From: Fulvimarina pelagi HTCC2506
GTDB lineage: Bacteria; Pseudomonadota; Alphaproteobacteria; Rhizobiales; Rhizobiaceae
Assembly: GCF_000153705.1 (NCBI RefSeq)
Contig: NZ_DS022272.1
Location: forward strand, 2,802,798-2,866,797
Length of the DNA stretch: 64,000 bases
Direction of reading: 5' to 3'
Positions 1 to 64,000 of this stretch are shown here, piece after piece. A program made the translations under genes and the position numbers. The notes beneath the pieces were generated by a model. The model searched no databases. It saw only the letters and a list, made by a program, of their open reading frames with translations, and was not told the origin of the DNA. Numbering within the stretch: position 1 is the stretch's first letter; each line of letters begins with the position of its first letter.

Positions 1-1
1 C

Positions 2-817
2 ACTGTGCCGGGTCCCGCCCAGGTCGCAGACCAGGTCGGCTCGCTCTATGCCGATTGGGAACGGACCCAGGAAGCGAAAGCTGCCTTCTATGAGCGCCAG
101 GAAGCGCGCAATCAGCAGATGATCGAGGCCGGCTATGCCGACCGGGTCCAGATCCGGGCTTATACCGGGGCGCCGACCTATCAGCAGCAGATCATGACCT
201 CGCTGCAGACGGTATTTTTGGGCTTCCTGCTTGCAACCATCATAGCCGTTCCGGTCGGGATCGCATGCGGCCTCTCCTCGACCATCAACGGCGCGCTCAA
301 CCCGTTGATCCAGATCTTCAAGCCGGTCTCGCCGCTCGCCTGGCTGCCGATCGTCACGATGATCGTCTCGGCGCTCTACGTGAACGCCTCCGACGCCCTG
401 CCGAAATCCATGGTGGTCTCGGCGATCACGGTGACTCTCTGCTCGCTCTGGCCGACCCTGATCAACACCTCGCTCGGTGTCGCCTCGATCGACAAGGATC
501 TCGTGAACGTCGGCAAGGTGCTGCAACTCTCGACCGCCAAGACAATCACCAAGCTCGTGCTGCCCTCGGCGATGCCGCTAATCTTCACCGGGCTGCGCCT
601 CTCGCTGGGCGTCGGCTGGATGGTGCTGATCGCCGCCGAGATGCTCGCCCAGAACCCCGGCCTCGGCAAGTTCGTCTGGGACGAGTTCCAGAACGGATCC
701 TCCGACTCGCTCGCCCGCATCATCGTGGCGGTCATCACCATCGGCATCGTCGGTTTCATCCTCGACCGGATCATGGCCGCCCTCCAGTCCGCCTTCACCT
801 TCTCCGGAACGCGGTAA
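2..817 (+). CDS. nrtB: Nitrate ABC transporter permease NrtB, 5' partial
   Basis: Inner-membrane permease subunit of a nitrate/nitrite (NitT/TauT-type) ABC importer. The reading frame is open from the first bases of the window, so the true start lies upstream. About 270 residues are visible. An extracytoplasmic or cytoplasmic stretch of about 65 residues is followed by several hydrophobic segments and a permease-ATPase coupling region around residues 175-215 (pattern LPSAMPLIFTGLRLSLGVGWM). The family assignment rests on this BPD_transp_1 pattern plus the nitrate reductase genes downstream. The stop is 12 bases before the ATPase gene, consistent with one operon. The periplasmic binding protein NrtA is presumably just outside the window. 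A taurine or sulfonate permease is the alternative, but context argues for nitrate. Confidence 0.88.
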   Translation, partial: TVPGPAQVADQVGSLYADWERTQEAKAAFYERQEARNQQMIEAGYADRVQIRAYTGAPTYQQQIMTSLQTVFLGFLLATIIAVPVGIACGLSSTINGALNPLIQIFKPVSPLAWLPIVTMIVSALYVNASDALPKSMVVSAITVTLCSLWPTLINTSLGVASIDKDLVNVGKVLQLSTAKTITKLVLPSAMPLIFTGLRLSLGVGWMVLIAAEMLAQNPGLGKFVWDEFQNGSSDSLARIIVAVITIGIVGFILDRIMAALQSAFTFSGTR

Positions 818-829
818 GGAACGGGTCTC

Positions 830-2584
830 ATGAGCGATACGCCCATCATCGAACTCACGAACGTCTCGAAGACCTATGGCGAGAGCGAGACCCGCGCCGA
901 CATCCTGAAGGACGTCAATCTCAACGTGGAAGAAGGCGAGTTCGTCGCGATCGTTGGCTTCTCCGGTTCCGGCAAGACGACGCTCATGTCGCTGCTTGCA
1001 GGGCTGATCCAGCCGAACACCGGCGAAGTCCTCATGAAAGGCAAGCCGGTGGAAGGCCCGGGTCCCGAACGTGGCCTCGTCTTCCAGTCCTATTCGCTGA
1101 TGCCGTGGCTCTCGGTGCGCGGGAACGTGGCGCTCGCGGTCGACTCGGTCTTTTCGAAAGAATCGAAGGAAAACCGCAAGGCGCGAACCGACAAGTATAT
1201 CGAGATGGTCGGCCTCTCCCATGCCGTCGATCGCAAGCCGGCAGAGCTGTCGGGCGGCATGCGCCAGCGCGTCTCGGTGGCGCGGGCGCTTGCCATGCAG
1301 CCCGAGGTCCTTCTCCTCGACGAGCCGCTCTCGGCACTCGATGCCCTGACCCGCGCGAAACTCCAGGACGAGTTCGCGGCAATCAGCCAGGTCGAGAAGA
1401 AGACGATCATTCTCATCACTAACGATGTGGACGAGGCGATCCTCCTCGCCGACCGGATCATCCCGCTCGATCCCGGCCCGAATGCGACGCTCGGACCCTC
1501 TTTCGCCGTTGATCTCGCCCGCCCGCGCGATCGCACGGCCATGAATTCCGATGACACCTTCAAGCGCCTGCGGCGCGAGGTGACGAACTATCTGATGGAA
1601 AAGGGCAAGAGCGCTCAGGACGAAGCGGGCGACGCGGTTTCGCTCCCGAACGTCATTCCGGTCGATCTCGCGGGCAAGAAGAAGCGCCAGGCTCCGGACC
1701 TACCGGAGGCTTACAAGCGGGCGTCCCATTCGCCGATCGAGAAGCGCTTCGTCGAGTTTTTCGAGGTGCGCAAAGTCTATCCGACGCCGAAGGGTCCGTT
1801 GACGGTCGTCGACGGCTTCGATCTCCAGATGGAGAAGGGAGAGTTCATCACGCTCATCGGCCATTCGGGCTGCGGTAAGTCAACGGTCCTCTCCATGGCG
1901 GCGGGCCTCACCGACATAACGACGGGCGGCATCGTGCTCAATGGTCGCGAGGTCGACGCGGCGGGGCCGGATCGCGCCGTCGTCTTTCAGGCTCCCTCAC
2001 TGATGCCTTGGCTGACCGCACGCGAGAACGTCGCCCTCGGTGTCGACCGCGTCTATCCGGGTGCGAGCCCTGCCGAGCGCAAGGATGTTGTCGAGCACTA
2101 TCTTCACCGGGTGGGCCTCGGCGATGCGATGCACCGCAAGGCCGTCGACCTGTCGAACGGCATGAAGCAGCGGGTCGGTATCGCTCGCGCATTCGCGCTC
2201 TCGCCGAAGCTCCTCCTCCTCGACGAGCCCTTCGGCATGCTCGACTCTCTCACGCGCTGGGATCTTCAGGACGTCCTCATGGACGTCTGGAAGCGCACCC
2301 AGGTGACGGCGGTCTGCGTAACCCATGACGTCGACGAGGCGATCCTTCTCGGCGACCGGGTGGTGATGATGACCAACGGACCGAACGCCAAGATCGGCAA
2401 GATCATGAAGGTCGACCTGCCGCGTCCGCGCACCCGAAAGGACCTGCTCGAGCACCCCGACTACTACCTCTACCGTCAGCAGCTCCTGAGCTTCCTCGAA
2501 GAATACGAGGGCGGTGCCCATCCGGAGGAGAAGGCCGAAGCGGAACCGGCCGAGGCCACGGAAAACGAGAAGGAGGCGGCATGA
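830..2584 (+). CDS. Fused double ATP-binding subunit of nitrate ABC transporter (NrtC/NrtD type)
   Basis: Cytoplasmic ATPase energising nitrate import, 584 residues. Two complete ABC modules are fused in one chain. Module 1 has Walker A at residues 43-51 (GFSGSGKTT), signature LSGGM at 140-144 and Walker B VLLLDEP. Module 2 has Walker A near 344-352 (GHSGCGKST), signature LSNGM at 441-445 and an H-loop histidine at 499. In module 1 the H-loop position is asparagine (Asn198, ITNDVDEA). This residue and the altered signature of module 2 would belong to the same composite ATP site, so one of the two sites may be weak. The C-terminal tail is rich in Glu and Ala. The gene overlaps the next one by the ATGA tetranucleotide. 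In many bacteria NrtC and NrtD are separate proteins. Confidence 0.9.
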
Positions 2585-3537
2585 GCCACGCTCTTTTCAT
2601 TAACGACGTCGCTTCAACCGAGACCGCTGAGCGGACCTTCGTGGAGGTCGCGGAGGTCTGGGTGCCCGAAGGCGACCGGTTGGTCTGGTCGTCCGGTAAC
2701 TACGGAGCCCTCGAAGCCTTCCAGTCTGCGTCGGAAAAGCAAAGCTTCGCCAAGGGCGAGGGCCTGCCGGGCAAGGCTTGGTCTGAAACCCGTCCTGTAG
2801 TTCTCAAGGGCTTCGACGGCTCGTATTTCCTGCGCACTGATGCCGCCAGGGCGGCCGGTCTCACCAGCGCCGTCGCCGTGCCGATCTTCGCCGGCGCCAA
2901 GCTGAAGGCCGTTCTCGTCGTCCTCTGTGCCGACGACGAGGTGCGCACCGGCGCGATCGAGGTCTGGAGCGAGGAAAACGGCCTCCTGATGCTCGACGAC
3001 GGTTATTATGGGGCCGCCAAGCAGTTCGAATGGGTCTCCAAGCATACCCATTTCCCGCGCGGACAAGGTCTACCCGGCGGCGTCTGGGCGGCAAGCGCCC
3101 CGATGCTGATGCGCGATCTCGGCGCCGGATACCGCTTCATCCGCGCCGAAAGTGCCGGTCAGGCGGGCCTCACCACCGGCCTAGGCCTGCCGATCGCCGT
3201 TCCTGGCGGCAAGACCTTCGTGATGACGCTGCTTTCGGCGCGCGGCACGCCGATCGCACGGCGCTTCGAACTCTGGAAAGCGCGCGGAGCTGGTCCGGAC
3301 GGCGCGAAGGATGCGCTGCTCACGGATGGAATTTGTCAGCGCGACGGACCGCTCTGGGACGATGAGAAGGAAAAGACGGTCGACGCTTGGCAGGGTCCGA
3401 TCGGCCAGGTGCTCGGTTCGGGAATTCCGCTTGTCAAACACGACACCGCCGCGCCGAGCGCCGGCTACCCCGCCATGGTGGCGCTGCCGCTCTACCGCGA
3501 CACGGCGGTCAGCCATGTCGTCGCTTGGTACTATTGA
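2581..3537 (+). CDS. Tandem GAF-domain protein in nitrate operon, function unknown
   Basis: A soluble 318-residue protein with no signal peptide or membrane segment. It holds two similar GAF-like units: about residues 18-135 with the motif GEGLPGKAW (59-67), and about 145-235 with GQGLPGGVW (161-169). A shorter third unit begins near 270 ([12 protein letters not shown]). GAF domains usually bind small ligands. There is no kinase, HTH or cyclase output domain. The start overlaps the ATPase stop by ATGA, and the gene ends just before nirB, so it is translated with the nitrate operon. A nitrate or nitrite sensing role, analogous to the GAF protein NreA of staphylococci, is an inference from position and fold only. 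Confidence 0.8.
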
Positions 3538-3546
3538 GGAATTTTG

Positions 3547-5991
3547 ATGCAGAAACTGGTCGTCATCGGTGCCGGCATGGCATCGGGCCGGGTCCTCGAA
3601 ACCCTATTCGAGACCGACCCGAGCGCCTACGAGGTCACGCTGTTCAACGCAGAGCCCCGCGGCAACTATAACCGCATCATGCTCTCGCCGGTGCTCTCTG
3701 GCGAAAAGAGTTTTGAGGAAATCGTCACCCATGACGATGCCTGGTACGCGGGCAATCATGTAACTTGCCGGTTCGGTGAGAAGGTCGTTTCGATCGATCG
3801 CGAGAGGAAGATCGTGACCGGCAAAAACGGCGAACTAGCCTACGACAAGCTAATCATCGCCACTGGATCTTCGCCCTTCATCGTGCCAGTCGAGGGCCGT
3901 GATTTGCCTGGCGTCATCGCCTATCGCGATCTCGACGATACGAACACGATGATCGAGGTGTCCGGCGATCGCGAGGCTCGTGCGATCGTCATCGGCGGCG
4001 GGCTGCTCGGGCTGGAGGCGGCAGCTGGTCTCAGGCTGCGTGGGATGGAGGTCACAGTCCTCCATCTCTCCGGGCACCTGATGGAGCGCCAGCTCGACGA
4101 GGCGGCGGGCTTCCTCCTGCGCAAGGATCTTGAAAAGCGGGGCATCGAGGTGATGACGAAGGCCTCGACCCAGAAGATCCTCGGTACCGACAAGGTCGAG
4201 GGCGTCGAACTCGCCGACGGCACCGTGCTGAAAGCCGATCTCGTCGTCATGGCCGTCGGCATCCGCCCGTCGGTCGAGATCGCGAAGCAAGCCGGTCTCG
4301 CGGTGAACCGCGCGATCGCCGTCAACGCACAGATGCAGACGTCGGACCCCGATATCTACGCCGTCGGCGAGTGCGTCGAATACAACGGCACGCTGTTCGG
4401 CCTCGTCGCGCCGCTCTACGAGCAGGCGAAGGTGCTGGCGAAGAGCCTGCTCGGCGAGAACGACGCCTTCGTCGTCAAGGAGCTGTCGACCAAGCTCAAG
4501 GTCACCGGGTGCGATCTCTTCTCCGCAGGCGATTTCGCGGAAGGCGAGATCCGCGAGGACGTCGTCCTGCGCGATCCGGCGCTCGGCATCTACAAGCGTC
4601 TCGTCATCGAGAACGACCGGCTGATCGGCGCGGTCATGTATGGCGACACGTCGGATTCCAACTGGTTCTTCGATCTCATCCGCGACAAGACGCCGATCGC
4701 GGAGATGCGTGACACGCTGATTTTCGGGCCCGCCTATCAGGGAGGGTCCCCCCTGGACCCTATGGCGGCCGTTGCAGCCTTGCCGGATGATGCGGAAATC
4801 TGCGGCTGCAACGGCGTTTGCAAGGTAAAGATTACGGGCGCGATCACGGCCAAGGGCCTCACCTCGCTCGACGAGGTGCGCGCCCACACCAAGGCGTCGT
4901 CCTCCTGCGGCACCTGCACCGGTCTCGTCGAACAGCTGATGAGCCTGACGCTGGGCGATGCGTTCGATCCGAACGCGGTCAAGCCCATGTGCGGCTGCAC
5001 GGCGCTCAGCCACGACGACGTCCGCCGCCTGATCAAGGCGAAGGAGCTGAAGTCGATCCCGGAGGTCCAGCAGGAGCTTCAGTGGTCGACGCCGAACGGC
5101 TGCGCGAAATGCCGCCCGGCGCTGAACTACTATCTCGTCGCCGACTGGCCGGACGAATATGCCGACGACTACCAGTCCCGCTTCATCAACGAGCGTGTCC
5201 ACGCCAACATCCAGAAGGACGGCACCTATTCGGTGGTCCCGCGCATGTGGGGCGGCGTCACGTCGTCGAAGGAACTGCGCGCGATCGCCGACGTGGTCGA
5301 CAAGTTCGAGATCCCGACGGTGAAGGTCACGGGTGGCCAGCGGATCGACATGCTCGGCATCAGGAAGGAAGACCTGCCCGCCGTCTGGGCCGATCTCGGC
5401 CAGGCGGGCTTCGTCTCCGGCCAGGCCTACGCCAAGGGTCTCAGAACGGTGAAGACCTGCGTTGGCACCGACTGGTGCCGCTTCGGCACGCAGGATTCGA
5501 CCGGCCTCGGCATCCGCATCGAGAAGTTCATGTGGGGCTCATGGACGCCGGCAAAGCTGAAGATGGCGGTCTCGGGCTGCCCGCGCAATTGCGCCGAGGC
5601 GACTTGCAAGGATATCGGAATCATCTGCGTCGATTCCGGCTTCGACATTCATTTCGCCGGTGCCGCCGGTCTCGACATCAAGGGCACCGAGATCCTCGGC
5701 CACGTGGATACCGACGACGAGGTTCTCGAGCATGTCGTGGCCTTGGCGCAAATGTATCGCGAGCAGGGTCATTACCTCGAGCGCATCTACAAATGGGCCA
5801 AGCGCATCGGCCTCGACGAGATCCGCCGCCAGATCATGAAGGATCACGCGGCGCGGCGAGCCTATTACGAGCGCTTCGTGTTCTCCCAGAAATTCGCCCA
5901 GATCGATCCATGGTCGGAGCGCGTCTCCGGCAAGGACAAGCACGAGTTCCAGCCGATGGCGGAACTCGAATTCGCCCAAGCCGCCGAGTAA
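3547..5991 (+). CDS. nirB: Assimilatory nitrite reductase [NAD(P)H] large subunit NirB
   Basis: Reduces nitrite to ammonium in the cytoplasm with electrons from NAD(P)H; works with NirD. The protein has 814 residues. An N-terminal FAD/NAD-binding pyridine nucleotide-disulfide oxidoreductase part (GxGxxxG at 8-13, second dinucleotide fold IGGGLLGLEAA) is followed by BFD-type [2Fe-2S] cysteines (CGCNGVC, CGTC). The ferredoxin-like half domains and the siroheme/[4Fe-4S] site come last, with Cys638/Cys644 and Cys678/Cys682 (CPRNC). The ATG at 3547 is preferred because GAGGA lies six bases upstream; a TTG three bases earlier is less likely. NirB needs siroheme, yet the cysG gene at the end of this operon is broken. 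Confidence 0.96.
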   Translation: MQKLVVIGAGMASGRVLETLFETDPSAYEVTLFNAEPRGNYNRIMLSPVLSGEKSFEEIVTHDDAWYAGNHVTCRFGEKVVSIDRERKIVTGKNGELAYDKLIIATGSSPFIVPVEGRDLPGVIAYRDLDDTNTMIEVSGDREARAIVIGGGLLGLEAAAGLRLRGMEVTVLHLSGHLMERQLDEAAGFLLRKDLEKRGIEVMTKASTQKILGTDKVEGVELADGTVLKADLVVMAVGIRPSVEIAKQAGLAVNRAIAVNAQMQTSDPDIYAVGECVEYNGTLFGLVAPLYEQAKVLAKSLLGENDAFVVKELSTKLKVTGCDLFSAGDFAEGEIREDVVLRDPALGIYKRLVIENDRLIGAVMYGDTSDSNWFFDLIRDKTPIAEMRDTLIFGPAYQGGSPLDPMAAVAALPDDAEICGCNGVCKVKITGAITAKGLTSLDEVRAHTKASSSCGTCTGLVEQLMSLTLGDAFDPNAVKPMCGCTALSHDDVRRLIKAKELKSIPEVQQELQWSTPNGCAKCRPALNYYLVADWPDEYADDYQSRFINERVHANIQKDGTYSVVPRMWGGVTSSKELRAIADVVDKFEIPTVKVTGGQRIDMLGIRKEDLPAVWADLGQAGFVSGQAYAKGLRTVKTCVGTDWCRFGTQDSTGLGIRIEKFMWGSWTPAKLKMAVSGCPRNCAEATCKDIGIICVDSGFDIHFAGAAGLDIKGTEILGHVDTDDEVLEHVVALAQMYREQGHYLERIYKWAKRIGLDEIRRQIMKDHAARRAYYERFVFSQKFAQIDPWSERVSGKDKHEFQPMAELEFAQAAE

Positions 5992-6003
5992 GGATTCTCC
6001 GAG

Positions 6004-6363
6004 ATGACCATGATCGACAGACCCTGGATCGGCATCGGGCGCATCGAGGATATCCCGCAGCTTGGTGCGCGCCGGATTGAGGCCGGGTACATGACGATCG
6101 GCCTCTTCCGTACTGCCGGCGACGAGGTCTTCGCAATTGAGGACAAATGCCCGCATAAGGGCGGGCCGCTCAGCCAGGGCATCGTCCACGATGGCTGCGT
6201 GACCTGCCCGCTCCACAACATGGTGATCTCGCTGACGACCGGCGAAACCCAAGGGCCCGACGAGGGCACGGTCCGCACGTTCCGAACCCGGATTCAAGAC
6301 GGCGAGATCCAGCTGAGCGGCGAGGATCTCGCGGCGGCTGCGAACGCAGTGCGGGCAGCGTAA
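6004..6363 (+). CDS. nirD: Nitrite reductase small subunit NirD (Rieske type)
   Basis: Small subunit of the assimilatory nitrite reductase, 119 residues, with a Rieske [2Fe-2S] fold. The ligands are visible as Cys49-x-His51 (CPHKG) and Cys68-x2-His71 (CPLHN). It lies 12 bases after nirB on the same strand, as usual for nirBD pairs. An AAGGA ribosome binding site sits nine bases before the ATG at 6004; an in-frame ATG at 6010 is an alternative. The sequence ends soon after the Rieske domain with an alanine-rich tail. Confidence 0.94.
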   Translation: MTMIDRPWIGIGRIEDIPQLGARRIEAGYMTIGLFRTAGDEVFAIEDKCPHKGGPLSQGIVHDGCVTCPLHNMVISLTTGETQGPDEGTVRTFRTRIQDGEIQLSGEDLAAAANAVRAA

Positions 6364-6412
6364 GTCGGTGGCGTCCCGATGAGGCGATAACAGCGTTCCG
6401 AAGGACGACCCG

Positions 6413-9088
6413 ATGAAGCACGCCAACGAGATCGGCCGGACGGTCAGAACCACGTGCGCCTATTGCGGCGTTGGCTGCGGCGTGCTTGCGACCCCAGAGG
6501 GGAACGGACTGGTCAAGATCTCAGGCGATCCGAACCATCCAGCGAACTATGGTCGGCTCTGCTCCAAGGGGTCGGCGCTCGGTGAGACGCTCGGCCTCGA
6601 AGAGCGTGTACTTCATCCGATGATTGGCGGAGCGCGTGCCGATTGGGAGAACGCGCTCGATCTGGTCGCATCCAGGTTCACGGCGGCAATCGAAGAGCAC
6701 GGCCCAGACTCGGTCGCGTTTTACCTTTCCGGCCAGCTTCTGACGGAAGACTATTACGTCGCGAACAAGCTGATGAAGGGCTTCATCGGCTCGGCCAATA
6801 TCGACACCAATTCGCGGCTCTGCATGGCCTCGTCGGTCGCCGGCCACAAGCGCGCCTTCGGTTCCGATACGGTGCCGGGTACCTACGAGGATCTCGAAAA
6901 AGCCGATCTCGTTGTCCTCACCGGGTCGAACCTCGCCTGGTGCCATCCGGTGATCTTCCAACGCATCGCCGCCGCCAAGGCAGAACGACCCGAGATGTCG
7001 ATCGTCGTGATCGATCCGAGGCGGACCGCCACCTGCGAGATCGCTGACATGCACCTTGCGATCCGCGCCGATGGGGATGTCGCGCTGTTCTCTGGCCTCC
7101 TCAATGCGCTCGCCGAAAATGGTGCAATCGACTGCGATTATATCGGCCAGCACACGGAAGGCTTCGTGGATGCTATGCGCGAGTCGCGCTCGATGCGACT
7201 CCGCCATGTGAGCGAGCGCACGGGGCTGGGTCCGGAGGAAATTCGCGCTTTCTACGAACTCTTCAAGCGCAACAAGAAGGTCGTCACGGTCTACAGTCAG
7301 GGCGTGAATCAGTCCGCGAGCGGTACCGACAAGGTGAACGCGATCATCAACTGCCATCTGGCAACCGGTCGCATCGGTCGTCCCGGCATGGGGCCGTTCT
7401 CGGTGACCGGCCAGCCCAATGCCATGGGCGGGCGGGAGGTCGGCGGGCTCTCCAACATGCTCGCCGCGCATATGGAACTTGGAAACGCCGAGGATCGGGC
7501 GCGGGTCAAGTCGTTCTGGAACGCGCCGCGGATTGCCGAAAAGTCCGGCTTCAAGGCTGTCGAGCTCTTCGAGGCGGCGGCGGACGGCAAGATCAAGGCG
7601 CTTTGGATTGCCGGCACCAATCCTGTCGTCTCGATGCCGGACGCAGATGCAGTGAAGCGCGCGCTCGAAGCCTGCCCGTTCGTCGTCGTCTCCGACGTCA
7701 TCGCCGAGACCGACACGACGCCCTTCGCAGACGTGCTGTTGCCTGCCGCCGCCTGGGGCGAGAAGAACGGCACGGTGACGAATTCCGAGCGCCGCATCTC
7801 GCGGCAGCGTCCTTTCCTGCCGTTGCCCGGCGAGGCGCGGCCCGATTGGACGATCTTTGCCGACGTCGCGAGGCGCATGGGCTTTGCCGGATTCGACTAT
7901 CGCTCGGCGTCGGAGGTCTTCGACGAGCACGCCCGGCTCTCAGGTGTCGAGAACGATGGCGCGCGAGACTTCGACATCGGTGGTCTGGCCGGGCTTTCGG
8001 AAGCCGAATACGACTTGATGGCGCCGGTGCAGTGGCCACTGCCGGCCGGACGCGTCGCAAGGGAGACCCGCTTCTTCGCCAAAGGCGGCTTCTATCACGG
8101 GGATAGACGCGCGCGCTTCGTCGCCGTCAAACCGCCGAAGCCGGAGGAGACCGCTGACTTCACTCTCAACACCGGTAGAGTGCGCGATCACTGGCACACC
8201 ATGACGCGAACGGGGCTCTCGGCGCGGCTTTCGGCGCACATCGCCGAGCCCTTCGCCGAGATCCATCCCGCGGACGCCGAACGGCTGGGGATTGCCGCGG
8301 CGGACCTCGTGGAGGTCGCCTCGCCCCAGGGCAGTGCCGTGGTGCGGGCGCTCATCACCGATCGCCAGCGACCGGGCAACGTCTTCGTGGCGATGCATTG
8401 GACATCCCGCTATGCGCCCTCCGCGCGCATTGGAGCGGTGGCCCATAGCGCGACCGATCGGGCGTCGGGCCAGCCCGCACTGAAATCGACTGCCGCCACC
8501 GTCAAGCGTTTCGAGGCGGCCTGGCATGGATTTGCAATTTTGACCTCTCGCCCTGATCTCGATGCGATCGGGCGGCACGCGGCTTATACGGCCACTGCTC
8601 GGACCGAGGGCGGCTGGCGGCTCGAACTCGCGGGGGCCAATCCGTTGGGCGATGCGAAAGCCTTCGCGCTCGCGCTCTTCGGAGAACCGGAGGCCGATAT
8701 CGTCGGCTACCGCGATGCACGCGCCGGTACCGAGCGTTTCGCAGTGTTCTTCGCGGAAAAGTTGCTGGGTGCGCTCTATCTCTCGCCACAGCCGGTCGCC
8801 GTTTCGCGCAACTGGGCGGTCGCGCAGCTCGGTCTGACTGATGGCGCAGTCGGGAGCCGAGCCGAGCTTCTCGCAGGCCGCGGTCCGGCGGACCGGCCGG
8901 ACCCCGGACCGATCGTCTGCTCCTGCTTCGCGGTCGGCGTAAACCAGATTTCGGCTCTCGTCGTGTCGGGGGAAGCGGTGAGCGTCGAGGCGGTCGGCAA
9001 GGCGCTCAATGCCGGCTCCAATTGCGGCTCGTGCCGAAGCGAGATCAAGGGGATCATCGAGAATGTCCGTGTCAAAGTTCCCGGTTGA
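6413..9088 (+). CDS. nasA: Assimilatory nitrate reductase catalytic subunit (NasA/NarB type)
   Basis: Molybdenum bis-MGD enzyme that reduces nitrate to nitrite in the cytoplasm, 891 residues. The N-terminal [4Fe-4S] cysteines are Cys15, Cys18, Cys22 and Cys50 (TCAYCGVGC ... GRLCSKG). The central part follows the molybdopterin oxidoreductase pattern, including SRLCMASS, TGSNLAWCHP and the MGGREVGGLSN segment. A molybdopterin dinucleotide-binding domain starts near residue 580 (TGRVRDHWHTMTRTG). The last about 60 residues form a BFD-like [2Fe-2S] domain (CSCFAVGV ... NCGSC), typical of NasA forms that take electrons from a flavoprotein or ferredoxin partner. AAGGA lies seven bases before the ATG. 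The last 26 bases overlap the remnant cysG frame. Confidence 0.95.
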   Translation: MKHANEIGRTVRTTCAYCGVGCGVLATPEGNGLVKISGDPNHPANYGRLCSKGSALGETLGLEERVLHPMIGGARADWENALDLVASRFTAAIEEHGPDSVAFYLSGQLLTEDYYVANKLMKGFIGSANIDTNSRLCMASSVAGHKRAFGSDTVPGTYEDLEKADLVVLTGSNLAWCHPVIFQRIAAAKAERPEMSIVVIDPRRTATCEIADMHLAIRADGDVALFSGLLNALAENGAIDCDYIGQHTEGFVDAMRESRSMRLRHVSERTGLGPEEIRAFYELFKRNKKVVTVYSQGVNQSASGTDKVNAIINCHLATGRIGRPGMGPFSVTGQPNAMGGREVGGLSNMLAAHMELGNAEDRARVKSFWNAPRIAEKSGFKAVELFEAAADGKIKALWIAGTNPVVSMPDADAVKRALEACPFVVVSDVIAETDTTPFADVLLPAAAWGEKNGTVTNSERRISRQRPFLPLPGEARPDWTIFADVARRMGFAGFDYRSASEVFDEHARLSGVENDGARDFDIGGLAGLSEAEYDLMAPVQWPLPAGRVARETRFFAKGGFYHGDRRARFVAVKPPKPEETADFTLNTGRVRDHWHTMTRTGLSARLSAHIAEPFAEIHPADAERLGIAAADLVEVASPQGSAVVRALITDRQRPGNVFVAMHWTSRYAPSARIGAVAHSATDRASGQPALKSTAATVKRFEAAWHGFAILTSRPDLDAIGRHAAYTATARTEGGWRLELAGANPLGDAKAFALALFGEPEADIVGYRDARAGTERFAVFFAEKLLGALYLSPQPVAVSRNWAVAQLGLTDGAVGSRAELLAGRGPADRPDPGPIVCSCFAVGVNQISALVVSGEAVSVEAVGKALNAGSNCGSCRSEIKGIIENVRVKVPG

Positions 9089-9445
9089 AGTTGGTGCCGA
9101 GCAGGGCCTCGAAACGCCGAAGCGGTCTCGGCGCATGGGTGCGCTCGCGACGCTCCCGGTGTTCTTCGATCTCAAGGGCAAGCGGGTCGTCATCACCGGC
9201 GGCGGAGCGGGGGCAGCCTGGAAGGCCGAATTGCTGGCTGCAGCCTGAGCCTCGGTCGATCTGTACGTTCCAGCGGAAGACCTCGATCCGGAAATGAGCG
9301 CGCTTCTGGCAAGTCCGCCAGCGTCCGGTTCGATCACGCGTCACGACCGGCCTTGGTCGATGGACATCTTCGAAGGCATGAAGCCGGCGATCGCGTGGGC
9401 GATTTCGAGACCATGGCCGAGCCACGGGCGTTCCAACGGTCGGGG
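9063..9445 (+). pseudogene. cysG: Siroheme synthase (CysG/Met8-like) N-terminal remnant
   Basis: The start of a siroheme synthase dehydrogenase/chelatase domain: an N-terminal FFDLKGKRVVITGGGAGAA dinucleotide-binding motif followed by WKAELLAAA. A TGA at 9246-9248 stands where glycine is expected. The same frame then continues with recognisable family sequence (VDLYVPAEDLDPEMSALL). Around 9390-9400 the frame shifts again: the expected GDFETMAE segment is readable only in another frame. Homology ends near 9445, so the rest of the dehydrogenase domain and the uroporphyrinogen methyltransferase part are missing. The ATG at 9063 lies inside the end of nasA, as expected for an intact operon ancestor. 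A functional siroheme synthase must be encoded elsewhere if NirB is active. Confidence 0.85.
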
Positions 9446-9456
9446 TTGGGACACTA

Positions 9457-9627
9457 ATGCTGACGATGGATAAGACTAAATTTGTCATCATCGATAAGAA
9501 CGGCGGTAGCGCTGTCGTCACTCAGGCTGACATTATGCAGTCGAACGGCGTAGTGCATATCTTAGGATTAACGCGATCGCGGCGACATCGTCTAAATGTT
9601 CCCCCTGCGACGTATGGAGTAGTTTAA
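9457..9627 (+). pseudogene. Fragment of a FAS1 (fasciclin) domain
   Basis: A short open frame of 56 codons starting at an ATG just after the cysG remnant. It reads FVIIDKNGGSAVVTQADIMQ followed by SNGVVHI, which matches the end of fasciclin (FAS1) domains, where a conserved pattern ADIxxSNGVIHVID closes the fold. The sequence after SNGVVHI departs from the family and runs to a stop at 9627. No start region, signal peptide or rest of the domain is present. This is most likely a leftover of a secreted FAS1 protein joined here by deletion. The assignment rests on a short motif. Confidence 0.55.
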
Positions 9628-9916
9628 AAGAAGCAAGAATTTTGGACTGGTAAACGTCGTCCCATTTGGCGAAATTCGGGGGAGATTATAGCGGTTTCAC
9701 TGCAAGACTTTGCGTCTCAGGGGACAAGGCCGGCCATCGTCGCCATATCGAGCTCGCTTCCGTACCCGGATCGGAGGCCGCTCGTATTAAGCTTGCGGGC
9801 TATCGTCTTGATGGCGGCAACGTCGCTGCGGCTACAAAGCTGTTGGCACCGCTTGCGACCGCGGGAAACACCAGCGCACGTCGGATCGCGGCTGGATCTC
9901 GACTCGTTACCTCGCT
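9628..9916 (+). other. Gap with degenerate coding, no intact gene
   Basis: A 289-base stretch between the FAS1 fragment and the large orphan gene. An open frame beginning at 9666 contains an alanine-rich, helical, repeat-like segment (GSEAARIKLAGYRLDGGN), suggestive of a TPR-like piece. It then runs out of frame into the next gene. It may be the displaced N-terminus of that gene, separated by a frameshift, or unrelated debris. No promoter or RNA gene was recognised. Confidence 0.35.
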
Positions 9917-12784
9917 GTGTCGCCCCTCGCCGGCAATCCGGCGGAGGACCGGGCGCACCACACTGAGCCGCATCTTGCGCTGGCGGACCGACCTTTAACT
10001 CGTGCGGACATTGCGCTCGTTCAAGACCGGCTCAACGCGCTGGGGTATGACGTCGGATCATTTGACGGCATCGCTGGGTCCCGAACGCTGGCCGGCGTTT
10101 CGCGCTATCAAACCGAGAATGGGCTTGCGAACACGGGCCAACTCGATCGTGTGCTTCTTTCTCACATCACGGAGAAAACCCAAGCAGCCACGTCCGGTGA
10201 GAGTGCGGAATCTGCTACGAGCGAAGCCTCGACCGGTGAGTATGATCCTGTACAGCCGTTAGTGCTGTCTGGTCCGTTCTGGAGAGGCCAACAGATAATC
10301 TCCGGAGGCGGAAGGTTTCGCGACGATCGCAATCAGCCGGTTCCGACGCAGGATCAAATGCGTCAGCTGACGGAGCATGTGCTTCGCTACGTCGTCGCCA
10401 AAAGGCCGGAACTGCTTTCAGACGATGAGTTCGCTCTGGCTGCCCTCGCGCTGGTGCCATCGCGAGCCCGCAGCAGCCTGCTGCGCGAACGGGGGTTCGA
10501 TGCCGAACCTCTGAAGAGTTGGAAAGACCAGCAAACCTGGCAAGACGTGCGTTGGAGCGAAAGCATTGACGAGTTCGATCGCCGCGACTTGCAGGAGGCC
10601 ATGAGGGACCGCGGCGTCCAGGAGTTGGCGGCAGCTTCTTTAAAGCTGCCCTTGTCAGCGCTGGTGATTTGCCCGCTGCAGTTGGACAAGTACGACTTCG
10701 ACCGATCCGGGTTCTCGATAGAGCAGTCGCGACGTGGGTGCGAGAACATCTACCTCAGCGTGGGCGGGTACGGCGCGGTGGAATGGAGCGCCGGCCAAAC
10801 CCGCATCATCGCCGAAGCAAAGCTACCGATCGACCGGCTTCCCTCTTTCATCAGGGTGCCTGAGTCCGAAGCCCGTTTTTTCCGCAAGGCGCTTACGTCA
10901 GGCGGCACAGTAGGAATGTCCGGAGCCGTTTTAGCGGTTGAGGTCGACCTGACGGCTTTGCGCGAGACCGAAGCATCGCGCGGGACGCACAGGCTCTCGT
11001 TCGACGTGGATGTTAGGAACGTGCACCTGATGAACGATGGCTCGACCGAGCCGGTGCGAACGCTGGGCGCAAAACCCTTGCCGTCAGCCGCCACGGTCGC
11101 AGCTTCGCCCACGCGGCCGCCAATCCTCCACCCCGACACCCTGAATGTCTTGGCTGCGGCGTTCGATCTGATCTCGATCGACGCATCGACGATACCGCAG
11201 CTAGCCCGCGCACGTGCTAATGTCGAAGCTTACCCGTTGCGGTTCGGTGATGACTTTGCAGACGCATGGCCCCCCTTCTTCGATCCTGCAGCGGTGGCGG
11301 ACATAGCCCGCGGTAGCGCTCTTGATGAAAGCCGTCAGGCAGGGTTCGCCTCCTGGATGTGCGCACGCGCCGAGGCCCCGCCCGATACGATCGTTGTTCC
11401 AATCCGAACGGCCTCGGTCGAGCACATGCGAGCGACCGCGACCACCGTTGGCGCGAGCATTTTCCAGCAAATGTCATCCAGTAACACCCAGTTGTTCGAG
11501 CGCGCGGCGCAGCAGCTCGACGTTCCCCCCGAGCGCCTGTTTCGGTCGAGCCAGTTCTCGCGTGGTCAGATCCCCGGCATAGGGGACTTCGAGATGTTCT
11601 TCTTGCTGCCCGAAGTGCGCGACGCTTTTCGGCTCTCATTGCCTGCCGACGCCAACCTCGACGGCCGCGGTGTCACGACCATTCTTGAGGCACGCGCCGT
11701 CGACATGTGGAGGGCCGATGATGGGGACGGCACTACAGCTGTTCTTGCGGTCGAGCCCGTCGCGGCTAGCCTAACTCTCGCTGATGGCGACCGCGACATC
11801 GTGGCGGAAGCGCCTTACGGTGCTAAGTTCGACGAGGGTATGGCGCCGCGCTTGCAAGCGGCTGCTGCCCTTCGGCGTCAAGAGGACGCCGCACGACAGG
11901 TTGAGTTGGAAAAGAAGGTGGAGGCGAGCCGCAAGGTGGCGCGCTTGCTGGCAGACGAGGCTGCGGCGCGCCTCGCAGCGGCGCGCGAGCGCGCCGCCGC
12001 CGCAGACGATCTCGACCAGAGGGCCGATCTTGCCGGCATACGGCTGGGCATGCCTTTTGCGGACGCCGACCGCCTCGTGCGCGAGGTCGTAGACGTGGGC
12101 TGGGCAAGCGAGATCCATCTAGAGCGCTCCCGCGGATACAACTACGACCCAAGCGCCCCGTTCGCATTCTTTCGAGCATACACGGACCGCGAGGGCGACG
12201 ATCACCTTCTCCTACACACCTCCGAGCCGGGCGGCGGCCATGTCGTTGCCGTTTCGAGAGCGCTCAAGGTGCAAGGAGCAGTTTCAAAAAAGGAGGTCTT
12301 TGCACAGCTGAAGGAGAAATACGGCAATCCGGCCGTTCAAGATGCAAACCTTGAAACTATCTTGTGGACCGCGCACCTCGGTTCTGACCCGGCGGACGCG
12401 CAGGGTTCAGCGGTCCAAGCGCCTTGGGAAGCAGGTTCGGCGTTTCGGACCGGCGGGTGCAACGCGAACGTTCGCTGGCACGGCTATGCGCCCCGGGCGA
12501 TGGAGGTTGTGGAGGGTCAGGGTGAACGGGACGGTCGCTTGCCGGGAGACTTCTGCCTTCCCGAGATCAACATTCTAGGCGGTGCAACTCGCGGCGCCAA
12601 CGCTGGCGGTAGGGTTTATGATCCTCACGCCTGGGAGAGCTGCGGCCCAACGGTCATCGCTGAGATCGCTGGCAGCTCGCGCGGGCTGGTGCTGGCGTAT
12701 GCACTCTTCGATCTCGCCGCCTACGCCGAAAACTATGGCCGAAAGCTGTCTATATCGGCGCCCGCAGAGCAGCCAAGGCTTTGA
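9917..12784 (+). CDS. Large orphan protein with peptidoglycan-binding domain
   Basis: A 955-residue protein of unknown function. Residues about 28-75 match a PG_binding_1 domain (ALVQDRLNALGYDVGSFDG). The middle has no family recognised by eye. Around residues 655-710 there is a long Ala/Glu/Arg-rich coiled coil (RQVELEKKVEASRK). It is followed by a compact domain beginning GIRLGMPFADADRLVREVV and a Cys-containing C-terminal region. The apparent start is a GTG with no clear Shine-Dalgarno site, and no signal peptide or membrane segment is seen, although peptidoglycan-binding proteins act outside the cytoplasm. The true start may therefore lie upstream behind a frameshift (see the gap before it). 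It stands alone between decayed genes. Confidence 0.6.
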   Translation: MSPLAGNPAEDRAHHTEPHLALADRPLTRADIALVQDRLNALGYDVGSFDGIAGSRTLAGVSRYQTENGLANTGQLDRVLLSHITEKTQAATSGESAESATSEASTGEYDPVQPLVLSGPFWRGQQIISGGGRFRDDRNQPVPTQDQMRQLTEHVLRYVVAKRPELLSDDEFALAALALVPSRARSSLLRERGFDAEPLKSWKDQQTWQDVRWSESIDEFDRRDLQEAMRDRGVQELAAASLKLPLSALVICPLQLDKYDFDRSGFSIEQSRRGCENIYLSVGGYGAVEWSAGQTRIIAEAKLPIDRLPSFIRVPESEARFFRKALTSGGTVGMSGAVLAVEVDLTALRETEASRGTHRLSFDVDVRNVHLMNDGSTEPVRTLGAKPLPSAATVAASPTRPPILHPDTLNVLAAAFDLISIDASTIPQLARARANVEAYPLRFGDDFADAWPPFFDPAAVADIARGSALDESRQAGFASWMCARAEAPPDTIVVPIRTASVEHMRATATTVGASIFQQMSSSNTQLFERAAQQLDVPPERLFRSSQFSRGQIPGIGDFEMFFLLPEVRDAFRLSLPADANLDGRGVTTILEARAVDMWRADDGDGTTAVLAVEPVAASLTLADGDRDIVAEAPYGAKFDEGMAPRLQAAAALRRQEDAARQVELEKKVEASRKVARLLADEAAARLAAARERAAAADDLDQRADLAGIRLGMPFADADRLVREVVDVGWASEIHLERSRGYNYDPSAPFAFFRAYTDREGDDHLLLHTSEPGGGHVVAVSRALKVQGAVSKKEVFAQLKEKYGNPAVQDANLETILWTAHLGSDPADAQGSAVQAPWEAGSAFRTGGCNANVRWHGYAPRAMEVVEGQGERDGRLPGDFCLPEINILGGATRGANAGGRVYDPHAWESCGPTVIAEIAGSSRGLVLAYALFDLAAYAENYGRKLSISAPAEQPRL

Positions 12785-12895
12785 AGACTGAACTTGGTTT
12801 CGGTTTTGGGTTCCATTGGCGGTTGATCAAGTCCACTGCATCAGCCAGTTGCGAGGTTCTTGCGAAGTAGTCAGCGGATAGCGGCGAGCCCGACG

Positions 12896-13558
12896 ATGTG
12901 CAATCTCTATGCGATCACCAAGGGCCAGGCGGCGATCCGGCAGTTCACCAGGGCGATGACTGATCGCACGGGCAACCTGCCGAGCCTGCCCGGCGTCTTT
13001 CCGGACATGGAAGCGCCGGTGATGCGAAACGGCGAGTACGGCGATCGCGAGCTGACGATGATGCGCTGGGGCATGCCGTCGCCGAAGTTCGTCACGAAAG
13101 ACCGCAAGACGGATCCCGGCGTCACGAACATCCGCAACACCAAGAGTCCGCACTGGCGGCGCTAGCTGTCGCCGGAGCATCGCTGCGTCGTGCCGTTCAC
13201 CTCGTTCAGCGAGTATGAAAGCGTTGACGGGAAGAAAGTGCCGGTCTGGTTCTCGCTCTCCGAGGAGCGGCCGCTTGCCGTCTTCGCGGGCATCTGGACG
13301 AACTGGACGAGCGTACGGAAGGCGAAGGAGGGTGAAGTGAACGCCGACCTCTACGGCTTCCTCACCTGCGATGCGAACGCCGAAGTCGGAGCGATCCACC
13401 CGAAGGCGATGCCGGTGATCCTGACCGAGCCGGACGAGATCGACACCTGGCTGCGGGCGGAATGGGATGAGGCGTCCTCACTACAGCGACCCTTGCCGGA
13501 CGGGACCCTGCGCATAGTGGCGAAAGGCGAGCGCAGCGATAAAGAGATAACACTGTAG
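12896..13558 (+). pseudogene. HMCES/YedK-type SOS response-associated peptidase, broken by a stop
   Basis: The family protects abasic sites in single-stranded DNA by forming a covalent link through the cysteine that follows the initiator methionine. Here the start is MCNLYAITKG, so that cysteine is present. The frame stops at TAG (13163-13165) after NIRNTKSPHWRR. It then continues without a shift through RCVVPFTSFSEYE, with the active-site glutamate region, and HPKAMPVIL, with the conserved histidine, to a natural stop at 13558. A single base change would restore a protein of about 220 residues. Stop readthrough cannot be excluded from sequence, but a recent pseudogene is the simplest view. 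Confidence 0.82.
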
Positions 13559-13640
13559 TAGCACTTTGATGTTCGGCTGGAGCGAAGACTTTCGTGTTCT
13601 ATCCACCTCAATCCCCACGTACCGTTTCACTATGTGATGC

Positions 13641-13669
13641 AAAAGGCCCGGCGTCTTCGACACCGGGCC
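13641..13669 (-). terminator. Rho-independent terminator of the autotransporter gene
   Basis: A GGCCCGG/CCGGGCC stem extended by GTC/GAC with one mismatch and a TTC loop (13645-13669). On the minus strand it is followed by TTTT. It sits 29 bases after the stop of the autotransporter gene and in the convergent gap facing the broken HMCES gene. Confidence 0.75.
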
Positions 13670-13697
13670 CATTCATGACTTGAGATTTGGTCGGCCG

Positions 13698-16193
13698 TCA
13701 GAATCGGAAGGTCAGGTCCGCCCGCGCACTGTTTGACGTCGTGTCGCTGCCGTACTGGCCTTCGTAAGCCGCCCCGACCGTCGCCCATTCGTTGAGGCGG
13801 TAGTCCGCTCCGACCTCGATGAAGCCTACGTCTTCGTCGATCGCAACGCCCTTCACCAGATAGGCCGGGCTCGTGGCGAAGCGGAAGGCTTCCAGCGTCG
13901 TCGTATCCTCGAAGGCATGGCGCCAGCCGGCCTCGCCCCGCAGCGAAAGATCGGTGCCGATCAGCATCGAGCCTCTTACGCCGATCTCCGAGAACCAGGT
14001 GTCGAGATCGATGCCGCTGGCAGTCAGAGCCGCAGCCCCGCCGGTCTCCGTGAACCGATCCGTGCGATGATGAACATAGGCCAGCCCGGCGAACGGAGAG
14101 ATCGTCGCCGTCGAAAGTGCGAAGTCGTAGGAGACCTCGCCGAAGACCTGGCCGGTCCCGGCGTCGTATTCGCTGACCAGCGTGTCGGAGAAGCCAGGGA
14201 AAGACACTGAGCGGACCATGTCGATCTCGTGCCAGGCATAGGCCGCCCCGCCCTTCACGATCAGGCCGTAGAGCTCCGTCCCGGCATAGAGGCCGAGATG
14301 CCAGGAGTCGGTGCTGCCATTGGCGTTGCGCGCATCGACATCGAGATCGGTCGAGGAATAGCCGCCGAGCACGCCGAGCTTGACCGTGTCGGAGACCATG
14401 CCGTCGACGCCGACGAAGAAGCCGGAGGTGTCGGTGTCGGCCGCCGCGGCATTGCCGTCGCCGTCTACGTCGGACCAGGCGCCATAGAACCGCGTCCACG
14501 CTTCGACATCGGCCCCGCCACTGCCGGCGATCACCGGAACGCCTGGGCCGAAGCCGAGCGGCTGGACCATGTCGCCGCCCCCATTCATGCCGAAGGCTCC
14601 GTTGATCCGATCCTGCGCTGCATCGCGCACGAAGCGCGAGTCCTGGATCAGCGCCGTCTTCATCGACGCATGCGGCTCGCCCGAAAGCTGGTCGAAGGCA
14701 TCGCGAGCGGTCGGTGCATCGAGCAATAGAAGAGCGTTGTAGAGCCCGTTGCTGGCCGAGCCGGGCGTCTGGTCGAGCTGCATCAGAGCGTTCGCCGTCT
14801 GCCGCTGATTGAAGGTTCTCGCCACGTCCGGGAACTGCAGAGCCCGAATGAGTTCGAGGATGACGTCGTTCGACGTGTAGAGCAGGTTGTAGTCGAGGAA
14901 GGCCGAGTCGTCCTGAAGGCTGTCGAAAGTCCCGGTCCGTCCGTTGGCGGTCGAAACGATCGTGTATCGCTGACCATCCGTGTAGGCCGTATAGGGATCG
15001 AGCGTCACGACATCGACCGTCCCGCCGTTGATCGTGGCAGTATCGGCTCTGACCTGGTCGCCAGTTCCATCAGCCGCGATCTCGACCTCGTAGACCGAGC
15101 CGGACTGGAAGGTCGCGTTGCCCGCAACATTCAAGGTGCCGATCGAATTGCCGGGCGCAATCGTGCCGCCCGAATTGGCGACGAACGAACCGACCGTGCC
15201 GTCGCCGCCAAGGACACCGCCGTTCACCGCGAAAGCAGTGTTCGGCATCGAGCCATTCACATTCAGTAGGCCACCGTTGACTGCAAAATCGGTGATCTCG
15301 GTGTTGGTGCCGGTCAGGTTCGTCGTCGCAGCGCCAACCTTCTCGAAGTTCTCAAATAGCAGATACTGTTCACCGTCATTCGTGTTGTTTCCGTCGACGC
15401 TCGAGATATCGAAGTTGAAGACGCCGCTATTGCCGCCGAAGGCCAGGGTATCTTCATCGGTCGAGCGTGCGATGACCTCTCCGTTGATCGCTGAGCCGGG
15501 CTGAAGCTCCAAGCGGGAGGGAGTGGGAGTAGGGCCAAACGCATTGTCGAATTCGATTGCGACCGGATCCGGGCTCATTCCGCCCGTGAAATTCCCGGAG
15601 ATCGTGCCGGCATTGATGACCTCTCCGCCACCTTCGAAGAAATAGATTGCGTGGTTCGACGCCGAAGTAATTTGTCCGCCGGGCGCGACAGTGACCGTCC
15701 CGCCACCTCGCGAAAACACTGTGACAGCCTGACCACCGTTGGCGCGAATGATGCCACCAGACTGCACTAGGACGGAGCTCGATACGTCGCCACTACCGTC
15801 GAATTCGACCGCATTGCTCCCGGAAGAGGCAGCTGTATCCTCTACGAGCCCGCCGACAGTCACGTTCCCGAAATTGACGTCGATGGCTTCAGCTCCGGTG
15901 GTTGAAATGGTGCCGCCCGGCCGTACAAAGATCGTAGCGTTATCTTGCAAGAAGATCGTATCGACGCTTCTGTTGACGACCGCCCCGTCGCGCACAATGA
16001 CCGTGACATCATTTCCCCCATCGATGCCGGCATTCGTGGGGTTCGGAGGGGCCGTGTCGCAGATGACCGTTTCGCCATCGGCCGGATTGAAATTCGAGCA
16101 ATTGGCGAGCGCCTGAGGTGTCCAGAGCATCGACAGAACCGTGCCGCCGAGTAGCGTGGCCGTGAGGGTGGAAAGCGTTACACGTGGCGACAT
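13698..16193 (-). CDS. Autotransporter (type Va) outer-membrane protein
   Basis: An 831-residue secreted protein. The signal peptide is about residues 1-30 (LTATLLGGTVLSMLWTPQALA). The passenger of about 500 residues is Gly/Val/Asn/Thr-rich and looks like a right-handed beta-helix. It includes the autotransporter-associated motif GTIAPGNSIGTLNVAGNATF near residue 350, which often precedes the junction. The C-terminal about 270 residues form an autotransporter beta-barrel ending in Phe (ADLTFRF), as needed for BAM recognition. No protease or lipase catalytic motif was seen in the passenger, so adhesion or surface interaction is only a guess. The gene is divergent from tctC across 265 bases and ends at a clear terminator. 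Confidence 0.9.
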   Translation of the reverse strand: MSPRVTLSTLTATLLGGTVLSMLWTPQALANCSNFNPADGETVICDTAPPNPTNAGIDGGNDVTVIVRDGAVVNRSVDTIFLQDNATIFVRPGGTISTTGAEAIDVNFGNVTVGGLVEDTAASSGSNAVEFDGSGDVSSSVLVQSGGIIRANGGQAVTVFSRGGGTVTVAPGGQITSASNHAIYFFEGGGEVINAGTISGNFTGGMSPDPVAIEFDNAFGPTPTPSRLELQPGSAINGEVIARSTDEDTLAFGGNSGVFNFDISSVDGNNTNDGEQYLLFENFEKVGAATTNLTGTNTEITDFAVNGGLLNVNGSMPNTAFAVNGGVLGGDGTVGSFVANSGGTIAPGNSIGTLNVAGNATFQSGSVYEVEIAADGTGDQVRADTATINGGTVDVVTLDPYTAYTDGQRYTIVSTANGRTGTFDSLQDDSAFLDYNLLYTSNDVILELIRALQFPDVARTFNQRQTANALMQLDQTPGSASNGLYNALLLLDAPTARDAFDQLSGEPHASMKTALIQDSRFVRDAAQDRINGAFGMNGGGDMVQPLGFGPGVPVIAGSGGADVEAWTRFYGAWSDVDGDGNAAAADTDTSGFFVGVDGMVSDTVKLGVLGGYSSTDLDVDARNANGSTDSWHLGLYAGTELYGLIVKGGAAYAWHEIDMVRSVSFPGFSDTLVSEYDAGTGQVFGEVSYDFALSTATISPFAGLAYVHHRTDRFTETGGAAALTASGIDLDTWFSEIGVRGSMLIGTDLSLRGEAGWRHAFEDTTTLEAFRFATSPAYLVKGVAIDEDVGFIEVGADYRLNEWATVGAAYEGQYGSDTTSNSARADLTFRF

Positions 16194-16330
16194 TGCGATA
16201 TCCCGTTATGTCATCGGCCAACTCGTCAAGCGAACTGCCGATAACTGACTCTACTGGTTGAGAAAATGCCTCGAAATTCCGCAAATTGAATAGTCCTCAG
16301 CCGTAGGAAAAGGCGCAATGTCACCCTGGG

Positions 16331-16343
16331 GCAACAATGTTGC
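16331..16343. promoter_or_regulatory. Perfect inverted repeat in the autotransporter/tctC divergent region
   Basis: GCAACA-A-TGTTGC, a 6-1-6 perfect inverted repeat lying 115 bases before the tctC start and 137 bases before the autotransporter start. Its place and symmetry fit a dimeric regulator's operator. No regulator gene is next to it, so the protein that would bind is unknown. Confidence 0.35.
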
Positions 16344-16458
16344 TGCCATCGATCGCCTTGCGTAGACGAAGCTGCGTTCCACAGGCATTGAGGGCGGCTT
16401 GTGTAAAACTCTGCCTGATGGCTTCTGCCGTTCCGTCGGCCTTGATAAGACAGCAACC

Positions 16459-17487
16459 ATGACGATTATCCGACTGCTCGCTTCAGTATTGATTGGCTTT
16501 TGCTGCGTTGCATCATTCGCATCCGCTGAGGAGCTGGATGCACGGCAGTATTACGACAGCCGGACAATTAACCTCGTCGTCGGCTATCGGGCGGGCGGCG
16601 GCTACGACCGGTTCGCGCGCCTCGTTTCGGAAGAACTCGAAAAACAGACGGGCGCTCGTGTTCAGGTGCAGAACCGGCCCGGCGCCGGTGGTCTCAGCGT
16701 GTTGAATGATATGGCAGCATCCGAAAGCGAGGACGGCCTCGATCTCGTCGTCCTCAACGTGTCTGCAGCGGTCACAGCACAGCTGACGCGGTCGGAAATC
16801 GTGCGATACGATCTTGAGAAGATCGCTTGGATCGGCGGGATCGCCTCCGACGAGCGCGCGCTCGTTCTTGCCGAGGGCCTCTCGATGGAAGCGCTGCGCG
16901 GGGGCGAGACCACGCCATCCCCTGTCCGCTGGGCGGCGGGTGGCAAGACGGACAATCTGGCCGTTTCGGCAGCGCTCATCTCCGAGGCCTATGGGCTCGA
17001 TAGCCGGATCATCACCGGCTACAAGGGTACAGGAGAGGCCATGGCAGCGCTGATCCGCGGCGAAGCCGACGCGGCGGTCGTCTCAGTGGAAAGCGCGGTC
17101 CGTGTCGCAAACAAGGCCGGCCTGAACATCGCAGCAATTCTCGCCCGGAAGCGCGCAGACGCGGCGCCCGACGTGCCGACGATCGACGAAATCGGATATC
17201 CTGAAACCGGGAAGTCATGGATCGACGCCCTGATCGAGCTGACAGGATTAGGGCGGGCTATCGTCGTGCCCACTAACACGCCCGCCGATCATATCGAATT
17301 TCTCCGGGAAGCATTGCGCGAGAGCCTGAAGAGCGAAGACCTCTTGAACGCCGCGGAAGCACAGGGCACAGCCATCGATCCACTTGATGCTTCAGCGCTG
17401 GCTGCATCGGTCGCTTTCTTCCTTGCCGAGGAGAGCCCAATAGCGAACGCCGACCTGCGCTCGATCTTGCGGGACAAGTATTTTTAG
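16459..17487 (+). CDS. tctC: Tripartite tricarboxylate transporter substrate-binding protein (TctC family)
   Basis: Periplasmic binding protein of a TTT-type secondary transporter, 342 residues. The start chosen at 16459 gives a proper signal peptide (MTIIRLLASVLIGFCCVASF ending in ASA). The family pattern of ligand-binding loops is visible: INLVVGYRAGGGYDRFARLV near residue 35, then QNRPGAGGLS. The Bug/TctC family binds small carboxylic acids such as citrate, dicarboxylates and aromatic acids; the ligand here cannot be told. It is first in an operon with tctA, tctB and a PaaK-like ligase, and the stop is 42 bases before tctA. Confidence 0.88.
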   Translation: MTIIRLLASVLIGFCCVASFASAEELDARQYYDSRTINLVVGYRAGGGYDRFARLVSEELEKQTGARVQVQNRPGAGGLSVLNDMAASESEDGLDLVVLNVSAAVTAQLTRSEIVRYDLEKIAWIGGIASDERALVLAEGLSMEALRGGETTPSPVRWAAGGKTDNLAVSAALISEAYGLDSRIITGYKGTGEAMAALIRGEADAAVVSVESAVRVANKAGLNIAAILARKRADAAPDVPTIDEIGYPETGKSWIDALIELTGLGRAIVVPTNTPADHIEFLREALRESLKSEDLLNAAEAQGTAIDPLDASALAASVAFFLAEESPIANADLRSILRDKYF

Positions 17488-17529
17488 AACGAGGCCGAGA
17501 TCATCTGGACGCTTCTCGTCGATCCTTGG

Positions 17530-18945
17530 ATGATGGCAGCGCTCCTTGCCGGCACGCTCTGGGGTCTTGCTCTGGGCGCGCTTCCCGGCGTGACCGGTCT
17601 AACGGCGCTAATTCTGGCACTTCCCTTCGCCACGATGCTCGACCCCATCCCGGGCCTCATACTGTTGATCGCGATCCACGCCGTCGCCGACACGGGCGGT
17701 GCGATCTCCGCCATCACTCTTGCGATCCCTGGAACGCCCTCCAACGCTGCGACGGTGGAGGACGGCAACTGGCTCGCCCGTCACGGCCAGGCAAGGCGCG
17801 CGATCGCAGCTTCGGCATTCGCCTCCGCGCTAGGGGGCATTCTCGGTTTTCTTCTCCTCGTTGCGGCCCTGCCGTTCTCCCTGTGGCTGATCCGTCAGGC
17901 GGGTGCGCCCGAAATCCTCACAGTATCAATACTTGGCCTATTCTCGGCCGCGCGGTTCGGAGGCGGCAGACTCCACAAAGGGTTTTTCGCCGTAGCGATG
18001 GGCATATTTGCCGGACTGATCGGAACCCGCGAAACAACCGGCGAGCCTCGTCTCTGGTTCGGAATCGAAGGGCTGTACGATGGGTTGGCGCTCATGGCCG
18101 TCGCCACAGGTCTTTTCGCTGGCCCTGAAATGATCAGGCTCATCGGCGCCCGGACCGGCACGCCGGTTCTCGCAGAGGAAAAGCCTGGCTGGCGGTCTGC
18201 GGGCTTCTCGGACGTGCTGTCCCGCCCGGTGCTCCTCCTGAAGGCGTCGGTCGTCGGATGGCTCGTCGGCCTCATGCCCGGCGTGGGTGGTTCGGTCTCC
18301 GGCTTCCTGTCCTATGCCTGGGCGGGTGTGCAGACCGCCGAGCCACGTGATGCCGCAAGTCGCCGTAGTGGTGTAATTGCAGCGGAGGCCGGCAACAACG
18401 CTAAGGAAGGCGGCGACCTGATCCCGACCCTGACCCTCGGGCTTCCGGGCGGGGCCGGCATGGCGATCCTTCTCGGTGCGTTCGCGAGTTTCGGCCTGTC
18501 GCCGAGCCCGACCTTCGCCGTGGACTATCCGGAGGTTATCTCTGCGATCGCGATGACGCTTCTTGTCGCCAATATTCTTGGCGGTCTGCTTGTGGTCTTC
18601 GGCTCGGCCGCCTTTCTGGCGCTGCTGCGCATACCGACGAACCTCTTCGCGCCGATCGTTGCGGTGCTTGGGCTTGCCGCGATCGCGACCTTGCGAAACG
18701 AGGTCATGGATATCTGGACGACTGCGTTCTTCGCCGCGATCGGCGTCGCGATGATCGCAAAGGGCTATAGCAGACCTGCCTTCCTCATCGGTTTCATCCT
18801 TGCACCGGTCATCGAAACCTATGGCGCGATCTCATTCGCTGCCTACGGTTGGTCCTTCCTCCTGAGGCCATTTGTTCTCGGAGCTTTTGTCCTCTGCCTC
18901 ATTCTGGCATTTGCTGGCTTCCGTCGCCGGGCGAGCGGAACATGA
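17530..18945 (+). CDS. tctA: Tripartite tricarboxylate transporter large permease (TctA family)
   Basis: Large integral membrane subunit of the TTT transporter, 471 residues with about ten hydrophobic segments. Family hallmarks are visible: GALPGVTGLTALILALPFA near the N-terminus, AISAITLAIPGTPSNAATVEDG, and a second LMPGVGGSVSGFLSYAWA motif with GNNAKEGGDLIPTLTLGLPG. The ATG at 17530 is the first plausible start, because the upstream in-frame codons begin directly after the tctC stop and contain no ATG, GTG or TTG. The N-terminus is therefore slightly shorter than usual. The stop overlaps tctB by ATGA. Transport is thought to be driven by ion gradients. Confidence 0.9.
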   Translation: MMAALLAGTLWGLALGALPGVTGLTALILALPFATMLDPIPGLILLIAIHAVADTGGAISAITLAIPGTPSNAATVEDGNWLARHGQARRAIAASAFASALGGILGFLLLVAALPFSLWLIRQAGAPEILTVSILGLFSAARFGGGRLHKGFFAVAMGIFAGLIGTRETTGEPRLWFGIEGLYDGLALMAVATGLFAGPEMIRLIGARTGTPVLAEEKPGWRSAGFSDVLSRPVLLLKASVVGWLVGLMPGVGGSVSGFLSYAWAGVQTAEPRDAASRRSGVIAAEAGNNAKEGGDLIPTLTLGLPGGAGMAILLGAFASFGLSPSPTFAVDYPEVISAIAMTLLVANILGGLLVVFGSAAFLALLRIPTNLFAPIVAVLGLAAIATLRNEVMDIWTTAFFAAIGVAMIAKGYSRPAFLIGFILAPVIETYGAISFAAYGWSFLLRPFVLGAFVLCLILAFAGFRRRASGT

Positions 18946-19361
18946 GAATGGGAGAACGTCTTGGGGCCCTGGTTCTCGTCGGTCTGCTGTGCTGCCTCGT
19001 CCTGATCGACATCCTTCTGAACGGGCGACCGCTCGAACTGATGGCAGCGCCCGCGGCAGCGCTCCTGCTCGCCAGCGGTGCTGTGGCGTTCTACTCACGC
19101 GGCACGAGCGAGGGGCGCGGGGCACCCTATGCGGTGGGGCCAGTGCGCCGACCCGAAAACGGCTGGAACCGCCTTCTGATCGTCTCGGTCGCTATAGCAC
19201 TAATCTCTCCGCGCATTGGAGTTCCGTTTCTGGCATACGCCATCGCGCGGCAAGGCGGGGCAGGCACAGGAGCCAGTATCTCAGTCGTATTAATAGCTGT
19301 TTTGACCACGGAGGGACTTTTCGCCATGGTCGTTGGAGCGCCTCTTCCGCTCTTTCCCTGA
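18942..19361 (+). CDS. tctB: Tripartite tricarboxylate transporter small permease (TctB family)
   Basis: Small membrane subunit of the TTT transporter, 139 residues with four hydrophobic segments (residues about 8-24, 32-50, 76-95 and 110-132). The start is fixed by the ATGA overlap with tctA at 18942. Sequence conservation in TctB is low, so the assignment rests on size, topology and position. The order C-A-B differs from the commoner C-B-A. A 76-base gap separates it from the ligase gene. Confidence 0.8.
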   Translation: MRMGERLGALVLVGLLCCLVLIDILLNGRPLELMAAPAAALLLASGAVAFYSRGTSEGRGAPYAVGPVRRPENGWNRLLIVSVAIALISPRIGVPFLAYAIARQGGAGTGASISVVLIAVLTTEGLFAMVVGAPLPLFP

Positions 19362-19437
19362 TGAGCGAGAGGGATGCCGCAAGACCTGTCGCCGCCGATA
19401 ATACGGAAGCCTGCTCGAACGAGATACCTTCGAAATC

Positions 19438-20811
19438 ATGAGTAGAGATGAGACCGCTCGCGACCTAAAGGTTCTTGAGCGTTACACCGACCAGGCATTC
19501 GCGACGCAGGAAGCCAAGCGTATGATCGCGCTGCAGAGGCAGATACTTTCAGAACAGCGGCTACCGAGGGCCGAAATCGCGGCCCGAGTACGGGCGCAGG
19601 CTCTTGGGCTGCTGTCTGTGGCTACCCAAACGACGCCCTTTTATCAGGATGAGAAATATTCTGAACTTCCGGCGCGCATTTCCGCGAATTTCGATCATTG
19701 GGCCGAACTGCCAATCATCGACAGGAACATGCTACAGGCATCGGCCGACCGGTTTCATGCCCATGCGCTGCCACAAGGCCATGTTGTGACGGCGTCGGCA
19801 CGAAGTTCAGGTTCTACGGGAACGCCTGTGGAAGTAGCGACGACCAATGTCGTTGGCAGATGGCAGCAGGCGTTCACGCTCCGCTCCGCGGTCTGGACCC
19901 GGCGCGATCTCGATGCGACGATCGCCATCATCCGCAAATTCAAGGATCCATCGACACGCCCGCCGGTCGGCGCTTGGAGCGATCACTGGTCGAGCACGAC
20001 GGCGTTTCCGTTTCGAACGGGTCCCGTCGCACGCCTCGATGCCCCAAGTGCGACAGTGCGCGAGCACCTTGACTGGCTGAAGAGGGTGAAACCAGCTTAC
20101 CTACTGACCTATCCATCCCTGTTGCGCGAACTTCTGTACCTGTTGGAGGGCGACGCTGACGACTGGCGACCGAGAGGGATATCGACCCTGGGCGAAGCCG
20201 TCGATGAAGATTTGCGCAAGTCCGCGAAGCGCCTCTGCGGTTTGCGCGTCGATGATGTGTATTCGGCCGAGGAGTGCGGCGTGATCGCCATGCAGTGCCC
20301 AAGCCATGGCCGTTATCACATTCAGTCTGAGAGTTTGATGGTTGAGGTCCTGGACGACGAAGGAACGCCTTGCAAACCCGGCGAGGAGGGGCGCGTCGTG
20401 GTGACAACGCTCGCCAATTTCGCCTCTCCTCTCATCCGCTATGCCGTCGGCGATCGGGCGGTCGCGGGTGTTTCATGCGGATGCGGGCGAAATCTTCCTG
20501 TCCTGACCTCCGTTCTCGGACGGGAGCGCAATTTGATGGTAACGAGCGGGGGCAAATTCTGGCCGAGCTTCGGGACACGCAGGTTCGCCGAGATCGCGCC
20601 GATCGAAACCCAGCAGTTCCGCCAGACCGCGCTGGACGAGATCACATTTCGATATGTATGCGGCGCTGCATTGTCCGGTGAGCAGAAAGAAGCCCTTCGT
20701 GCACGCGTTCAAGCTTCACTGCCCCATCCGATGAACATCGTGCTCGAACGGGTTCCGGAGCTTACGAAATCTCCGAGTGGAAAGTTTGAGGTCTTCGCGC
20801 GCGAGTTTTGA
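19438..20811 (+). CDS. PaaK-like adenylate-forming ligase (phenylacetate-CoA ligase family)
   Basis: A 457-residue ANL-superfamily enzyme that would activate a carboxylic acid as an acyl-AMP. The phosphate-binding motif SSGSTGTP is at residues 123-130, and the adenine/acid-binding region DVYSAEECGVIAMQCP is near 280. The hinge-like segment YAVGDRA follows, with a CGCGR cysteine cluster after it and a C-terminal lid. The protein resembles the CapK/PaaK branch more than classic acyl-CoA synthetases. It follows the tctCAB transporter on the same strand with 76 bases between, so import of an acid followed by activation is a reasonable inference. Whether CoA or another acceptor is used cannot be told. 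Confidence 0.78.
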   Translation: MSRDETARDLKVLERYTDQAFATQEAKRMIALQRQILSEQRLPRAEIAARVRAQALGLLSVATQTTPFYQDEKYSELPARISANFDHWAELPIIDRNMLQASADRFHAHALPQGHVVTASARSSGSTGTPVEVATTNVVGRWQQAFTLRSAVWTRRDLDATIAIIRKFKDPSTRPPVGAWSDHWSSTTAFPFRTGPVARLDAPSATVREHLDWLKRVKPAYLLTYPSLLRELLYLLEGDADDWRPRGISTLGEAVDEDLRKSAKRLCGLRVDDVYSAEECGVIAMQCPSHGRYHIQSESLMVEVLDDEGTPCKPGEEGRVVVTTLANFASPLIRYAVGDRAVAGVSCGCGRNLPVLTSVLGRERNLMVTSGGKFWPSFGTRRFAEIAPIETQQFRQTALDEITFRYVCGAALSGEQKEALRARVQASLPHPMNIVLERVPELTKSPSGKFEVFAREF

Positions 20812-20913
20812 CGTAGAATGCCAACGTTCAACATCGCGCGGTCATTCTCTCCGTGTCGGACGAGACTACATGTTTGGGATGGTATCTAGGTCCTTTCGGC
20901 TACCACAGCATGC

Positions 20914-21714
20914 CTATGTTTTCCGCGCAACAAGCTGGATGTACTCAGCGCTGCTCCCCACGGCCGGACCCACAATCAGAGCCCCCGGTTTCTTTAAGAC
21001 GCACGCTTCGAGTGACTCGACCACCAAGCCAGCGGTCTTGCAATATTCAGCAACATCATTGGCCGACCGCAACGGGACTGTTTCGCGCTGCAGAGCATAT
21101 TCAAGGACCGCCTGCCGGCATTCGTTAGGCGATATCGTGTGAAGCTGCGGACAGTTCCGAAGCCGTTCGGTGGCAAGCGCTGCCAAGCGCTCGGCATTTG
21201 ACGCCGTGAATCTTACGTCTTCAGCTTTTTGTCTCAGCCGATTTACCGTGATCAGGGCGCCGCCCGGCACCAATAGATCGGCCCATTTTTGGAACATTCG
21301 CGGTCGTTCAATCTCGGCGATCTGGCCAAGGAAAGAGTGGGTTAAGATCAGATCGAATGTTTTTCTCGTTTCCCAAGTCAGTATGTCAGCCTGATACACC
21401 TTCAGCGCTGAGGACACGTTGGAACGTAAGGCGAGATGACCGGGCGTACGACAGATATCAACGAAGGTTATTTCGGTACGTCGATTGCTGGCGTATGCGA
21501 CATCGTAAATAAGTTCGGCGAGAGCCGTATCGCTCGCTCCGCTGACGAGCACACGCGTTGTTGGACTATAAAGATTTCGTGCTATTGCTTTATGGAAGAA
21601 CTCGGCCTGATCAGCAGGTTCTGCCCCAAGTCGCAATGCTCGCAGCAATGGGCGAACCTGATGGTACCGGGTGCAATTTTTTTTGCAATTTCGGGGGGCG
21701 AGAGCCCAAGCCAT
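20914..21714 (-). CDS. Class I SAM-dependent methyltransferase, function unknown
   Basis: A methyltransferase of 266 residues if it starts at the ATG at 21714 (MAWALAPRNCKK). The Rossmann motifs are visible: RVLVSGASDTALAELI (motif I), EITFVDICRTP (acidic residue after beta-2), QADILTW and FDLILTHSFLGQ, then LVPGGALITVNRL. The substrate is unknown. The gene is convergent with the PaaK-like ligase and its upstream side runs directly into an insertion sequence remnant. An in-frame TTG at 21738 lies at the IS edge, so the original N-terminus or promoter may have been replaced. Its base composition looks lower in GC than the core genes around it. Confidence 0.72.
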   Translation of the reverse strand: MAWALAPRNCKKNCTRYHQVRPLLRALRLGAEPADQAEFFHKAIARNLYSPTTRVLVSGASDTALAELIYDVAYASNRRTEITFVDICRTPGHLALRSNVSSALKVYQADILTWETRKTFDLILTHSFLGQIAEIERPRMFQKWADLLVPGGALITVNRLRQKAEDVRFTASNAERLAALATERLRNCPQLHTISPNECRQAVLEYALQRETVPLRSANDVAEYCKTAGLVVESLEACVLKKPGALIVGPAVGSSAEYIQLVARKT

Positions 21715-21724
21715 TTTAGCTAAT

Positions 21725-22300
21725 TCAAAAGCGTTCAAGTATCTCGATCGGCTTCACTATGCTGCGGAGAGAGACGTCAGGCCATAAGCGTTGGTAATGG
21801 CCGTCAACCTGTTTCTGAGTGTAGACAAAGTTCCGACGATTATCCAGTTTCGCTGACACATCGTGGACGAAGGGTAGCCATAGTTTGACTGCGGCGATGG
21901 AGACGAAGCCGAGATAGGGTTCTCTGGTTTCGTCGTGTCGTGTGGCGACCCGCCGCCAGTTCTTGAGTTTGTAAAACAGGCGCGCGACGAGATTGCGCCA
22001 TTTGTACTTCTCAGCGTCATGCGACGACGGATCGATCCGGTTCCGCTTGGCGGGAATAACCGCCTCGATGTTCGCCACTCGCAATTCCTTACGCACCCCG
22101 GCTGCGTCCTACGTCGTATCCCTTCCCTTATCGGCTAAAAGCGCTTCGATCCGATCGTCGATCATGCGCATCAACGGGCCGAAGCCGATGACGTCGTGTG
22201 TCTGGCCCGGTGGCAGGAGAAAGCCGAGCGGGCGCCCTTTGCCGTCGCACCACGCGTGGAGCTTCGAGGTGAAGTCGACCTGCGATCGGCCGAGCGCTTA
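21725..22300 (-). pseudogene. IS5-family transposase, C-terminal piece
   Basis: Reads ALGRSQVDFTSKLHAWCDGK from 22300 leftward, then DDRIEALLADKGRD. After a frame break near 22105 it reads IEAVIPAKRNR, EKYKWRNLVARLFYKLKNWR and YLGFVSIAAVKLWLPFVHD. These are the DDE-domain blocks of IS427-type IS5 transposases, including the glutamate-containing YKWRNLVARLF-KLK(N)WRR block. The piece lacks its N-terminal half, which lies beyond the inserted IS110 element, and is internally frameshifted. Confidence 0.85.
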
Positions 22301-23655
22301 GGTTTTCTAAGTCCCTTTCATGGATGGTCCGCCCCTCAGGCTCCCGTGTAGGGTTGCCGATGTCTGGATAGGAAGGAGCGAACTGTGAACATCATGATTC
22401 TGGGCATTGATCTCGGCAAGAACAGCTGCAACCTCGTTGGCTTCGACGAAGGTGGAACCATGGTCCTGAGGCGTCGGGTGTGGCGTGAGAACTTGATTGC
22501 CTTCACCGCCAAGCTTCCTCCTGCGTAATTGCGATGGAAGCCTGCTATGGCGCTCATCACGCTGGCCGGGCGATGCAGGCGCAAGGCCGTGACATCCGCA
22601 TGATGTTGCCGGAATACGTTCGGCCTTACGTGGAGGCCTAGAAAATGACGACCGCGATGCCGAGGCGATCGCGGAAGCTGCGACACGACCGACCATGCGG
22701 TTCGTCGCTCTCAAGAGCGAAGAGCAACTAGACGTTCAAACCCTGCACCGGGTGCGCGACAGGCTCGTCGGCGACCGCACACCACTGACGAACCAGATCC
22801 GAAGCCTGCTTCTGGAGCGCGGTAATGTCGTCGCTCAAAGGCATGTAAAGTTGCGTTTGCGGTTGGAAGTATTGCTCGAGGGCGAGACCGATAGGCTCGG
22901 TGTCCGCATGAGCTTCCTGCTGGCGGACATGAGAAAGCGCTGGGACGAATTGGACGGGCGGATCGCCGCCTTCGACGCGGAATTCGTCTCAATGTCCAAA
23001 AGCGATGAACGCGCCAAACGGCTGACGACGATTCCGGGCATTGGTCCTCTCAACGCCACGGCGCTTGTGGCCGCCATGGGAGCCGCCGCGACTTTTGTGA
23101 AGGGACGCGACCTAGCGGCCTGGCTCGGCCTCGTTCCGCGACAGGTGACGACCGGCGGACGGCCCAAGCTTCTGGGGATCACTAAGCGCGGTTCCAAATA
23201 CCTGCGCAAGATGCTGATCCAGGGTGCCCAAGCGGCAATGCCGGTCTTGCGGGCGTCGGACACGGCCGTCGGATCGTGGCTGCGCGGACTTCTGGCGAGG
23301 ACGCATCCCAACACCGCCGTGGTCGCGCTTGCGGCGAGATGGCGCGGACCGTCTGGGCGCTACTTCGTCACGCTTGTTCTTACGAGGAGCGACCGCAAAC
23401 GATCTGATGAAATTGGCCTCGATTTCCGTGCCGGAGCCAACGAGCTGCGAGCGGTGAAAGGAAGATGGCCTGACAGTCGATCGGCGCTCTCAAAACCTCC
23501 GGTGCAAGATGGCTCTCCGAAGCCGGCCCTTTTATGAGGATCAGAACGCGCGGATCTCCATCTTGGCGGCGGCACGACCGACATGCCGGATACGTTTTTG
23601 CAGACTGCTCACGCCTTCAATCGGAAACCACTTGCAACAGGGGCGGGCCATACGT
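22301..23655 (+). mobile_element. IS110-family element inserted in the IS5-type element
   Basis: An element of about 1.35 kb carrying a degraded IS110/IS1111-type transposase. Its limits are inferred from where the two IS5 transposase halves stop matching (near 22300 and 23655), not from seen terminal repeats. The size fits the IS110 family, which often lacks clear terminal repeats. The noncoding left end (22301-22384, about 84 bases) is where IS110-family elements can encode a guide-type RNA, but no structure was worked out here. Confidence 0.65.
22385..23407 (+). pseudogene. IS110-family transposase with several frameshifts
   Basis: Starts at GTG 22385 (LGIDLGKNSCNLVGFDEGG, the RuvC-like first Asp of DEDD). 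The frame shifts near 22527 to CVIAMEACYGAHHAGRAMQA (Glu of the DEDD set) and PEYVRPYVEA. It shifts again near 22640 to DRDAEAIAEAATRP and continues to the Transposase_20 part, LTTIPGIGPLNATALVAAMG and LGITKRGSKYLRKMLIQGAQ. A last shift near 23336 leads to the normal end MARTVWALLRHACSYEE and a stop at 23407. At least three frameshifts make it inactive. Confidence 0.88.
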
Positions 23656-23956
23656 TTACGCCCACCGCGCAGTGATGAGCGCGCACGACAGTGGAATCGA
23701 CCATGTCGGCCGATCGCTCTCGATCCGCCATCTCCGCCAGCGTTTCGAGCATCGCATCGAACAGGCCGGTTTCGAGCCAAAGGCGATAACGCCGGAAGAC
23801 GCTGTTCCATTTGCCGTATTCATCGGGCAGATGCCGCCATTGCGGCCCGGTCCGGGCAAGCCACCTCATGCCTTCGAAGAAACGGCGGTTATCGTGTGAG
23901 GGTCGGCATCCGCGCCCGCGCTCCGCAGGCAGGAGAGGCTCGATGATCGCACAGTC
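23609..23956 (-). pseudogene. IS5-family transposase, N-terminal piece
   Basis: Reads IIEPLLPAERGRGCRPSHDN, then MRWLARTGPQWRHLPDEYGK and DMVDSTVVRAHHCAVG, the N-terminal DUF4096-like part and first catalytic Asp block of IS427-type transposases. A TAA lies just upstream of the first recognisable codons, so the original start is missing. After HHCAVG (near 23660) the sequence no longer matches, marking the junction with the inserted element. Confidence 0.85.
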
Positions 23957-24190
23957 TTATTAGATATTTCGATGCGCTCGCCCAAAACTGCCTCCAAATG
24001 GCAGTCTCTATCGACCAAGCGAAAGCGCGTCGACCTTTGTTCACGTAGCCTAAGGACCCTGGGTCCCTGCGGCGGCCAAGGGCAGCTTTCCGCCTCAAGT
24101 GTCCGAAAGCTGCAGGTCTGCTTACGGGCCATTTTAAACAACACAGGGTCGACGATCTAGGGTCCTGATGATCCTAAGACACCAACCGAG

Positions 24191-24670
24191 TTATCGGATC
24201 GCGAGCACGTTGCCGTCAAATCGGTGGATCTTGTCCTGCTGGGGCGTCATGTAGACCGTATCCGCAGCATGCACGGGGAATTCGCCACCTGCCCGGACCG
24301 TCAGCGGTTCGGAACGATCGGAGGTCTGGACGTGCAGGAAGGTGTCGGAGCCGAGATGCTCGGAGACCTTCACTTCGCCCTTCCACTGGCCTTCCGACTG
24401 GGAGAGATCAATATGCTCGGGGCGCACGCCAATCATGTCGGCGTTGTGGCTTTTGGCGTCCGAGCCGCCCATCAGATTCATCTTCGGCGAACCGATGAAG
24501 CCTGCGACGAAGGTGTTTCTCGGCTTGGTGTAGAGTTCCAGCGGAGAGCCCACCTGCTCGATATTGCCGGCTCTCAGCACGACGATCTTGTCGGCCATGG
24601 TCATTGCTTCGACCTGGTCGTGAGTCACGTAGATCATCGTCGTCTTGAGGCGCTGATGAAGCTCGGAGAA
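24191..24670 (-). pseudogene. C-terminal fragment of a sugar ABC transporter ATPase (MalK/UgpC type)
   Basis: About 160 codons. They begin at the H-loop region ([20 protein letters not shown]), then [20 protein letters not shown] and [12 protein letters not shown], with a TOBE-like tail ending [13 protein letters not shown]. Walker A, the signature motif and Walker B are absent: the reading frame loses similarity just before SELHQRL near 24670. It is the tail of a CUT1-family sugar transporter ATPase whose front half and partner genes are gone. No function is expected. Confidence 0.85.
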
Positions 24671-24710
24671 AGCAGGTCGAGGGACCGATTATAGTTGAAG
24701 GTTCTGATGT

Positions 24711-26495
24711 TTAAATCGGAAAGAATATTTGGATCGCAACGAGCGATGTCAGCCCCGCGATGATGTTCATCGGGATACCGATCTTCAGGAAGTCGACGAA
24801 CGTGTAGTTGCCAGCGCCGTAAACCAGCGTGTTGGTCTGGTAGCCGATTGGTGTCGCGAAGCTAGCACTTGCAGAAAACATGACCGCGACGACGAAGGGG
24901 CGGGGGTCGACCCCGAGTTGGGTCGCCAGCGCAATGACAATTGGCGTGAAGATCACGGCAACGGCGTTGTTGGTTACAACCTCGGTCAAAATAGAGCCGA
25001 GCAAATAAACGGCTGCCAGCATCAAAATTGGATGCAGTCCTTCCAGCCAAGGAGTTAGCGCGTTGACGACCATCTCGACGGCACCGGTATTTTCCAGCCC
25101 GGCCCCGACGATCAACATGGCGAAAATCAGGATCAGAATGGATCCGTCGATCGATTGCCATGCCTCGTCATTGTCAATGCACCGCAGGATCAGGATCGCG
25201 GCGACCGCGACAAGAGCAAGAATGCCAATCGGCATGACGTCGAAGGCGGAAAGCGCGACGACTGCGACAAGCGCCATCACAGCGATTGGCGCCTGTCGGC
25301 GGCGATAGGCACGCCCGCCAGGGGCAGTGACAGACACGACGTCACCAGACCGGGCCAACTCCTCAAATCCTGCCGCACTACCTTCCAGAAGGAGCTTGTC
25401 GGCAGGCCGCAACATGACACTGGAGAGATCGGCGCCAGCGATGTGCCGGGGTCGGAACGCGCCGAGGACGCGCATCCCGGCGCGCCGTCCAAGAGCGAGG
25501 TCCGCGATCCGGACGCCGGAACTGCGGCGTGAAGGAGTAACGATGGCTTCGGCGATGCGGATCTGAGCATCAGGGTCGAGTTCGACGGAGCGACGCAAAC
25601 CGACACGAAGGCCTGGCTTCTCCGTGAAAGTCAGAAGCTCCGATGTCCTAGCGAGAAGGATGATCGCATCGCCCCGCTCAATAATGGTGTCTGACAGACC
25701 CGCGCGTAGTATCTCCTTGCCCCGCCTTATGCCGGTCACGCGCACGCCGGACCTCTGGAAGTCAGCGATATCCTTGAGATGTAACCCGATGCGGCGACTG
25801 TCAGCGAGTATCGTCACCTCCGAGAGGAAGAGTGTTTCGTCGCCTTCTGCCGTACCTTCCTTATTGCTGCGAGACGGGAGCAGGAACGGCCCGAGCAGAA
25901 TCATCGTCAGACCGCCGACCAGAGCTACGACGATGCCAACTGGTGCAATTTCGAAGATCGAGAACGGATCAAGGCCGTTTTCTCGTGCTACACCGTCCAC
26001 GAGGATGTTGGTCGAGGTTCCGATCAGTGTGCATGTGCCACCGAGGATCGCCGCGTAGGACAGCGGAATAAGAAGCCGCGACGGCGCGAGATCGAGGCTG
26101 ACCGCAAGCCTGATCACGACAGGGATCAGGACAAGGACAACCGGCGTATTGTTCATGAAGGCCGACGCCGCGATCGTTGCGAATATGAACAGGCCGACGG
26201 CCAGAACGGGATGACGCTTTGCGCGCTCGATCACGAGGTCTGCAAGGGCATCCAACACTCCGGTCCGCACCAGTGCGCCGGAGACCACAAACATCGCGGC
26301 GATCGTGATAGGCGCGGAATTGGAGAAGACGTTCATGACGTCGTGCTGAGGGACAAGCCCGAAGACAACAAAAAGCGCAGCGGCCCCAGCGGCGGTAACC
26401 TCAGGCGGATATTTTTCGATCGCGAATGCGATGAAAAGACAAAGCAGGATGATGAGGGCGATGACCGGTTCGCTGATACCGATGAGTTCGCTCAA
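24711..26495 (-). CDS. SLC13/DASS-type anion permease with two RCK_C (TrkA-C) domains
   Basis: A 594-residue inner-membrane transporter. Its two membrane halves each carry an Asn/Thr-rich hairpin motif (FMNNTPVVLVLIPVV in the first, VVTNNAVAVIFTPIVIALA in the second), typical of the divalent anion/sodium symporter superfamily. Between them, about residues 215-390, are two RCK_C-like cytoplasmic domains (SGVRVTGIRRG ... ERGDAIILLA and RAGMRVLGAFRPRHIAGADL). This architecture is common in bacterial permeases annotated for sulfate or other anions; the substrate cannot be told here. It is intact although it sits among pseudogenes. Confidence 0.85.
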   Translation of the reverse strand: MSELIGISEPVIALIILLCLFIAFAIEKYPPEVTAAGAAALFVVFGLVPQHDVMNVFSNSAPITIAAMFVVSGALVRTGVLDALADLVIERAKRHPVLAVGLFIFATIAASAFMNNTPVVLVLIPVVIRLAVSLDLAPSRLLIPLSYAAILGGTCTLIGTSTNILVDGVARENGLDPFSIFEIAPVGIVVALVGGLTMILLGPFLLPSRSNKEGTAEGDETLFLSEVTILADSRRIGLHLKDIADFQRSGVRVTGIRRGKEILRAGLSDTIIERGDAIILLARTSELLTFTEKPGLRVGLRRSVELDPDAQIRIAEAIVTPSRRSSGVRIADLALGRRAGMRVLGAFRPRHIAGADLSSVMLRPADKLLLEGSAAGFEELARSGDVVSVTAPGGRAYRRRQAPIAVMALVAVVALSAFDVMPIGILALVAVAAILILRCIDNDEAWQSIDGSILILIFAMLIVGAGLENTGAVEMVVNALTPWLEGLHPILMLAAVYLLGSILTEVVTNNAVAVIFTPIVIALATQLGVDPRPFVVAVMFSASASFATPIGYQTNTLVYGAGNYTFVDFLKIGIPMNIIAGLTSLVAIQIFFPI

Positions 26496-27710
26496 ACGTC
26501 GGCCACCTCCGTCCCTCGACCCGGATACAGAGGGTCAGCCGGGGCTGTAAACACCAATGAAAGCGGAGATGTTCCCGGAGTGTCGAGACATTCTCCTGCC
26601 TGCCAAGCGCCACCAAGCAATCGTGTCTGAGCGGCAGAAGTGGGAGTTGAGACGCGCGATTTCAGCGTCGCCAGTCACGAACTTTCTCATTCACATCTAG
26701 GAAACGCCACGATTATTCGTTCAGTTCGCCGATGTTTCGGTAGCGGGACAGGTCTCTGCATCTCAACTTATATTAGAACTCTGCATTTCCGCCGCACGAA
26801 CTGACCGTACCTGTTTCCACTTGGCCATAGACAGGCGTAGACTTGCAAAATGGCCAGTAGCTATGCCCCTTTTTTGGTGCTAGATCAGTCTAGCTGGTGT
26901 CCCGCCAGTTTCGGCTCAAGGTCGTCCGCCAATGATCAGGCGTTCTATTATATGGGGCGTTGACTCGACGCTTACGCCCCTTGCAAGTTGGATTTTTATT
27001 CTTTCGACTTGCCTGGTTGCTTTCGCACTTGGTTCGCTTTGGATGCAGTGGATGACCTGAGCAACGGCTGCTCTAGTGTGCTGAATCAAGCTGATATTTG
27101 TAGCAGAATCGATATTCTGTCGTTAAATATTTAGCGATATTCTCAGTTCGCTGCGCTGCAGGCTTCTTAGTTCTTGATAGGCCAGTTCGTTGCTTTCTCA
27201 AGGCGAGAGATTTTCCTGAAGAAATTCACGTAAGCTATACGGCGGACGGAACGCTGCATCTTCTGTTAGAAGCCGCTGAAAATTGCGGTTTCTGAACGTC
27301 TCTAAAACATCGGACGTTTAGTCGGAAGCTGACCCTGTTGCGCTGACCTAGTTCCAGCATTCACTTAGCGTGAAGATCATAGATAGCCCAAATGCCGGGG
27401 CTGCTTCCTCTTCGCAACGGCGAGGGTCTCTAGAATACCGATCGTCACACGTAACGCCACAATATTGGAGATGAGCGATCAGGGTTTCGTTCATGCGGTC
27501 GAGAGCTGACCTTTTTGTTTAGCAAGTACTGGCTTTGCAAGGGTGGCGACCGGTCGTTCACAAGACCGCTGGCGGATATCAGCCTTACAGGTTAAAGCTC
27601 TTCGAAAGATCGCCAAGTGAAGATTGCTTCAGCTACGGCATGTGCTGACATTTGGCGAGGCGCAGTCCGATACACTCGCAAGTTGCTCAAGAAATACCGA
27701 TCAAGCCGCG
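26496..27710. other. 1.2 kb stretch without a clear gene
   Basis: Noticeably AT-richer than the rest of the window. No conserved protein was recognised in any frame and no tRNA-like cloverleaf was seen. The only coding candidate is a 42-codon frame at 26932-27060, listed separately. It probably represents eroded accessory DNA between the permease and the proline racemase remnant. Confidence 0.5.
26932..27060 (+). CDS. Possible small single-pass membrane protein (42 aa)
   Basis: ATG at 26932 opens 42 codons ending in TGA at 27060. Residues about 17-40 form one hydrophobic stretch (LASWIFILSTCLVAFALGSL) preceded by RR near the N-terminus, as in small bitopic membrane proteins. The ribosome binding site is poor (CAAGG, about ten bases upstream). 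No family is recognised and there is no partner gene beside it. It could be a chance frame in AT-richer DNA. Confidence 0.25.
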   Translation: MIRRSIIWGVDSTLTPLASWIFILSTCLVAFALGSLWMQWMT

Positions 27711-27998
27711 ATGCGCAGCACGAAGACGATCCATGTTGTGTCCTGCCACGCTGAGGGCGAGGTGGAAACGCCCTATGGCGGTTATAGTTTTATGTTGGTC
27801 GATGCGGCAGCGATGGGCGTTGAGTTCAGGCCTGAGGAGGCGCGCAAGCTTGCCGAACGCGGTGTTAGAATTACCAATGTCCTCAATGCCGGCCACCAAT
27901 TCTACCACCCTGATAACCCGGAATGGACGCATGTATCCTTCTGCCTCTTCGCCGGGCCGGTAGTAGGCGAAGAAGCGTTGGAGCAGGCAGTAGATTGA
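27711..27998 (+). pseudogene. Proline racemase family remnant with internal deletion
   Basis: Begins MRSTKTIHVVSCHAEGEV, the typical start of trans-3-hydroxyproline dehydratase/4-hydroxyproline epimerase family proteins. It then jumps directly to TPYGGYSFMLVDAAAMGVEF and the later block HPDNPEWTHVSFCLFAGPV. About 130 residues that normally lie between, including the first catalytic Cys region, are missing. The C-terminal half with the second catalytic Cys is also absent. It is a deletion product without expected activity. The bases before it hold no other recognisable gene. Confidence 0.75.
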
Positions 27999-28111
27999 AC
28001 CCAACTCGACGGGCCGGCAAGCGAACCGTTCGGTCCCAAGAGGTTATAAGCGAAGGCCGCCAGCCTGCGAATGGTCGATCGGGACCGACGCCTCGAAATA
28101 ATCCGGCATCT

Positions 28112-28357
28112 TCAAGCAGTGAAGAGTGCTTTCTTGTCGGTTTCATTCGGCGCAAGCAATTTGGCAGGGGCCCGGATCTCGCTGCGGATTACGACCTCGA
28201 AATCATGCATTTGGTCGAGAAACTCTAAGATCTTCGTCGCCATAGCCGACTTATCTTCCGCGCCGGGCTTCGCCAGCTCGAGATGGGCCATCTGGTAGTC
28301 CTCTATGAGGCGTCCGATGTCGTCAGACCAAATGTCGAAGCTCGCGCGAATTCGCAT
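28112..28357 (-). CDS. Small hypothetical protein or gene fragment
   Basis: An 81-residue frame, charged and mostly helical in appearance (MRIRASFDIWSDDIGRLIED ... KILEFLDQMHDFEVVIRSEI), with no signal peptide or motif I can name. It is next to the proline racemase remnant. It may be the end of a larger gene that has been lost, because it starts without a good ribosome binding site and the flanks are eroded. Confidence 0.35.
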   Translation of the reverse strand: MRIRASFDIWSDDIGRLIEDYQMAHLELAKPGAEDKSAMATKILEFLDQMHDFEVVIRSEIRAPAKLLAPNETDKKALFTA

Positions 28358-28637
28358 GATCGATCAGAAACGCGCCCGAGACCGCGGGGCTTTCCATCGC
28401 GCTTAGGAAAAGCACACCGAAATCGTTGCCGTCGCCGGCTATCGCGCGCTGGCCTCGCTTCTTTGCTCAGTGGGTTGCCAGAGACGCGAGTGGGCTCAGT
28501 GTTGCCTAAAGCGGCCGCATTCGCCGCCTCATTGACGGATCGCGGCGACCCTTTTCGCTAATCACTGGAACAGGTCCAGCTTCTGTGCAGAAGCGCAACA
28601 GTTCGAGAACTACCCGTATTCCGGGCTTGATAGAATC

Positions 28638-28652
28638 TGATAATTTTAGTCA
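28638..28652 (+). promoter_or_regulatory. RirA iron-responsive operator (IRO) motif
   Basis: TGA-TAATTTTAG-TCA, an exact match to the TGA-N9-TCA IRO consensus described for RirA targets in rhizobia. It lies 71 bases before the TonB-dependent receptor start, in a proximal promoter position, and a rirA gene follows the receptor. Repression under iron sufficiency is expected. Confidence 0.7.
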
Positions 28653-28723
28653 TGTTTTTTGAGCTGCGATCCAGACCGAAGAGCGATGGCGCGGCCCCTG
28701 TTTCGAGTTGAGAGAGAAAACCG

Positions 28724-30766
28724 ATGATCGATCCCAAAGCGACGGCGCGTTTGCGTCGCGCGCTCCTTCTGACCGTCACGCCACTGTTCGGGTTGCTCGC
28801 CGGGCCGGCATACGGCCAATCCGCGACCGGCGATCCCGGCGCTATCCTTCTGGATACCGTCGTCGTCGAGGCCGGCGGGGAAGGAACCGACGAGACGGGC
28901 GAGATCGCCGACGTCTCCGAGGGCAACACCATCGCGGTGATCGACTATACCGAGATCCAGGAATTGCGTCCGGGTTCGGTCCAGGAACTCTTCCGCCGCG
29001 AGTCGGCGGTCGCTGTCGGCGGAACCAGCACGTTCAACCAGAAGGTCTACGTCCACGGCATTGAGGAAACCAATTTGGCTGTGACAATCGACGGGTCGCG
29101 GCAGAACAACAAGATCTTCCATCACAACGCAACGAACGTGATCGATCCGCGCCTCCTGAAGGTCGCAAGGGTCGATGCCGGGGTCGCGGCTGCCGATGCC
29201 GGACCGGGCGCGATCGCAGGTTCTATCGCCTACGAAACGGTCGATACCGGTGACCTGCTTGAGGAGGGACGCAACATCGGCGGCTACGTCGAAGGCCGCT
29301 ACGACACCAACAGCGAGACGGTGAACACCTATGGCAGCCTTTACGGGCGTGCGAACGGCTTCGAAGCGCTCGGTTTCCTCAACTGGGCGGAAGGCGACGA
29401 CTACGAGGACGGCAATGGCGACATCGTCGACTATACCGGCGTCGACCTGATCAGCGGGCTTGGCAAGGTCGCCTATGAGAGCCTGTCTGGCGATCGTGTC
29501 GAACTCAGCTACGAGCGCGTCAAGGACGACGGTGTCCGGCCATACCGCGCCAATATCGGCGCAGTCATCGGCGGCCGTCCGGTCCCGGAGTCGCGGACCT
29601 ACGACATCGACCGGCAGAACGTCGTTCTATCCTACGAGAATACCCTGGCGACCGGCTATTGGGATCCGGAGATCACGCTCGCCTATTCCAAGACCGATCT
29701 GGAGACGACCGAGCAAGATCCTTTCACCGGCCGGGATATCGTCTACGAGGCGAGCACCGACAGCCTGAACGGCACGATCGCCAACGAATTTCACGTGTCA
29801 CTCGGCACGATCAAGGTCGGCGTCGACGCCTATAGCGACACCGCGGACTTCGCGAGCGAGACCGATCGCTACCGGACCGAAGAATCGGCCGACAATTTCG
29901 GCGGCTTCGTACAGGCCCGGCTCCGTCCGATCGATCCGCTTCTCGTCTCGTTCGGCGGACGCGTCGATCACCAGATCTTCACCGGCGTCGACGGCATGGA
30001 TCAGGAAAACACGGGCGCGAGCGGCAATATCTCGCTCGAATACGACCTGACCGAGTTCTTCCGTCTGAAGGGCGGCTATTCGAACACATTCGGCGGGATC
30101 GCGCTTGCAGAGAACTTCATCCAGAACCCGGACTGGATCTACACCGACATCGAAACCGTACGCGGAGAGAACGTCTTCGCCGGCTTCGGCGTGAACCATC
30201 TCGGCTTCACCTTCGACGCCCAGATTTTCCGCACGGAGATCGACAACGGCCGGACGCCGAGTTTCGCCGATCCGAACGCCACCGCCGACTTCCTCAGCAC
30301 CGGCTACGATGTCGCGCTCGGCTACGACTGGGTGACGGGCAATGTCCGCGGTACCTTCACCAGCATCGATACGGAAGTCGACGGAGCGCCGGCCGATTCG
30401 TTTCTCGGCACCTACTTCACCGTGCCCGTCGGCGAACTCTTCACGGTCGCGGCCGTGCAGCGGTTCGATACTTACGGCCTGACGCTCGGCGCGGATGCGC
30501 AGATCGCGCTCAGCGAAGACGCACCGACCAACGACCCGACGAATCCGGATCTGGCGGACAGTTCGCTGGACGGCTACACGGTCGTCAACGCCTTCCTGGA
30601 ATACACCCCGCCGAGCTTCAAGAATGTCAGCTTCCGGGCCGAAGTCGACAACATCTTCGACGAAGCCTATGCGGAACGCGGCACCTACGGCCAGGAGTTC
30701 ACGACCGTCGAGCCACTCCTGAGCCCCGGGCGTTCGTTCGGTTTCTCGACCCGGGTCACGTTCTGA
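28724..30766 (+). CDS. TonB-dependent outer-membrane receptor, probably iron-related
   Basis: A 680-residue outer-membrane receptor. It has a signal peptide at about 1-31 (LLLTVTPLFGLLAGPAYGQ). A TonB box-like stretch near LLDTVVVEAGGE precedes a plug domain (ELRPGSVQELFRRESAVAVGG, VYVHGIEETNLAVTIDG, VDAGVAAADAGPGAIAGSIA). A 22-strand-type barrel follows, with VDNIFDEAYAERGTYGQEF near the end and a terminal Phe (STRVTF). The ligand is unknown. An IRO motif upstream and rirA downstream point to an iron compound such as a siderophore or haem. No ABC importer or TonB gene is beside it, so it must use partners elsewhere. A strong terminator follows. Confidence 0.9.
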   Translation: MIDPKATARLRRALLLTVTPLFGLLAGPAYGQSATGDPGAILLDTVVVEAGGEGTDETGEIADVSEGNTIAVIDYTEIQELRPGSVQELFRRESAVAVGGTSTFNQKVYVHGIEETNLAVTIDGSRQNNKIFHHNATNVIDPRLLKVARVDAGVAAADAGPGAIAGSIAYETVDTGDLLEEGRNIGGYVEGRYDTNSETVNTYGSLYGRANGFEALGFLNWAEGDDYEDGNGDIVDYTGVDLISGLGKVAYESLSGDRVELSYERVKDDGVRPYRANIGAVIGGRPVPESRTYDIDRQNVVLSYENTLATGYWDPEITLAYSKTDLETTEQDPFTGRDIVYEASTDSLNGTIANEFHVSLGTIKVGVDAYSDTADFASETDRYRTEESADNFGGFVQARLRPIDPLLVSFGGRVDHQIFTGVDGMDQENTGASGNISLEYDLTEFFRLKGGYSNTFGGIALAENFIQNPDWIYTDIETVRGENVFAGFGVNHLGFTFDAQIFRTEIDNGRTPSFADPNATADFLSTGYDVALGYDWVTGNVRGTFTSIDTEVDGAPADSFLGTYFTVPVGELFTVAAVQRFDTYGLTLGADAQIALSEDAPTNDPTNPDLADSSLDGYTVVNAFLEYTPPSFKNVSFRAEVDNIFDEAYAERGTYGQEFTTVEPLLSPGRSFGFSTRVTF

Positions 30767-30802
30767 CGAGAAGGCGACCCGGCTGACACTCCAGTCGGCC
30801 CG

Positions 30803-30840
30803 GCCCGGTCCATCCGACATTCGGATGGGCCGGGCTTGTT
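30803..30840 (+). terminator. Rho-independent terminator after the TonB-dependent receptor
   Basis: A 15-bp stem (GCCCGGTCCATCCGA at 30803-30817 pairing with 30821-30835, one T-G wobble) with a CAT loop, followed by TTGTT. It separates the receptor transcript from rirA, 36 bases after the receptor stop. Confidence 0.85.
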
Positions 30841-30997
30841 GCATCTGGGCGATGCGTGCCGCCGTCGAGAGGAGAAAAAAGGACGTAGAAGTGCGTTTCG
30901 CTCACTTCGTCCGGACGGGACATCCCGGCGCCCCTTCCCATTACGTTGGAGGCATTCTAAATTGGACTTCGAAGCTCTTGTTCAGACGGGACGGTCC

Positions 30998-31447
30998 ATG
31001 CGCCTCACGCGACAGACGAACTATGCGATCCGGATCCTCATGTATCTGGCGGTCAACAAGGATCGTCTGAGCCGACTAGGCGAGATCGCGAAGGCCTATT
31101 CCGCGCCCGAACCTTTCATGTTCAAGATCCTCAATCCTCTCGTCTCCGCCGGCTTGGTGGAAACGGTGAGAGGCCGCAACGGCGGCATCCGGCTGGCGCG
31201 GGAGGCCACGCGCATCAACCTGCGCGAAGTGGTGGAGCTGACGGAAGAAAGCTTCCAGATGGCCGAATGCTTTGAAACCGGAGCGGATTGCCCACTGATC
31301 TTCAGTTGCGAACTCAACGCCGCCCTCCGCCAGGCGCTGGAAGCGTTCCTCTCGACGCTAGGCCGCTATTCGTTGGAGGACCTGACGAAGAACAAGGGCT
31401 ATCTCCACCGGACCCTTGGCATCGAGAAGGCCGATGCGGCGGCCTGA
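30998..31447 (+). CDS. rirA: Rrf2-family iron regulator RirA
   Basis: A 149-residue Rrf2-family transcription factor. The N-terminal winged helix (MRLTRQTNYAIRILMYLAVN ... ETVRGRNGGIRLA) closely follows the RirA pattern. Three cysteines, Cys91, Cys98 and Cys104 (AECFETGADC, FSCELN), would bind an Fe-S cluster. RirA is the main iron-sufficiency repressor of many Hyphomicrobiales and binds IRO motifs. The ATG at 30998 gives the conserved N-terminus; longer upstream frames are not needed. One residue fewer lies between the first two cysteines than I remember for other RirA proteins, so a paralogous Rrf2 regulator remains possible. Confidence 0.85.
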   Translation: MRLTRQTNYAIRILMYLAVNKDRLSRLGEIAKAYSAPEPFMFKILNPLVSAGLVETVRGRNGGIRLAREATRINLREVVELTEESFQMAECFETGADCPLIFSCELNAALRQALEAFLSTLGRYSLEDLTKNKGYLHRTLGIEKADAAA

Positions 31448-31538
31448 CGCTTGAGTTGATTGGTGCAGCGTCTTGCAATCGCCGAATGCGATCTCGACTT
31501 TCACTTCGGACTGAAACCGACCAGGTCGATGAGAAATC

Positions 31539-31853
31539 GTGACGTCAACGCCCGTGAATGCCAAATCCACCGAGCTGAGTTCTGAAGAAACCGATCTTTG
31601 GGCGCGAGCGCCGAGCCCTTGTATCGACGTTTGCAAATACAAACGTAGGGGCCGTTGCATCGGCTGCTCGATGACCAAGCTCGAAAAGCAGGCGTTTCCT
31701 GAAAACGGCGGTCCTCAGCAGAAAAAGGCCTTCATCGAGACGCTGATCGCCAATCTCGAGGAGATCGGACGGAACCCGGCGTTCTGGGCTTACACTTATC
31801 GCCATAAATGCGAGCGCGAGGGCGTGCCATGTCCGATCACGATCGAGAAATAA
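31539..31853 (+). CDS. DUF1289 family protein
   Basis: A 104-residue protein with the DUF1289 cysteine pattern SPCIDVCKY...GRCIGCSMTKLEK (four cysteines in about 25 residues), likely a metal or Fe-S site. Two further cysteines occur near the C-terminus (HKCEREGVPCP). The function of the family is not known. The apparent start is GTG at 31539. It follows rirA by about 90 bases on the same strand and may share its transcript. Confidence 0.75.
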   Translation: MTSTPVNAKSTELSSEETDLWARAPSPCIDVCKYKRRGRCIGCSMTKLEKQAFPENGGPQQKKAFIETLIANLEEIGRNPAFWAYTYRHKCEREGVPCPITIEK

Positions 31854-32121
31854 CGGGTTCCTGCAGATCGTAGAGGCCGCTGCCCTCTGAGTTTCTTCTA
31901 CGCCAGAAACAAGAAGTTGCCGGTCGGCAGCCGTCCCGGACACCGCATCAACTGCGCGGTTGATCTCTGACCATCCTGCAGGGCGACAGGAAGACCGGTG
32001 ATTTCAGCTGGGGTATGAAAGGCGGGCAGGATACCATCCAGCGCGGTACGTACCGTCTTCAAAGCATTGGCCTCTAAACGCTCAAGGCGATATCCCACGA
32101 GAATGGAGCTAATTTCGTAGA

Positions 32122-32343
32122 ATGTTCGATACCTCCAGCCCTTGGTTGAGACCGCTCTGGCGGCGGCTCCTGATAACCTGCCTCACCTTGGCGTGGGGCG
32201 TTTTCGAGGCGGTAAACGGCAACACATTCTGGGCACTCCTGTTTTTGGGATCTGGCGCCTGGCTCGCCTGGGCTCTGCACATCACGTACGATCCGAACGC
32301 CGGTCCGCCAAATCAGAAAACAACGGAAAAAGACGAAATCTGA
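32122..32343 (+). CDS. Small membrane protein, hypothetical
   Basis: A 73-residue protein with two adjacent hydrophobic segments (about residues 15-32, LLITCLTLAWGVFEAVN, and 36-53, FWALLFLGSGAWLAWAL) and a charged, hydrophilic tail ending EKDEI. No family could be named. It is a free-standing gene between the DUF1289 gene and the macroglobulin gene. Base 31854-32121 before it shows no other gene. Confidence 0.55.
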   Translation: MFDTSSPWLRPLWRRLLITCLTLAWGVFEAVNGNTFWALLFLGSGAWLAWALHITYDPNAGPPNQKTTEKDEI

Positions 32344-32483
32344 GCCGTCTTCAGCTGAAGACTGCTATCACTCGTCCGATCGTCCAGACGCCGTGCGCCC
32401 AACCGATTCGGGCTCGGCTATCTTACGTTAGGTTCGATGTTTCGGTATGCTCTTCCTTGTTCTTCGATCGGGAGGCGATGGCG

Positions 32484-35400
32484 ATGCGCTCGGGTAGCTT
32501 TCTCTTCGCTTTGGTCATGCTGGCGGCGATCCTTACCAGCGGCCCACCCGCTTCCGCTCAGGAGACGCCGGATCGCCGGGTGATCGTGACGGAGGGGGCC
32601 GATTATTTCGGCGCCGACTACGATATCCTCCAGGATGTCGATCTCGACCTCTGCACCGCCGCCTGCGTGGGCGATCAGCAGTGCAAGGCCTTTACCCTCA
32701 ACACGCGCTCGAACTGGTGCTTCCTGAAATCCGAAGCCGGCGAATTGCGTACGGTCGAAGGCGCCGTCTCGGGCAAGCTGGTCGAGGCCGCCGCCGTCAG
32801 CGAAGCGGACGTTTCGGCGCGCGAGGCCGATCTCGCCTTCGTCGAGCGCTCCGAGATCGACGCGGCCCGGCGTCTGCGTCTCTCGCTGGCCGGCTCCGAT
32901 CCGCATATGGATGCCGTCGGCCTTTCGGCGGCCGAGCTGATCGACCGGGCGCGCAATGCGGTCGACCGCCCGAAGGCGATCGCCGACTATCGCGAGGCCC
33001 TGAAGCGTGCGCCTCTCGACGCGAGCGCCTGGGCTTCGCTGGCAGGCGAAGCCATCCGTCACGAGCCGCAGGACTGGCAGGAGCGTCAGGAAAACCAAGA
33101 GCTGAGGCGCGATGCGGCGATCAACGCCTATCTGACGGCGCCAGACCCCGAAAGAAGCGCGAAGGCCCTCGATCTTCTGGCGCAGGCCTATGAGGGCGCG
33201 CAGAACTGGCGCGCGGCGATCAGGACTTATCGCGAGAGTCTCGCGCTGGCATCGAGCGCATCGACCCGCAACCGCCTCGACGCCGTTCTCGCCGAGCACG
33301 GTTTCCGCATCACCGGCAACAGCGTCGACAACAATGCCGCAAGCCCGCGCATCTGCCTCGAATTTTCCGATCCGCTCTCGGCGAAGCTGACGCGATCGGA
33401 AAATGTCGGCGACTATCTGATGATCGAGGGTGGAGACACGCTGCCCGTCACCGCCAGCGGCGCGCAGATCTGCGTCGACGGCGTAAAGCACGGCGAGCGC
33501 TACCGGATCGTCGCGCGTCCGGCGATCGAATCCGAGGACGGCGAAACCCTCCGCAAGTCGGTCGAGACAAGCGTCTACGTGCGCGACCGCGATCCTTTCG
33601 CCCGGTTCGAGACGCGGGCCTATGTGCTGCCGCGCGGCGGGGAGGCGCAGATTCCGGTGGTCACCGTCAACACCGACGAGATCGAAGCGCGGCTCCAGCG
33701 GATCGGCGAGCGGGCGCTGACCCGGGTGACCGCCGACGCGCAGTTCCTGCGCCAACTCGCCAACTACCAGATCGACACCATCGCCGACGAAACCGGCGAG
33801 GACGTCTGGTCGGGCACGGTGGCAGTCCAGTCGCAGACCAACGAGGAGGTGACGACCGCCATCCCGGTTTCGGCCATGGTCGATGACCTCAAGCCTGGCG
33901 TCTATGTGCTGTCGGCATTGCCGAAGAACGTGAAAAGCGAGCCGGATGCCCGTGCGACGCAGTGGTTCGTGGTGAGCGATCTCGGCCTCACGACCATTGC
34001 CGCCGAAACGGGCTTCCACGTCGTCGCACGGTCCCTCGGAACGGCCGAACCGGCAGCAGGGATCGCTCTTAAGCTCGTCGCGCAGAACAATCAGATCCTC
34101 GGTGAGGCCGTGACGGACGGGGCCGGCCATGCGCGCTTCGCCAAGGGTCTGATCGCCGGAACCGGAGGTGATCGCCCGGCGCTTCTGACGGCGGCAAGGC
34201 CTGCTTCCGGCGATGAAAGGGAGGATTTCGTCTTCCTCGACATGACGCAGTCGGCCTTCGATCTCACGGACCGCGGCGTCGACGGGCGCGCGCCGGCCGG
34301 ACCGGTGGACGTCTTCGTCACGCCCGATCGCGGCATCTACCGGACAGGGGAGATCGCCCATTTCACCGGCTTGATGCGCGACTCGAAGGGCGCCGCGCTG
34401 GAACGACTATCCTTGACCGCCATCGCCACTCGCCCCGACGGTGTCGAGCACGAGCGTATGCAGGTGCGCGATCAGGGCGCGGGCGGCTTCGTCTACGATC
34501 TCGCCGTACCGGACGGCGCCATGCGCGGGCTTTGGAAGGTCGGGCTCTACACCGATCCCAAGACGACCGCGCTTGCCGAGACCAGCGTTCTCGTCGAGGA
34601 TTTCCTGCCCGAGAAGATCGACTTCGAACTGGCAAGCGAAGCGTTAGCCTTCGATCCGATGAGCCCCGCTCCGGTCTTGATCGATGCCCGCTACCTGTTC
34701 GGCGCGCCGGCGAGCGATCTGAGCGTCGGCGGCGAGGCGGTGCTGACTTCGTCGAACGCGCTCTCCGCCTATCCAGGCTACGTCTTCGGCCTTGCGGGCG
34801 ACGAGCCCACCGTGCTGCGCCTTCCCTTTGAGGAAGCGACCACCGATGCCGACGGGAAGGCAGAGCTGAATCTCGCGAGCTTCGATCCGCCCTCCACCAC
34901 CAAACCGCTTTCGGCGAGCCTCGTCGCGCGGGTGATCAATACCGACGGCCGTCCGGTCGAGCGCGACATGGACCTGCCCGTCGCCGGCGCGTCGGCGCGG
35001 CTCGGGATCAAGCCGCGCTTCGACGAGACCGTTCCCAACGATGCCGAGGCCGGCTTCGATGTGATCGCGGTCGATGCGGAGAACCGGCGGACGGAAGCCT
35101 CGTCCGTTCGATGGACGCTCAACCGGGTCGAGACCGATTTCCAGTGGTACATGTCGGACGGCCGCTGGAACTACGAGCCCATCGAGCGGTCGTTCCGCGT
35201 GGCGGACGGCGAGGCCGAGATTTCAGCCGACGACCCGCTTTCCCTAAACCTTCCGGTCGCCTGGGGGCAGTATGAACTAACGGTGACCGACGCTTCGGGT
35301 ACGGCACTCCCGGCGAGCGTCAACTTCGACGCGGGCTGGGCGATCGCTTCGACCTCGCTCGACACGCCCGAAGCCGCGCGGGTTCTTCTCGACAAGCCGT

Positions 35401-37991
35401 CCTACGAGGTCGGCGATACGGCGAAAGTCCATATCGAGCCGCGCTTTGCCGGTAAGGCCGAAATCCTCGTCATGGACGAGCGCGTGATCGCCCGCACCAC
35501 CGCCGAGATCGCTGCCGACGGCGGCGACGTGACGCTCGACGTCACCGAGGACTGGGGCGCCGGCGCCTATGTGATGGCGATCGTCTACCGGCCGATGGAC
35601 CTTGCGGCCAAGCGCATGCCGGGCCGCGCGATCGGCCTCGCGCACGCCAAGGTCGAGCCCGGCAAACGGGCGCTCGACGTTACCCTCGGCGCGCCAGACG
35701 AGATCGAACCCCGCCGCACGGTGGCCATCGACGTGGCGGTGGACGGCATCGCCGAGGGCGAGACCGCCTATCTCACGGTCGCGGCCGTCGATACCGGCAT
35801 CCTCAACATCACCGGTTTCGAGCCGCCGTCGCTGTCCGACTACTATTTCGGCAAGCGCCGCCTCGGTGCGGAGGTGCGCGATCTCTATTCCAAGCTGATC
35901 GACCGCATGCAGGGCGCGCCGGGTGCGGTTCGCTCCGGCGGCGATGCCAGCGGCGGCTATGAAACGCCCCCGCCGATGGACGAGCTCGTCTCGCTGTTTT
36001 CCGGCCTCGTCGAGGTCGCCCCCGACGGGAAGGCGAAGGTTGATTTCGACGTGCCGGACTTCGACGGCGAACTGACCGTGATGGCGCTCGCCTGGACGAA
36101 GTCCGGCGTCGGCGAGGCGAACATGACGATCACCGTCCGCGATCCGGTCGTGATGACGGTGAGCCGACCGCTCTTCCTCGCGCCGGGCGATCTCTCGCGG
36201 ATCGCGGTGGACGTGACCCATGGAGAGGGACCGACCGGCGTGGTGAAGCTCGGTCTCGAAGGCGGCGGTGATATCGTCCGCCTCGGCATGTCCGATGGCA
36301 AGGCGATCTCGAAACAGGAGGTCGAACTGGCCGAGGGTGAGCGCAAGCGCATCTCGGTGCCGATTCGTGCCGGCGAGATCGGCACGGCGGAATTCATGCT
36401 GACCGCCGAATTGCCCGGCGGCGATCGGCTGGAGAAGCGCTTCGCCCTCGATGTCCGCTCGAACGCGCCCGAAGAGGTCGACAAGAGCCGCGTCACGCTC
36501 GCCGCCAATGGCGGCGGTCTCTCGCTCGACCGCAACCTCTTCGCCGATTTCGCGCCCGGCACGGCTTCGGCGACGGTCAGCATCACGGGCGCGGCGGAGT
36601 TCGACGTTGCCGGCGTCGTCCGCGCGCTCGATCTCTATCCCTATGACTGCACCGAGCAGATCACCAGCCGGGCGATGCCGCTCGTCTACCTCGATGCGAC
36701 AATTCTCGCGGCCGGTCTCGGCCGGACGGAGGACGTGAAGGAACGCGTCGATGCGGCGATTTCCGGCGTCCTCGCCAATCAGGCTTCGAACGGCGGCTTC
36801 GGCCTCTGGAGCCCCGGCAGCGGCGACCTCTGGCTCGATTCCTACGTCACCGACTTCCTGACCCGCGCCAGGGAGGCGGGCTATACGGTGCCGGACGAGG
36901 CGTTCACGCTTGCCCTCGACAACCTTCGCAACAACCTCGCCTATCTGCCGGACAAGCCGGACTTCGGGCCAGTCGCCTATGCCTATTACGTGCTCGCACG
37001 AAACGGCCGGGCGGCGGTCGGCGATCTGCGCTATTTCGCCGACAACGAGCTGACGAACTTCCCGGCCCTCGCCAAGGGCCAGATGGCCGCCGCGCTCGCC
37101 TTCTACGGCGACCGGACGCGGGCCGAGACCGTCTTCCGCGCCGCAATCGAGGACGCGACCGACGCCGCGCCAAATACGGCCCGCTATTCGACCTATGGCT
37201 CCACCCTGCGCGACGGCGCGGCCGTGCTGACGCTCGGCCTCGAATCCGGCGTCGATGGGTTCGACGTCTCGCCGCTGGTGCGGCAGGTGAACGCCGGACG
37301 GCTCACCCAGCACTATACGAGCACGCAGGAAGACGCCTGGTCGCTCCTTGCCGCGCACGCGCTTCTCGATCGCGAGCCGCCGCGCCTGACGGTGGCGGGC
37401 CGCAATGTCGACGGCCCCTTCGCCGAGACCTACCAAGCTCGCGATCTGATGCGCGGTCTCGACGTTGCCAATCGCGGCGCCCAACCGATCACGGCTGAAG
37501 TCACTCTTCGCGGCACGCCGATCGTCGCACCGGGTGCATCGGTCGACGGCTACGAGATCAGGCGCACCGCCTATACGCTGGAGGGGGAACCGGCCAATCC
37601 CGCGGAGATCGGCCAGGGCGAGCGGCTCGTCTTCGTCGTCGAGGTGACGCCGATCGATCAGGGGCCCGCGCGCCTGATGATCGACGACCCGCTTCCCGCC
37701 GGCTTCGAGATCGACAATCCGTCCATCCTGCGCGGCGGCGATGTCGCGGCGCTCGATTGGCTGGATGTCACGGACAGGGCGGAGCACACAGAGTTCCGCG
37801 CCGACCGCTTCCTCGCCGCGGTCGACCAGGGCGAGGACGACACTGCGGTTCGCCGCTTCGCATACATTGTCCGCGCCGTCTCGCCAGGCGAATTCGTTCA
37901 TCCGGCGGCGCTAGTCCAGAACATGTACGATCCCAGCCGGCGCGGAGGGACGGACGAAACCCGCATCTCCGTCGTCGGACCGCTTCGGTGA
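32484..37991 (+). CDS. Bacterial alpha-2-macroglobulin-like protein (YfhM/ECAM type) with PAN domain
   Basis: A very large periplasmic protein of about 1835 residues thought to trap proteases and protect the cell wall. It has a signal peptide (LFALVMLAAILTSGPPASAQ), then a Cys-rich PAN/Apple-like domain (DLCTAACVGDQQCKAFTLNT ... WCFLKS). A helical repeat region and many macroglobulin beta domains follow, including the VDVFVTPDRGIYRTGEIAHF block. Further on are the A2M block PDFDGELTVMALAW and a thioester motif CTEQ at about Cys1389 (YPYDCTEQ). The start at 32484 is preferred because GGAGG lies eight bases upstream; an ATG at 32478 is the alternative. It overlaps pbpC by GTGA, a pairing widely seen in bacteria. 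Confidence 0.92.
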   Translation: MRSGSFLFALVMLAAILTSGPPASAQETPDRRVIVTEGADYFGADYDILQDVDLDLCTAACVGDQQCKAFTLNTRSNWCFLKSEAGELRTVEGAVSGKLVEAAAVSEADVSAREADLAFVERSEIDAARRLRLSLAGSDPHMDAVGLSAAELIDRARNAVDRPKAIADYREALKRAPLDASAWASLAGEAIRHEPQDWQERQENQELRRDAAINAYLTAPDPERSAKALDLLAQAYEGAQNWRAAIRTYRESLALASSASTRNRLDAVLAEHGFRITGNSVDNNAASPRICLEFSDPLSAKLTRSENVGDYLMIEGGDTLPVTASGAQICVDGVKHGERYRIVARPAIESEDGETLRKSVETSVYVRDRDPFARFETRAYVLPRGGEAQIPVVTVNTDEIEARLQRIGERALTRVTADAQFLRQLANYQIDTIADETGEDVWSGTVAVQSQTNEEVTTAIPVSAMVDDLKPGVYVLSALPKNVKSEPDARATQWFVVSDLGLTTIAAETGFHVVARSLGTAEPAAGIALKLVAQNNQILGEAVTDGAGHARFAKGLIAGTGGDRPALLTAARPASGDEREDFVFLDMTQSAFDLTDRGVDGRAPAGPVDVFVTPDRGIYRTGEIAHFTGLMRDSKGAALERLSLTAIATRPDGVEHERMQVRDQGAGGFVYDLAVPDGAMRGLWKVGLYTDPKTTALAETSVLVEDFLPEKIDFELASEALAFDPMSPAPVLIDARYLFGAPASDLSVGGEAVLTSSNALSAYPGYVFGLAGDEPTVLRLPFEEATTDADGKAELNLASFDPPSTTKPLSASLVARVINTDGRPVERDMDLPVAGASARLGIKPRFDETVPNDAEAGFDVIAVDAENRRTEASSVRWTLNRVETDFQWYMSDGRWNYEPIERSFRVADGEAEISADDPLSLNLPVAWGQYELTVTDASGTALPASVNFDAGWAIASTSLDTPEAARVLLDKPSYEVGDTAKVHIEPRFAGKAEILVMDERVIARTTAEIAADGGDVTLDVTEDWGAGAYVMAIVYRPMDLAAKRMPGRAIGLAHAKVEPGKRALDVTLGAPDEIEPRRTVAIDVAVDGIAEGETAYLTVAAVDTGILNITGFEPPSLSDYYFGKRRLGAEVRDLYSKLIDRMQGAPGAVRSGGDASGGYETPPPMDELVSLFSGLVEVAPDGKAKVDFDVPDFDGELTVMALAWTKSGVGEANMTITVRDPVVMTVSRPLFLAPGDLSRIAVDVTHGEGPTGVVKLGLEGGGDIVRLGMSDGKAISKQEVELAEGERKRISVPIRAGEIGTAEFMLTAELPGGDRLEKRFALDVRSNAPEEVDKSRVTLAANGGGLSLDRNLFADFAPGTASATVSITGAAEFDVAGVVRALDLYPYDCTEQITSRAMPLVYLDATILAAGLGRTEDVKERVDAAISGVLANQASNGGFGLWSPGSGDLWLDSYVTDFLTRAREAGYTVPDEAFTLALDNLRNNLAYLPDKPDFGPVAYAYYVLARNGRAAVGDLRYFADNELTNFPALAKGQMAAALAFYGDRTRAETVFRAAIEDATDAAPNTARYSTYGSTLRDGAAVLTLGLESGVDGFDVSPLVRQVNAGRLTQHYTSTQEDAWSLLAAHALLDREPPRLTVAGRNVDGPFAETYQARDLMRGLDVANRGAQPITAEVTLRGTPIVAPGASVDGYEIRRTAYTLEGEPANPAEIGQGERLVFVVEVTPIDQGPARLMIDDPLPAGFEIDNPSILRGGDVAALDWLDVTDRAEHTEFRADRFLAAVDQGEDDTAVRRFAYIVRAVSPGEFVHPAALVQNMYDPSRRGGTDETRISVVGPLR

Positions 37992-40135
37992 CGAGCGCGA
38001 AAAAGCGCCCAAAACGCCTGAAGTGGAACGGGCTCGCAGCCCTCGTCACAACCTTGGTCGTTCTTGGGCTCAGCACCTGGGGCTGGCTCGCCTTCGAACG
38101 CGCGGTCGAGACGCGGATCGCGGCGATCGAGGAGCCGGACACCGGCGTCGAGGTCGTCGACCGGGACGGAGAGCTCTTGCGGGCCTTCGCGACCGACGAC
38201 GGCACGTGGCGCCTCGCCGCGGACGTCTCCGATGTCGATCCGCGGTTCCTGCGCATGCTGGTTGCCTGGGAGGACAAGCGCTTCGCCGAGCATGCCGGCG
38301 TCGATCCCCTCGCGTTCGTCCGCGCCGCTTGGCAGTCGCTCACCCATGGGCGGATCGTCTCCGGCGGATCGACGCTGACGATGCAGGTCGCGCGCATGCT
38401 GTCCGGCCTGCCGACCGGGAGCATCGAAGCGAAGTTCGAGCAGATCCTTGTCGCAACGGCGCTCGAACGGGTGCGAACCAAGGACGAGATCCTCACCCTC
38501 TACCTTCGCCTCGCGCCCTATGGCGGCAATCTGGAGGGCGTGCGGGCCGCATCGCTCGCCTATTTCGGCCGTGAGCCGAAGCAGATGACGGCAGCCGAGG
38601 CCGCGCTCCTCGTCGCCATGCCGCAATCGCCGGAGCGTTTCCGGCCGGACCGCTTCCCCGAGCGTGCGAAAAAAGCGCGGGACCGGGTTCTCGCCCGCAT
38701 GGAAGAGCTCGGCGTGATCGACGAAGACACCGCGGCGCGTGGGCTTCGCGAAGCGACGTCGGAAGGGCGTGGCGCCCTGCCCATGCTCGCAGCCCATGCC
38801 GCCGGGCGCCTGCACGCGGCCTCCCCGGAACGCGACCGCATCCGGCTGACGGTGAATCGCTCGATCCAAGAGCGGCTGGAGACCTACGCGCGCACCAAGG
38901 CGAAGACGCTGCGAAAGCCGGTGAGCCTCGCCATTCTCGTCGCCGACGCCGAGACCGGCGAAATCCTCGGCGATGTCGGCTCGCCGGACATGTTCGACCG
39001 GGAACGGCAGGGCTTCGTCGACCTGACCCGCGCCAAGCGCTCGCCTGGCTCGACCCTGAAACCGCTGATCTACGGCCTCGCCTTCGAGCGCGGGATCGCC
39101 CATCCCGAAAGCTTGGTCGACGACTCTCCGGCGGGATTCGCTGGATACAACCCGCAGAATTTCGACAAGACCTTCGAAGGCGTCATCACCGCCCGCAAGG
39201 CGCTGCAGATGTCGCGCAACCTTCCGGCGGTCGAACTCCTGAGTGCCGTCGGCCCGGCCCGGCTCGTCTATCGCATGAGGCGCTCCGGTGCAGAGCCGGA
39301 ACTGGGCGACCGCTCCCTGCCGGGGCTCGCGATTGGGCTCGGCGGCATCGGCCTCAGCCTTGAAGACCTCGTCCAGATCTATTGCGGGCTCGCCAATGGC
39401 GGCGTCGCGATGCCGCTTCACATCGAGGCGAAGGATGGGATTTCCTTCAGAACCGGCGGTCGCCGCATCCTGTCGGCGCAGGCTGCGTGGTACGTCGCTT
39501 CGGTTCTCGCCGGCGCGCCGACAACAGCGAAGGGATCGCCCGGCGAGATCGCCCATAAGACCGGCACGTCCTATGGATATCGCGACGCCTGGACCATCGG
39601 CTACGACGGAAAGCATGTCGTCGGCATCTGGATGGGACGGCCGGATGGCGCGCCGGTGAGTGGCCTCGTCGGCGAAACTTTGGCGCTGCCGGTCCTACGC
39701 GACGTCTTCGCCCGGCTCGGCCCCGTCGAGCGCCTAGCCGGCCCGCCACCCGGCATTCTGGCGTCCAGCGGAGGTGGCCTGCCCCCGCCGCTTCGCCGCG
39801 TGGGGCGTGCCGCGGCGCTCCTCACCTCCGGCCTCGAGCCGGAAATCGTCTATCCGCCGATAGACGCGCGCATCGAACTTGGCCTCGTGCGGGCGGCTAC
39901 CGGCGGAGACGGCGCACCGGCCGAGAAGGCCCCGACGCGCGGCGGCGGCGCCCAACTTTTTCTCAAGGTGCGCAACGGCAAGCCGCCCTTCACCTGGTTC
40001 GTCGACGGTGCGCCGATCGGCCAGGGAACCCTCGAGCGCCAGTCGGCGGTGGCGATTGCGGAACCCGGTTTTCTCGACATCTCGGTCGTCGATGCGGTGG
40101 GCGCCGCCGCGCGCACATCCGTTCGGGTCGAATAG
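37988..40135 (+). CDS. pbpC: Penicillin-binding protein 1C (bifunctional glycosyltransferase/transpeptidase)
   Basis: A 715-residue inner-membrane enzyme acting in the periplasm on peptidoglycan. It has one membrane anchor (about 12-32) and a GT51 transglycosylase domain with the catalytic-Glu block VAWEDKRFAEHAGVDPLAFV and GGSTLTMQVARML. The transpeptidase domain carries Ser355 (GSTLKP), Ser409-Arg-Asn (SRNLP) and Lys524 (KTGTS). A C-terminal biPBP_C domain runs from about 640 to 715. Translation starts at GTG 37988, overlapping the macroglobulin stop by four bases, so the two are coupled. A2M proteins are thought to guard the cell next to PBP1C, which would repair breaches in the wall. Confidence 0.94.
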   Translation: MTSAKKRPKRLKWNGLAALVTTLVVLGLSTWGWLAFERAVETRIAAIEEPDTGVEVVDRDGELLRAFATDDGTWRLAADVSDVDPRFLRMLVAWEDKRFAEHAGVDPLAFVRAAWQSLTHGRIVSGGSTLTMQVARMLSGLPTGSIEAKFEQILVATALERVRTKDEILTLYLRLAPYGGNLEGVRAASLAYFGREPKQMTAAEAALLVAMPQSPERFRPDRFPERAKKARDRVLARMEELGVIDEDTAARGLREATSEGRGALPMLAAHAAGRLHAASPERDRIRLTVNRSIQERLETYARTKAKTLRKPVSLAILVADAETGEILGDVGSPDMFDRERQGFVDLTRAKRSPGSTLKPLIYGLAFERGIAHPESLVDDSPAGFAGYNPQNFDKTFEGVITARKALQMSRNLPAVELLSAVGPARLVYRMRRSGAEPELGDRSLPGLAIGLGGIGLSLEDLVQIYCGLANGGVAMPLHIEAKDGISFRTGGRRILSAQAAWYVASVLAGAPTTAKGSPGEIAHKTGTSYGYRDAWTIGYDGKHVVGIWMGRPDGAPVSGLVGETLALPVLRDVFARLGPVERLAGPPPGILASSGGGLPPPLRRVGRAAALLTSGLEPEIVYPPIDARIELGLVRAATGGDGAPAEKAPTRGGGAQLFLKVRNGKPPFTWFVDGAPIGQGTLERQSAVAIAEPGFLDISVVDAVGAAARTSVRVE

Positions 40136-40179
40136 CGCGGCGCGCGAAATCCGGCATCGGGCGACGCAAGTGCAACCCC

Positions 40180-40200
40180 CGACGCGTTCGAGACGCGTCG
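40180..40200. terminator. Hairpin between convergent pbpC and aminotransferase genes
   Basis: CGACGCGT and ACGCGTCG form an 8-bp perfect stem around a TCGAG loop in the 97-base convergent gap. There is no clear T-run on either side, so it is only a candidate bidirectional terminator. Confidence 0.3.
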
Positions 40201-40232
40201 AAAGAGCCGGCCTCTCGCCTCTCCGAAGCGAC

Positions 40233-41606
40233 CTATCCCAGCACGGATGCGACGGCTTCCTTCGCCTTGGCGACCACCGTGTCGGCTTCCTCGGCCGTCA
40301 GGCAGAAGGGCGGGGCAAAGCCCAGGATGTCGCCCTGGGGCATCGCGCGGCCGATGACGCCGCGCTCGGCAAGGGCCGCCGTGATCCGCGCGCCGACCTT
40401 CTCGTCGGCTTCGAAGAAGACGCGGTCGTCCCGGTCCTTCACGAATTCGACCGCCGCGATGAGGCCCTCACCGCGCACTTCGCCGACATTCGCGTGGTCG
40501 CCGAGCGCATCCTGCAGGCCGTTCCGGAAGCGTGCACCGACGGTCTTCACGTTCTCGATGAGGTCGAGATTGTCGATCAGTTCGAGATTGGCGACGCCGG
40601 CTGCCGCGCAGATCGGGTGGGCCGAATAGGTCCAGCCATGACCGATGGAGCCGAGTTGGTCCGAACCGGAGACAAGGACGTTCCACATGTCCTTGCCCAC
40701 GATCGTGCCGGACAGCGGCGCGTAGGCTGAGGTCAGGCCCTTGGCGATGGTGATGAGGTCCGGCTTCATGCCGTAGTGCTCGGAGCCGAACATAGAGCCG
40801 AGGCGGCCGAAGCCGGTGACGACTTCGTCGGCAATGAGGAGCACGTCGTATTTGTCGAGAACCGCCTGGACCTTCTCCCAATAGGTCGCTGGCGGCGGCA
40901 CAATGCCGCCGGTGCCGAGAACCGGCTCGCCGATGAAGGCGGCGACCGTTTCGGGTCCCTCAGCGAGGATCATCTCCTCCAGCTTATCGGCGCACCAGGT
41001 CGCAAACTCCTCCTCGCTCTGGTCGCGGTTCGGCCGGCGATAATAGTACGGCGCCTCGGTGTGGAGGATCGGCGCGCGCGGCAGGTCGAAGGCGTTGTGG
41101 AAGAGGTGGAGGCCGGTGAGCGAGCCGGTCATGACGCCTGAGCCGTGATAGCCGCGCCAGCGCGAGATGATCTTCTTCTTTTCAGGCCGGCCGAGAACGT
41201 TGTTGTAGTACCAGACGAGCTTGATGTTTGTCTCGTTGGCGTCCGAACCCGAAAGGCCGAAATAGACCCGGCTCATATGGTCCGGCGCCCGGTCTACGAT
41301 CATCTTGGCGAGGCGGATCGAGACTTCCGTGCCGTGGCCGACATAGGCGTGATAATAGGCGAGCTCGTGGGCCTGCTTGGCGATCGCATCGGCGATCTCG
41401 GTGCGGCCATAACCGGCATTCACACAGTAAAGCCCAGCGAAGGCGTCGAGGCTTTCCTTGCCGTCACGATCGACGATGGTCGCGTTCTTCGCGGTCTTGA
41501 TGATCCGCGTGGGGGATTCGCCGCGCGCATGGGTGCCCATATGCGTGGACGGATGGAAGAAATGGTCGCGGTCGAATGCGCCGAGTTCGTTGTTGCGGTC
41601 GAGCAT
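40233..41606 (-). CDS. PLP-dependent class III aminotransferase of the ectoine locus (DoeD/Atf type)
   Basis: A 457-residue cytoplasmic aminotransferase. Class III features are visible: GLSGSDANETNIKL, SRWRGYHGSGVMTGSLTG, LLIADEVVTGFGRLGSMFG and the PLP-lysine block DLITIAKGLTSAYAPLSG. In ectoine catabolism loci such an enzyme converts L-2,4-diaminobutyrate to aspartate semialdehyde. The start at 41606 (MLDRNNELGAFDRDHFFHP) fits the family; an upstream extension of 35 codons is unlikely. It is the last gene of the minus-strand uptake operon, after the AsnC-type regulator. Sequence alone cannot exclude another amine donor. Confidence 0.85.
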   Translation of the reverse strand: MLDRNNELGAFDRDHFFHPSTHMGTHARGESPTRIIKTAKNATIVDRDGKESLDAFAGLYCVNAGYGRTEIADAIAKQAHELAYYHAYVGHGTEVSIRLAKMIVDRAPDHMSRVYFGLSGSDANETNIKLVWYYNNVLGRPEKKKIISRWRGYHGSGVMTGSLTGLHLFHNAFDLPRAPILHTEAPYYYRRPNRDQSEEEFATWCADKLEEMILAEGPETVAAFIGEPVLGTGGIVPPPATYWEKVQAVLDKYDVLLIADEVVTGFGRLGSMFGSEHYGMKPDLITIAKGLTSAYAPLSGTIVGKDMWNVLVSGSDQLGSIGHGWTYSAHPICAAAGVANLELIDNLDLIENVKTVGARFRNGLQDALGDHANVGEVRGEGLIAAVEFVKDRDDRVFFEADEKVGARITAALAERGVIGRAMPQGDILGFAPPFCLTAEEADTVVAKAKEAVASVLG

Positions 41607-41796
41607 GTCGGCTGCTTTCTCATTTGGAATCAATAGGAGGTTTCGCCCGCAGTAGTCGCGGCGCGATCGTGGCGTGAGGATATCAAAGGCCCGGCGGGAG
41701 GCTCCTGCCAAAGTGGTGCGGGCGCGGCGAACAAACGTCTGCCGATTGGCGGGCGAGGCGAGAATTCTTTCAACGGGCGAAGGTTGCTGCGCTCCG

Positions 41797-42324
41797 TCAG
41801 CGCGCCGTTTCGATCATCGCGATCGGAATGCCGGTTTTCTTCTTCTGACCGATCGCAGGGTAGGAAAAATAGCGTTTGACGCCCGCATTCGAGGCCAGCA
41901 GCCGCTCGACGACCTCCTGATAAGACGTCAGATCGCGGGTCACGAACTTGCAGAGATAATCGAACCCGCCGGACACGCACCAGCATTCGGTGACCTCTGG
42001 CGTCTGTTCGATCTCGGCTTCGAAGGCGGTGAAATCCTCGGTGCGGTGACTTTCGATCTCGATGAGAACGAAGAGGACGGTCATTGGTCCGTAGGCGCTC
42101 TCAGCGATCCGCGCGCCGTAGCCTTCGATGATTCCGGACTCTTCGAGGCGGTTGAGGCGTTCCCAGCAAGGCGTTGGCGAAAGGTTCACGCGCTCGGCGA
42201 GCGCTGCCTTCGAGATGCGGCCCTCCTCTTCGAGGATAGAGAGCATCCTGATGTCGCGATCATCCAGTTTGATGCCGCCCCGTGCCATGAGCGCCCCCGA
42301 CGCGTCTTCCGAAGATCCCGACAT
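41797..42324 (-). CDS. Lrp/AsnC-family regulator of the ectoine locus (AsnC/DoeX type)
   Basis: A 175-residue transcription factor. The winged helix-turn-helix is at about residues 18-78 (LDDRDIRMLSILEEEGRISK ... SPTPCWERLNRLEESGIIEG), followed by the RAM ligand-binding domain (TVLFVLIEIE, ECWCVSGGFDYLCKFVT). An AsnC-type gene is a recurrent member of ectoine catabolism clusters, where it is thought to respond to a pathway intermediate. An in-frame ATG at 42288 (MARGGIKLDD) is an alternative start. It lies between usp and the aminotransferase on the same strand. Confidence 0.85.
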   Translation of the reverse strand: MSGSSEDASGALMARGGIKLDDRDIRMLSILEEEGRISKAALAERVNLSPTPCWERLNRLEESGIIEGYGARIAESAYGPMTVLFVLIEIESHRTEDFTAFEAEIEQTPEVTECWCVSGGFDYLCKFVTRDLTSYQEVVERLLASNAGVKRYFSYPAIGQKKKTGIPIAMIETAR

Positions 42325-42393
42325 AGAGCCATCGCCTTGCGTGCGTAAAGCGTTGTCTCACAGCATGGACTTCGGAAGTGCATTCTCGGACGG

Positions 42394-42834
42394 TCAGCGC
42401 ACCACGAGACAGGGGATCGAGGCGAGCGAGGTGACCTTGTAGGAGACCGAGCCGAGGAGATAGCCGCCGATATCACCGGTGCCGCGCGCGCCAAGCACGA
42501 TAAGGTCCGCCTTGTGGTCCTCGGCAAACTCGACGATCGCCCGCGAGGGCTGGCCGCGTTTGGCATAGGCGCGGGCATCGCCGAGCCCTTCGCGGATCGC
42601 TTCGTCGCGGGCATCGCCGGCGATATCGCTGGCATAGGCCTTCAGCGCATCGTCGGGCCGTTCGAGAAGCTTTGGTTTCACCATCGAAAGGGACGCCTCG
42701 AGAGGCGAATGATGGCGGTAGACGCAAAGCGTCAGAAGTCTTGCCCCGAAGGTCTTCGCCATCTCGATCGCGGTCCTGAGCGCCCGTTTCGACTGGTCCG
42801 AGCCGTCCACCGGCACGAGGATCGTTCCGTACAT
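42394..42834 (-). CDS. Universal stress protein of the ectoine TRAP operon (TeaD/Usp)
   Basis: A 146-residue UspA-family protein with the ATP-binding motif G-x2-G-x9-G-S (GARGTGDIGGYLLGS) and the starting strand TILVPVDGSDQSKRAL. In Halomonas the equivalent TeaD binds ATP and tunes ectoine uptake by the TRAP transporter. Here it lies directly after uehC on the minus strand with 38 bases between, the usual position in such operons. Confidence 0.88.
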   Translation of the reverse strand: MYGTILVPVDGSDQSKRALRTAIEMAKTFGARLLTLCVYRHHSPLEASLSMVKPKLLERPDDALKAYASDIAGDARDEAIREGLGDARAYAKRGQPSRAIVEFAEDHKADLIVLGARGTGDIGGYLLGSVSYKVTSLASIPCLVVR

Positions 42835-42872
42835 TCTAACCCCCAGACAGGTTCAAACGGAATGAGACTGCG

Positions 42873-44150
42873 TCAGCGGAAGGCCAGATCGCGAAGGAAC
42901 AGAGCGATCGGCGGATAGATGATCAAAAGCGCGCTGACGATGAGCAGGATGAAGACAAAGGGCGGCGTACCGCGAATGACCTCCATATAGGGCCGCCTGA
43001 AGATCGCGATCGCCGTGAAGATATCGCACCCGAAAGGCGGCGTCGCCGAACCGATCGCGACCTGCAGTGTGATGATCGTTCCGACGAGCACCGGATCGAG
43101 CCCGAGCCCGTCGATCAGAGGCGCGAAGATCGGCGTCAGCACAAGAATGACGACGATGGGGTCGACGAACATGCAGCCGATGAAGAAGGCGATCGAGATG
43201 GCGATCAGCACCGTGTAGGGTCCGGCCTCGGCAAGACCGAGCGCGCCGAGGATCGCCTGCGGAATCTGCTGAAAGGAGATCACCCACGAAAAAGCCGCGC
43301 CGGCCGCGACGAGGATGAAGACGACAGCGGTGATGAGACCCGTCGACTTCGCGATGTCGAGGATGTCACCAAGCTTCAGGGACCGGAAGATGACGAGTTC
43401 GAGGAGCAGCGCATAGCCGACGCAGACCGAAGCCGCCTCGGTGGGCGAGAAGATGCCGCCATAGATGCCACCGACGACGATGACCGGGAACCCGAGCGGC
43501 CAGACCGCAGCGCCCGCCGCCTTGATACGCTCGTTCCAAGAGGCCTTCGGCTCGGTCGGGATGCCATTGATACGCGCGTAAATATAGGCGTAGGCGGAAA
43601 ACAGGATCAGGATCAGGATGCCCGGTCCGACGCCCGCAATGAAGAGCTCCGAGATCGAGGTGCCAGAGACGACGCCATAGATGATCATCGCGATCGAGGG
43701 CGGGATCAGCATTGCGATGTCGGAGGAATTGATGATCAGCGCCAGGGTGAACGGATCGGAATAGCCCGATTTCAGCATGCGCGGACGTAAGGGGCCGCCG
43801 ATCGCGACCACGGTCGCCTGGGTCGAGCCCGACACCGCGCCGAACAGCGTGCAGCTCGCCGCCGTCGCAACGCCGAGTCCCCCGCGCACATGGCCGACGA
43901 AGCGCATAACGAGATCGATCAGACGATCGGCGGATTGGCCCTTGGTGATGATGTCGGCCGCCAGGATAAACATCGGCACCGCGATCAGCGCCGCGGGGCG
44001 GATGCCGGCCAGCATCTGCTGGACCATGATATCGGCCGGGATTGGCAGATAGATGAGAAAGCCGACCAGCGTCGCCGCGATGAGCGGGATCATCATCGGA
44101 AAGCCGAGGAGAAGGAGAACGATCATCGTGACGATCATCGCGGTCGCCAT
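42873..44150 (-). CDS. uehC: Ectoine/hydroxyectoine TRAP transporter large permease UehC (DctM)
   Basis: A 425-residue large integral membrane subunit of a sodium-driven TRAP importer, with about twelve hydrophobic segments. DctM signatures are visible: GVATAASCTLFGAVSGSTQA, NSSDIAMLIPPSIAMIIYG and GSATPPFGCDIFTA near the end. The substrate is inferred from the neighbours, all of which belong to ectoine breakdown. It lies between uehB and usp on the minus strand. Confidence 0.9.
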   Translation of the reverse strand: MATAMIVTMIVLLLLGFPMMIPLIAATLVGFLIYLPIPADIMVQQMLAGIRPAALIAVPMFILAADIITKGQSADRLIDLVMRFVGHVRGGLGVATAASCTLFGAVSGSTQATVVAIGGPLRPRMLKSGYSDPFTLALIINSSDIAMLIPPSIAMIIYGVVSGTSISELFIAGVGPGILILILFSAYAYIYARINGIPTEPKASWNERIKAAGAAVWPLGFPVIVVGGIYGGIFSPTEAASVCVGYALLLELVIFRSLKLGDILDIAKSTGLITAVVFILVAAGAAFSWVISFQQIPQAILGALGLAEAGPYTVLIAISIAFFIGCMFVDPIVVILVLTPIFAPLIDGLGLDPVLVGTIITLQVAIGSATPPFGCDIFTAIAIFRRPYMEVIRGTPPFVFILLIVSALLIIYPPIALFLRDLAFR

Positions 44151-44243
44151 GTCAGAAAACTCCTCTCGCTTCCGACTTGCGTCCGGATCCGCACGCGCCG
44201 CCGTTCACCTTGAAAGTGCTTGGCATGGGGAGAAGAGCAGCGC

Positions 44244-44930
44244 TCAAACCGCCGTCTCCCTGTCATCGTAGGAATCCACGACCGATACCGACAGATAGAC
44301 GTCTTTCCGAGTGAGATTGGCGACCACGGTCAGAAGATACTGGATGCCGGTGATGATGAAGCCGATCGGCAGCCAGACCAGCGTCAGGAATATCGGGATC
44401 TGCGTAACGGGAGCGATTCGACCGGAATCGTAGACGCTGAGGACGTAGAGCAGCGAATACCAGGCGAGTAGGAACATGATCGCCGCCGTTACAAGCGCGA
44501 TCACGATCATCAGCGCCTTGCGCGCCTTGTCCGGCAACTCATCATAGATTGCTGACATCCGGATATGCCGGCCATGCCGGGCGGCGAAACCGATTCCGGC
44601 GAATGTAACGAGGATGACGAGAAACTGCGTCGCCTCCTCGGCGAAATAGAGGCTCTGGCCGAAGCCAAAACGCCCAATGACATTCGCCACCGAAATGATC
44701 GCCATGGCAAGGATACCGGTGACGAGGATTGCAGCCTCGAAAAACGCAAGCGCGCGGTCGATCAGGCCGAGGGGCCTGAGGATGCCGGTGAAACCTGGCG
44801 TCGTTTTGCCCGAATTTGCCTCGGCCGCAGCGCCCGTCTCGGTCGAGGCATGGGGAGGTTCGCCCGGATCGGGCTTGCTCTTGTAAGCTTCGGCGTTCGG
44901 CATTCGCGATCCCGGCTTGAAGTGTCTCAT
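44244..44930 (-). CDS. uehB: Ectoine/hydroxyectoine TRAP transporter small permease UehB (DctQ)
   Basis: A 228-residue small membrane subunit with four hydrophobic segments, including FAEEATQFLVILVTFAGIGF and ARHGRHIRMSAIYDELPDKA, characteristic of DctQ. The first about 50 residues are a hydrophilic extension rich in Glu, Ala and Pro. An ATG at 44903 would shorten it slightly. It lies between uehA and uehC in the transporter operon. Confidence 0.87.
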   Translation of the reverse strand: MRHFKPGSRMPNAEAYKSKPDPGEPPHASTETGAAAEANSGKTTPGFTGILRPLGLIDRALAFFEAAILVTGILAMAIISVANVIGRFGFGQSLYFAEEATQFLVILVTFAGIGFAARHGRHIRMSAIYDELPDKARKALMIVIALVTAAIMFLLAWYSLLYVLSVYDSGRIAPVTQIPIFLTLVWLPIGFIITGIQYLLTVVANLTRKDVYLSVSVVDSYDDRETAV

Positions 44931-45022
44931 CGGCGGCGCCGAACGATCCGGCGCTACCGTTTACGGGCGGTGAGCGCTCGGCGGCAGGCCTTTTGCCGGC
45001 CGCCGAATCTTCACGGTCTCGA

Positions 45023-46156
45023 TCAGTTGGCGCTGGTCTCGCCCTCCATCGCCTCCTCGCCGCTGGCGGAGGCTTCGGTTGCCTCCTCCGAGGCCGCACC
45101 GTCGGACGAACCGCCACCAACGCGCTCCTCGGACGCTTTGATGTCCTTCTCGAAGCCGTCGAGTATCGCCTGTCCGCTCTCGCCTGTCATCTCGGCGTAG
45201 CTCTCACGCACCGCCTGGGCGGCCTCGCGGAACGGCTCGCGCTGCTCGTCCGTGAGACGCGTGACCGTCATCGAGGGCTTGGCCTCCATGATCTTGTCGA
45301 GCGACTCTTCCTCAAGGCCCTTCTGGTAGTCGATGATGTAATCGTAGGCCTGATCGGCGGCCTCCTGCACCAGCGTCTTGTCCTCTTCGGAGAGACCTTC
45401 GTAGAAGCTCTGGTTCGCCGCGACGGCGGTCGTGAAGGTGTTGTGGCCCGTGAAGGTGATGTGGTCGGTCACCTCATACATCTTCGTCGATTCGACGAAG
45501 AACATCGGGTTTTCCTGGCCCTGGATCATGTTGAGCTGCAGGGCGCCGAAGACTTCGCCCCAGGGGAGCGGCGTCGCGGTTGCGCCGAACTGATTGTAAG
45601 TCTCGACCAGGAGCGGCGTCGTCATGACGCGGAACTTCACGCCGTTGAGGTCGGCCGGCGCTTCCACCTTCTCCTTGGTGGTCATCACCACCTCGCCCTC
45701 GGGGAACATGTCGATGAGACGCAGCGACTGCTTCTCATAGAGCGCGGCGAGATCCTCGTTGATCGTCGGCGAGGTCTTGTAGAAGTCGGCAAGGACTTCC
45801 GGATCCTCGGGAAGCGTGTAGGGCAGGAGGAAGACCTGCAACTCGGGGATCAGGCTACCGGTGAAGCCTGGCGATAGATCGACGAACTGGATCGCACCCA
45901 TCTGTGCGAGTTCGGTCGTGTCGGCGGACTCACCGAGCGTGCCGAAGGGAAAGATCGAGACCGTGTGGTCCGAATTCGCCTCGACATATTCCTTGAACTT
46001 GGTGGCGTAGACGCCCTGAACCTCGTCGATGGCCTCCTCGATGGCGTATTTCCATTCGGCGGCGGACGCGGAGCCGACCGAAAGCGCGAGGGTCGCGGTC
46101 GTCGCAAGAGCGGCGGCGAGCGCGCTGCGGCGGGTCAGGCGGAAAAGGTCGGTCAT
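45023..46156 (-). CDS. uehA: Ectoine/hydroxyectoine TRAP substrate-binding protein UehA
   Basis: A 377-residue periplasmic binding protein (DctP family). Its start (MTDLFRLTRRSALAAALATT) has twin arginines and a hydrophobic core ending in ASA, a Tat-like or Sec signal. The DctP ligand-arginine block is FRVMTTPLLVETYNQFGATA, followed by PLPWGEVFGALQLNMIQGQE. The protein ends in an unusual Ser/Glu/Ala-rich tail of about 35 residues (GGGSSDGAASEEATEASASG) after the folded domain. The gene heads the minus-strand operon uehABC-usp-asnC-atf and is divergent from eutA. Binding of ectoine is inferred from this context. Confidence 0.9.
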   Translation of the reverse strand: MTDLFRLTRRSALAAALATTATLALSVGSASAAEWKYAIEEAIDEVQGVYATKFKEYVEANSDHTVSIFPFGTLGESADTTELAQMGAIQFVDLSPGFTGSLIPELQVFLLPYTLPEDPEVLADFYKTSPTINEDLAALYEKQSLRLIDMFPEGEVVMTTKEKVEAPADLNGVKFRVMTTPLLVETYNQFGATATPLPWGEVFGALQLNMIQGQENPMFFVESTKMYEVTDHITFTGHNTFTTAVAANQSFYEGLSEEDKTLVQEAADQAYDYIIDYQKGLEEESLDKIMEAKPSMTVTRLTDEQREPFREAAQAVRESYAEMTGESGQAILDGFEKDIKASEERVGGGSSDGAASEEATEASASGEEAMEGETSAN

Positions 46157-46691
46157 AGGCTGATCTCCTCGATCGATGGAGTTGAAGGATGGCCGGTGCA
46201 CCGAAAAAGCATTCGAGCCGACGCGCCGGTTCGCCTGCCTGCCCATTCAGCGGCATGCGGACCGCCCCTTCGGTGGGGTCCGGTCGGGGGCACCGAGCCA
46301 CGGAAAGACGTCGCAGATCGAGTAAAGCCGAGGGATCGTCCGGGTCCCCGTGTGGCCGGGCAAAAGCGTTGCCGCGATGGGCGGAATAGCATGCCGGGCA
46401 CGGGATATCTCGGACGGTGCAACCTCGTTGGGCCTCTCTTCGATCGGGGCGACGTGTGGCTGGCCACAGATGGTTACCCAGCGACCGATCCAAGTCGAGC
46501 GAACGATGTCCTGTAGAGCCGACAATAAGCAGACGATCTATCTAGCAAGACTAGTTTAAGCCGAGGATCTGCCGCATTTCGCGGCATGCCTTGATCGGAG
46601 GCAGATTCTGGGTCTGAAGTCTTGCGACCTGTACCGGCGCAAAGCGAGTCGCTCGGCCGGTCTCTTCAAACGAAATCGAGAGACGAAAGCG
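46157..46691. promoter_or_regulatory. Divergent regulatory region between uehA and eutA
   Basis: 535 bases with no supported gene; open frames here are shadows of the coding strand. It must hold promoters for both operons of the ectoine locus. A short inverted pair CTAG...CTAG occurs at about 46541-46555, and a GCCGC/GCGGC hairpin near 46571-46585 lies inside the eutA leader. No operator for a known regulator could be named. Confidence 0.5.
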
Positions 46692-47492
46692 ATGTGGAAC
46701 GAGTGTGCGGTCGATGCGAGCGCATTGCGCTTCGAGGTCGAAGCGCCGCGCCGTGTTGGTCTCGTTGCGCTTTCGACAGACGAAACAAGCGAGCGCGACT
46801 ATGCCCGCGCCTTCTTCGGAACCGGCATCGAGCTCGTCGTCAACCGCATCGCCTTCGCCAACCCAGTGACCCATGCAAACCTCCTGGCAATGGCTGACCG
46901 TCTGACGGATGCCGCTTCGGCTCTTCTCCCCGGCCAGTTGATCGACGTCCTCGCCTTTTCCTGCACTTCCGCTTCCGTACTGATCGGCGATGGCGTCGTC
47001 GACGCTGCCCTGAAAACGGCGAAACCCGGTGCCGCCGTCGTGACGCCGCCGCTGGCCGTCGCAAAGGGGCTGAAAGCCCTCGGGGCACGGCGGATCAGCA
47101 TCCTGACGCCCTACAGCTTCGAGGTCAGCCGGCCGATGGCGACCTATTTCGAGGTGAAGGGCTTTGCCGTCGACCGCTTAACCGCGCTCGAAATCGAAGA
47201 CGACGTGGCCATGGCGCGCTTGAAGCCGGACGTGATCGCAGAGCTTGCGGCGAATGCGATTTCCGACAATTCGGACGCCCTCTTCATCTCCTGCACTGCG
47301 CTCCGCTCCCTGGATGTGGTCGACCAGATAGAGGCGGCGATCGGTAAGCCGGTGATTACCAGCAATCACGCGGCGACCTGGGAATGCCTGGACCTGCTTG
47401 GAATTCAGCCAGCTTCTTTCGCGCCCGGCCGGTTGATGCGGCGGAGTGTTGGTTCCGCGTGCGCCGGCTTTCCCGAAGTTGCCGCATCGTGA
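46692..47492 (+). CDS. eutA: Asp/Glu racemase-like protein EutA of hydroxyectoine degradation
   Basis: A 266-residue member of the Asp/Glu/hydantoin racemase superfamily, related to maleate isomerase. Two candidate catalytic cysteines are in the expected blocks: Cys91 (AFSCTSASV) and Cys201 (FISCTALRS). EutA, EutB and EutC together are needed to convert 5-hydroxyectoine to ectoine. It is the first gene of the plus-strand operon, and its stop overlaps eutB by GTGA. Confidence 0.9.
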   Translation: MWNECAVDASALRFEVEAPRRVGLVALSTDETSERDYARAFFGTGIELVVNRIAFANPVTHANLLAMADRLTDAASALLPGQLIDVLAFSCTSASVLIGDGVVDAALKTAKPGAAVVTPPLAVAKGLKALGARRISILTPYSFEVSRPMATYFEVKGFAVDRLTALEIEDDVAMARLKPDVIAELAANAISDNSDALFISCTALRSLDVVDQIEAAIGKPVITSNHAATWECLDLLGIQPASFAPGRLMRRSVGSACAGFPEVAAS

Positions 47493-48475
47493 CGACAATC
47501 TCTCTTGCCGACATCGAGGCCGCGGCGGCCCGGATATCCGGCCATGTTCGGCATACGCCCGTGGAGGTCTCGCCGAGCCTTTCGGCCAGAGCCGGAGTGT
47601 CCGTTCATCTCAAGCTCGAACATCGGCAGATCACAGGTGCCTTCAAGCTGCGCGGCGCGACGAACGCGGTTCTGCGGCTGGCGGAGAAGTCCCGGCCCAC
47701 CGGTGTTTCCTGTGCCTCCACCGGCAATCACGGTCGCGCGCTCGCCCACGCGGCGAAAGCTGCCGGCATTCCGGCCGTCATCTGCATGTCGAAACTCGTG
47801 CCGCAAACCAAGGTCGAGGCCATCGAAGCGCTCGGGGCGGAGGCGCGTATCGTCGGCAGGAGCCAGGATGAGGCGCAGGTGGAGGTGGACCGGCTGGTGG
47901 CCGAGGAGGGCTTTGCCGATATCCCGCCTTTCGACCATGCCGACATCATCGCTGGGCAGGGCACGATCGGGCTGGAAATTGCCGAGGATTGCCCGGACGC
48001 TGAGACGGTCGTGATCCCGCTCTCCGGCGGTGGGCTCATCGCCGGAATTGCCCGGGCGGTGAGAGCGCGCTTGCCGGGAGCGCGGATCGTCGGCGTCTCG
48101 ATGGAGCGCGGTGCGGCGATGCAGGCGAGCCTTGCCGCCGGCCGTCCCGTCGAGGTTGAGGAAATGCCGAGTTTCGCCGACTCCCTCGGTGGCGGGATCG
48201 GGCTGAAGAACGCCTACACGTTCGAGATGGTGCGCGACCTTGTCGACGAGGTGATCTTGCTCACCGAAGCCGAGATCGCCGGCGGCATGCGCCACGCTTA
48301 TTTTGAAGAGCGCGAAATCATAGAGGGCGGCGCTGCGGTCGGCATTGGCGCGCTGCTTGCCGGCAGACTGAGGCCGAAGGGGCCAACGATTCTCCTACTC
48401 TCGGGCCGCAATGTCGACATGCGCCAGCATCGCGCCGTCATCAACGGAGCGAACAGTCTCGAGGAGATCGCCTGA
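47489..48475 (+). CDS. eutB: PLP-dependent threonine dehydratase-like EutB
   Basis: A 328-residue fold-type II PLP enzyme like serine/threonine dehydratase. The PLP lysine lies in ITGAFKLRGA, and the phosphate-binding glycine loop is PLSGGGLIAG. It acts in hydroxyectoine-to-ectoine conversion. The start is GTG 47489, overlapping the eutA stop by four bases; longer upstream ATG-initiated frames would run over the end of eutA. It overlaps eutC by one base (TGATG). Confidence 0.92.
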   Translation: MTTISLADIEAAAARISGHVRHTPVEVSPSLSARAGVSVHLKLEHRQITGAFKLRGATNAVLRLAEKSRPTGVSCASTGNHGRALAHAAKAAGIPAVICMSKLVPQTKVEAIEALGAEARIVGRSQDEAQVEVDRLVAEEGFADIPPFDHADIIAGQGTIGLEIAEDCPDAETVVIPLSGGGLIAGIARAVRARLPGARIVGVSMERGAAMQASLAAGRPVEVEEMPSFADSLGGGIGLKNAYTFEMVRDLVDEVILLTEAEIAGGMRHAYFEEREIIEGGAAVGIGALLAGRLRPKGPTILLLSGRNVDMRQHRAVINGANSLEEIA

Positions 48476-49467
48476 TGCCGGATGTTCGAATCCTGACAGA
48501 GCGCGAGCTGAGAGCCGAGATCGGGTTGGATGTCGCCCTCGTCAACGCCATCGAGGACGCGTTTCTCGCGCTCGCGACGAAGCCGGTCGTCATGCCGCCG
48601 ATCCTGAGGCTCGACATTCCCGAGCATCGCGGCGAGATGGATGTAAAGACGGCCTATGTGCCGGGCCTCTCGGGCTTCGCGTTGAAGGTCAGTCCGGGCT
48701 TCTTCGACAATCCGAAACTCGGGCTGCCGAGCGTCAACGGGCTGATGATGCTCCTGTCGTCCACGACCGGTCTCGTCGAGGCCCTGTTTCTCGACAACGG
48801 CTATCTCACCGATCTGAGGACAGCTGCCGCCGGTGCCGTTGCGGCACGGCATCTGGCGCGCGCCGATGCGAAGAGCGCGGCAATCCTAGGCGCCGGAGTC
48901 CAGGCCGGCCTTCAGCTTGAAGCCCTGATGCTGGTCCGACCGATCGAGCGCGCTGTCCTCTGGGCGCGCGATACTGAGAAGGCGACAGCAAAGGCACGAG
49001 CTCTTTCCGAGAAGCTCGAAATCCCTGTCGAAGCAGTGTCTTCAGCACGGGAAGCCGTCGAGAGCGCGGACGTCATCGTTACCACCACGCCGTCAACCGC
49101 CCCTTTAATCGAGGCCGGATGGCTTAGATCCGGACAGCACGTGACGGCGATGGGCTCGGATGCCGAGCACAAGAACGAGATCGACCCACAGGCCATCGCC
49201 GGAGCCGATCTCTACGTCGCCGACAGCCTCTCCCAGACGCGACGCCTCGGCGAACTGCATCACGCGATCGAAGCCGGCCTCGTCTCGAACGATGCGAGCT
49301 TCCCAGAACTCGGCGCCGTCATCGCCGGAAGCGCGTCCGGCCGCCCGTCCGACACCGCCTTCACCATCGTGGACTTGACGGGAACCGGCGTTCAGGACAC
49401 GGCCATCGCAACCCTTGCCCATGCGCGGATCGTGAGGTCCGGCGCCGGCACGACCATCCACAACTGA
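48475..49467 (+). CDS. eutC: Ornithine cyclodeaminase-like EutC
   Basis: A 330-residue ornithine cyclodeaminase/mu-crystallin family protein with an NAD-binding fold (AAILGAGVQAGLQLEALMLV) and the family block DVKTAYVPGLSGFALKVSPG. It is required with EutA and EutB to turn hydroxyectoine into ectoine. The ATG shares a base with the eutB stop (TGATG), so translation is coupled. The stop is 23 bases before eutD. Confidence 0.92.
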   Translation: MPDVRILTERELRAEIGLDVALVNAIEDAFLALATKPVVMPPILRLDIPEHRGEMDVKTAYVPGLSGFALKVSPGFFDNPKLGLPSVNGLMMLLSSTTGLVEALFLDNGYLTDLRTAAAGAVAARHLARADAKSAAILGAGVQAGLQLEALMLVRPIERAVLWARDTEKATAKARALSEKLEIPVEAVSSAREAVESADVIVTTTPSTAPLIEAGWLRSGQHVTAMGSDAEHKNEIDPQAIAGADLYVADSLSQTRRLGELHHAIEAGLVSNDASFPELGAVIAGSASGRPSDTAFTIVDLTGTGVQDTAIATLAHARIVRSGAGTTIHN

Positions 49468-49490
49468 CCCCACCTCAGAAAGCGCCGCAG

Positions 49491-50672
49491 ATGCGTGAAC
49501 CCGACCTTAAATTCACCCGCGCCGAATATACCGACCGCCTCGGGAAGACCCGCAGGGCCATGGCGGCGAAGGGCATCGACTGCCTCTACGTGTCCGATCC
49601 CTCCAACATGGCCTGGCTGACAGGCTATGATGGCTGGTCGTTTTACGTCCATCAGGGTGTCATCGTCGGGCCGGAGGGCGAGCCGGTCTGGTACGGCCGC
49701 AATATGGATGCCAACGGGGCCAGGCGTACCGCCTATCTCGCCCATGACAACATCGTCGGTTACGCGGACCACTACGTTCAGTGCACCGAGCGCCACCCGA
49801 TGGACTATCTCGCGACCGTCATCGCCAATCGCGGCTGGGATGGCATGACCATTGGCGTCGAGATGGACAATTACTGGTTCTCGGCCGCCGCCTTCGCCGC
49901 GCTCCAAAAGCATCTGCCGAACGCGCGCTTCGTGGATGCGACGGCGCTTGTGAACTGGCAGCGGGCGGTGAAGAGCCCCACAGAACTCGACTACATGCGT
50001 ATTGCGGGCAGGATCGTTACCAAGATGCACGAGCGCATCGCCGAGGTGATGGAGCCCGGCATGCGCAAATGCGATCTCGTCGCCGAGATCTACGACGTCG
50101 GCATCCGAGGTGCCGACGGTCATGGTGGCGACTATCCCGCGATCGTGCCGATGCTGCCCTCCGGCCCCGATGCCGTCGCGCCGCATCTCACCTGGGACGA
50201 CAAACCGATGAAGGCCGGGGAAGGCACCTTCTTCGAGATCGCCGGCGCCTATCACCGCTATCATTGCCCGCTGTCGCGCACGGTCTTCCTCGGCAAACCG
50301 CCGCAGATCTTCATCGATGCGGAAAAGGCAACGCTCGAAGGCATGGAAGCCGGCCTCGAAGCCGCCAAACCCGGCAATACCTGTGAGGACATCGCCAACG
50401 CCTATTTCGCGGTCCTGAAGAAGCACGGCATCCAAAAGGACAGCCGCACCGGATATCCGATCGGCCTCTCCTATCCGCCGGACTGGGGTGAGCGGACGAT
50501 GAGCCTGCGCCCCGGCGACACGACCGTGCTCGAATCCGGCATGACTTTCCACTTCATGACCGCGCTCTGGCTCGAGGACATGGGCCTCGAGATTACGGAA
50601 AGCCTCGCGATTACCGAGACCGGCTACGAACTGCTTGCCGACGTGCCGCGCAAGCTCGTTGTGAAGGACTGA
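49491..50672 (+). CDS. eutD: Ectoine hydrolase EutD (DoeA)
   Basis: A 393-residue protein of the M24/creatinase fold that opens the ectoine ring to N-acetyl-diaminobutyrate. The N-terminal creatinase-N domain includes GIDCLYVSDPSNMAWLTGYD, and the C-terminal pita-bread domain runs from about residue 165 (TELDYMRIAGRIVTKMHERI) with GTFFEIAGAYHRYHCPLSRT. The family is reported to work without the metal centre of true M24 peptidases. It precedes eutE by five bases; EutD and EutE are known to act together. Confidence 0.94.
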   Translation: MREPDLKFTRAEYTDRLGKTRRAMAAKGIDCLYVSDPSNMAWLTGYDGWSFYVHQGVIVGPEGEPVWYGRNMDANGARRTAYLAHDNIVGYADHYVQCTERHPMDYLATVIANRGWDGMTIGVEMDNYWFSAAAFAALQKHLPNARFVDATALVNWQRAVKSPTELDYMRIAGRIVTKMHERIAEVMEPGMRKCDLVAEIYDVGIRGADGHGGDYPAIVPMLPSGPDAVAPHLTWDDKPMKAGEGTFFEIAGAYHRYHCPLSRTVFLGKPPQIFIDAEKATLEGMEAGLEAAKPGNTCEDIANAYFAVLKKHGIQKDSRTGYPIGLSYPPDWGERTMSLRPGDTTVLESGMTFHFMTALWLEDMGLEITESLAITETGYELLADVPRKLVVKD

Positions 50673-50677
50673 ACACC

Positions 50678-51691
50678 ATGCTCGCCCCCGATGATCTGCC
50701 GCCTTCCGCCGTCTTCTCGACCGTCGATTTCGACAGGGACGGCAAGCAGCACGGCTTCCTGCGTCTGCCCTTCAGCCGCGACGAGAGCGCCTGGGGCGCA
50801 ATCCTGACGCCGATCACCTTGGTAAAGAATGGGACAGGACCGACCGCGCTCTTCACTGGCGGCAATCACGGCGACGAGTACGAGGGACCGATCGCACTCT
50901 TCGATCTCGCGCGCTCGCTGGACGCCGACGCAGTATCGGGACGCGTCATGATCGTCCCCGCGCTCAACTATCCGGCATTCCGGGCCGGGACGCGCACGTC
51001 CCCGATCGACAAAGGCAATCTCAACCGTTCCTTTCCCGGCAGGCCCTTCGGCAATCCCACCGAAAAAATCGCCGATTACGTGACGCGAAACCTTTTGCCG
51101 ATGGCCGATCTGGTGCTCGACTTTCACTCCGGCGGCAAGACGCTGGATTTCCTACCCTTTGCGGCCGCGCACATCCTCGACGACAAGAGTCAGGAAGAGG
51201 CGTGTTTCGCGGCCGTCCACGCCTTCGGGGCTCCCTACTCGGTCAAGATGCTGGAAATCGACGCCGTCGGCATGTTCGACACGACGGCCGAGGCGATGGG
51301 CAAGACCTTCGTCACCACCGAACTCGGCGGCGGCGGTTCGACGACCGCCCGCACGGTGTCGATCGCCAAGCGCGGCGTTCGGAATCTTCTGAAACATGCC
51401 GGCATTCTTACCGGCGAACCAGAGATTGGCCCGACAAACTGGCTCGACATGCCGGACGACCGCTGTTTCACTTTCTCCGAGATCGACGGGATGGTCGAGC
51501 CGCTGGTCGACCTGGGTGACGCAGTAACCCGAGGCCAACCGATCGCGCGGGCATGGCCGATCGACCGGACGGGCTCCGAGCCCTACGAGTTCTGGGCCAA
51601 GATGGACGGCGTCCTTGCCGCCCGGCACTTCCCCGGCCTCGTCAAGGCAGGCGACTGCATCGCCGTCCTCGCCGTGAAAAGCGAGGTTTGA
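50678..51691 (+). CDS. eutE: N-acetyl-L-2,4-diaminobutyrate deacetylase EutE (DoeB)
   Basis: A 337-residue zinc-dependent deacetylase of the succinylglutamate desuccinylase/aspartoacylase family. The metal ligands are visible: His64 and Glu67 (GGNHGDEYEG) and His150 (DFHSGGK). It releases acetate from the product of EutD, giving L-2,4-diaminobutyrate for the aminotransferase. It is the last gene of the eutABCDE operon. Confidence 0.94.
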   Translation: MLAPDDLPPSAVFSTVDFDRDGKQHGFLRLPFSRDESAWGAILTPITLVKNGTGPTALFTGGNHGDEYEGPIALFDLARSLDADAVSGRVMIVPALNYPAFRAGTRTSPIDKGNLNRSFPGRPFGNPTEKIADYVTRNLLPMADLVLDFHSGGKTLDFLPFAAAHILDDKSQEEACFAAVHAFGAPYSVKMLEIDAVGMFDTTAEAMGKTFVTTELGGGGSTTARTVSIAKRGVRNLLKHAGILTGEPEIGPTNWLDMPDDRCFTFSEIDGMVEPLVDLGDAVTRGQPIARAWPIDRTGSEPYEFWAKMDGVLAARHFPGLVKAGDCIAVLAVKSEV

Positions 51692-51872
51692 GCGTCGCGC
51701 ACGCCCGCTGCTTGACGATCCAGTCGCTCACTCTGCGGATATTCGCCCTTCCGCACTGCATTTGTCCGGCGCTGCTTTAACGCTTTGCTAACTTATCTTA
51801 TTTTCGCCATTGTTCTCGGCGGCCGCGCGACATAGCATTCTTCTAAGGCAATCTACGGAAGGTGCGTGAGCG

Positions 51873-52493
51873 ATGACGAAGCATTCGACCCGTATTCTAG
51901 CCATCTGCGCAGCGGTCGCCGGAACAGTGCTTACAGCATCCCCGTCGTTATCCGGAGAGGTCAGCCAATCGACCCAGTTCTTCGCGGTACACGGTGGTTC
52001 GCTCGCAGAGATCGACCGCAGTCTTTCGCAGTCGGGTCCAATGATCTCCGGCAGCGGCCAGCGCCATCCCGGCGCGACCTCTGTTCAGTTTGACGGACGA
52101 GTAAGCTACAAACGCGTCAACGGCGGATGCGCGGTCGATCGGACCGAAATCAAGCTGAAACTCAAGACGACTCTGCCCAAATGGTACCGTCCCAAACGGG
52201 TCGATGGCCGCACCGCACTCGTCTGGCGCACGCTAGCCGCAGACATCCAACGTCACGAAAAGAAGCATAGCGACATTGCGATATCCTATCTGAAACGGCT
52301 TGAAAGCGCCCTCAAGAATCTGCGGACCGAGCGAACTTGCCGTCAGATGGAGGCAGTGGCCAACACCGTGATGTCACGCTACCTCGCCGATCACGAACGA
52401 GCCCAGCGCGAATTCGACGTTATTGAGGGCCGCGAGGTAAACCTGAGGCTGAATCGCGCATTGCAGCGATCTCTGTATAGTGCACCACGCTAA
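51873..52493 (+). CDS. Secreted DUF922 protein, putative Zn-protease
   Basis: A 206-residue protein with a signal peptide (about 1-28, LAICAAVAGTVLTASPSLSG) and the DUF922 domain. The domain holds a HExxH metalloprotease-like motif (ADIQRHEKKHSDIAI, near residue 129) and two cysteines (GGCAVDRT, ERTCRQM) that could form a disulfide. DUF922 proteins are predicted periplasmic zinc proteases without known substrate. GGAAGG lies about ten bases upstream of the ATG. It appears monocistronic, separated from eutE by 180 bases. Confidence 0.8.
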   Translation: MTKHSTRILAICAAVAGTVLTASPSLSGEVSQSTQFFAVHGGSLAEIDRSLSQSGPMISGSGQRHPGATSVQFDGRVSYKRVNGGCAVDRTEIKLKLKTTLPKWYRPKRVDGRTALVWRTLAADIQRHEKKHSDIAISYLKRLESALKNLRTERTCRQMEAVANTVMSRYLADHERAQREFDVIEGREVNLRLNRALQRSLYSAPR

Positions 52494-52659
52494 GGCCGAA
52501 AGGACGCTCCTTCAAACCAGAATGTCACCGTAACGCGCCCTTCGGTGCGTCGGGACTGCTTCTCAATTCTTCGACGAGTTCTCCGCTTTTACCGCACATG
52601 ACGAAGTGTGTTTTGGCTTTTCGTAAGACAATACTTTTTCTATTGAAACTGCCTATGGA

Positions 52660-53913
52660 TTAGAAAAGTGTATCATAAGGGATAAACGAGACAGTGTCGC
52701 CTGCAGCGACCTCGCGCAATTCCTCCGGTAGTTCGACGAGACCGTCCGTGCCGACGAGGGAGGAGATGAGGCCAGCTCCTTCACGTGGAAATTTCACGGC
52801 TTCTGGCAGGCCATCAGACCCCGTTCGGATGCTGGCGCGGACATATTCGCGCCGGTCCTTCTTCTTGCGATAGGCGAAAGCCGCGCGAACCGGCAGAGTC
52901 AGTCCCGCGGTCGCTTCACCGCCTGCCAGAGCCAGTATCGCCGGTCGCGCCACATGGGCGAAGGTGACGAAGCTCGCGACCGGATTACCCGGCAGGCCGA
53001 TGAGCGGTGTACCTGCAACCACGCCCATGACGACCGGGCGACCTGGTTTGATCGCGATGCGCCATAGAACGAGCGATCCGGTTGCCTGAAGTGCGTCCTT
53101 AACAAAATCGGCATCGCCCGTCGAAACGCCCCCCGAAGTGAGAATGATATCATGCTCACGCGCCGCTCCCACGAGTGCGTCCGCGATCGTCGCGCGATCG
53201 TCGCGCAGTATGCCGAGGTCGGTGACTTCGGCCCCGAGTCTTCGGGCCATGGCCATCAGCATTGCGCGGTTGGAATCGAAGAGTTGGGCACGGCCGCGTG
53301 TCTCTCCGGGCTCGACGAGTTCGTTGCCGGTGGAAAAGATCGCGACCCGCACACGGGTGCGCACCCGAAGATGGGTAAGGCCGAAGGCAGCTGTAAGCGC
53401 GATGTCCTGCGGACGAAGACGCCGTCCAGCAGAAAGGATGGTGTCGCCGCGAGCCACGTCCTCACCCGCGGGACGTGCGTTGGAACCGCGCGTAAGGCCG
53501 ACCGGCAGGTGGACGAAGTTTCCCGCATTGAGCCGGACATCCTCCTGCATGTAGACGGTGTCGGCGTTCTCCGGCATCGGTGCGCCGGTGAAGATGCGCG
53601 CAGCGCTACCGGCGTCGAGGCGCTCGGGCGACGTGCCGGCTTGGACGGGGCCTGAAACTGTGAATGCCGCCTCGCTCTCCGTAGGGATCGAAGCACCATC
53701 GATCGCATAGCCGTCGACGGCGGAATTGGCGAAGGGCGGAAGGTCGAGCGGGGCGGCGATATCCTCGGCAAGGATGCGACCGTCGGCTTCATAAAGGGCG
53801 ACGGTTTCGATCCCACCGACCGGCCGAAGGCGTTCGCGGATGAGGCTTTTAGCCTCGGCAACCGTCATCATGGGCCCGCCGAAGGCAAAGCAATCGTCGG
53901 AAAGTTGCGCCAT
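52660..53913 (-). CDS. moeA: Molybdopterin molybdotransferase MoeA
   Basis: Inserts molybdenum into adenylylated molybdopterin, 417 residues. MoeA motifs are intact: FANSAVDGYAIDG with Asp67, TSGGVSTGDADFVKDALQ, KPGRPVVMGVVAGTPLIGLPG with the NPVASFVTF continuation. It is the most canonical of three MoeA-type genes in a row on the minus strand, lying last in that order, with 185 bases before it. The nitrate reductase about 43 kb away is the only clear Mo enzyme in the window. Confidence 0.92.
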   Translation of the reverse strand: MAQLSDDCFAFGGPMMTVAEAKSLIRERLRPVGGIETVALYEADGRILAEDIAAPLDLPPFANSAVDGYAIDGASIPTESEAAFTVSGPVQAGTSPERLDAGSAARIFTGAPMPENADTVYMQEDVRLNAGNFVHLPVGLTRGSNARPAGEDVARGDTILSAGRRLRPQDIALTAAFGLTHLRVRTRVRVAIFSTGNELVEPGETRGRAQLFDSNRAMLMAMARRLGAEVTDLGILRDDRATIADALVGAAREHDIILTSGGVSTGDADFVKDALQATGSLVLWRIAIKPGRPVVMGVVAGTPLIGLPGNPVASFVTFAHVARPAILALAGGEATAGLTLPVRAAFAYRKKKDRREYVRASIRTGSDGLPEAVKFPREGAGLISSLVGTDGLVELPEELREVAAGDTVSFIPYDTLF

Positions 53914-54098
53914 CGAGGTTCGGTCGGTCCTGAGAAAGTCTGATCGTTCCGCGACCTAGCAAAGAATGCAGGGTCTCTCCAGTCTCCGATTATGGAGCGG
54001 TAGCACGGCAGCCTTTGCAAATTGTCGGGTGTTCCGTGCCAAACAAAGCGAGACGCAAGGGACAGCAAGGATGTTTGAGGGGCGGTCGCGTGCTTCGG

Positions 54099-56042
54099 TC
54101 AAACGGGCTCGAAACCGGCTCGACGGATCGCCTGTCGACCCGCTTCGGACTGAAGCGTCTCGATAAAGCGCTGCACCGCTGGTCGATCGCGCCGGTTCGT
54201 TTGAATGGCGAAATCGTAGTGTTCTTCGGCGACGGGCAGGAAACCGAGACCTGCAGCATCCGCGACCGGTGCAATCGTCATGCCCCAGTCTGCGCGATGC
54301 TGCGCAACTGCAACGGCGACGGCGTTATGGGAACGGGGCTGGTTGGAGTAGCCTGACGGGCGCGCGGCCTTCAGGAGCTTGTCAAGCAAGATGCGCGTGC
54401 CGGAGCCTGCATTGCGATTGACCATCAGGCAGTCCGGATCGGCAAGCGCGCGCCGTAGCGCCTCCTCCGCACTCGTCCCCTCGAACCGCGCATCCCCAAT
54501 TCGGAACGCGAGGCCCTGCATGCGCCGCCAGCCGGGAATGAGTTCCATGCCTTCGCCGAGGAAGGGCGCGTTGTAGCGCCCGGTCTTTTCATCGAGGAGA
54601 TGGATCGGGGCAAGATCGCATTCGCCGCGTTTGACCGCCTTGAGCCCACCGAGGCTTCCGACCGCAATCGATCGTGCCGTGACCCCGCTCCGCGCAAGGA
54701 GGCCGAGAATTCGGTCGAGGCCCGTACAATGGCTGCCGATCACGACAAGATCGGGCAACCGAAGATTGGACGAGAACAACGAGACCTCGGCCTCCTTGCC
54801 GGCCGGCCATTCGTCGGCGAGCGGCTCGATCCGTACGAAACCGTCTGCTTGGGTGAAGGATGTGATGGCGCCCGATCCCTTGCCGGTCGGAAAGGCGACG
54901 AGACCGTCCTCACCCTTCACCAGCGAGACCATGGCAAATTCCGCACGACCAAGTTCGGAGGGAATCTGGACAGCGACCCGCGCCGGGACCGATGCATCCG
55001 AGCGCGGCGGCAGGCCGGCTAGACGGCGGAGCACCGGTACGATCATGTCCTGAAAGGTGAAGATCGCAGAAGTCGGGAAGCCCGGTAGCACGACAACGGG
55101 CTTACCGTCGCAAACCGCAAGGCAGAGCGGTTTGCCAGGCTTGAGCGCGACACCGTGGGCTATGATGCCTGGTTCGCCGAGGCGATCGAGGATGCGATAG
55201 GTGACATCTCCGGCGCCCTTGGACGTGCCTCCGGAGAGGACCAACATGTCGTGCCGCGCGAGCGCCCCGCGCATGGCAGCTTCGAGCTTCTCTTCATCGT
55301 CGGGGAACGCACCGAGAAACTTGGCATCCGCCCCGTTCTCGCGGATCGTGGCGCAGACGATCGCACCATTGGCGTCGTGAACCTGAGCGGGGCCGGCTAT
55401 TTCGCCCGGTTGAACGAGTTCGTCGCCGGTCGAAAGGACGGCCACCGAGGGCTGGCGAACGACCGGGACGCGGTCGATACCGCAGGCGGCCATCATTCCG
55501 ATTTCAGGTGGGCCGATCCGCGCGCCAACGCGCAGAAACGTTTCGCCCAACGCAAGATCGGAGCTGGCGAAGGCGATGAAACGGCCGGGAGCAACGGCAC
55601 GGCGGACCTCGATCCGAACTTCGTCCAGCGGCTCGGTGTCTTCGACCATCAGAACCGCGTCCGCTCCGCGAGGGATCACCCCACCGGTAGAAATTGGCGT
55701 GGCGGTTCCGGTCACGACCGCGATGCGGGGCGCGATACCACAGGCGAGGATCTCGTTGTTGAGAGCGAGCGTGACGGGCCTCGCCGGACCGGCCGTCTCG
55801 ATATCCGCGGCCCGCACCGCAAATCCGTCGACATTGGCGCGGTCGAAGCCGGGGACGTCACGCGGCGCCGCAACATCTTCCGCGAGGACTCGGCCGAGCG
55901 CGGCGTCGAGCGAGACGACCTCGCTCGGCAGATCGCGCGGGAAGAGCGCGGCCTCGAACCGCTCGAGCGCCTCCTCGCGGGACAGGATCGTCAGGAACTG
56001 CGATTGCGGTGCGGTTTTCGGCGTGCGGGAGGTCTCGCTCAA
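54099..56042 (-). CDS. MoeA fused to a PBP-like (molybdate-binding-type) domain
   Basis: A 647-residue fusion. Residues about 15-415 follow MoeA (FDRANVDGFAVRAADIE, SGGTSKGAGDVTYRILDRLG, LPGFPTSAIFTFQD). Residues about 430-640 form a periplasmic-binding-protein-like domain (VIGSHCTGLDRILGLL, GSLGGLKAVKRGECDLAPIH, VNRNAGSGTRILLDKLL) of the kind found in molybdate-related proteins. There is no signal peptide, so this domain works in the cytoplasm. The start is taken as TTG at 56042 because GGAGG lies six bases before it and no ATG fits without running deep into the upstream gene. It follows the third MoeA-type gene by two bases. A specialised role in loading a particular Mo enzyme is an inference. 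Confidence 0.88.
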   Translation of the reverse strand: MSETSRTPKTAPQSQFLTILSREEALERFEAALFPRDLPSEVVSLDAALGRVLAEDVAAPRDVPGFDRANVDGFAVRAADIETAGPARPVTLALNNEILACGIAPRIAVVTGTATPISTGGVIPRGADAVLMVEDTEPLDEVRIEVRRAVAPGRFIAFASSDLALGETFLRVGARIGPPEIGMMAACGIDRVPVVRQPSVAVLSTGDELVQPGEIAGPAQVHDANGAIVCATIRENGADAKFLGAFPDDEEKLEAAMRGALARHDMLVLSGGTSKGAGDVTYRILDRLGEPGIIAHGVALKPGKPLCLAVCDGKPVVVLPGFPTSAIFTFQDMIVPVLRRLAGLPPRSDASVPARVAVQIPSELGRAEFAMVSLVKGEDGLVAFPTGKGSGAITSFTQADGFVRIEPLADEWPAGKEAEVSLFSSNLRLPDLVVIGSHCTGLDRILGLLARSGVTARSIAVGSLGGLKAVKRGECDLAPIHLLDEKTGRYNAPFLGEGMELIPGWRRMQGLAFRIGDARFEGTSAEEALRRALADPDCLMVNRNAGSGTRILLDKLLKAARPSGYSNQPRSHNAVAVAVAQHRADWGMTIAPVADAAGLGFLPVAEEHYDFAIQTNRRDRPAVQRFIETLQSEAGRQAIRRAGFEPV

Positions 56043-56044
56043 GA

Positions 56045-57166
56045 TCAACCTCCAAGTGCCCAGGCATCGATCGCGCTGCCGCTCGCGAAGCCTTCCGAGG
56101 CCGCCTCGACCAAGGCCCACGCATCACATCGCGCCAGTGCGGAGAGAGGCAGATGCCCGACGGCGATCGGGTCACATGCTGAGCCGGCGCGCTCGAAGAG
56201 AGCCAGTTCGGCAAAACCGATCTGCGATGCGATCTTGCGCTTGAGCGTGAGCGATCGCGACTCGGGTTCCTTTGTCCCAGTCAGACGCCTCAGAGCCGGA
56301 AGTAGAAGCACGAGGGCAATGGCAAATGCATCTGGCGTGCGGCCCGGAAGGGCAATAACGGACATCTTACCGACCCTGCCGAGCGCCGTCGTCGTGCCCG
56401 GTCGGATCGCCAGCCGATGGGCCGCAAGCGCGCCTGCCTGGCGAAGGGCATCCGCGGCGACGTCGTCCTTGCCGCCGCCTGTAGCGCCGATCGTTACGAC
56501 GAGATCTGCCTCCGCTGCTTTGAGGCGCGCGGTCAACGAATCAACACTGCGCGACGCTCGATCCAGCATCACCTGGCCGCCTGCCTCTCTGATCAGCGCG
56601 CAGACGACGGCTGTACTCGGCCCCCTCTCTTTTTCGTCGGTTACGTCGATGACGAGAACGTCAGGACGGCGTATCGAAAGATGCGTCAAACCCAAAGCTA
56701 GTCCCAAGCCGACCATCGTGTCGCCGATGAGGTCTCCAGCGCGAAACAAGAGAGCCCCATCCGCGACATCGTCGCCTGCACGAAGCACACCGTCGCTGGG
56801 GGCCGCGGAGATTCGCACCTCGGCAAGAGGGCCCTCGATAGAGACGAACTTCTGCTCGACCACGCAGTCGCAGGTATCTGGCATCGCATCACCGACTGCG
56901 ACGAAAGAAGGTAGGGAGGTCAGCATCGCCGGAGCATAGGCCGAAGCGGTGACGAGATCGCTCGACTTCATCGCCCAGCCGTCAAGAGCAGCCAGGTCCT
57001 CGGCGGGTATGGCCCTGGCAGAGGAAGCGGGGGCGGCGATCACGGCACCGACCGCCGTCTCCAGCTCTACCATGATGGGCGAAACAGTCGAAAGCTGCGA
57101 AAGCCAAGCCGACGCCGTTTCGGCGAATGGAAACAGACCTGATCGAGGAGCGCTTGCGTCATTCAT
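56045..57166 (-). CDS. Divergent MoeA-like molybdopterin-binding protein
   Basis: A 373-residue MoeA relative, first in the three-gene run. The fold is recognisable from the N-terminal block DLAALDGWAMKSSDLV and the MoCF-like block LVVTIGATGGGKDDVAADAL and VIALPGRTPDAFAIALVLLL. The usual SGG-S-GD and LPGNP motifs are altered (IGATGGGKDD, LPGRTP). Catalytic insertion of Mo is therefore doubtful. It is tightly coupled to the MoeA-PBP gene (2-base gap), suggesting the two proteins work together. An earlier in-frame ATG at 57229 is less likely than 57166. Confidence 0.8.
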   Translation of the reverse strand: MNDASAPRSGLFPFAETASAWLSQLSTVSPIMVELETAVGAVIAAPASSARAIPAEDLAALDGWAMKSSDLVTASAYAPAMLTSLPSFVAVGDAMPDTCDCVVEQKFVSIEGPLAEVRISAAPSDGVLRAGDDVADGALLFRAGDLIGDTMVGLGLALGLTHLSIRRPDVLVIDVTDEKERGPSTAVVCALIREAGGQVMLDRASRSVDSLTARLKAAEADLVVTIGATGGGKDDVAADALRQAGALAAHRLAIRPGTTTALGRVGKMSVIALPGRTPDAFAIALVLLLPALRRLTGTKEPESRSLTLKRKIASQIGFAELALFERAGSACDPIAVGHLPLSALARCDAWALVEAASEGFASGSAIDAWALGG

Positions 57167-57301
57167 CGCCCGACGCTGATGGCATGGAACCTTGCGAACG
57201 ACAATGGCCGACGCTGGCGTTCGCGGCAAACTCGAAACCGCAGAGAATGGATACTGCGCACGACAGCTTGCTTACTGTCCGCGAACGCGCTTCGAAGTCG
57301 T

Positions 57302-59533
57302 TCAGGCGCTCGACGCCGGTCGATGCGGCAGTTCCACGGTGATCGACGCAGAGAGTCCCGCCGGATCAAAGTCGAAGCTGCATTCCGCCCCGATCTGGTC
57401 GACGAGGACGCGCTGCAGGAGCTGCGAGCCGAAGCCCTTGCGCTCTGGCAGTGACACGGGTGGCCCATTTCGTTCGAGCCAGCGCAATTCGAGGATGGGG
57501 CGCTCGTCGCTCTCTGCGATCCACCAGCGAATCGTCAGGCGGCCCGCCGGGACGCTCAGCGCACCGTATTTTACCGCATTTGTAACGAGTTCGTGCAGCC
57601 CCATGCCGAGTGGCACCGCAATCGTCGCGGGGAGCTCGACCGATGGCCCGTCAAGTCCGATACGCGCCCCGGTCGCGCCCGATTGAGACGTGACGGCATA
57701 GGGCGCAACCTCGTTTTCGATGATCTGCTTCAGATCGGCCGACTGGCGCATACCCTCGGTCAGGATCGTGTGTGTGGCGGCGAGCGAAGATAGACGATTG
57801 ACGAAAGTTTCGGTGAAGGAACTGACGTCGGAGGCCGATCGCGACGACAGCTTCAACACCGCCTTGATCGTCGCGAGCATGTTCTTCACGCGATGGTTCA
57901 ACTCGTCGATCAGGATGCGCTGTTCGTCCTCGGCGGCCCGACGCGCGATGATCTCGCGTTGGGCATCCTCAAAGAGACCTGCATTGTCGAGGGCGATCGC
58001 ACCTTGCGCAGCAAGTCCGCGGATCAGTTCTTCGTGCCGCATGCTGAAGCGACCCGGTTCCGGATGTCCAAGAAGAACCGCGCCATGGGCCTTTCCCTCC
58101 CAGTTGACCACCGGAACCGCGAGATAGCTGCGAACCGGGAGATGGCCATGCGGCATACCGCCGGTATAATCGGCACTCGCCGCTGTCCGGCTCTCGGTCC
58201 CTCCAACGCCGCGCGCGTAGCGTGGGTCTTTCGTAATATCGTCAGAGCGTACGACGCGATTGTCAGCGAAGGTCGGCGCAAAGACGGCCGTCTCGCGCGG
58301 ATCGGCGAACTGCGCGAAATCCTCCTTTTTCGCGCCGGACAGGACATGGAGCCGAAGGTGCTCACCGTTGGGCTGATGCTTGAGGTAGAAGAAGGCGCCG
58401 TAGCGCGCGCCTGAGAGGACCGTTGCCGAATCGACCACCATCTGCACGATGCCGTCTTGGTCGAGCTTGGCGCTCAGCGACAGCCCGGATCGGTTGAGCG
58501 TATCGAGGAGGCGCGTCTCGGCACGAAGGTCGGCTGTACGCTGACGGACCTCGCGGTCGAGTTGCAACCGTGTCCCTTCGGCGGAAACGGCCATGCGCCA
58601 GGCGACAGCCATGAGGGCGAGAAGTGGCAGAAGACCGAACCCGGCGAAGAGCATCAGCGGACGAAAGCGCTGCCAGAACTCTTCTGCCAGAGCATCGCTC
58701 GACTGCGTCACACGGACATAGACCGCCCGATCGCCAATGCGATGATAGGAGCCAAATCGGATATCGTCGTTCTCGACGAATTCCATCTCCCCGGTCTTTG
58801 CGGCCTCGGTAATCTGTTCGGTAAAGCCGCCGGTGTCGGGAGGGCTCGGCACTGATTCCGGCCACGAGGTCAGGACGCTCATGTCCTCGGCACGGAACAC
58901 AGTGACTCGCATGCCATCCGACAATGTCAGCTGGGTCCAGAAATCATTAAAGTAGCCGAGATCGACGGTCGCCATCGCGGTTCCCGCGAACCCGCCATCC
59001 TCGTTGACGATCCGCCTCGATACCAGGAAGGTCCCCCGCGAGGTGACACGTCCCGTGATTGGGCCGCCGACATAAAGGCCCCCATCCCCTTCGATCTGTG
59101 CTTTGAAGGCGTCGCGGTCGGCTGCACTGCTCGGTGGCGTCGGAAACCGGAAACTGGTCAGGCGAAGACGACCGTCGGCGTCGTTCAGCCAGAGATCTTC
59201 GATATAGCTGATGTCCTCCCGGATCGAGACCAGCGCCTCATGGGCCGTCCGCGAGTTTCCCACACGGCCCCAGTCGCCGCCGTCCGCGATCTGAACGGCC
59301 TTTTGCAGAGCGAGATCGGAAACGATGAAGAGCTGCTCGGCATGCTGGGAAAGGAAGAACGCCGTCCGGCGGGCCTCCGAGGTTGCCCGGTCGACCGACT
59401 GATCCCACTGACTGCGCCAGACGGCTACGCCGAGTCCCATGACGATGACGATGCCGACGAGGCTCGCCAGAAGGATCGATCGGGCAAGCGTCAGGTCCCA
59501 GCCGTGACGCGGCGGGCGGCCGGCAGATGACAT
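57302..59533 (-). CDS. HWE/HisKA_2-type sensor histidine kinase with periplasmic sensor and GAF
   Basis: An inner-membrane kinase of about 743 residues. A first membrane segment (SILLASLVGIVIVMGLGVAV) is followed by a periplasmic Cache-like sensor of about 250 residues and a second membrane segment (LMLFAGFGLLPLLALMAVAW). A coiled region leads to a GAF domain (VVDSATVLSGARYGAFFYL). The kinase part has the H-box DELNHRVKNMLATIKAVLKL and a GFGSQLLQRVL glycine box, typical of HWE/HisKA_2 kinases of alphaproteobacteria. It follows the response regulator gene on the same strand and probably phosphorylates it. The start is uncertain (59533 ATG, or an upstream GTG). Confidence 0.87.
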   Translation of the reverse strand: MSSAGRPPRHGWDLTLARSILLASLVGIVIVMGLGVAVWRSQWDQSVDRATSEARRTAFFLSQHAEQLFIVSDLALQKAVQIADGGDWGRVGNSRTAHEALVSIREDISYIEDLWLNDADGRLRLTSFRFPTPPSSAADRDAFKAQIEGDGGLYVGGPITGRVTSRGTFLVSRRIVNEDGGFAGTAMATVDLGYFNDFWTQLTLSDGMRVTVFRAEDMSVLTSWPESVPSPPDTGGFTEQITEAAKTGEMEFVENDDIRFGSYHRIGDRAVYVRVTQSSDALAEEFWQRFRPLMLFAGFGLLPLLALMAVAWRMAVSAEGTRLQLDREVRQRTADLRAETRLLDTLNRSGLSLSAKLDQDGIVQMVVDSATVLSGARYGAFFYLKHQPNGEHLRLHVLSGAKKEDFAQFADPRETAVFAPTFADNRVVRSDDITKDPRYARGVGGTESRTAASADYTGGMPHGHLPVRSYLAVPVVNWEGKAHGAVLLGHPEPGRFSMRHEELIRGLAAQGAIALDNAGLFEDAQREIIARRAAEDEQRILIDELNHRVKNMLATIKAVLKLSSRSASDVSSFTETFVNRLSSLAATHTILTEGMRQSADLKQIIENEVAPYAVTSQSGATGARIGLDGPSVELPATIAVPLGMGLHELVTNAVKYGALSVPAGRLTIRWWIAESDERPILELRWLERNGPPVSLPERKGFGSQLLQRVLVDQIGAECSFDFDPAGLSASITVELPHRPASSA

Positions 59534-59617
59534 TTCTTGCTCTGACAGCTTCGACACTCCTTCAAACCCGGGGGTCTGCACGTCGGTGCAGCGGGTCCGG
59601 TCCAACCTTTCAGAACG

Positions 59618-60073
59618 TCAATTGCGTGTTCGCATGACCGAGGCGAGCGCTTCGACGAGTTCATCGGCCCGGAAGGGCTTGGACAGCATGGCAATCGGTT
59701 CGAGATCGACCAGGCGCTTGCGGGTCGTAGAGTCGAGATTGCCGCTGATGAAGATCGAGCGGATGCCGAAGCGATGCAGGATTTCCCGTGCCGCATCGCC
59801 GCCGAAGGACCCGTCGGCGAGCTTCAGGTCCATCAACACGACATCGGGTCGGCGAAGTTCGACCGCCTTGACGGCCGCGCTCGCCGTCGTCTCGATCCCC
59901 ATCACGCAGTGGCCGGCGTCCTCGACCGACTGTTCGACATCCATCGCGATCAGAACCTCGTCCTCGACGATGAGAATCTCCAGCGGACGCGGCTTGGCAT
60001 CGGTCGTCCGCCCGCTGTGTCCCGAAGAGACGGGAGCGGAGGATCGACTCTCATCGGGAGCTGCACTGGTCAT
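59618..60073 (-). CDS. Single-domain response regulator
   Basis: A 151-residue receiver-only protein. The acidic pocket (VEDE at 36-39), the phosphoacceptor Asp82 (VVLMDLKLADG) and the conserved lysine (MLSKPFRADE) are all present. There is no DNA-binding or output domain, so it acts by protein contact, as is common for partners of HWE kinases. The start at 60073 follows a GAGGTG ribosome binding site; a 59-residue upstream extension has no support. It is transcribed ahead of the kinase. Confidence 0.88.
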   Translation of the reverse strand: MTSAAPDESRSSAPVSSGHSGRTTDAKPRPLEILIVEDEVLIAMDVEQSVEDAGHCVMGIETTASAAVKAVELRRPDVVLMDLKLADGSFGGDAAREILHRFGIRSIFISGNLDSTTRKRLVDLEPIAMLSKPFRADELVEALASVMRTRN

Positions 60074-60321
60074 GGGTCGGCGATCACCTCTGTTAAAGTA
60101 CCGATGTTTATGTGCATTTCGGCAGCGCGAGTAAAGCTTTAACCTGGCTTCCAAGATCGCTGTGGCAAGACGTGGTTCTATAACCGCGCACATGAGAGCA
60201 CTCCTGCGCGGACGCGTGCGTTCGATTTGCGGTCTAAGTGCGCCGAACACCCAATCGTGTTCCGAGCGTCAGACTCGGTCACGCCGTCGGCCGCTCTTCT
60301 GCTTCGAAGAAGGCCTGCGAT

Positions 60322-61362
60322 TCAGTCGAGGTGCCGAACCGAGCCGCGTTCCACAAGATCTGCCTTCCAGACCTCGGCGTAATCTGTTGGGACGTCGCCT
60401 CGAATCCGCCCCTGCAGGAGTTCTGCAACGCGGCGACCAGCCGCACGAATCGACGACGACGTCGTGGTGAGCGCCGGCGTCGTCATGATCGGCGGCAGGG
60501 CGGCAACCTGATCGTCATGGGCGATGATCGACACGTCGCGCGGGACTTCAAGGCCCCGCTCCCTGAGAGCCGCGATCGCACCGAGCGCGAGCAGGATTGA
60601 CGAGCAGAGGAGCGCCGTCGGCAGCGCGGTCCTCCCGGCTTCGCCCACCGATCGATGTTGGTCGATCGCGTTGAGTGTAACCTTCCGGCCCCGTTCGAAG
60701 CTCATATCGCCCGGGGAAGCGAGGACGAGGCGCGCATCCTCGACGTCCCGCAGGGCCGCCTCGACACCCGCCAGCCGGTCCATGGCATAGGCCTGGTGCT
60801 CGTCTCCGTTGAGAAGTCCGATCCGCCGATGACCCCTCGCGAGGAGGTATCCGGCGGCCACGCAGAAAGCGTTGTGATTGTCGATCGAGATCGAGGGTAC
60901 TGGCGTGCCGGTGAGCGGCCGACCGTGAGCGACGATGGGGAAGTTCAACGTGGCGAGTCCGGCCGTCCGCTCGTCCTCCAAAAGCGGCGAGAAGAGGATC
61001 AGGCCGTCGACGGTGCCGCTGGCGATCAGACTGTCACAGCCTTCGCGCTCGCGCCCTTCCTCGACCTGCGAAAAGACTAGGTTGAGCCCGTCCTCGGTCA
61101 ATTTGTCCGAGACGCCGGTGAGGAAATCCGTGACAATCGGGCTTGCAAGCGTGCGGCGCGACCGGGGAGAGACGACCCCGAACGCTCCGGCTCGGCCGGT
61201 CGCCAGCCGCCGCGCCACGGCGTTCGGACGATAGTTGAGCTTCTCTGCGGCCGCGAACACACGCCGGCGGGTCTCGACGCCAACCTCCGGATACCCATTG
61301 AGCGCGCGGCTGACGGTTGTCTGGGAGAGGCCGAGTTCGCGGGCGATGTCCTTCAGTGCCAT
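60322..61362 (-). CDS. thuR: LacI-family regulator of the thu-like sugar locus (ThuR)
   Basis: A 346-residue LacI-family repressor. The HTH and hinge (MALKDIARELGLSQTTVSRA, NYRPNAVARRLATGRAG) precede a sugar-binding periplasmic-like core (PRSRRTLASPIVTDFLTGV onwards). It is divergent from thuA, and two palindromes typical of LacI proteins lie between the two starts. In Sinorhizobium ThuR represses the trehalose/maltitol thu genes. The name is by synteny and similarity, not by proven ligand. Confidence 0.85.
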   Translation of the reverse strand: MALKDIARELGLSQTTVSRALNGYPEVGVETRRRVFAAAEKLNYRPNAVARRLATGRAGAFGVVSPRSRRTLASPIVTDFLTGVSDKLTEDGLNLVFSQVEEGREREGCDSLIASGTVDGLILFSPLLEDERTAGLATLNFPIVAHGRPLTGTPVPSISIDNHNAFCVAAGYLLARGHRRIGLLNGDEHQAYAMDRLAGVEAALRDVEDARLVLASPGDMSFERGRKVTLNAIDQHRSVGEAGRTALPTALLCSSILLALGAIAALRERGLEVPRDVSIIAHDDQVAALPPIMTTPALTTTSSSIRAAGRRVAELLQGRIRGDVPTDYAEVWKADLVERGSVRHLD

Positions 61363-61455
61363 CCGATCCTCCCAACGCTGCCAGCTGAACGCGCACCGCA
61401 CACCCGCATTCGCGATTACCCTCTCAAAGTCGCACCAAACTCACGCAAACGTCAA

Positions 61456-61490
61456 TCAAAGCGCTTAGAAAATGTTTCAAAGCGCTTTGA
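61456..61490. promoter_or_regulatory. Two LacI-type operators between thuR and thuA
   Basis: A perfect 14-bp palindrome TCAAAGCGCTTTGA at 61477-61490 and a near copy TCAAAGCGCTTAGA at 61456-61469. Their centres are 21 bases apart, two helical turns, on the same face. The CG centre and AAAGC/GCTTT arms are typical of LacI-family sites. They lie 94 and 74 bases from the two divergent starts, so ThuR can control both thuA and itself. Confidence 0.75.
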
Positions 61491-61563
61491 CAAACGAAAA
61501 TCGACGTTGCATGCTGACGAAAGAGAGCCGTAAAGGCCGGACCGACGGAGGAAGGAAGCAGCG

Positions 61564-62349
61564 ATGGCGATTCGCACCGTCGTATGGAACGAATTCATCC
61601 ACGAGCAGAACAATTCCGTCGTTCAGGCCATCTATCCGGACGGCATCCAGAACGAGATCGCGCGGGTCCTGTCGGCGGATCGAGAGATCGAGGTATCGAC
61701 TGCGACATTGCAGGAGGACGAACATGGTCTTCCGCAATCACGGCTCGACGAGACCGACGTCCTTCTCTGGTGGGGTCACAAGGCCCATGGCGATGTCTCG
61801 GACGAAGTTGTCGACCGGGTGCAGCAGCGCGTCGCCGAGGGCATGGGACTGATCGTCCTCCATTCCGGCCATTTCTCGAAGATCTTCAAGCGGATGATGG
61901 GAACCCCCTGCTCGCTGCGCTGGCGCGAAGCCGGCGAGCGCGAGCGGCTCTGGGTGATCAACCCGTCCCATCAGATCACGCAAGGCATCGGCCCGGCGAT
62001 CGAGTTGCCCCATTCGGAAATGTATGGCGAGCCCTTCCTGGTTCCCGAGCCGATGGAGACGCTCTTCGTCTCCTGGTACGAAGGCGGCGAAGTCTTCCGA
62101 TCGGGCCTGACCTATCAGCGCGGCGCGGGGCGCATCTTCTATTTTGCGCCCGGCCACGAGACCTACCCCATCTACAAGGACGAGAACGTCGGCAAGGTTC
62201 TGCGCAACGCCGTTCGCTGGGCCTATAACCCAGCTAAACCCTGGAAGGACGTCTCCGACGCGCCGAACGTGCCTCACGATAAGGCTCCCGAAAAGCTGGA
62301 GCCGAAAGGCGCGTCCCTGCATAGGGCCGGCGAGGCGGGTTTCCGATGA
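61564..62349 (+). CDS. thuA: ThuA-like sugar utilisation protein
   Basis: A 261-residue ThuA family protein (glutamine amidotransferase-like fold: [60 protein letters not shown]). ThuA and ThuB convert trehalose and related disaccharides to 3-keto forms in rhizobia. It overlaps thuB by ATGA and stands directly after the operator region. A GGAAGG site precedes the ATG at 61564. Confidence 0.88.
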
Positions 62350-63458
62350 GCGGCGCCGACCGGCTCATCATCCTCGGCACCGGCGGCATTGCCGCCCGGC
62401 ATGCCGAGAAGTTCGGCGAGATCGAAAGCATCGAGATCGTTGCAGCGGTCGACATGAACTGCGAGCGCGCAAGGACCTTCGCTGACCAGCACGGAATTCC
62501 GCACAGTTTCGGGAGCCTTGCGGAGGCGATCGACTGGGGCGGGTTCGATGCAGCGGTGAATTCGACGCCGGATGCCGTACACAAGGCGACGACGCTCGAA
62601 CTTCTCGCGGCCGGAAAGCACGTCTTCTGCGAAAAGCCCCTCGCGCCGACCTATGAGGATGCGATGGTGATGACGGACGCGGCGGAAAAGGCCGGCGTCG
62701 TCAACATGGTCAATCTCACCTATCGCAACGCTCATGCCATCCAGCGCGCGCGCCAGATGGTGGAGGCAGGCGAGATCGGCTCGATCCGGCATGTCGATGC
62801 CAACTATCTGCAAAGCTGGCTGACGGGAAAGCACTGGGGCGACTGGCGCACGGAGGAGCGCTGGCTCTGGCGCCTGTCGGGCTCGCACGGATCGAAGGGC
62901 GTTCTCGGCGATATCGGCATCCATCTTATTGACTTCGTCACCTTCGGTTCCGGACTGGAAATTGCCGCACTCCAGGCGCGGATGAAGACGTTCGACAAGG
63001 CGCAAGGCGGCGCGATTGGCCCGTACCGTTTCGACGTCAACGACTCCGTCGCCATGACGGTCGAACTGGCGAATGGTGCCCTCGGCGTCGTCCACATGTC
63101 ACGCTATGCAACCGGCAATCTCAACGACTTGCACCTGACGATCTACGGGGATCGCGGGGCCTTGCGCGTCTGGGCCAACCAGTTCGATTCAAGCCTCGAC
63201 GTCTGCCTTGGTGCGAACATCGACACGGCGACTTGGGAGCGGGTCGCATGCAACCCGACGCCACGCAACGAACGGCGCTTCGCCGAGGCTCTGCGCGCAG
63301 GTGTTACAGGAGACCCGAGCTTCCGGCGTGCTGCCGAAGTTCAGAAAACGCTCGACCTTTGTTTCGTCTCCGATGCCGAGAAAAGGATGGTCGCGACCGG
63401 CCTCGGCTCCGAAATTCCGATCGAAGCTCATGATCTGACGCAGCGGAGGGCGTCATAG
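62346..63458 (+). CDS. thuB: Gfo/Idh/MocA-type oxidoreductase (ThuB-like)
   Basis: A 370-residue NAD(P)-dependent sugar oxidoreductase. The N-terminal Rossmann motif is [17 protein letters not shown]; the catalytic EKP block is [15 protein letters not shown], and the C-terminal domain contains [17 protein letters not shown]. It is translationally coupled to thuA, as in known thu loci, where the partner oxidises the sugar at C3. Other inositol or glucose dehydrogenases share the fold, so the substrate is an inference. Confidence 0.86.
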
Positions 63459-63641
63459 CGATAGGGTCCGGCGTTCGGAGCCTGTTCTTCAGAATAGCAC
63501 CATGCAACCTTGAACGGAAAACTCCGATGATCACGCCCAGGTCGTAGAACCTCGGCAAAGTTGTCGGAAGGGAAATACCAACAGGCATCGAGCAGCGGCA
63601 AGGGAGCGATCTGCCTCGATGTCCCAAAGGGAGGAATGAAA

Positions 63642-64000
63642 ATGATCCGACTATCCACACTCGCGGCCTGCGCCGGACTCGGCGCCCTGCTGGCCGCGCA
63701 GCCGGCCATTTCCGCGGAACTGTCGATCGCCCTCGGCTCGATCGGCAAGGACGTCGAGGAGATGCGCACGCAGCTCTCCAAATTTACGGAGGAGACCGGG
63801 CACACGGTGAAGATCGTCGAGATGCCGGCCTCGACCACCGATCAGTTCGGCCAGTATCGCCTGTGGCTCGCCGCGCAGAACGCCGATATCGACGTCTACC
63901 GGACCGACGTGATCTGGGCTCCGCAGCTCGCCGCCAATCTCGTCGATCTTTCGGAGGCAATGGCCGACCGCGTCGACCAGCACCTTCCTTCGGTGATCCA
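63642..64000 (+). CDS. Periplasmic sugar-binding protein (ThuE-like), 3' partial
   Basis: The first about 119 residues of an extracellular solute-binding protein of the CUT1 sugar type. It has a signal peptide (MIRLSTLAACAGLGALLAA ending AISA) and mature sequence LSIALGSIGKDVEEMRTQLS with EMPASTTDQFGQYRLWLAAQ, then DVYRTDVIWAPQLA. The start at 63642 fits a GGGAGG site seven bases upstream; an ATG at 63636 is too close. It follows thuB by 183 bases and is cut by the window end. It most likely begins the thuEFGK-type transporter operon. Confidence 0.82.
   Translation, partial: MIRLSTLAACAGLGALLAAQPAISAELSIALGSIGKDVEEMRTQLSKFTEETGHTVKIVEMPASTTDQFGQYRLWLAAQNADIDVYRTDVIWAPQLAANLVDLSEAMADRVDQHLPSVI

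Follow-up and report, generated by a model that had tools for sequence, protein, structure and literature searches.

The window, a stretch of 64,000 nucleotides from Fulvimarina pelagi HTCC2506, contains the gene of a TonB-dependent receptor that is preceded by a predicted RirA operator and, further upstream, by relics of asb-like genes, and is followed by rirA (Table 1). The plug of the receptor scores 47.3 bits (cut-off 23.9) and its barrel 77.1 bits (cut-off 27); no second PF00593 match was found in the genome, which is 98.94% complete. A domain search found no STN domain in the receptor, and neither fecI nor fecR was seen beside it. Among its homologues, STN lies over the cut-off in L032, L041, L042 and L043 and just below it in L044 and L045, and FecR was found beside the receptor in all five homologue loci tested. 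Since neither STN nor fecR was found for the window receptor, it is called FprA-like rather than being filed as FprA. With the receptor encoded in the asb locus of Ensifer adhaerens Casida A, on which, and not on FprA of Sinorhizobium fredii itself, the likeness to FprA was measured, it shares 46.5% identity over 652 residues; its identity to asb-linked homologues is 46-48%. The closest relative is the receptor of Aurantimonas endophytica (L004, 58%), the flanks of which gave no match to asbA, asbB, asbC or asbDE.

Table 1. Features at the receptor-rirA locus, in positions of the window; L177 is the intact asb-like cluster elsewhere in the same genome
Feature	Position	Strand	Basis or remark
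asb-like relic: 5' end of exporter gene, gap, 3' end of asbDE-like gene	27954..28345	-	DNA match
Internal asbDE-like fragment, relic, 69 nt	28340..28408	-	88% DNA identity to L177 13204-13136
Possible relic of QuiC-like dehydratase C-terminus (20 aa)	28410..28469	+	tblastn 55%, E 0.034
Predicted RirA operator, IRO box TGATAATTTTAGTCA	28638-28652	+	exact TGA-N9-TCA
TonB-dependent receptor, FprA-like	28724..30766	+	PF07715 and PF00593; 680 aa
Hairpin, 16 bp, possible transcription end without T-run	30802-30836	+	after the receptor
Irr-box-like GGAGGCATTCTAA	30948..30960	+	starts 50 nt before rirA ATG
rirA, Rrf2-family iron regulator	30998..31447	+	NF008886 205.9 bits, cut-off 193
DUF1289 protein	31539..31853	+	PF06945; next to rirA in some relatives

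RirA comprises 149 residues from its ATG; the ORF listed from a TTG at 30836 exceeds the conserved protein in length. The protein passes the NCBIfam equivalog cut-off, scores below the cut-offs of NsrR, IscR and CymR, and has the cysteines C91, C98 and C104, which are invariant in 30 of 30 aligned loci; the three-cysteine RirA-like protein that a sequence-only reading had placed after the receptor is thus borne out. At residue 17 this genus has Leu, whereas a fourth Cys occupies the position in 26 of the 30 loci. Residue 8, as read from the sequence, is Asn and not Asp, and for the role of Asn8 in RirA we follow a part of PMC10510648. The same reading had also ended the receptor transcript at a terminator. 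A hairpin is predicted after the receptor, and the 95-nt stretch containing it folds with -54.1 kcal/mol (z -4.76; none of 200 shuffles was as stable), whereas a scan of 28500-31100 for terminators, which requires a T-run, returned none. No exact IRO occurs within 160 nt of rirA. The sequence GGAGGCATTCTAA is presumably akin to an Irr box, judged by the ICE consensus, and the loose pattern was found upstream of 21 of 30 rirA genes, a count that has no background rate for comparison. The DUF1289 gene directly follows rirA in 4 of 14 rirA stretches (L109, L110, L112, L113).

Conservation of the predicted RirA operator

The exact TGA-N9-TCA motif claimed 71 bases before the receptor was confirmed, with 71 nt separating the box from the ATG at 28724. 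The bare motif has 16 matches in the window compared with 11.12 expected, and at least 16 were obtained in 6 of 100 shuffles, such that the count alone is weak evidence for an operator at 28638. The site rises above chance level because it is conserved among the sequences upstream of homologous receptors. Within 150 nt upstream, an exact IRO was found in 14 of 40 receptor homologues, the window receptor included (13 of the 39 others), in a sample whose related loci are not independent; the shuffle mean was 1.05, the highest count in 500 shuffles of the 40 upstream regions was 5, and the control motif ACT-N9-AGT did not occur in any of the 40. The exact motif is missing from the 150 nt searched in the other 26. 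The start codons of the homologues were chosen as signal-peptide-like starts, and two 27% relatives, L034 and L037, were left out. Relative to the start codon, the IRO of 12 of the 14 IRO-bearing homologues begins between -83 and -99. In L026 it lies at -49 from a gene start that is TTG, and the match in L044 (-100, with a G+C-rich spacer and a doubtful start) is probably due to chance. With L044 labelled as lacking the IRO, the label requires 7 changes on the receptor tree, which was built without L006 and L029, short frames read from the match start. A promoter scan found no sigma-70-like promoter. An IRO operator before the receptor is a prediction supported by its conservation.

A refined IRO pattern was shaped on the homologue sites, the 28638 site among them, so that its match at the receptor is circular and only a match elsewhere, before an asbA-like gene, is independent. 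The pattern occurs at 14 places in the genome, including 28638, and a control pattern at 2; as about 8 places are expected by chance from base composition (hand arithmetic), 14 by itself is no strong excess. The second exact site of the refined type lies between a QuiC-like and an asbA-like gene, in the 293-bp gap before the latter, for which the plain, composition-blind expectation from the 13 other IRO places is 0.001. At the other 12 places no iron genes were recognised in the ORF lists (one protein was scanned). A genome scan for other IRO sites, which the sequence-only reading had named as a check, thus yielded a further likely RirA target.

A distant asb-like island and the relics of a second cluster

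Approximately 319-337 kb from the receptor, the likely partner genes are collected in a single 18-kb island that has no receptor of its own. It contains the QuiC-like gene, the exact IRO, asbABC-DE-like genes, an exporter, tonB/exb and a siderophore-type ABC importer. The synthesis genes encode two IucA/IucC proteins, an AMP-binding protein and a PP-binding protein with DUF6005; the asbA, B, C and DE homologues stand in this order and, compared with Casida A, reach 42.6%, 40.2%, 47.5% and 37.5%, respectively. NCBIfam scores remain under the cut-offs for the AsbD-like (42.7 of 100) and the AsbC-like protein (456.3 of 513) and for the binding protein of the importer, whose best score is 142.7 of 450. 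The TIM-barrel gene had been taken for asbF on the basis of its Pfam domain and place, an assignment that was dropped; it has no detectable similarity to the genes at the asbF position in Aureimonas sp. AU20 and Casida A. Its match to the 3-dehydroshikimate dehydratase model QuiC covers the first domain with 283.5 bits, short of the 1200 required by the two-domain cut-off, and indicates a QuiC-like enzyme of this kind. AsbF provides the 3,4-dihydroxybenzoate for petrobactin, and the predicted QuiC-like dehydratase would give the same compound. Because the reaction of the QuiC model is one that petrobactin synthesis needs, renaming the gene did not alter the odds of the explanation favored below.

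The importer of the island may be termed Fat-like from its place and from homology in relatives. Of the four FecCD matches in the genome, the only two strong ones (195 and 155 bits) belong to this siderophore-type cassette, and a single PF03544 TonB match was found. The gap between the importer and exb has no exact IRO, only imperfect ones with one mismatch each. That no ABC importer adjoins the receptor therefore holds for its neighbourhood but not for the genome, in which a likely partner importer lies elsewhere. Of 34 named loci, 17 combine a homologous receptor with an importer of the same type. asb genes stand beside the receptor in 2 of the 34 (L021 and L032, in flanks of about 6 kb) and accompany it in two of four wider stretches (L172 and L173) and in Casida A (L178), where the receptor is followed by DUF2218-asbA-B-C-DE. 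In these comparisons the genes were located by tblastn (longest-ORF calling misfires in G+C-rich DNA), whole-genome receptor matches below 400 bits were left out and 8 of 40 matching genomes, including that of F. pelagi, were kept.

Relics of asb-like genes lie directly upstream of the receptor. The stretch 27954..28345 is 75.5% identical over 392 nt to L177 13813-13423 (E 5e-74). The dehydratase relic is weak by itself, but it lies next to the other fragments, and order and strand match those of the intact cluster when this is inverted. Pieces of a second asb-like cluster, apparently an older copy that was largely lost, thus adjoin the receptor.

From the sequences, the gene contents, the conservation of the site, the relics and the single-match counts we infer RirA binding and repression, the ligand of the receptor and the history of the locus. 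The explanation that we consider probable is that of a RirA-repressed, FprA-like receptor for a petrobactin-type siderophore that survived the decay of its own cluster and now works together with a separate, IRO-controlled island for synthesis and import. The receptor would be the outer-membrane gate for a siderophore probably made by the same bacterium. In the presence of iron, RirA with its [4Fe-4S] cluster would occupy the IRO and repress the receptor; as iron falls, the cluster would break down, RirA would leave and the receptor would be made. Through the IRO in the gap before the asbA-like gene, siderophore synthesis would be switched on at the same time, and import would be completed by the ABC importer and TonB-ExbBD of the island. 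It is proposed that the receptor stands beside rirA because an asb-like cluster was once located there, of which the synthesis genes were lost and the receptor was left. The sequence-only reading had seen a self-contained pair of one sensor and one target. As rirA is single-copy, a second likely target exists at the asbA-like gene and the adjacency is not kept, the pair is not self-contained: in both same-genus genomes examined receptor and rirA are not adjacent, and rirA keeps only the DUF1289 neighbour that it also has here; in the window, moreover, rirA is preceded by an Irr-box-like sequence and has no exact IRO within 160 nt. For the ligand, unknown in that reading, the homologues, the asb-like cluster and the QuiC-like gene make a petrobactin-type siderophore the best guess.

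Other readings of receptor and operator

The receptor might instead import a xenosiderophore of other species, the cell's own siderophore being taken up by another route. AU20, where the asb genes come with a different type of receptor, shows that the receptor of a petrobactin-type locus need not be of the window type, a point against the favored explanation, and most named homologue loci show no asb genes in the roughly 6 kb on either side. Arguing against a xenosiderophore receptor are the asb relics beside the window receptor and the lack of any other PF00593 match in the genome, which would leave the own siderophore without a known gate; we regard this reading as unlikely. Distinctly less credible is a receptor for heme or haemoglobin next to a rirA located near heme-uptake genes, as may be the case in some relatives: among 101 genomes there are at least 10 with a weak receptor match, probably a heme receptor, within 6 kb of rirA. 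The best partial family matches are indeed to heme/haemoglobin receptor models, but the highest, TIGR01785 with 167.7 bits, is far below the cut-off of 316.85, and the PDB matches include the heme receptors ShuA, PhuR and HasR, whereas the top-ranked chain is named ferric enterobactin receptor/iron-regulated outer membrane protein. The heme-receptor motifs FRAP and NPNL do not occur in the receptor, the sole strong FecCD permeases sit in a siderophore-type cassette, and homologues share loci with such a cassette or with asb genes.

Slightly less probable still is that the 28638 site is the target of a Fur-family regulator and not of RirA, or that the motif, a common one in the window, arose there by chance. 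The classical Fur box has a 7-1-7 arrangement, which the homologous Nitratireductor site TGATAATTATTATCA fits, and the genome has three Fur-family genes. However, 8 of the 14 sites read TGAGT, a poor fit to the Fur box. One of the three proteins is Irr (218.8 bits, cut-off 150) and the second is Zur-like, with a score (96.4 of 167) that stays below the threshold; the third reaches none of the cut-offs, its gene lies about 2.4 kb from a weak FecCD pair, and it is consistent with a manganese regulator.

Known systems and a possible exchange of receptors

RirA-controlled petrobactin-type receptors are known, and the window most likely holds a variant stranded beside rirA after decay of the cluster. 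In S. fredii the fprA-c14010-asbABCDEF-fatBDCE locus is RirA-repressed, according to a part of PMC8822346, and a passage of PMC12815270 calls FprA the canonical petrobactin receptor. Common to both systems are asbABC-DE-like genes, a siderophore ABC importer, tonB/exb and TGA-N9-TCA sites; the window receptor is a homologue of the one in the asb locus of Casida A, beside which stands a DUF2218 gene that may be equated with c14010. Unlike in S. fredii, the window receptor lies about 320 kb from the cluster and next to rirA, has neither STN nor a visible fecI/fecR and is directly preceded by an IRO; a QuiC-like gene takes the place of asbF, and relics of a second cluster are present. In the RirA/IRO regulon of Rhizobium leguminosarum, as covered in parts of PMC5863699, PMC6748827 and PMC10510648, an IRO precedes fhuA. 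RirA with three Cys and Asn8 and an IRO before a receptor gene are shared with this regulon, whereas the window receptor is not an FhuA and residue 17 of RirA is Leu. One receptor family would be wired in two ways, by direct IRO control without STN and by STN receptors with FecR, and the split locus offers a case for coordination of synthesis and uptake by RirA. The genome searches revealed one strong siderophore permease pair and one IucA/IucC synthetase pair; with one receptor, one TonB and one RirA, they would allow an unusually clean one-to-one test of petrobactin-type uptake.

The asb locus of AU20 on pAU20b (L179) has the same importer type, asbABC-DE genes and a TonB-dependent receptor, 119 nt before which a TGA-N9-TCA starts. 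This receptor aligns only weakly with that of the window (26% over 219 residues, E 6e-4), but along its length it shares 58% identity with the same-genus receptor L147/L111. Promoter, IRO and leader of the window receptor and of the AU20-like L111 correspond over approximately 270 bp at 70% DNA identity (E 5e-26). Beyond this stretch the two align only as distant TonB receptors, and both receptor types are found in asb loci elsewhere. It is possible, though we hold it only tentatively, that IRO promoter, signal peptide and TonB box form a portable cassette on which whole receptor bodies are exchanged. If so, a receptor could be swapped without loss of RirA control or TonB coupling.

The locus and its regulator

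The receptor-rirA locus looks like a variant of the FprA/Asb/Fat system known to be controlled by RirA, from which it differs in that the receptor would be under the direct control of an IRO (TGA-N9-TCA, the predicted RirA operator), that no STN/FecR arm is seen, and that the single receptor is parted from its cluster. Domain searches assign Plug and barrel domains to this TonB-dependent protein of 680 aa, whose similarity to heme receptors in family-model searches is partial and well below the heme-receptor cut-off. The gene is followed by a strong hairpin in fold predictions, by rirA and, next after rirA, by a DUF1289 gene (domain search). The sequence-only reading had described an exact IRO 71 nt before the receptor with rirA next, and both are present in the sequence; its observation is confirmed. 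Its interpretation is supported in part, for the regulator and the operator; a self-contained iron-control pair is not supported. The region of gene debris upstream (window 22695-27998) contains an IS110-family transposase (family-model search) and two truncated genes, one for an ABC ATPase (visual inspection) and one for a hydroxyproline dehydratase/proline racemase (domain and family-model searches).

Features of the receptor-rirA locus, the probable partner island and the related same-genus stretches
Feature	Position	Strand	Details
Exact IRO, predicted RirA operator, TGATAATTTTAGTCA	window 28638-28652		71 nt before receptor ATG; motif match
Relic: exporter start, gap, asbDE end	window 27954-28345		75.5%, E 5e-74
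Relic: asbDE match	window 28340-28408		88%
Possible relic: resemblance to QuiC-like protein end	window 28410-28469		E 0.034
rirA	window 30998-31447		ATG at 30998
Irr-box-like GGAGGCATTCTAA			starts 50 nt before rirA ATG
Shared IRO, promoter and leader	L111 (same-genus receptor) 9005-9293; window 28638-28880
Probable partner island	C4:3152390-3170147		single island
Exact IRO in island	3153337-3153351
QuiC-like 3-dehydroshikimate dehydratase gene	L177 (stretch with the intact island) 6391-7239	(-)	at expected asbF place

Judged by its sequence, the regulator is RirA, as had been proposed: it reaches 205.9 bits with the equivalog model (cut-off 193), remains under the NsrR, IscR and CymR cut-offs, and has the three cluster cysteines that are invariant in 30/30 aligned rirA loci. 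From RirA and the organism's relatives, the bacterium would belong to the Rhizobiales. Position 17 is Cys in 26 of these loci and Leu in the three genomes of the window's genus and in L072, another aligned locus. A fourth Cys near the RirA N-terminus was proposed as a possible ligand (PMC5863699); a later paper favours a non-protein fourth ligand (PMC10510648), with which Leu17 agrees. In RirA of the window's genus the first two cluster cysteines are one residue closer together than in most of the 30 loci. Besides its single RirA, the genome encodes a more distant Rrf2 protein (29%), which is over the superfamily cut-off only, together with Irr (218.8 bits, cut-off 150) and two further Fur-family proteins, one Zur-like below its cut-off and the other over no cut-off. 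Repression of rirA by Irr was reported in Agrobacterium (PMC6386902), and the Irr-box-like sequence upstream of rirA fits such control. TGA-N9-TCA is absent within 160 nt upstream of the window rirA; it occurs within that distance in 7/30 loci (L086, L087, L091, L094, L095, L096, L098), which suggests autoregulation or a divergent target there.

The distant, probable partner island and the candidate ligand

The genome, 98.94% complete, contains one PF00593 match and one PF03544 TonB; the same-genus genomes have 8 and 4 PF00593 matches, one of the 4 below cut-off. A scan for further IRO sites, suggested by the sequence-only reading, revealed an exact IRO in an asb-like island. Its putative synthesis genes comprise a TIM-barrel gene, two IucA/IucC genes (asbA- and asbB-like), an AMP-binding gene (asbC-like) and PP-binding plus DUF6005 (asbDE-like); they are accompanied by genes for an ABC exporter, for DUF2218 and for a protein of 262 aa that has no Pfam match, and by tonB, exbD and exbB. 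A divergent set encodes a siderophore binding protein, an ATPase and two permeases. For the TIM-barrel protein the match to the QuiC model covers that model's first domain (283.5 bits; two-domain cut-off 1200), and there is no detectable similarity to the asbF-position genes of Aureimonas sp. AU20 and Ensifer adhaerens Casida A. The gene may be a non-orthologous replacement. For the AsbD domain the best model is petrobactin AsbD, under cut-off (42.7 of 100). In the 316-bp gap between importer and exb-tonB genes (L104, the importer stretch, 3972-4287) there are IRO-like sequences, each of which departs from the motif at one position.

The island yielded no TonB-dependent receptor. From the receptor (genome 2831521-2833560) it is about 319 kb to the near end of the island and 333 kb to the binding protein. 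As the sequence-only reading stated, no ABC importer is adjacent to the receptor. In relatives the same importer type, counted where the binding protein matches at about 200 bits or above, occurs in the receptor locus in 17/34 named loci, and 7/8 genomes with a strong receptor match (>400 bits) have a binding protein above 200 bits. At receptor-homologue loci asb genes occur in L021 and L032 among the 34 and in L172 and L173 among four wider stretches.

The window receptor shares 46.5% identity over 652 aa with a receptor on pCasidaAA of Casida A, the gene of which is followed by DUF2218, asbA, asbB, asbC and asbDE. FprA and the Asb proteins of Casida A reportedly share 85-93% identity with their S. 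fredii counterparts (PMC8822346), and from its place the Casida A receptor gene would encode that FprA. The same source terms FprA putative; another names it as the canonical S. fredii receptor for petrobactin (PMC12815270). Caution in assigning the ligand is advised by the AU20 asb locus, which pairs with a different receptor, and by the related metallophores rhodopetrobactin and methylolanthanin.

Origin of the receptor-rirA adjacency

DNA and protein comparison with the intact island showed that remnants of an asb-like cluster abut the receptor on its upstream side. They keep the island's gene order and strands in reversed orientation; counterparts of asbA, asbB and asbC are absent. In the simplest reading, the receptor was once part of a local asb-like cluster that lost its synthesis genes, and decay of this second cluster copy would have split receptor and cluster. 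The adjacency to rirA noted earlier is present here and missing in both same-genus genomes; since their 18-kb rirA stretches have only rirA and DUF1289 in common with this place, it is not a conserved pair. A weak TonB-receptor match, probably a heme receptor, is present no more than about 6 kb from rirA in at least 10 of 101 genomes (G020, G029, G031-G034, G036, G041, G043, G051).

About 270 bp, comprising the IRO, leader and TonB-box region, are common to the window receptor and the same-genus receptor L111 (also L147), with 70% DNA identity and 64.5% identity over the first 62 aa. Beyond them L111 aligns only as a distant TonB receptor. The L111-type body shares 58% identity with the asb-locus receptor of AU20; the result is a mosaic in which two asb-locus receptor types appear to occur under one promoter-leader in one genus.

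Predicted operators and control modes in the receptor family

The bare motif is not rare, with 16 occurrences in the window versus 11.1 expected. An IRO within 150 nt upstream was found in 14/40 receptor homologues (the window, 32/34 named loci and 7 whole-genome loci over 400 bits), compared with 1.05 on average and at most 5 in 500 shuffles, counts that are not independent in that some of the 40 are close relatives; the exact IRO is missing from the other 26. The control motif ACT-N9-AGT occurs in 0/40 upstream regions. In 12/14 the IRO begins 83-99 nt upstream of the start codon; the exceptions, L026 (-49) and L044 (-100), have doubtful start codons, and the L044 site has a G+C-rich spacer. 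By our grouping, IROs occur in 8/16 Rhizobiales, 6/18 Rhodobacterales and 0/6 others.

On the receptor tree (38 rows) the IRO label changes 7 times (shuffled mean 10.4; 3/500 shuffles as low); the IRO is clustered, yet spread over more than one clade. One clade (100/99) consists of 8 receptors labelled as lacking an IRO, including L044. Among the six tested for STN, four are over the Pfam cut-off and two just under; of the loci tested for them, 5/5 have FecR beside the receptor and 2/2 have an ECF sigma factor there. The domain search found no STN in the window receptor. The family would have two control modes, IRO and STN/FecR. The tree neighbour of the window receptor (93/90), that of Aurantimonas endophytica, has the IRO TGATAACAATAGTCA at -92.
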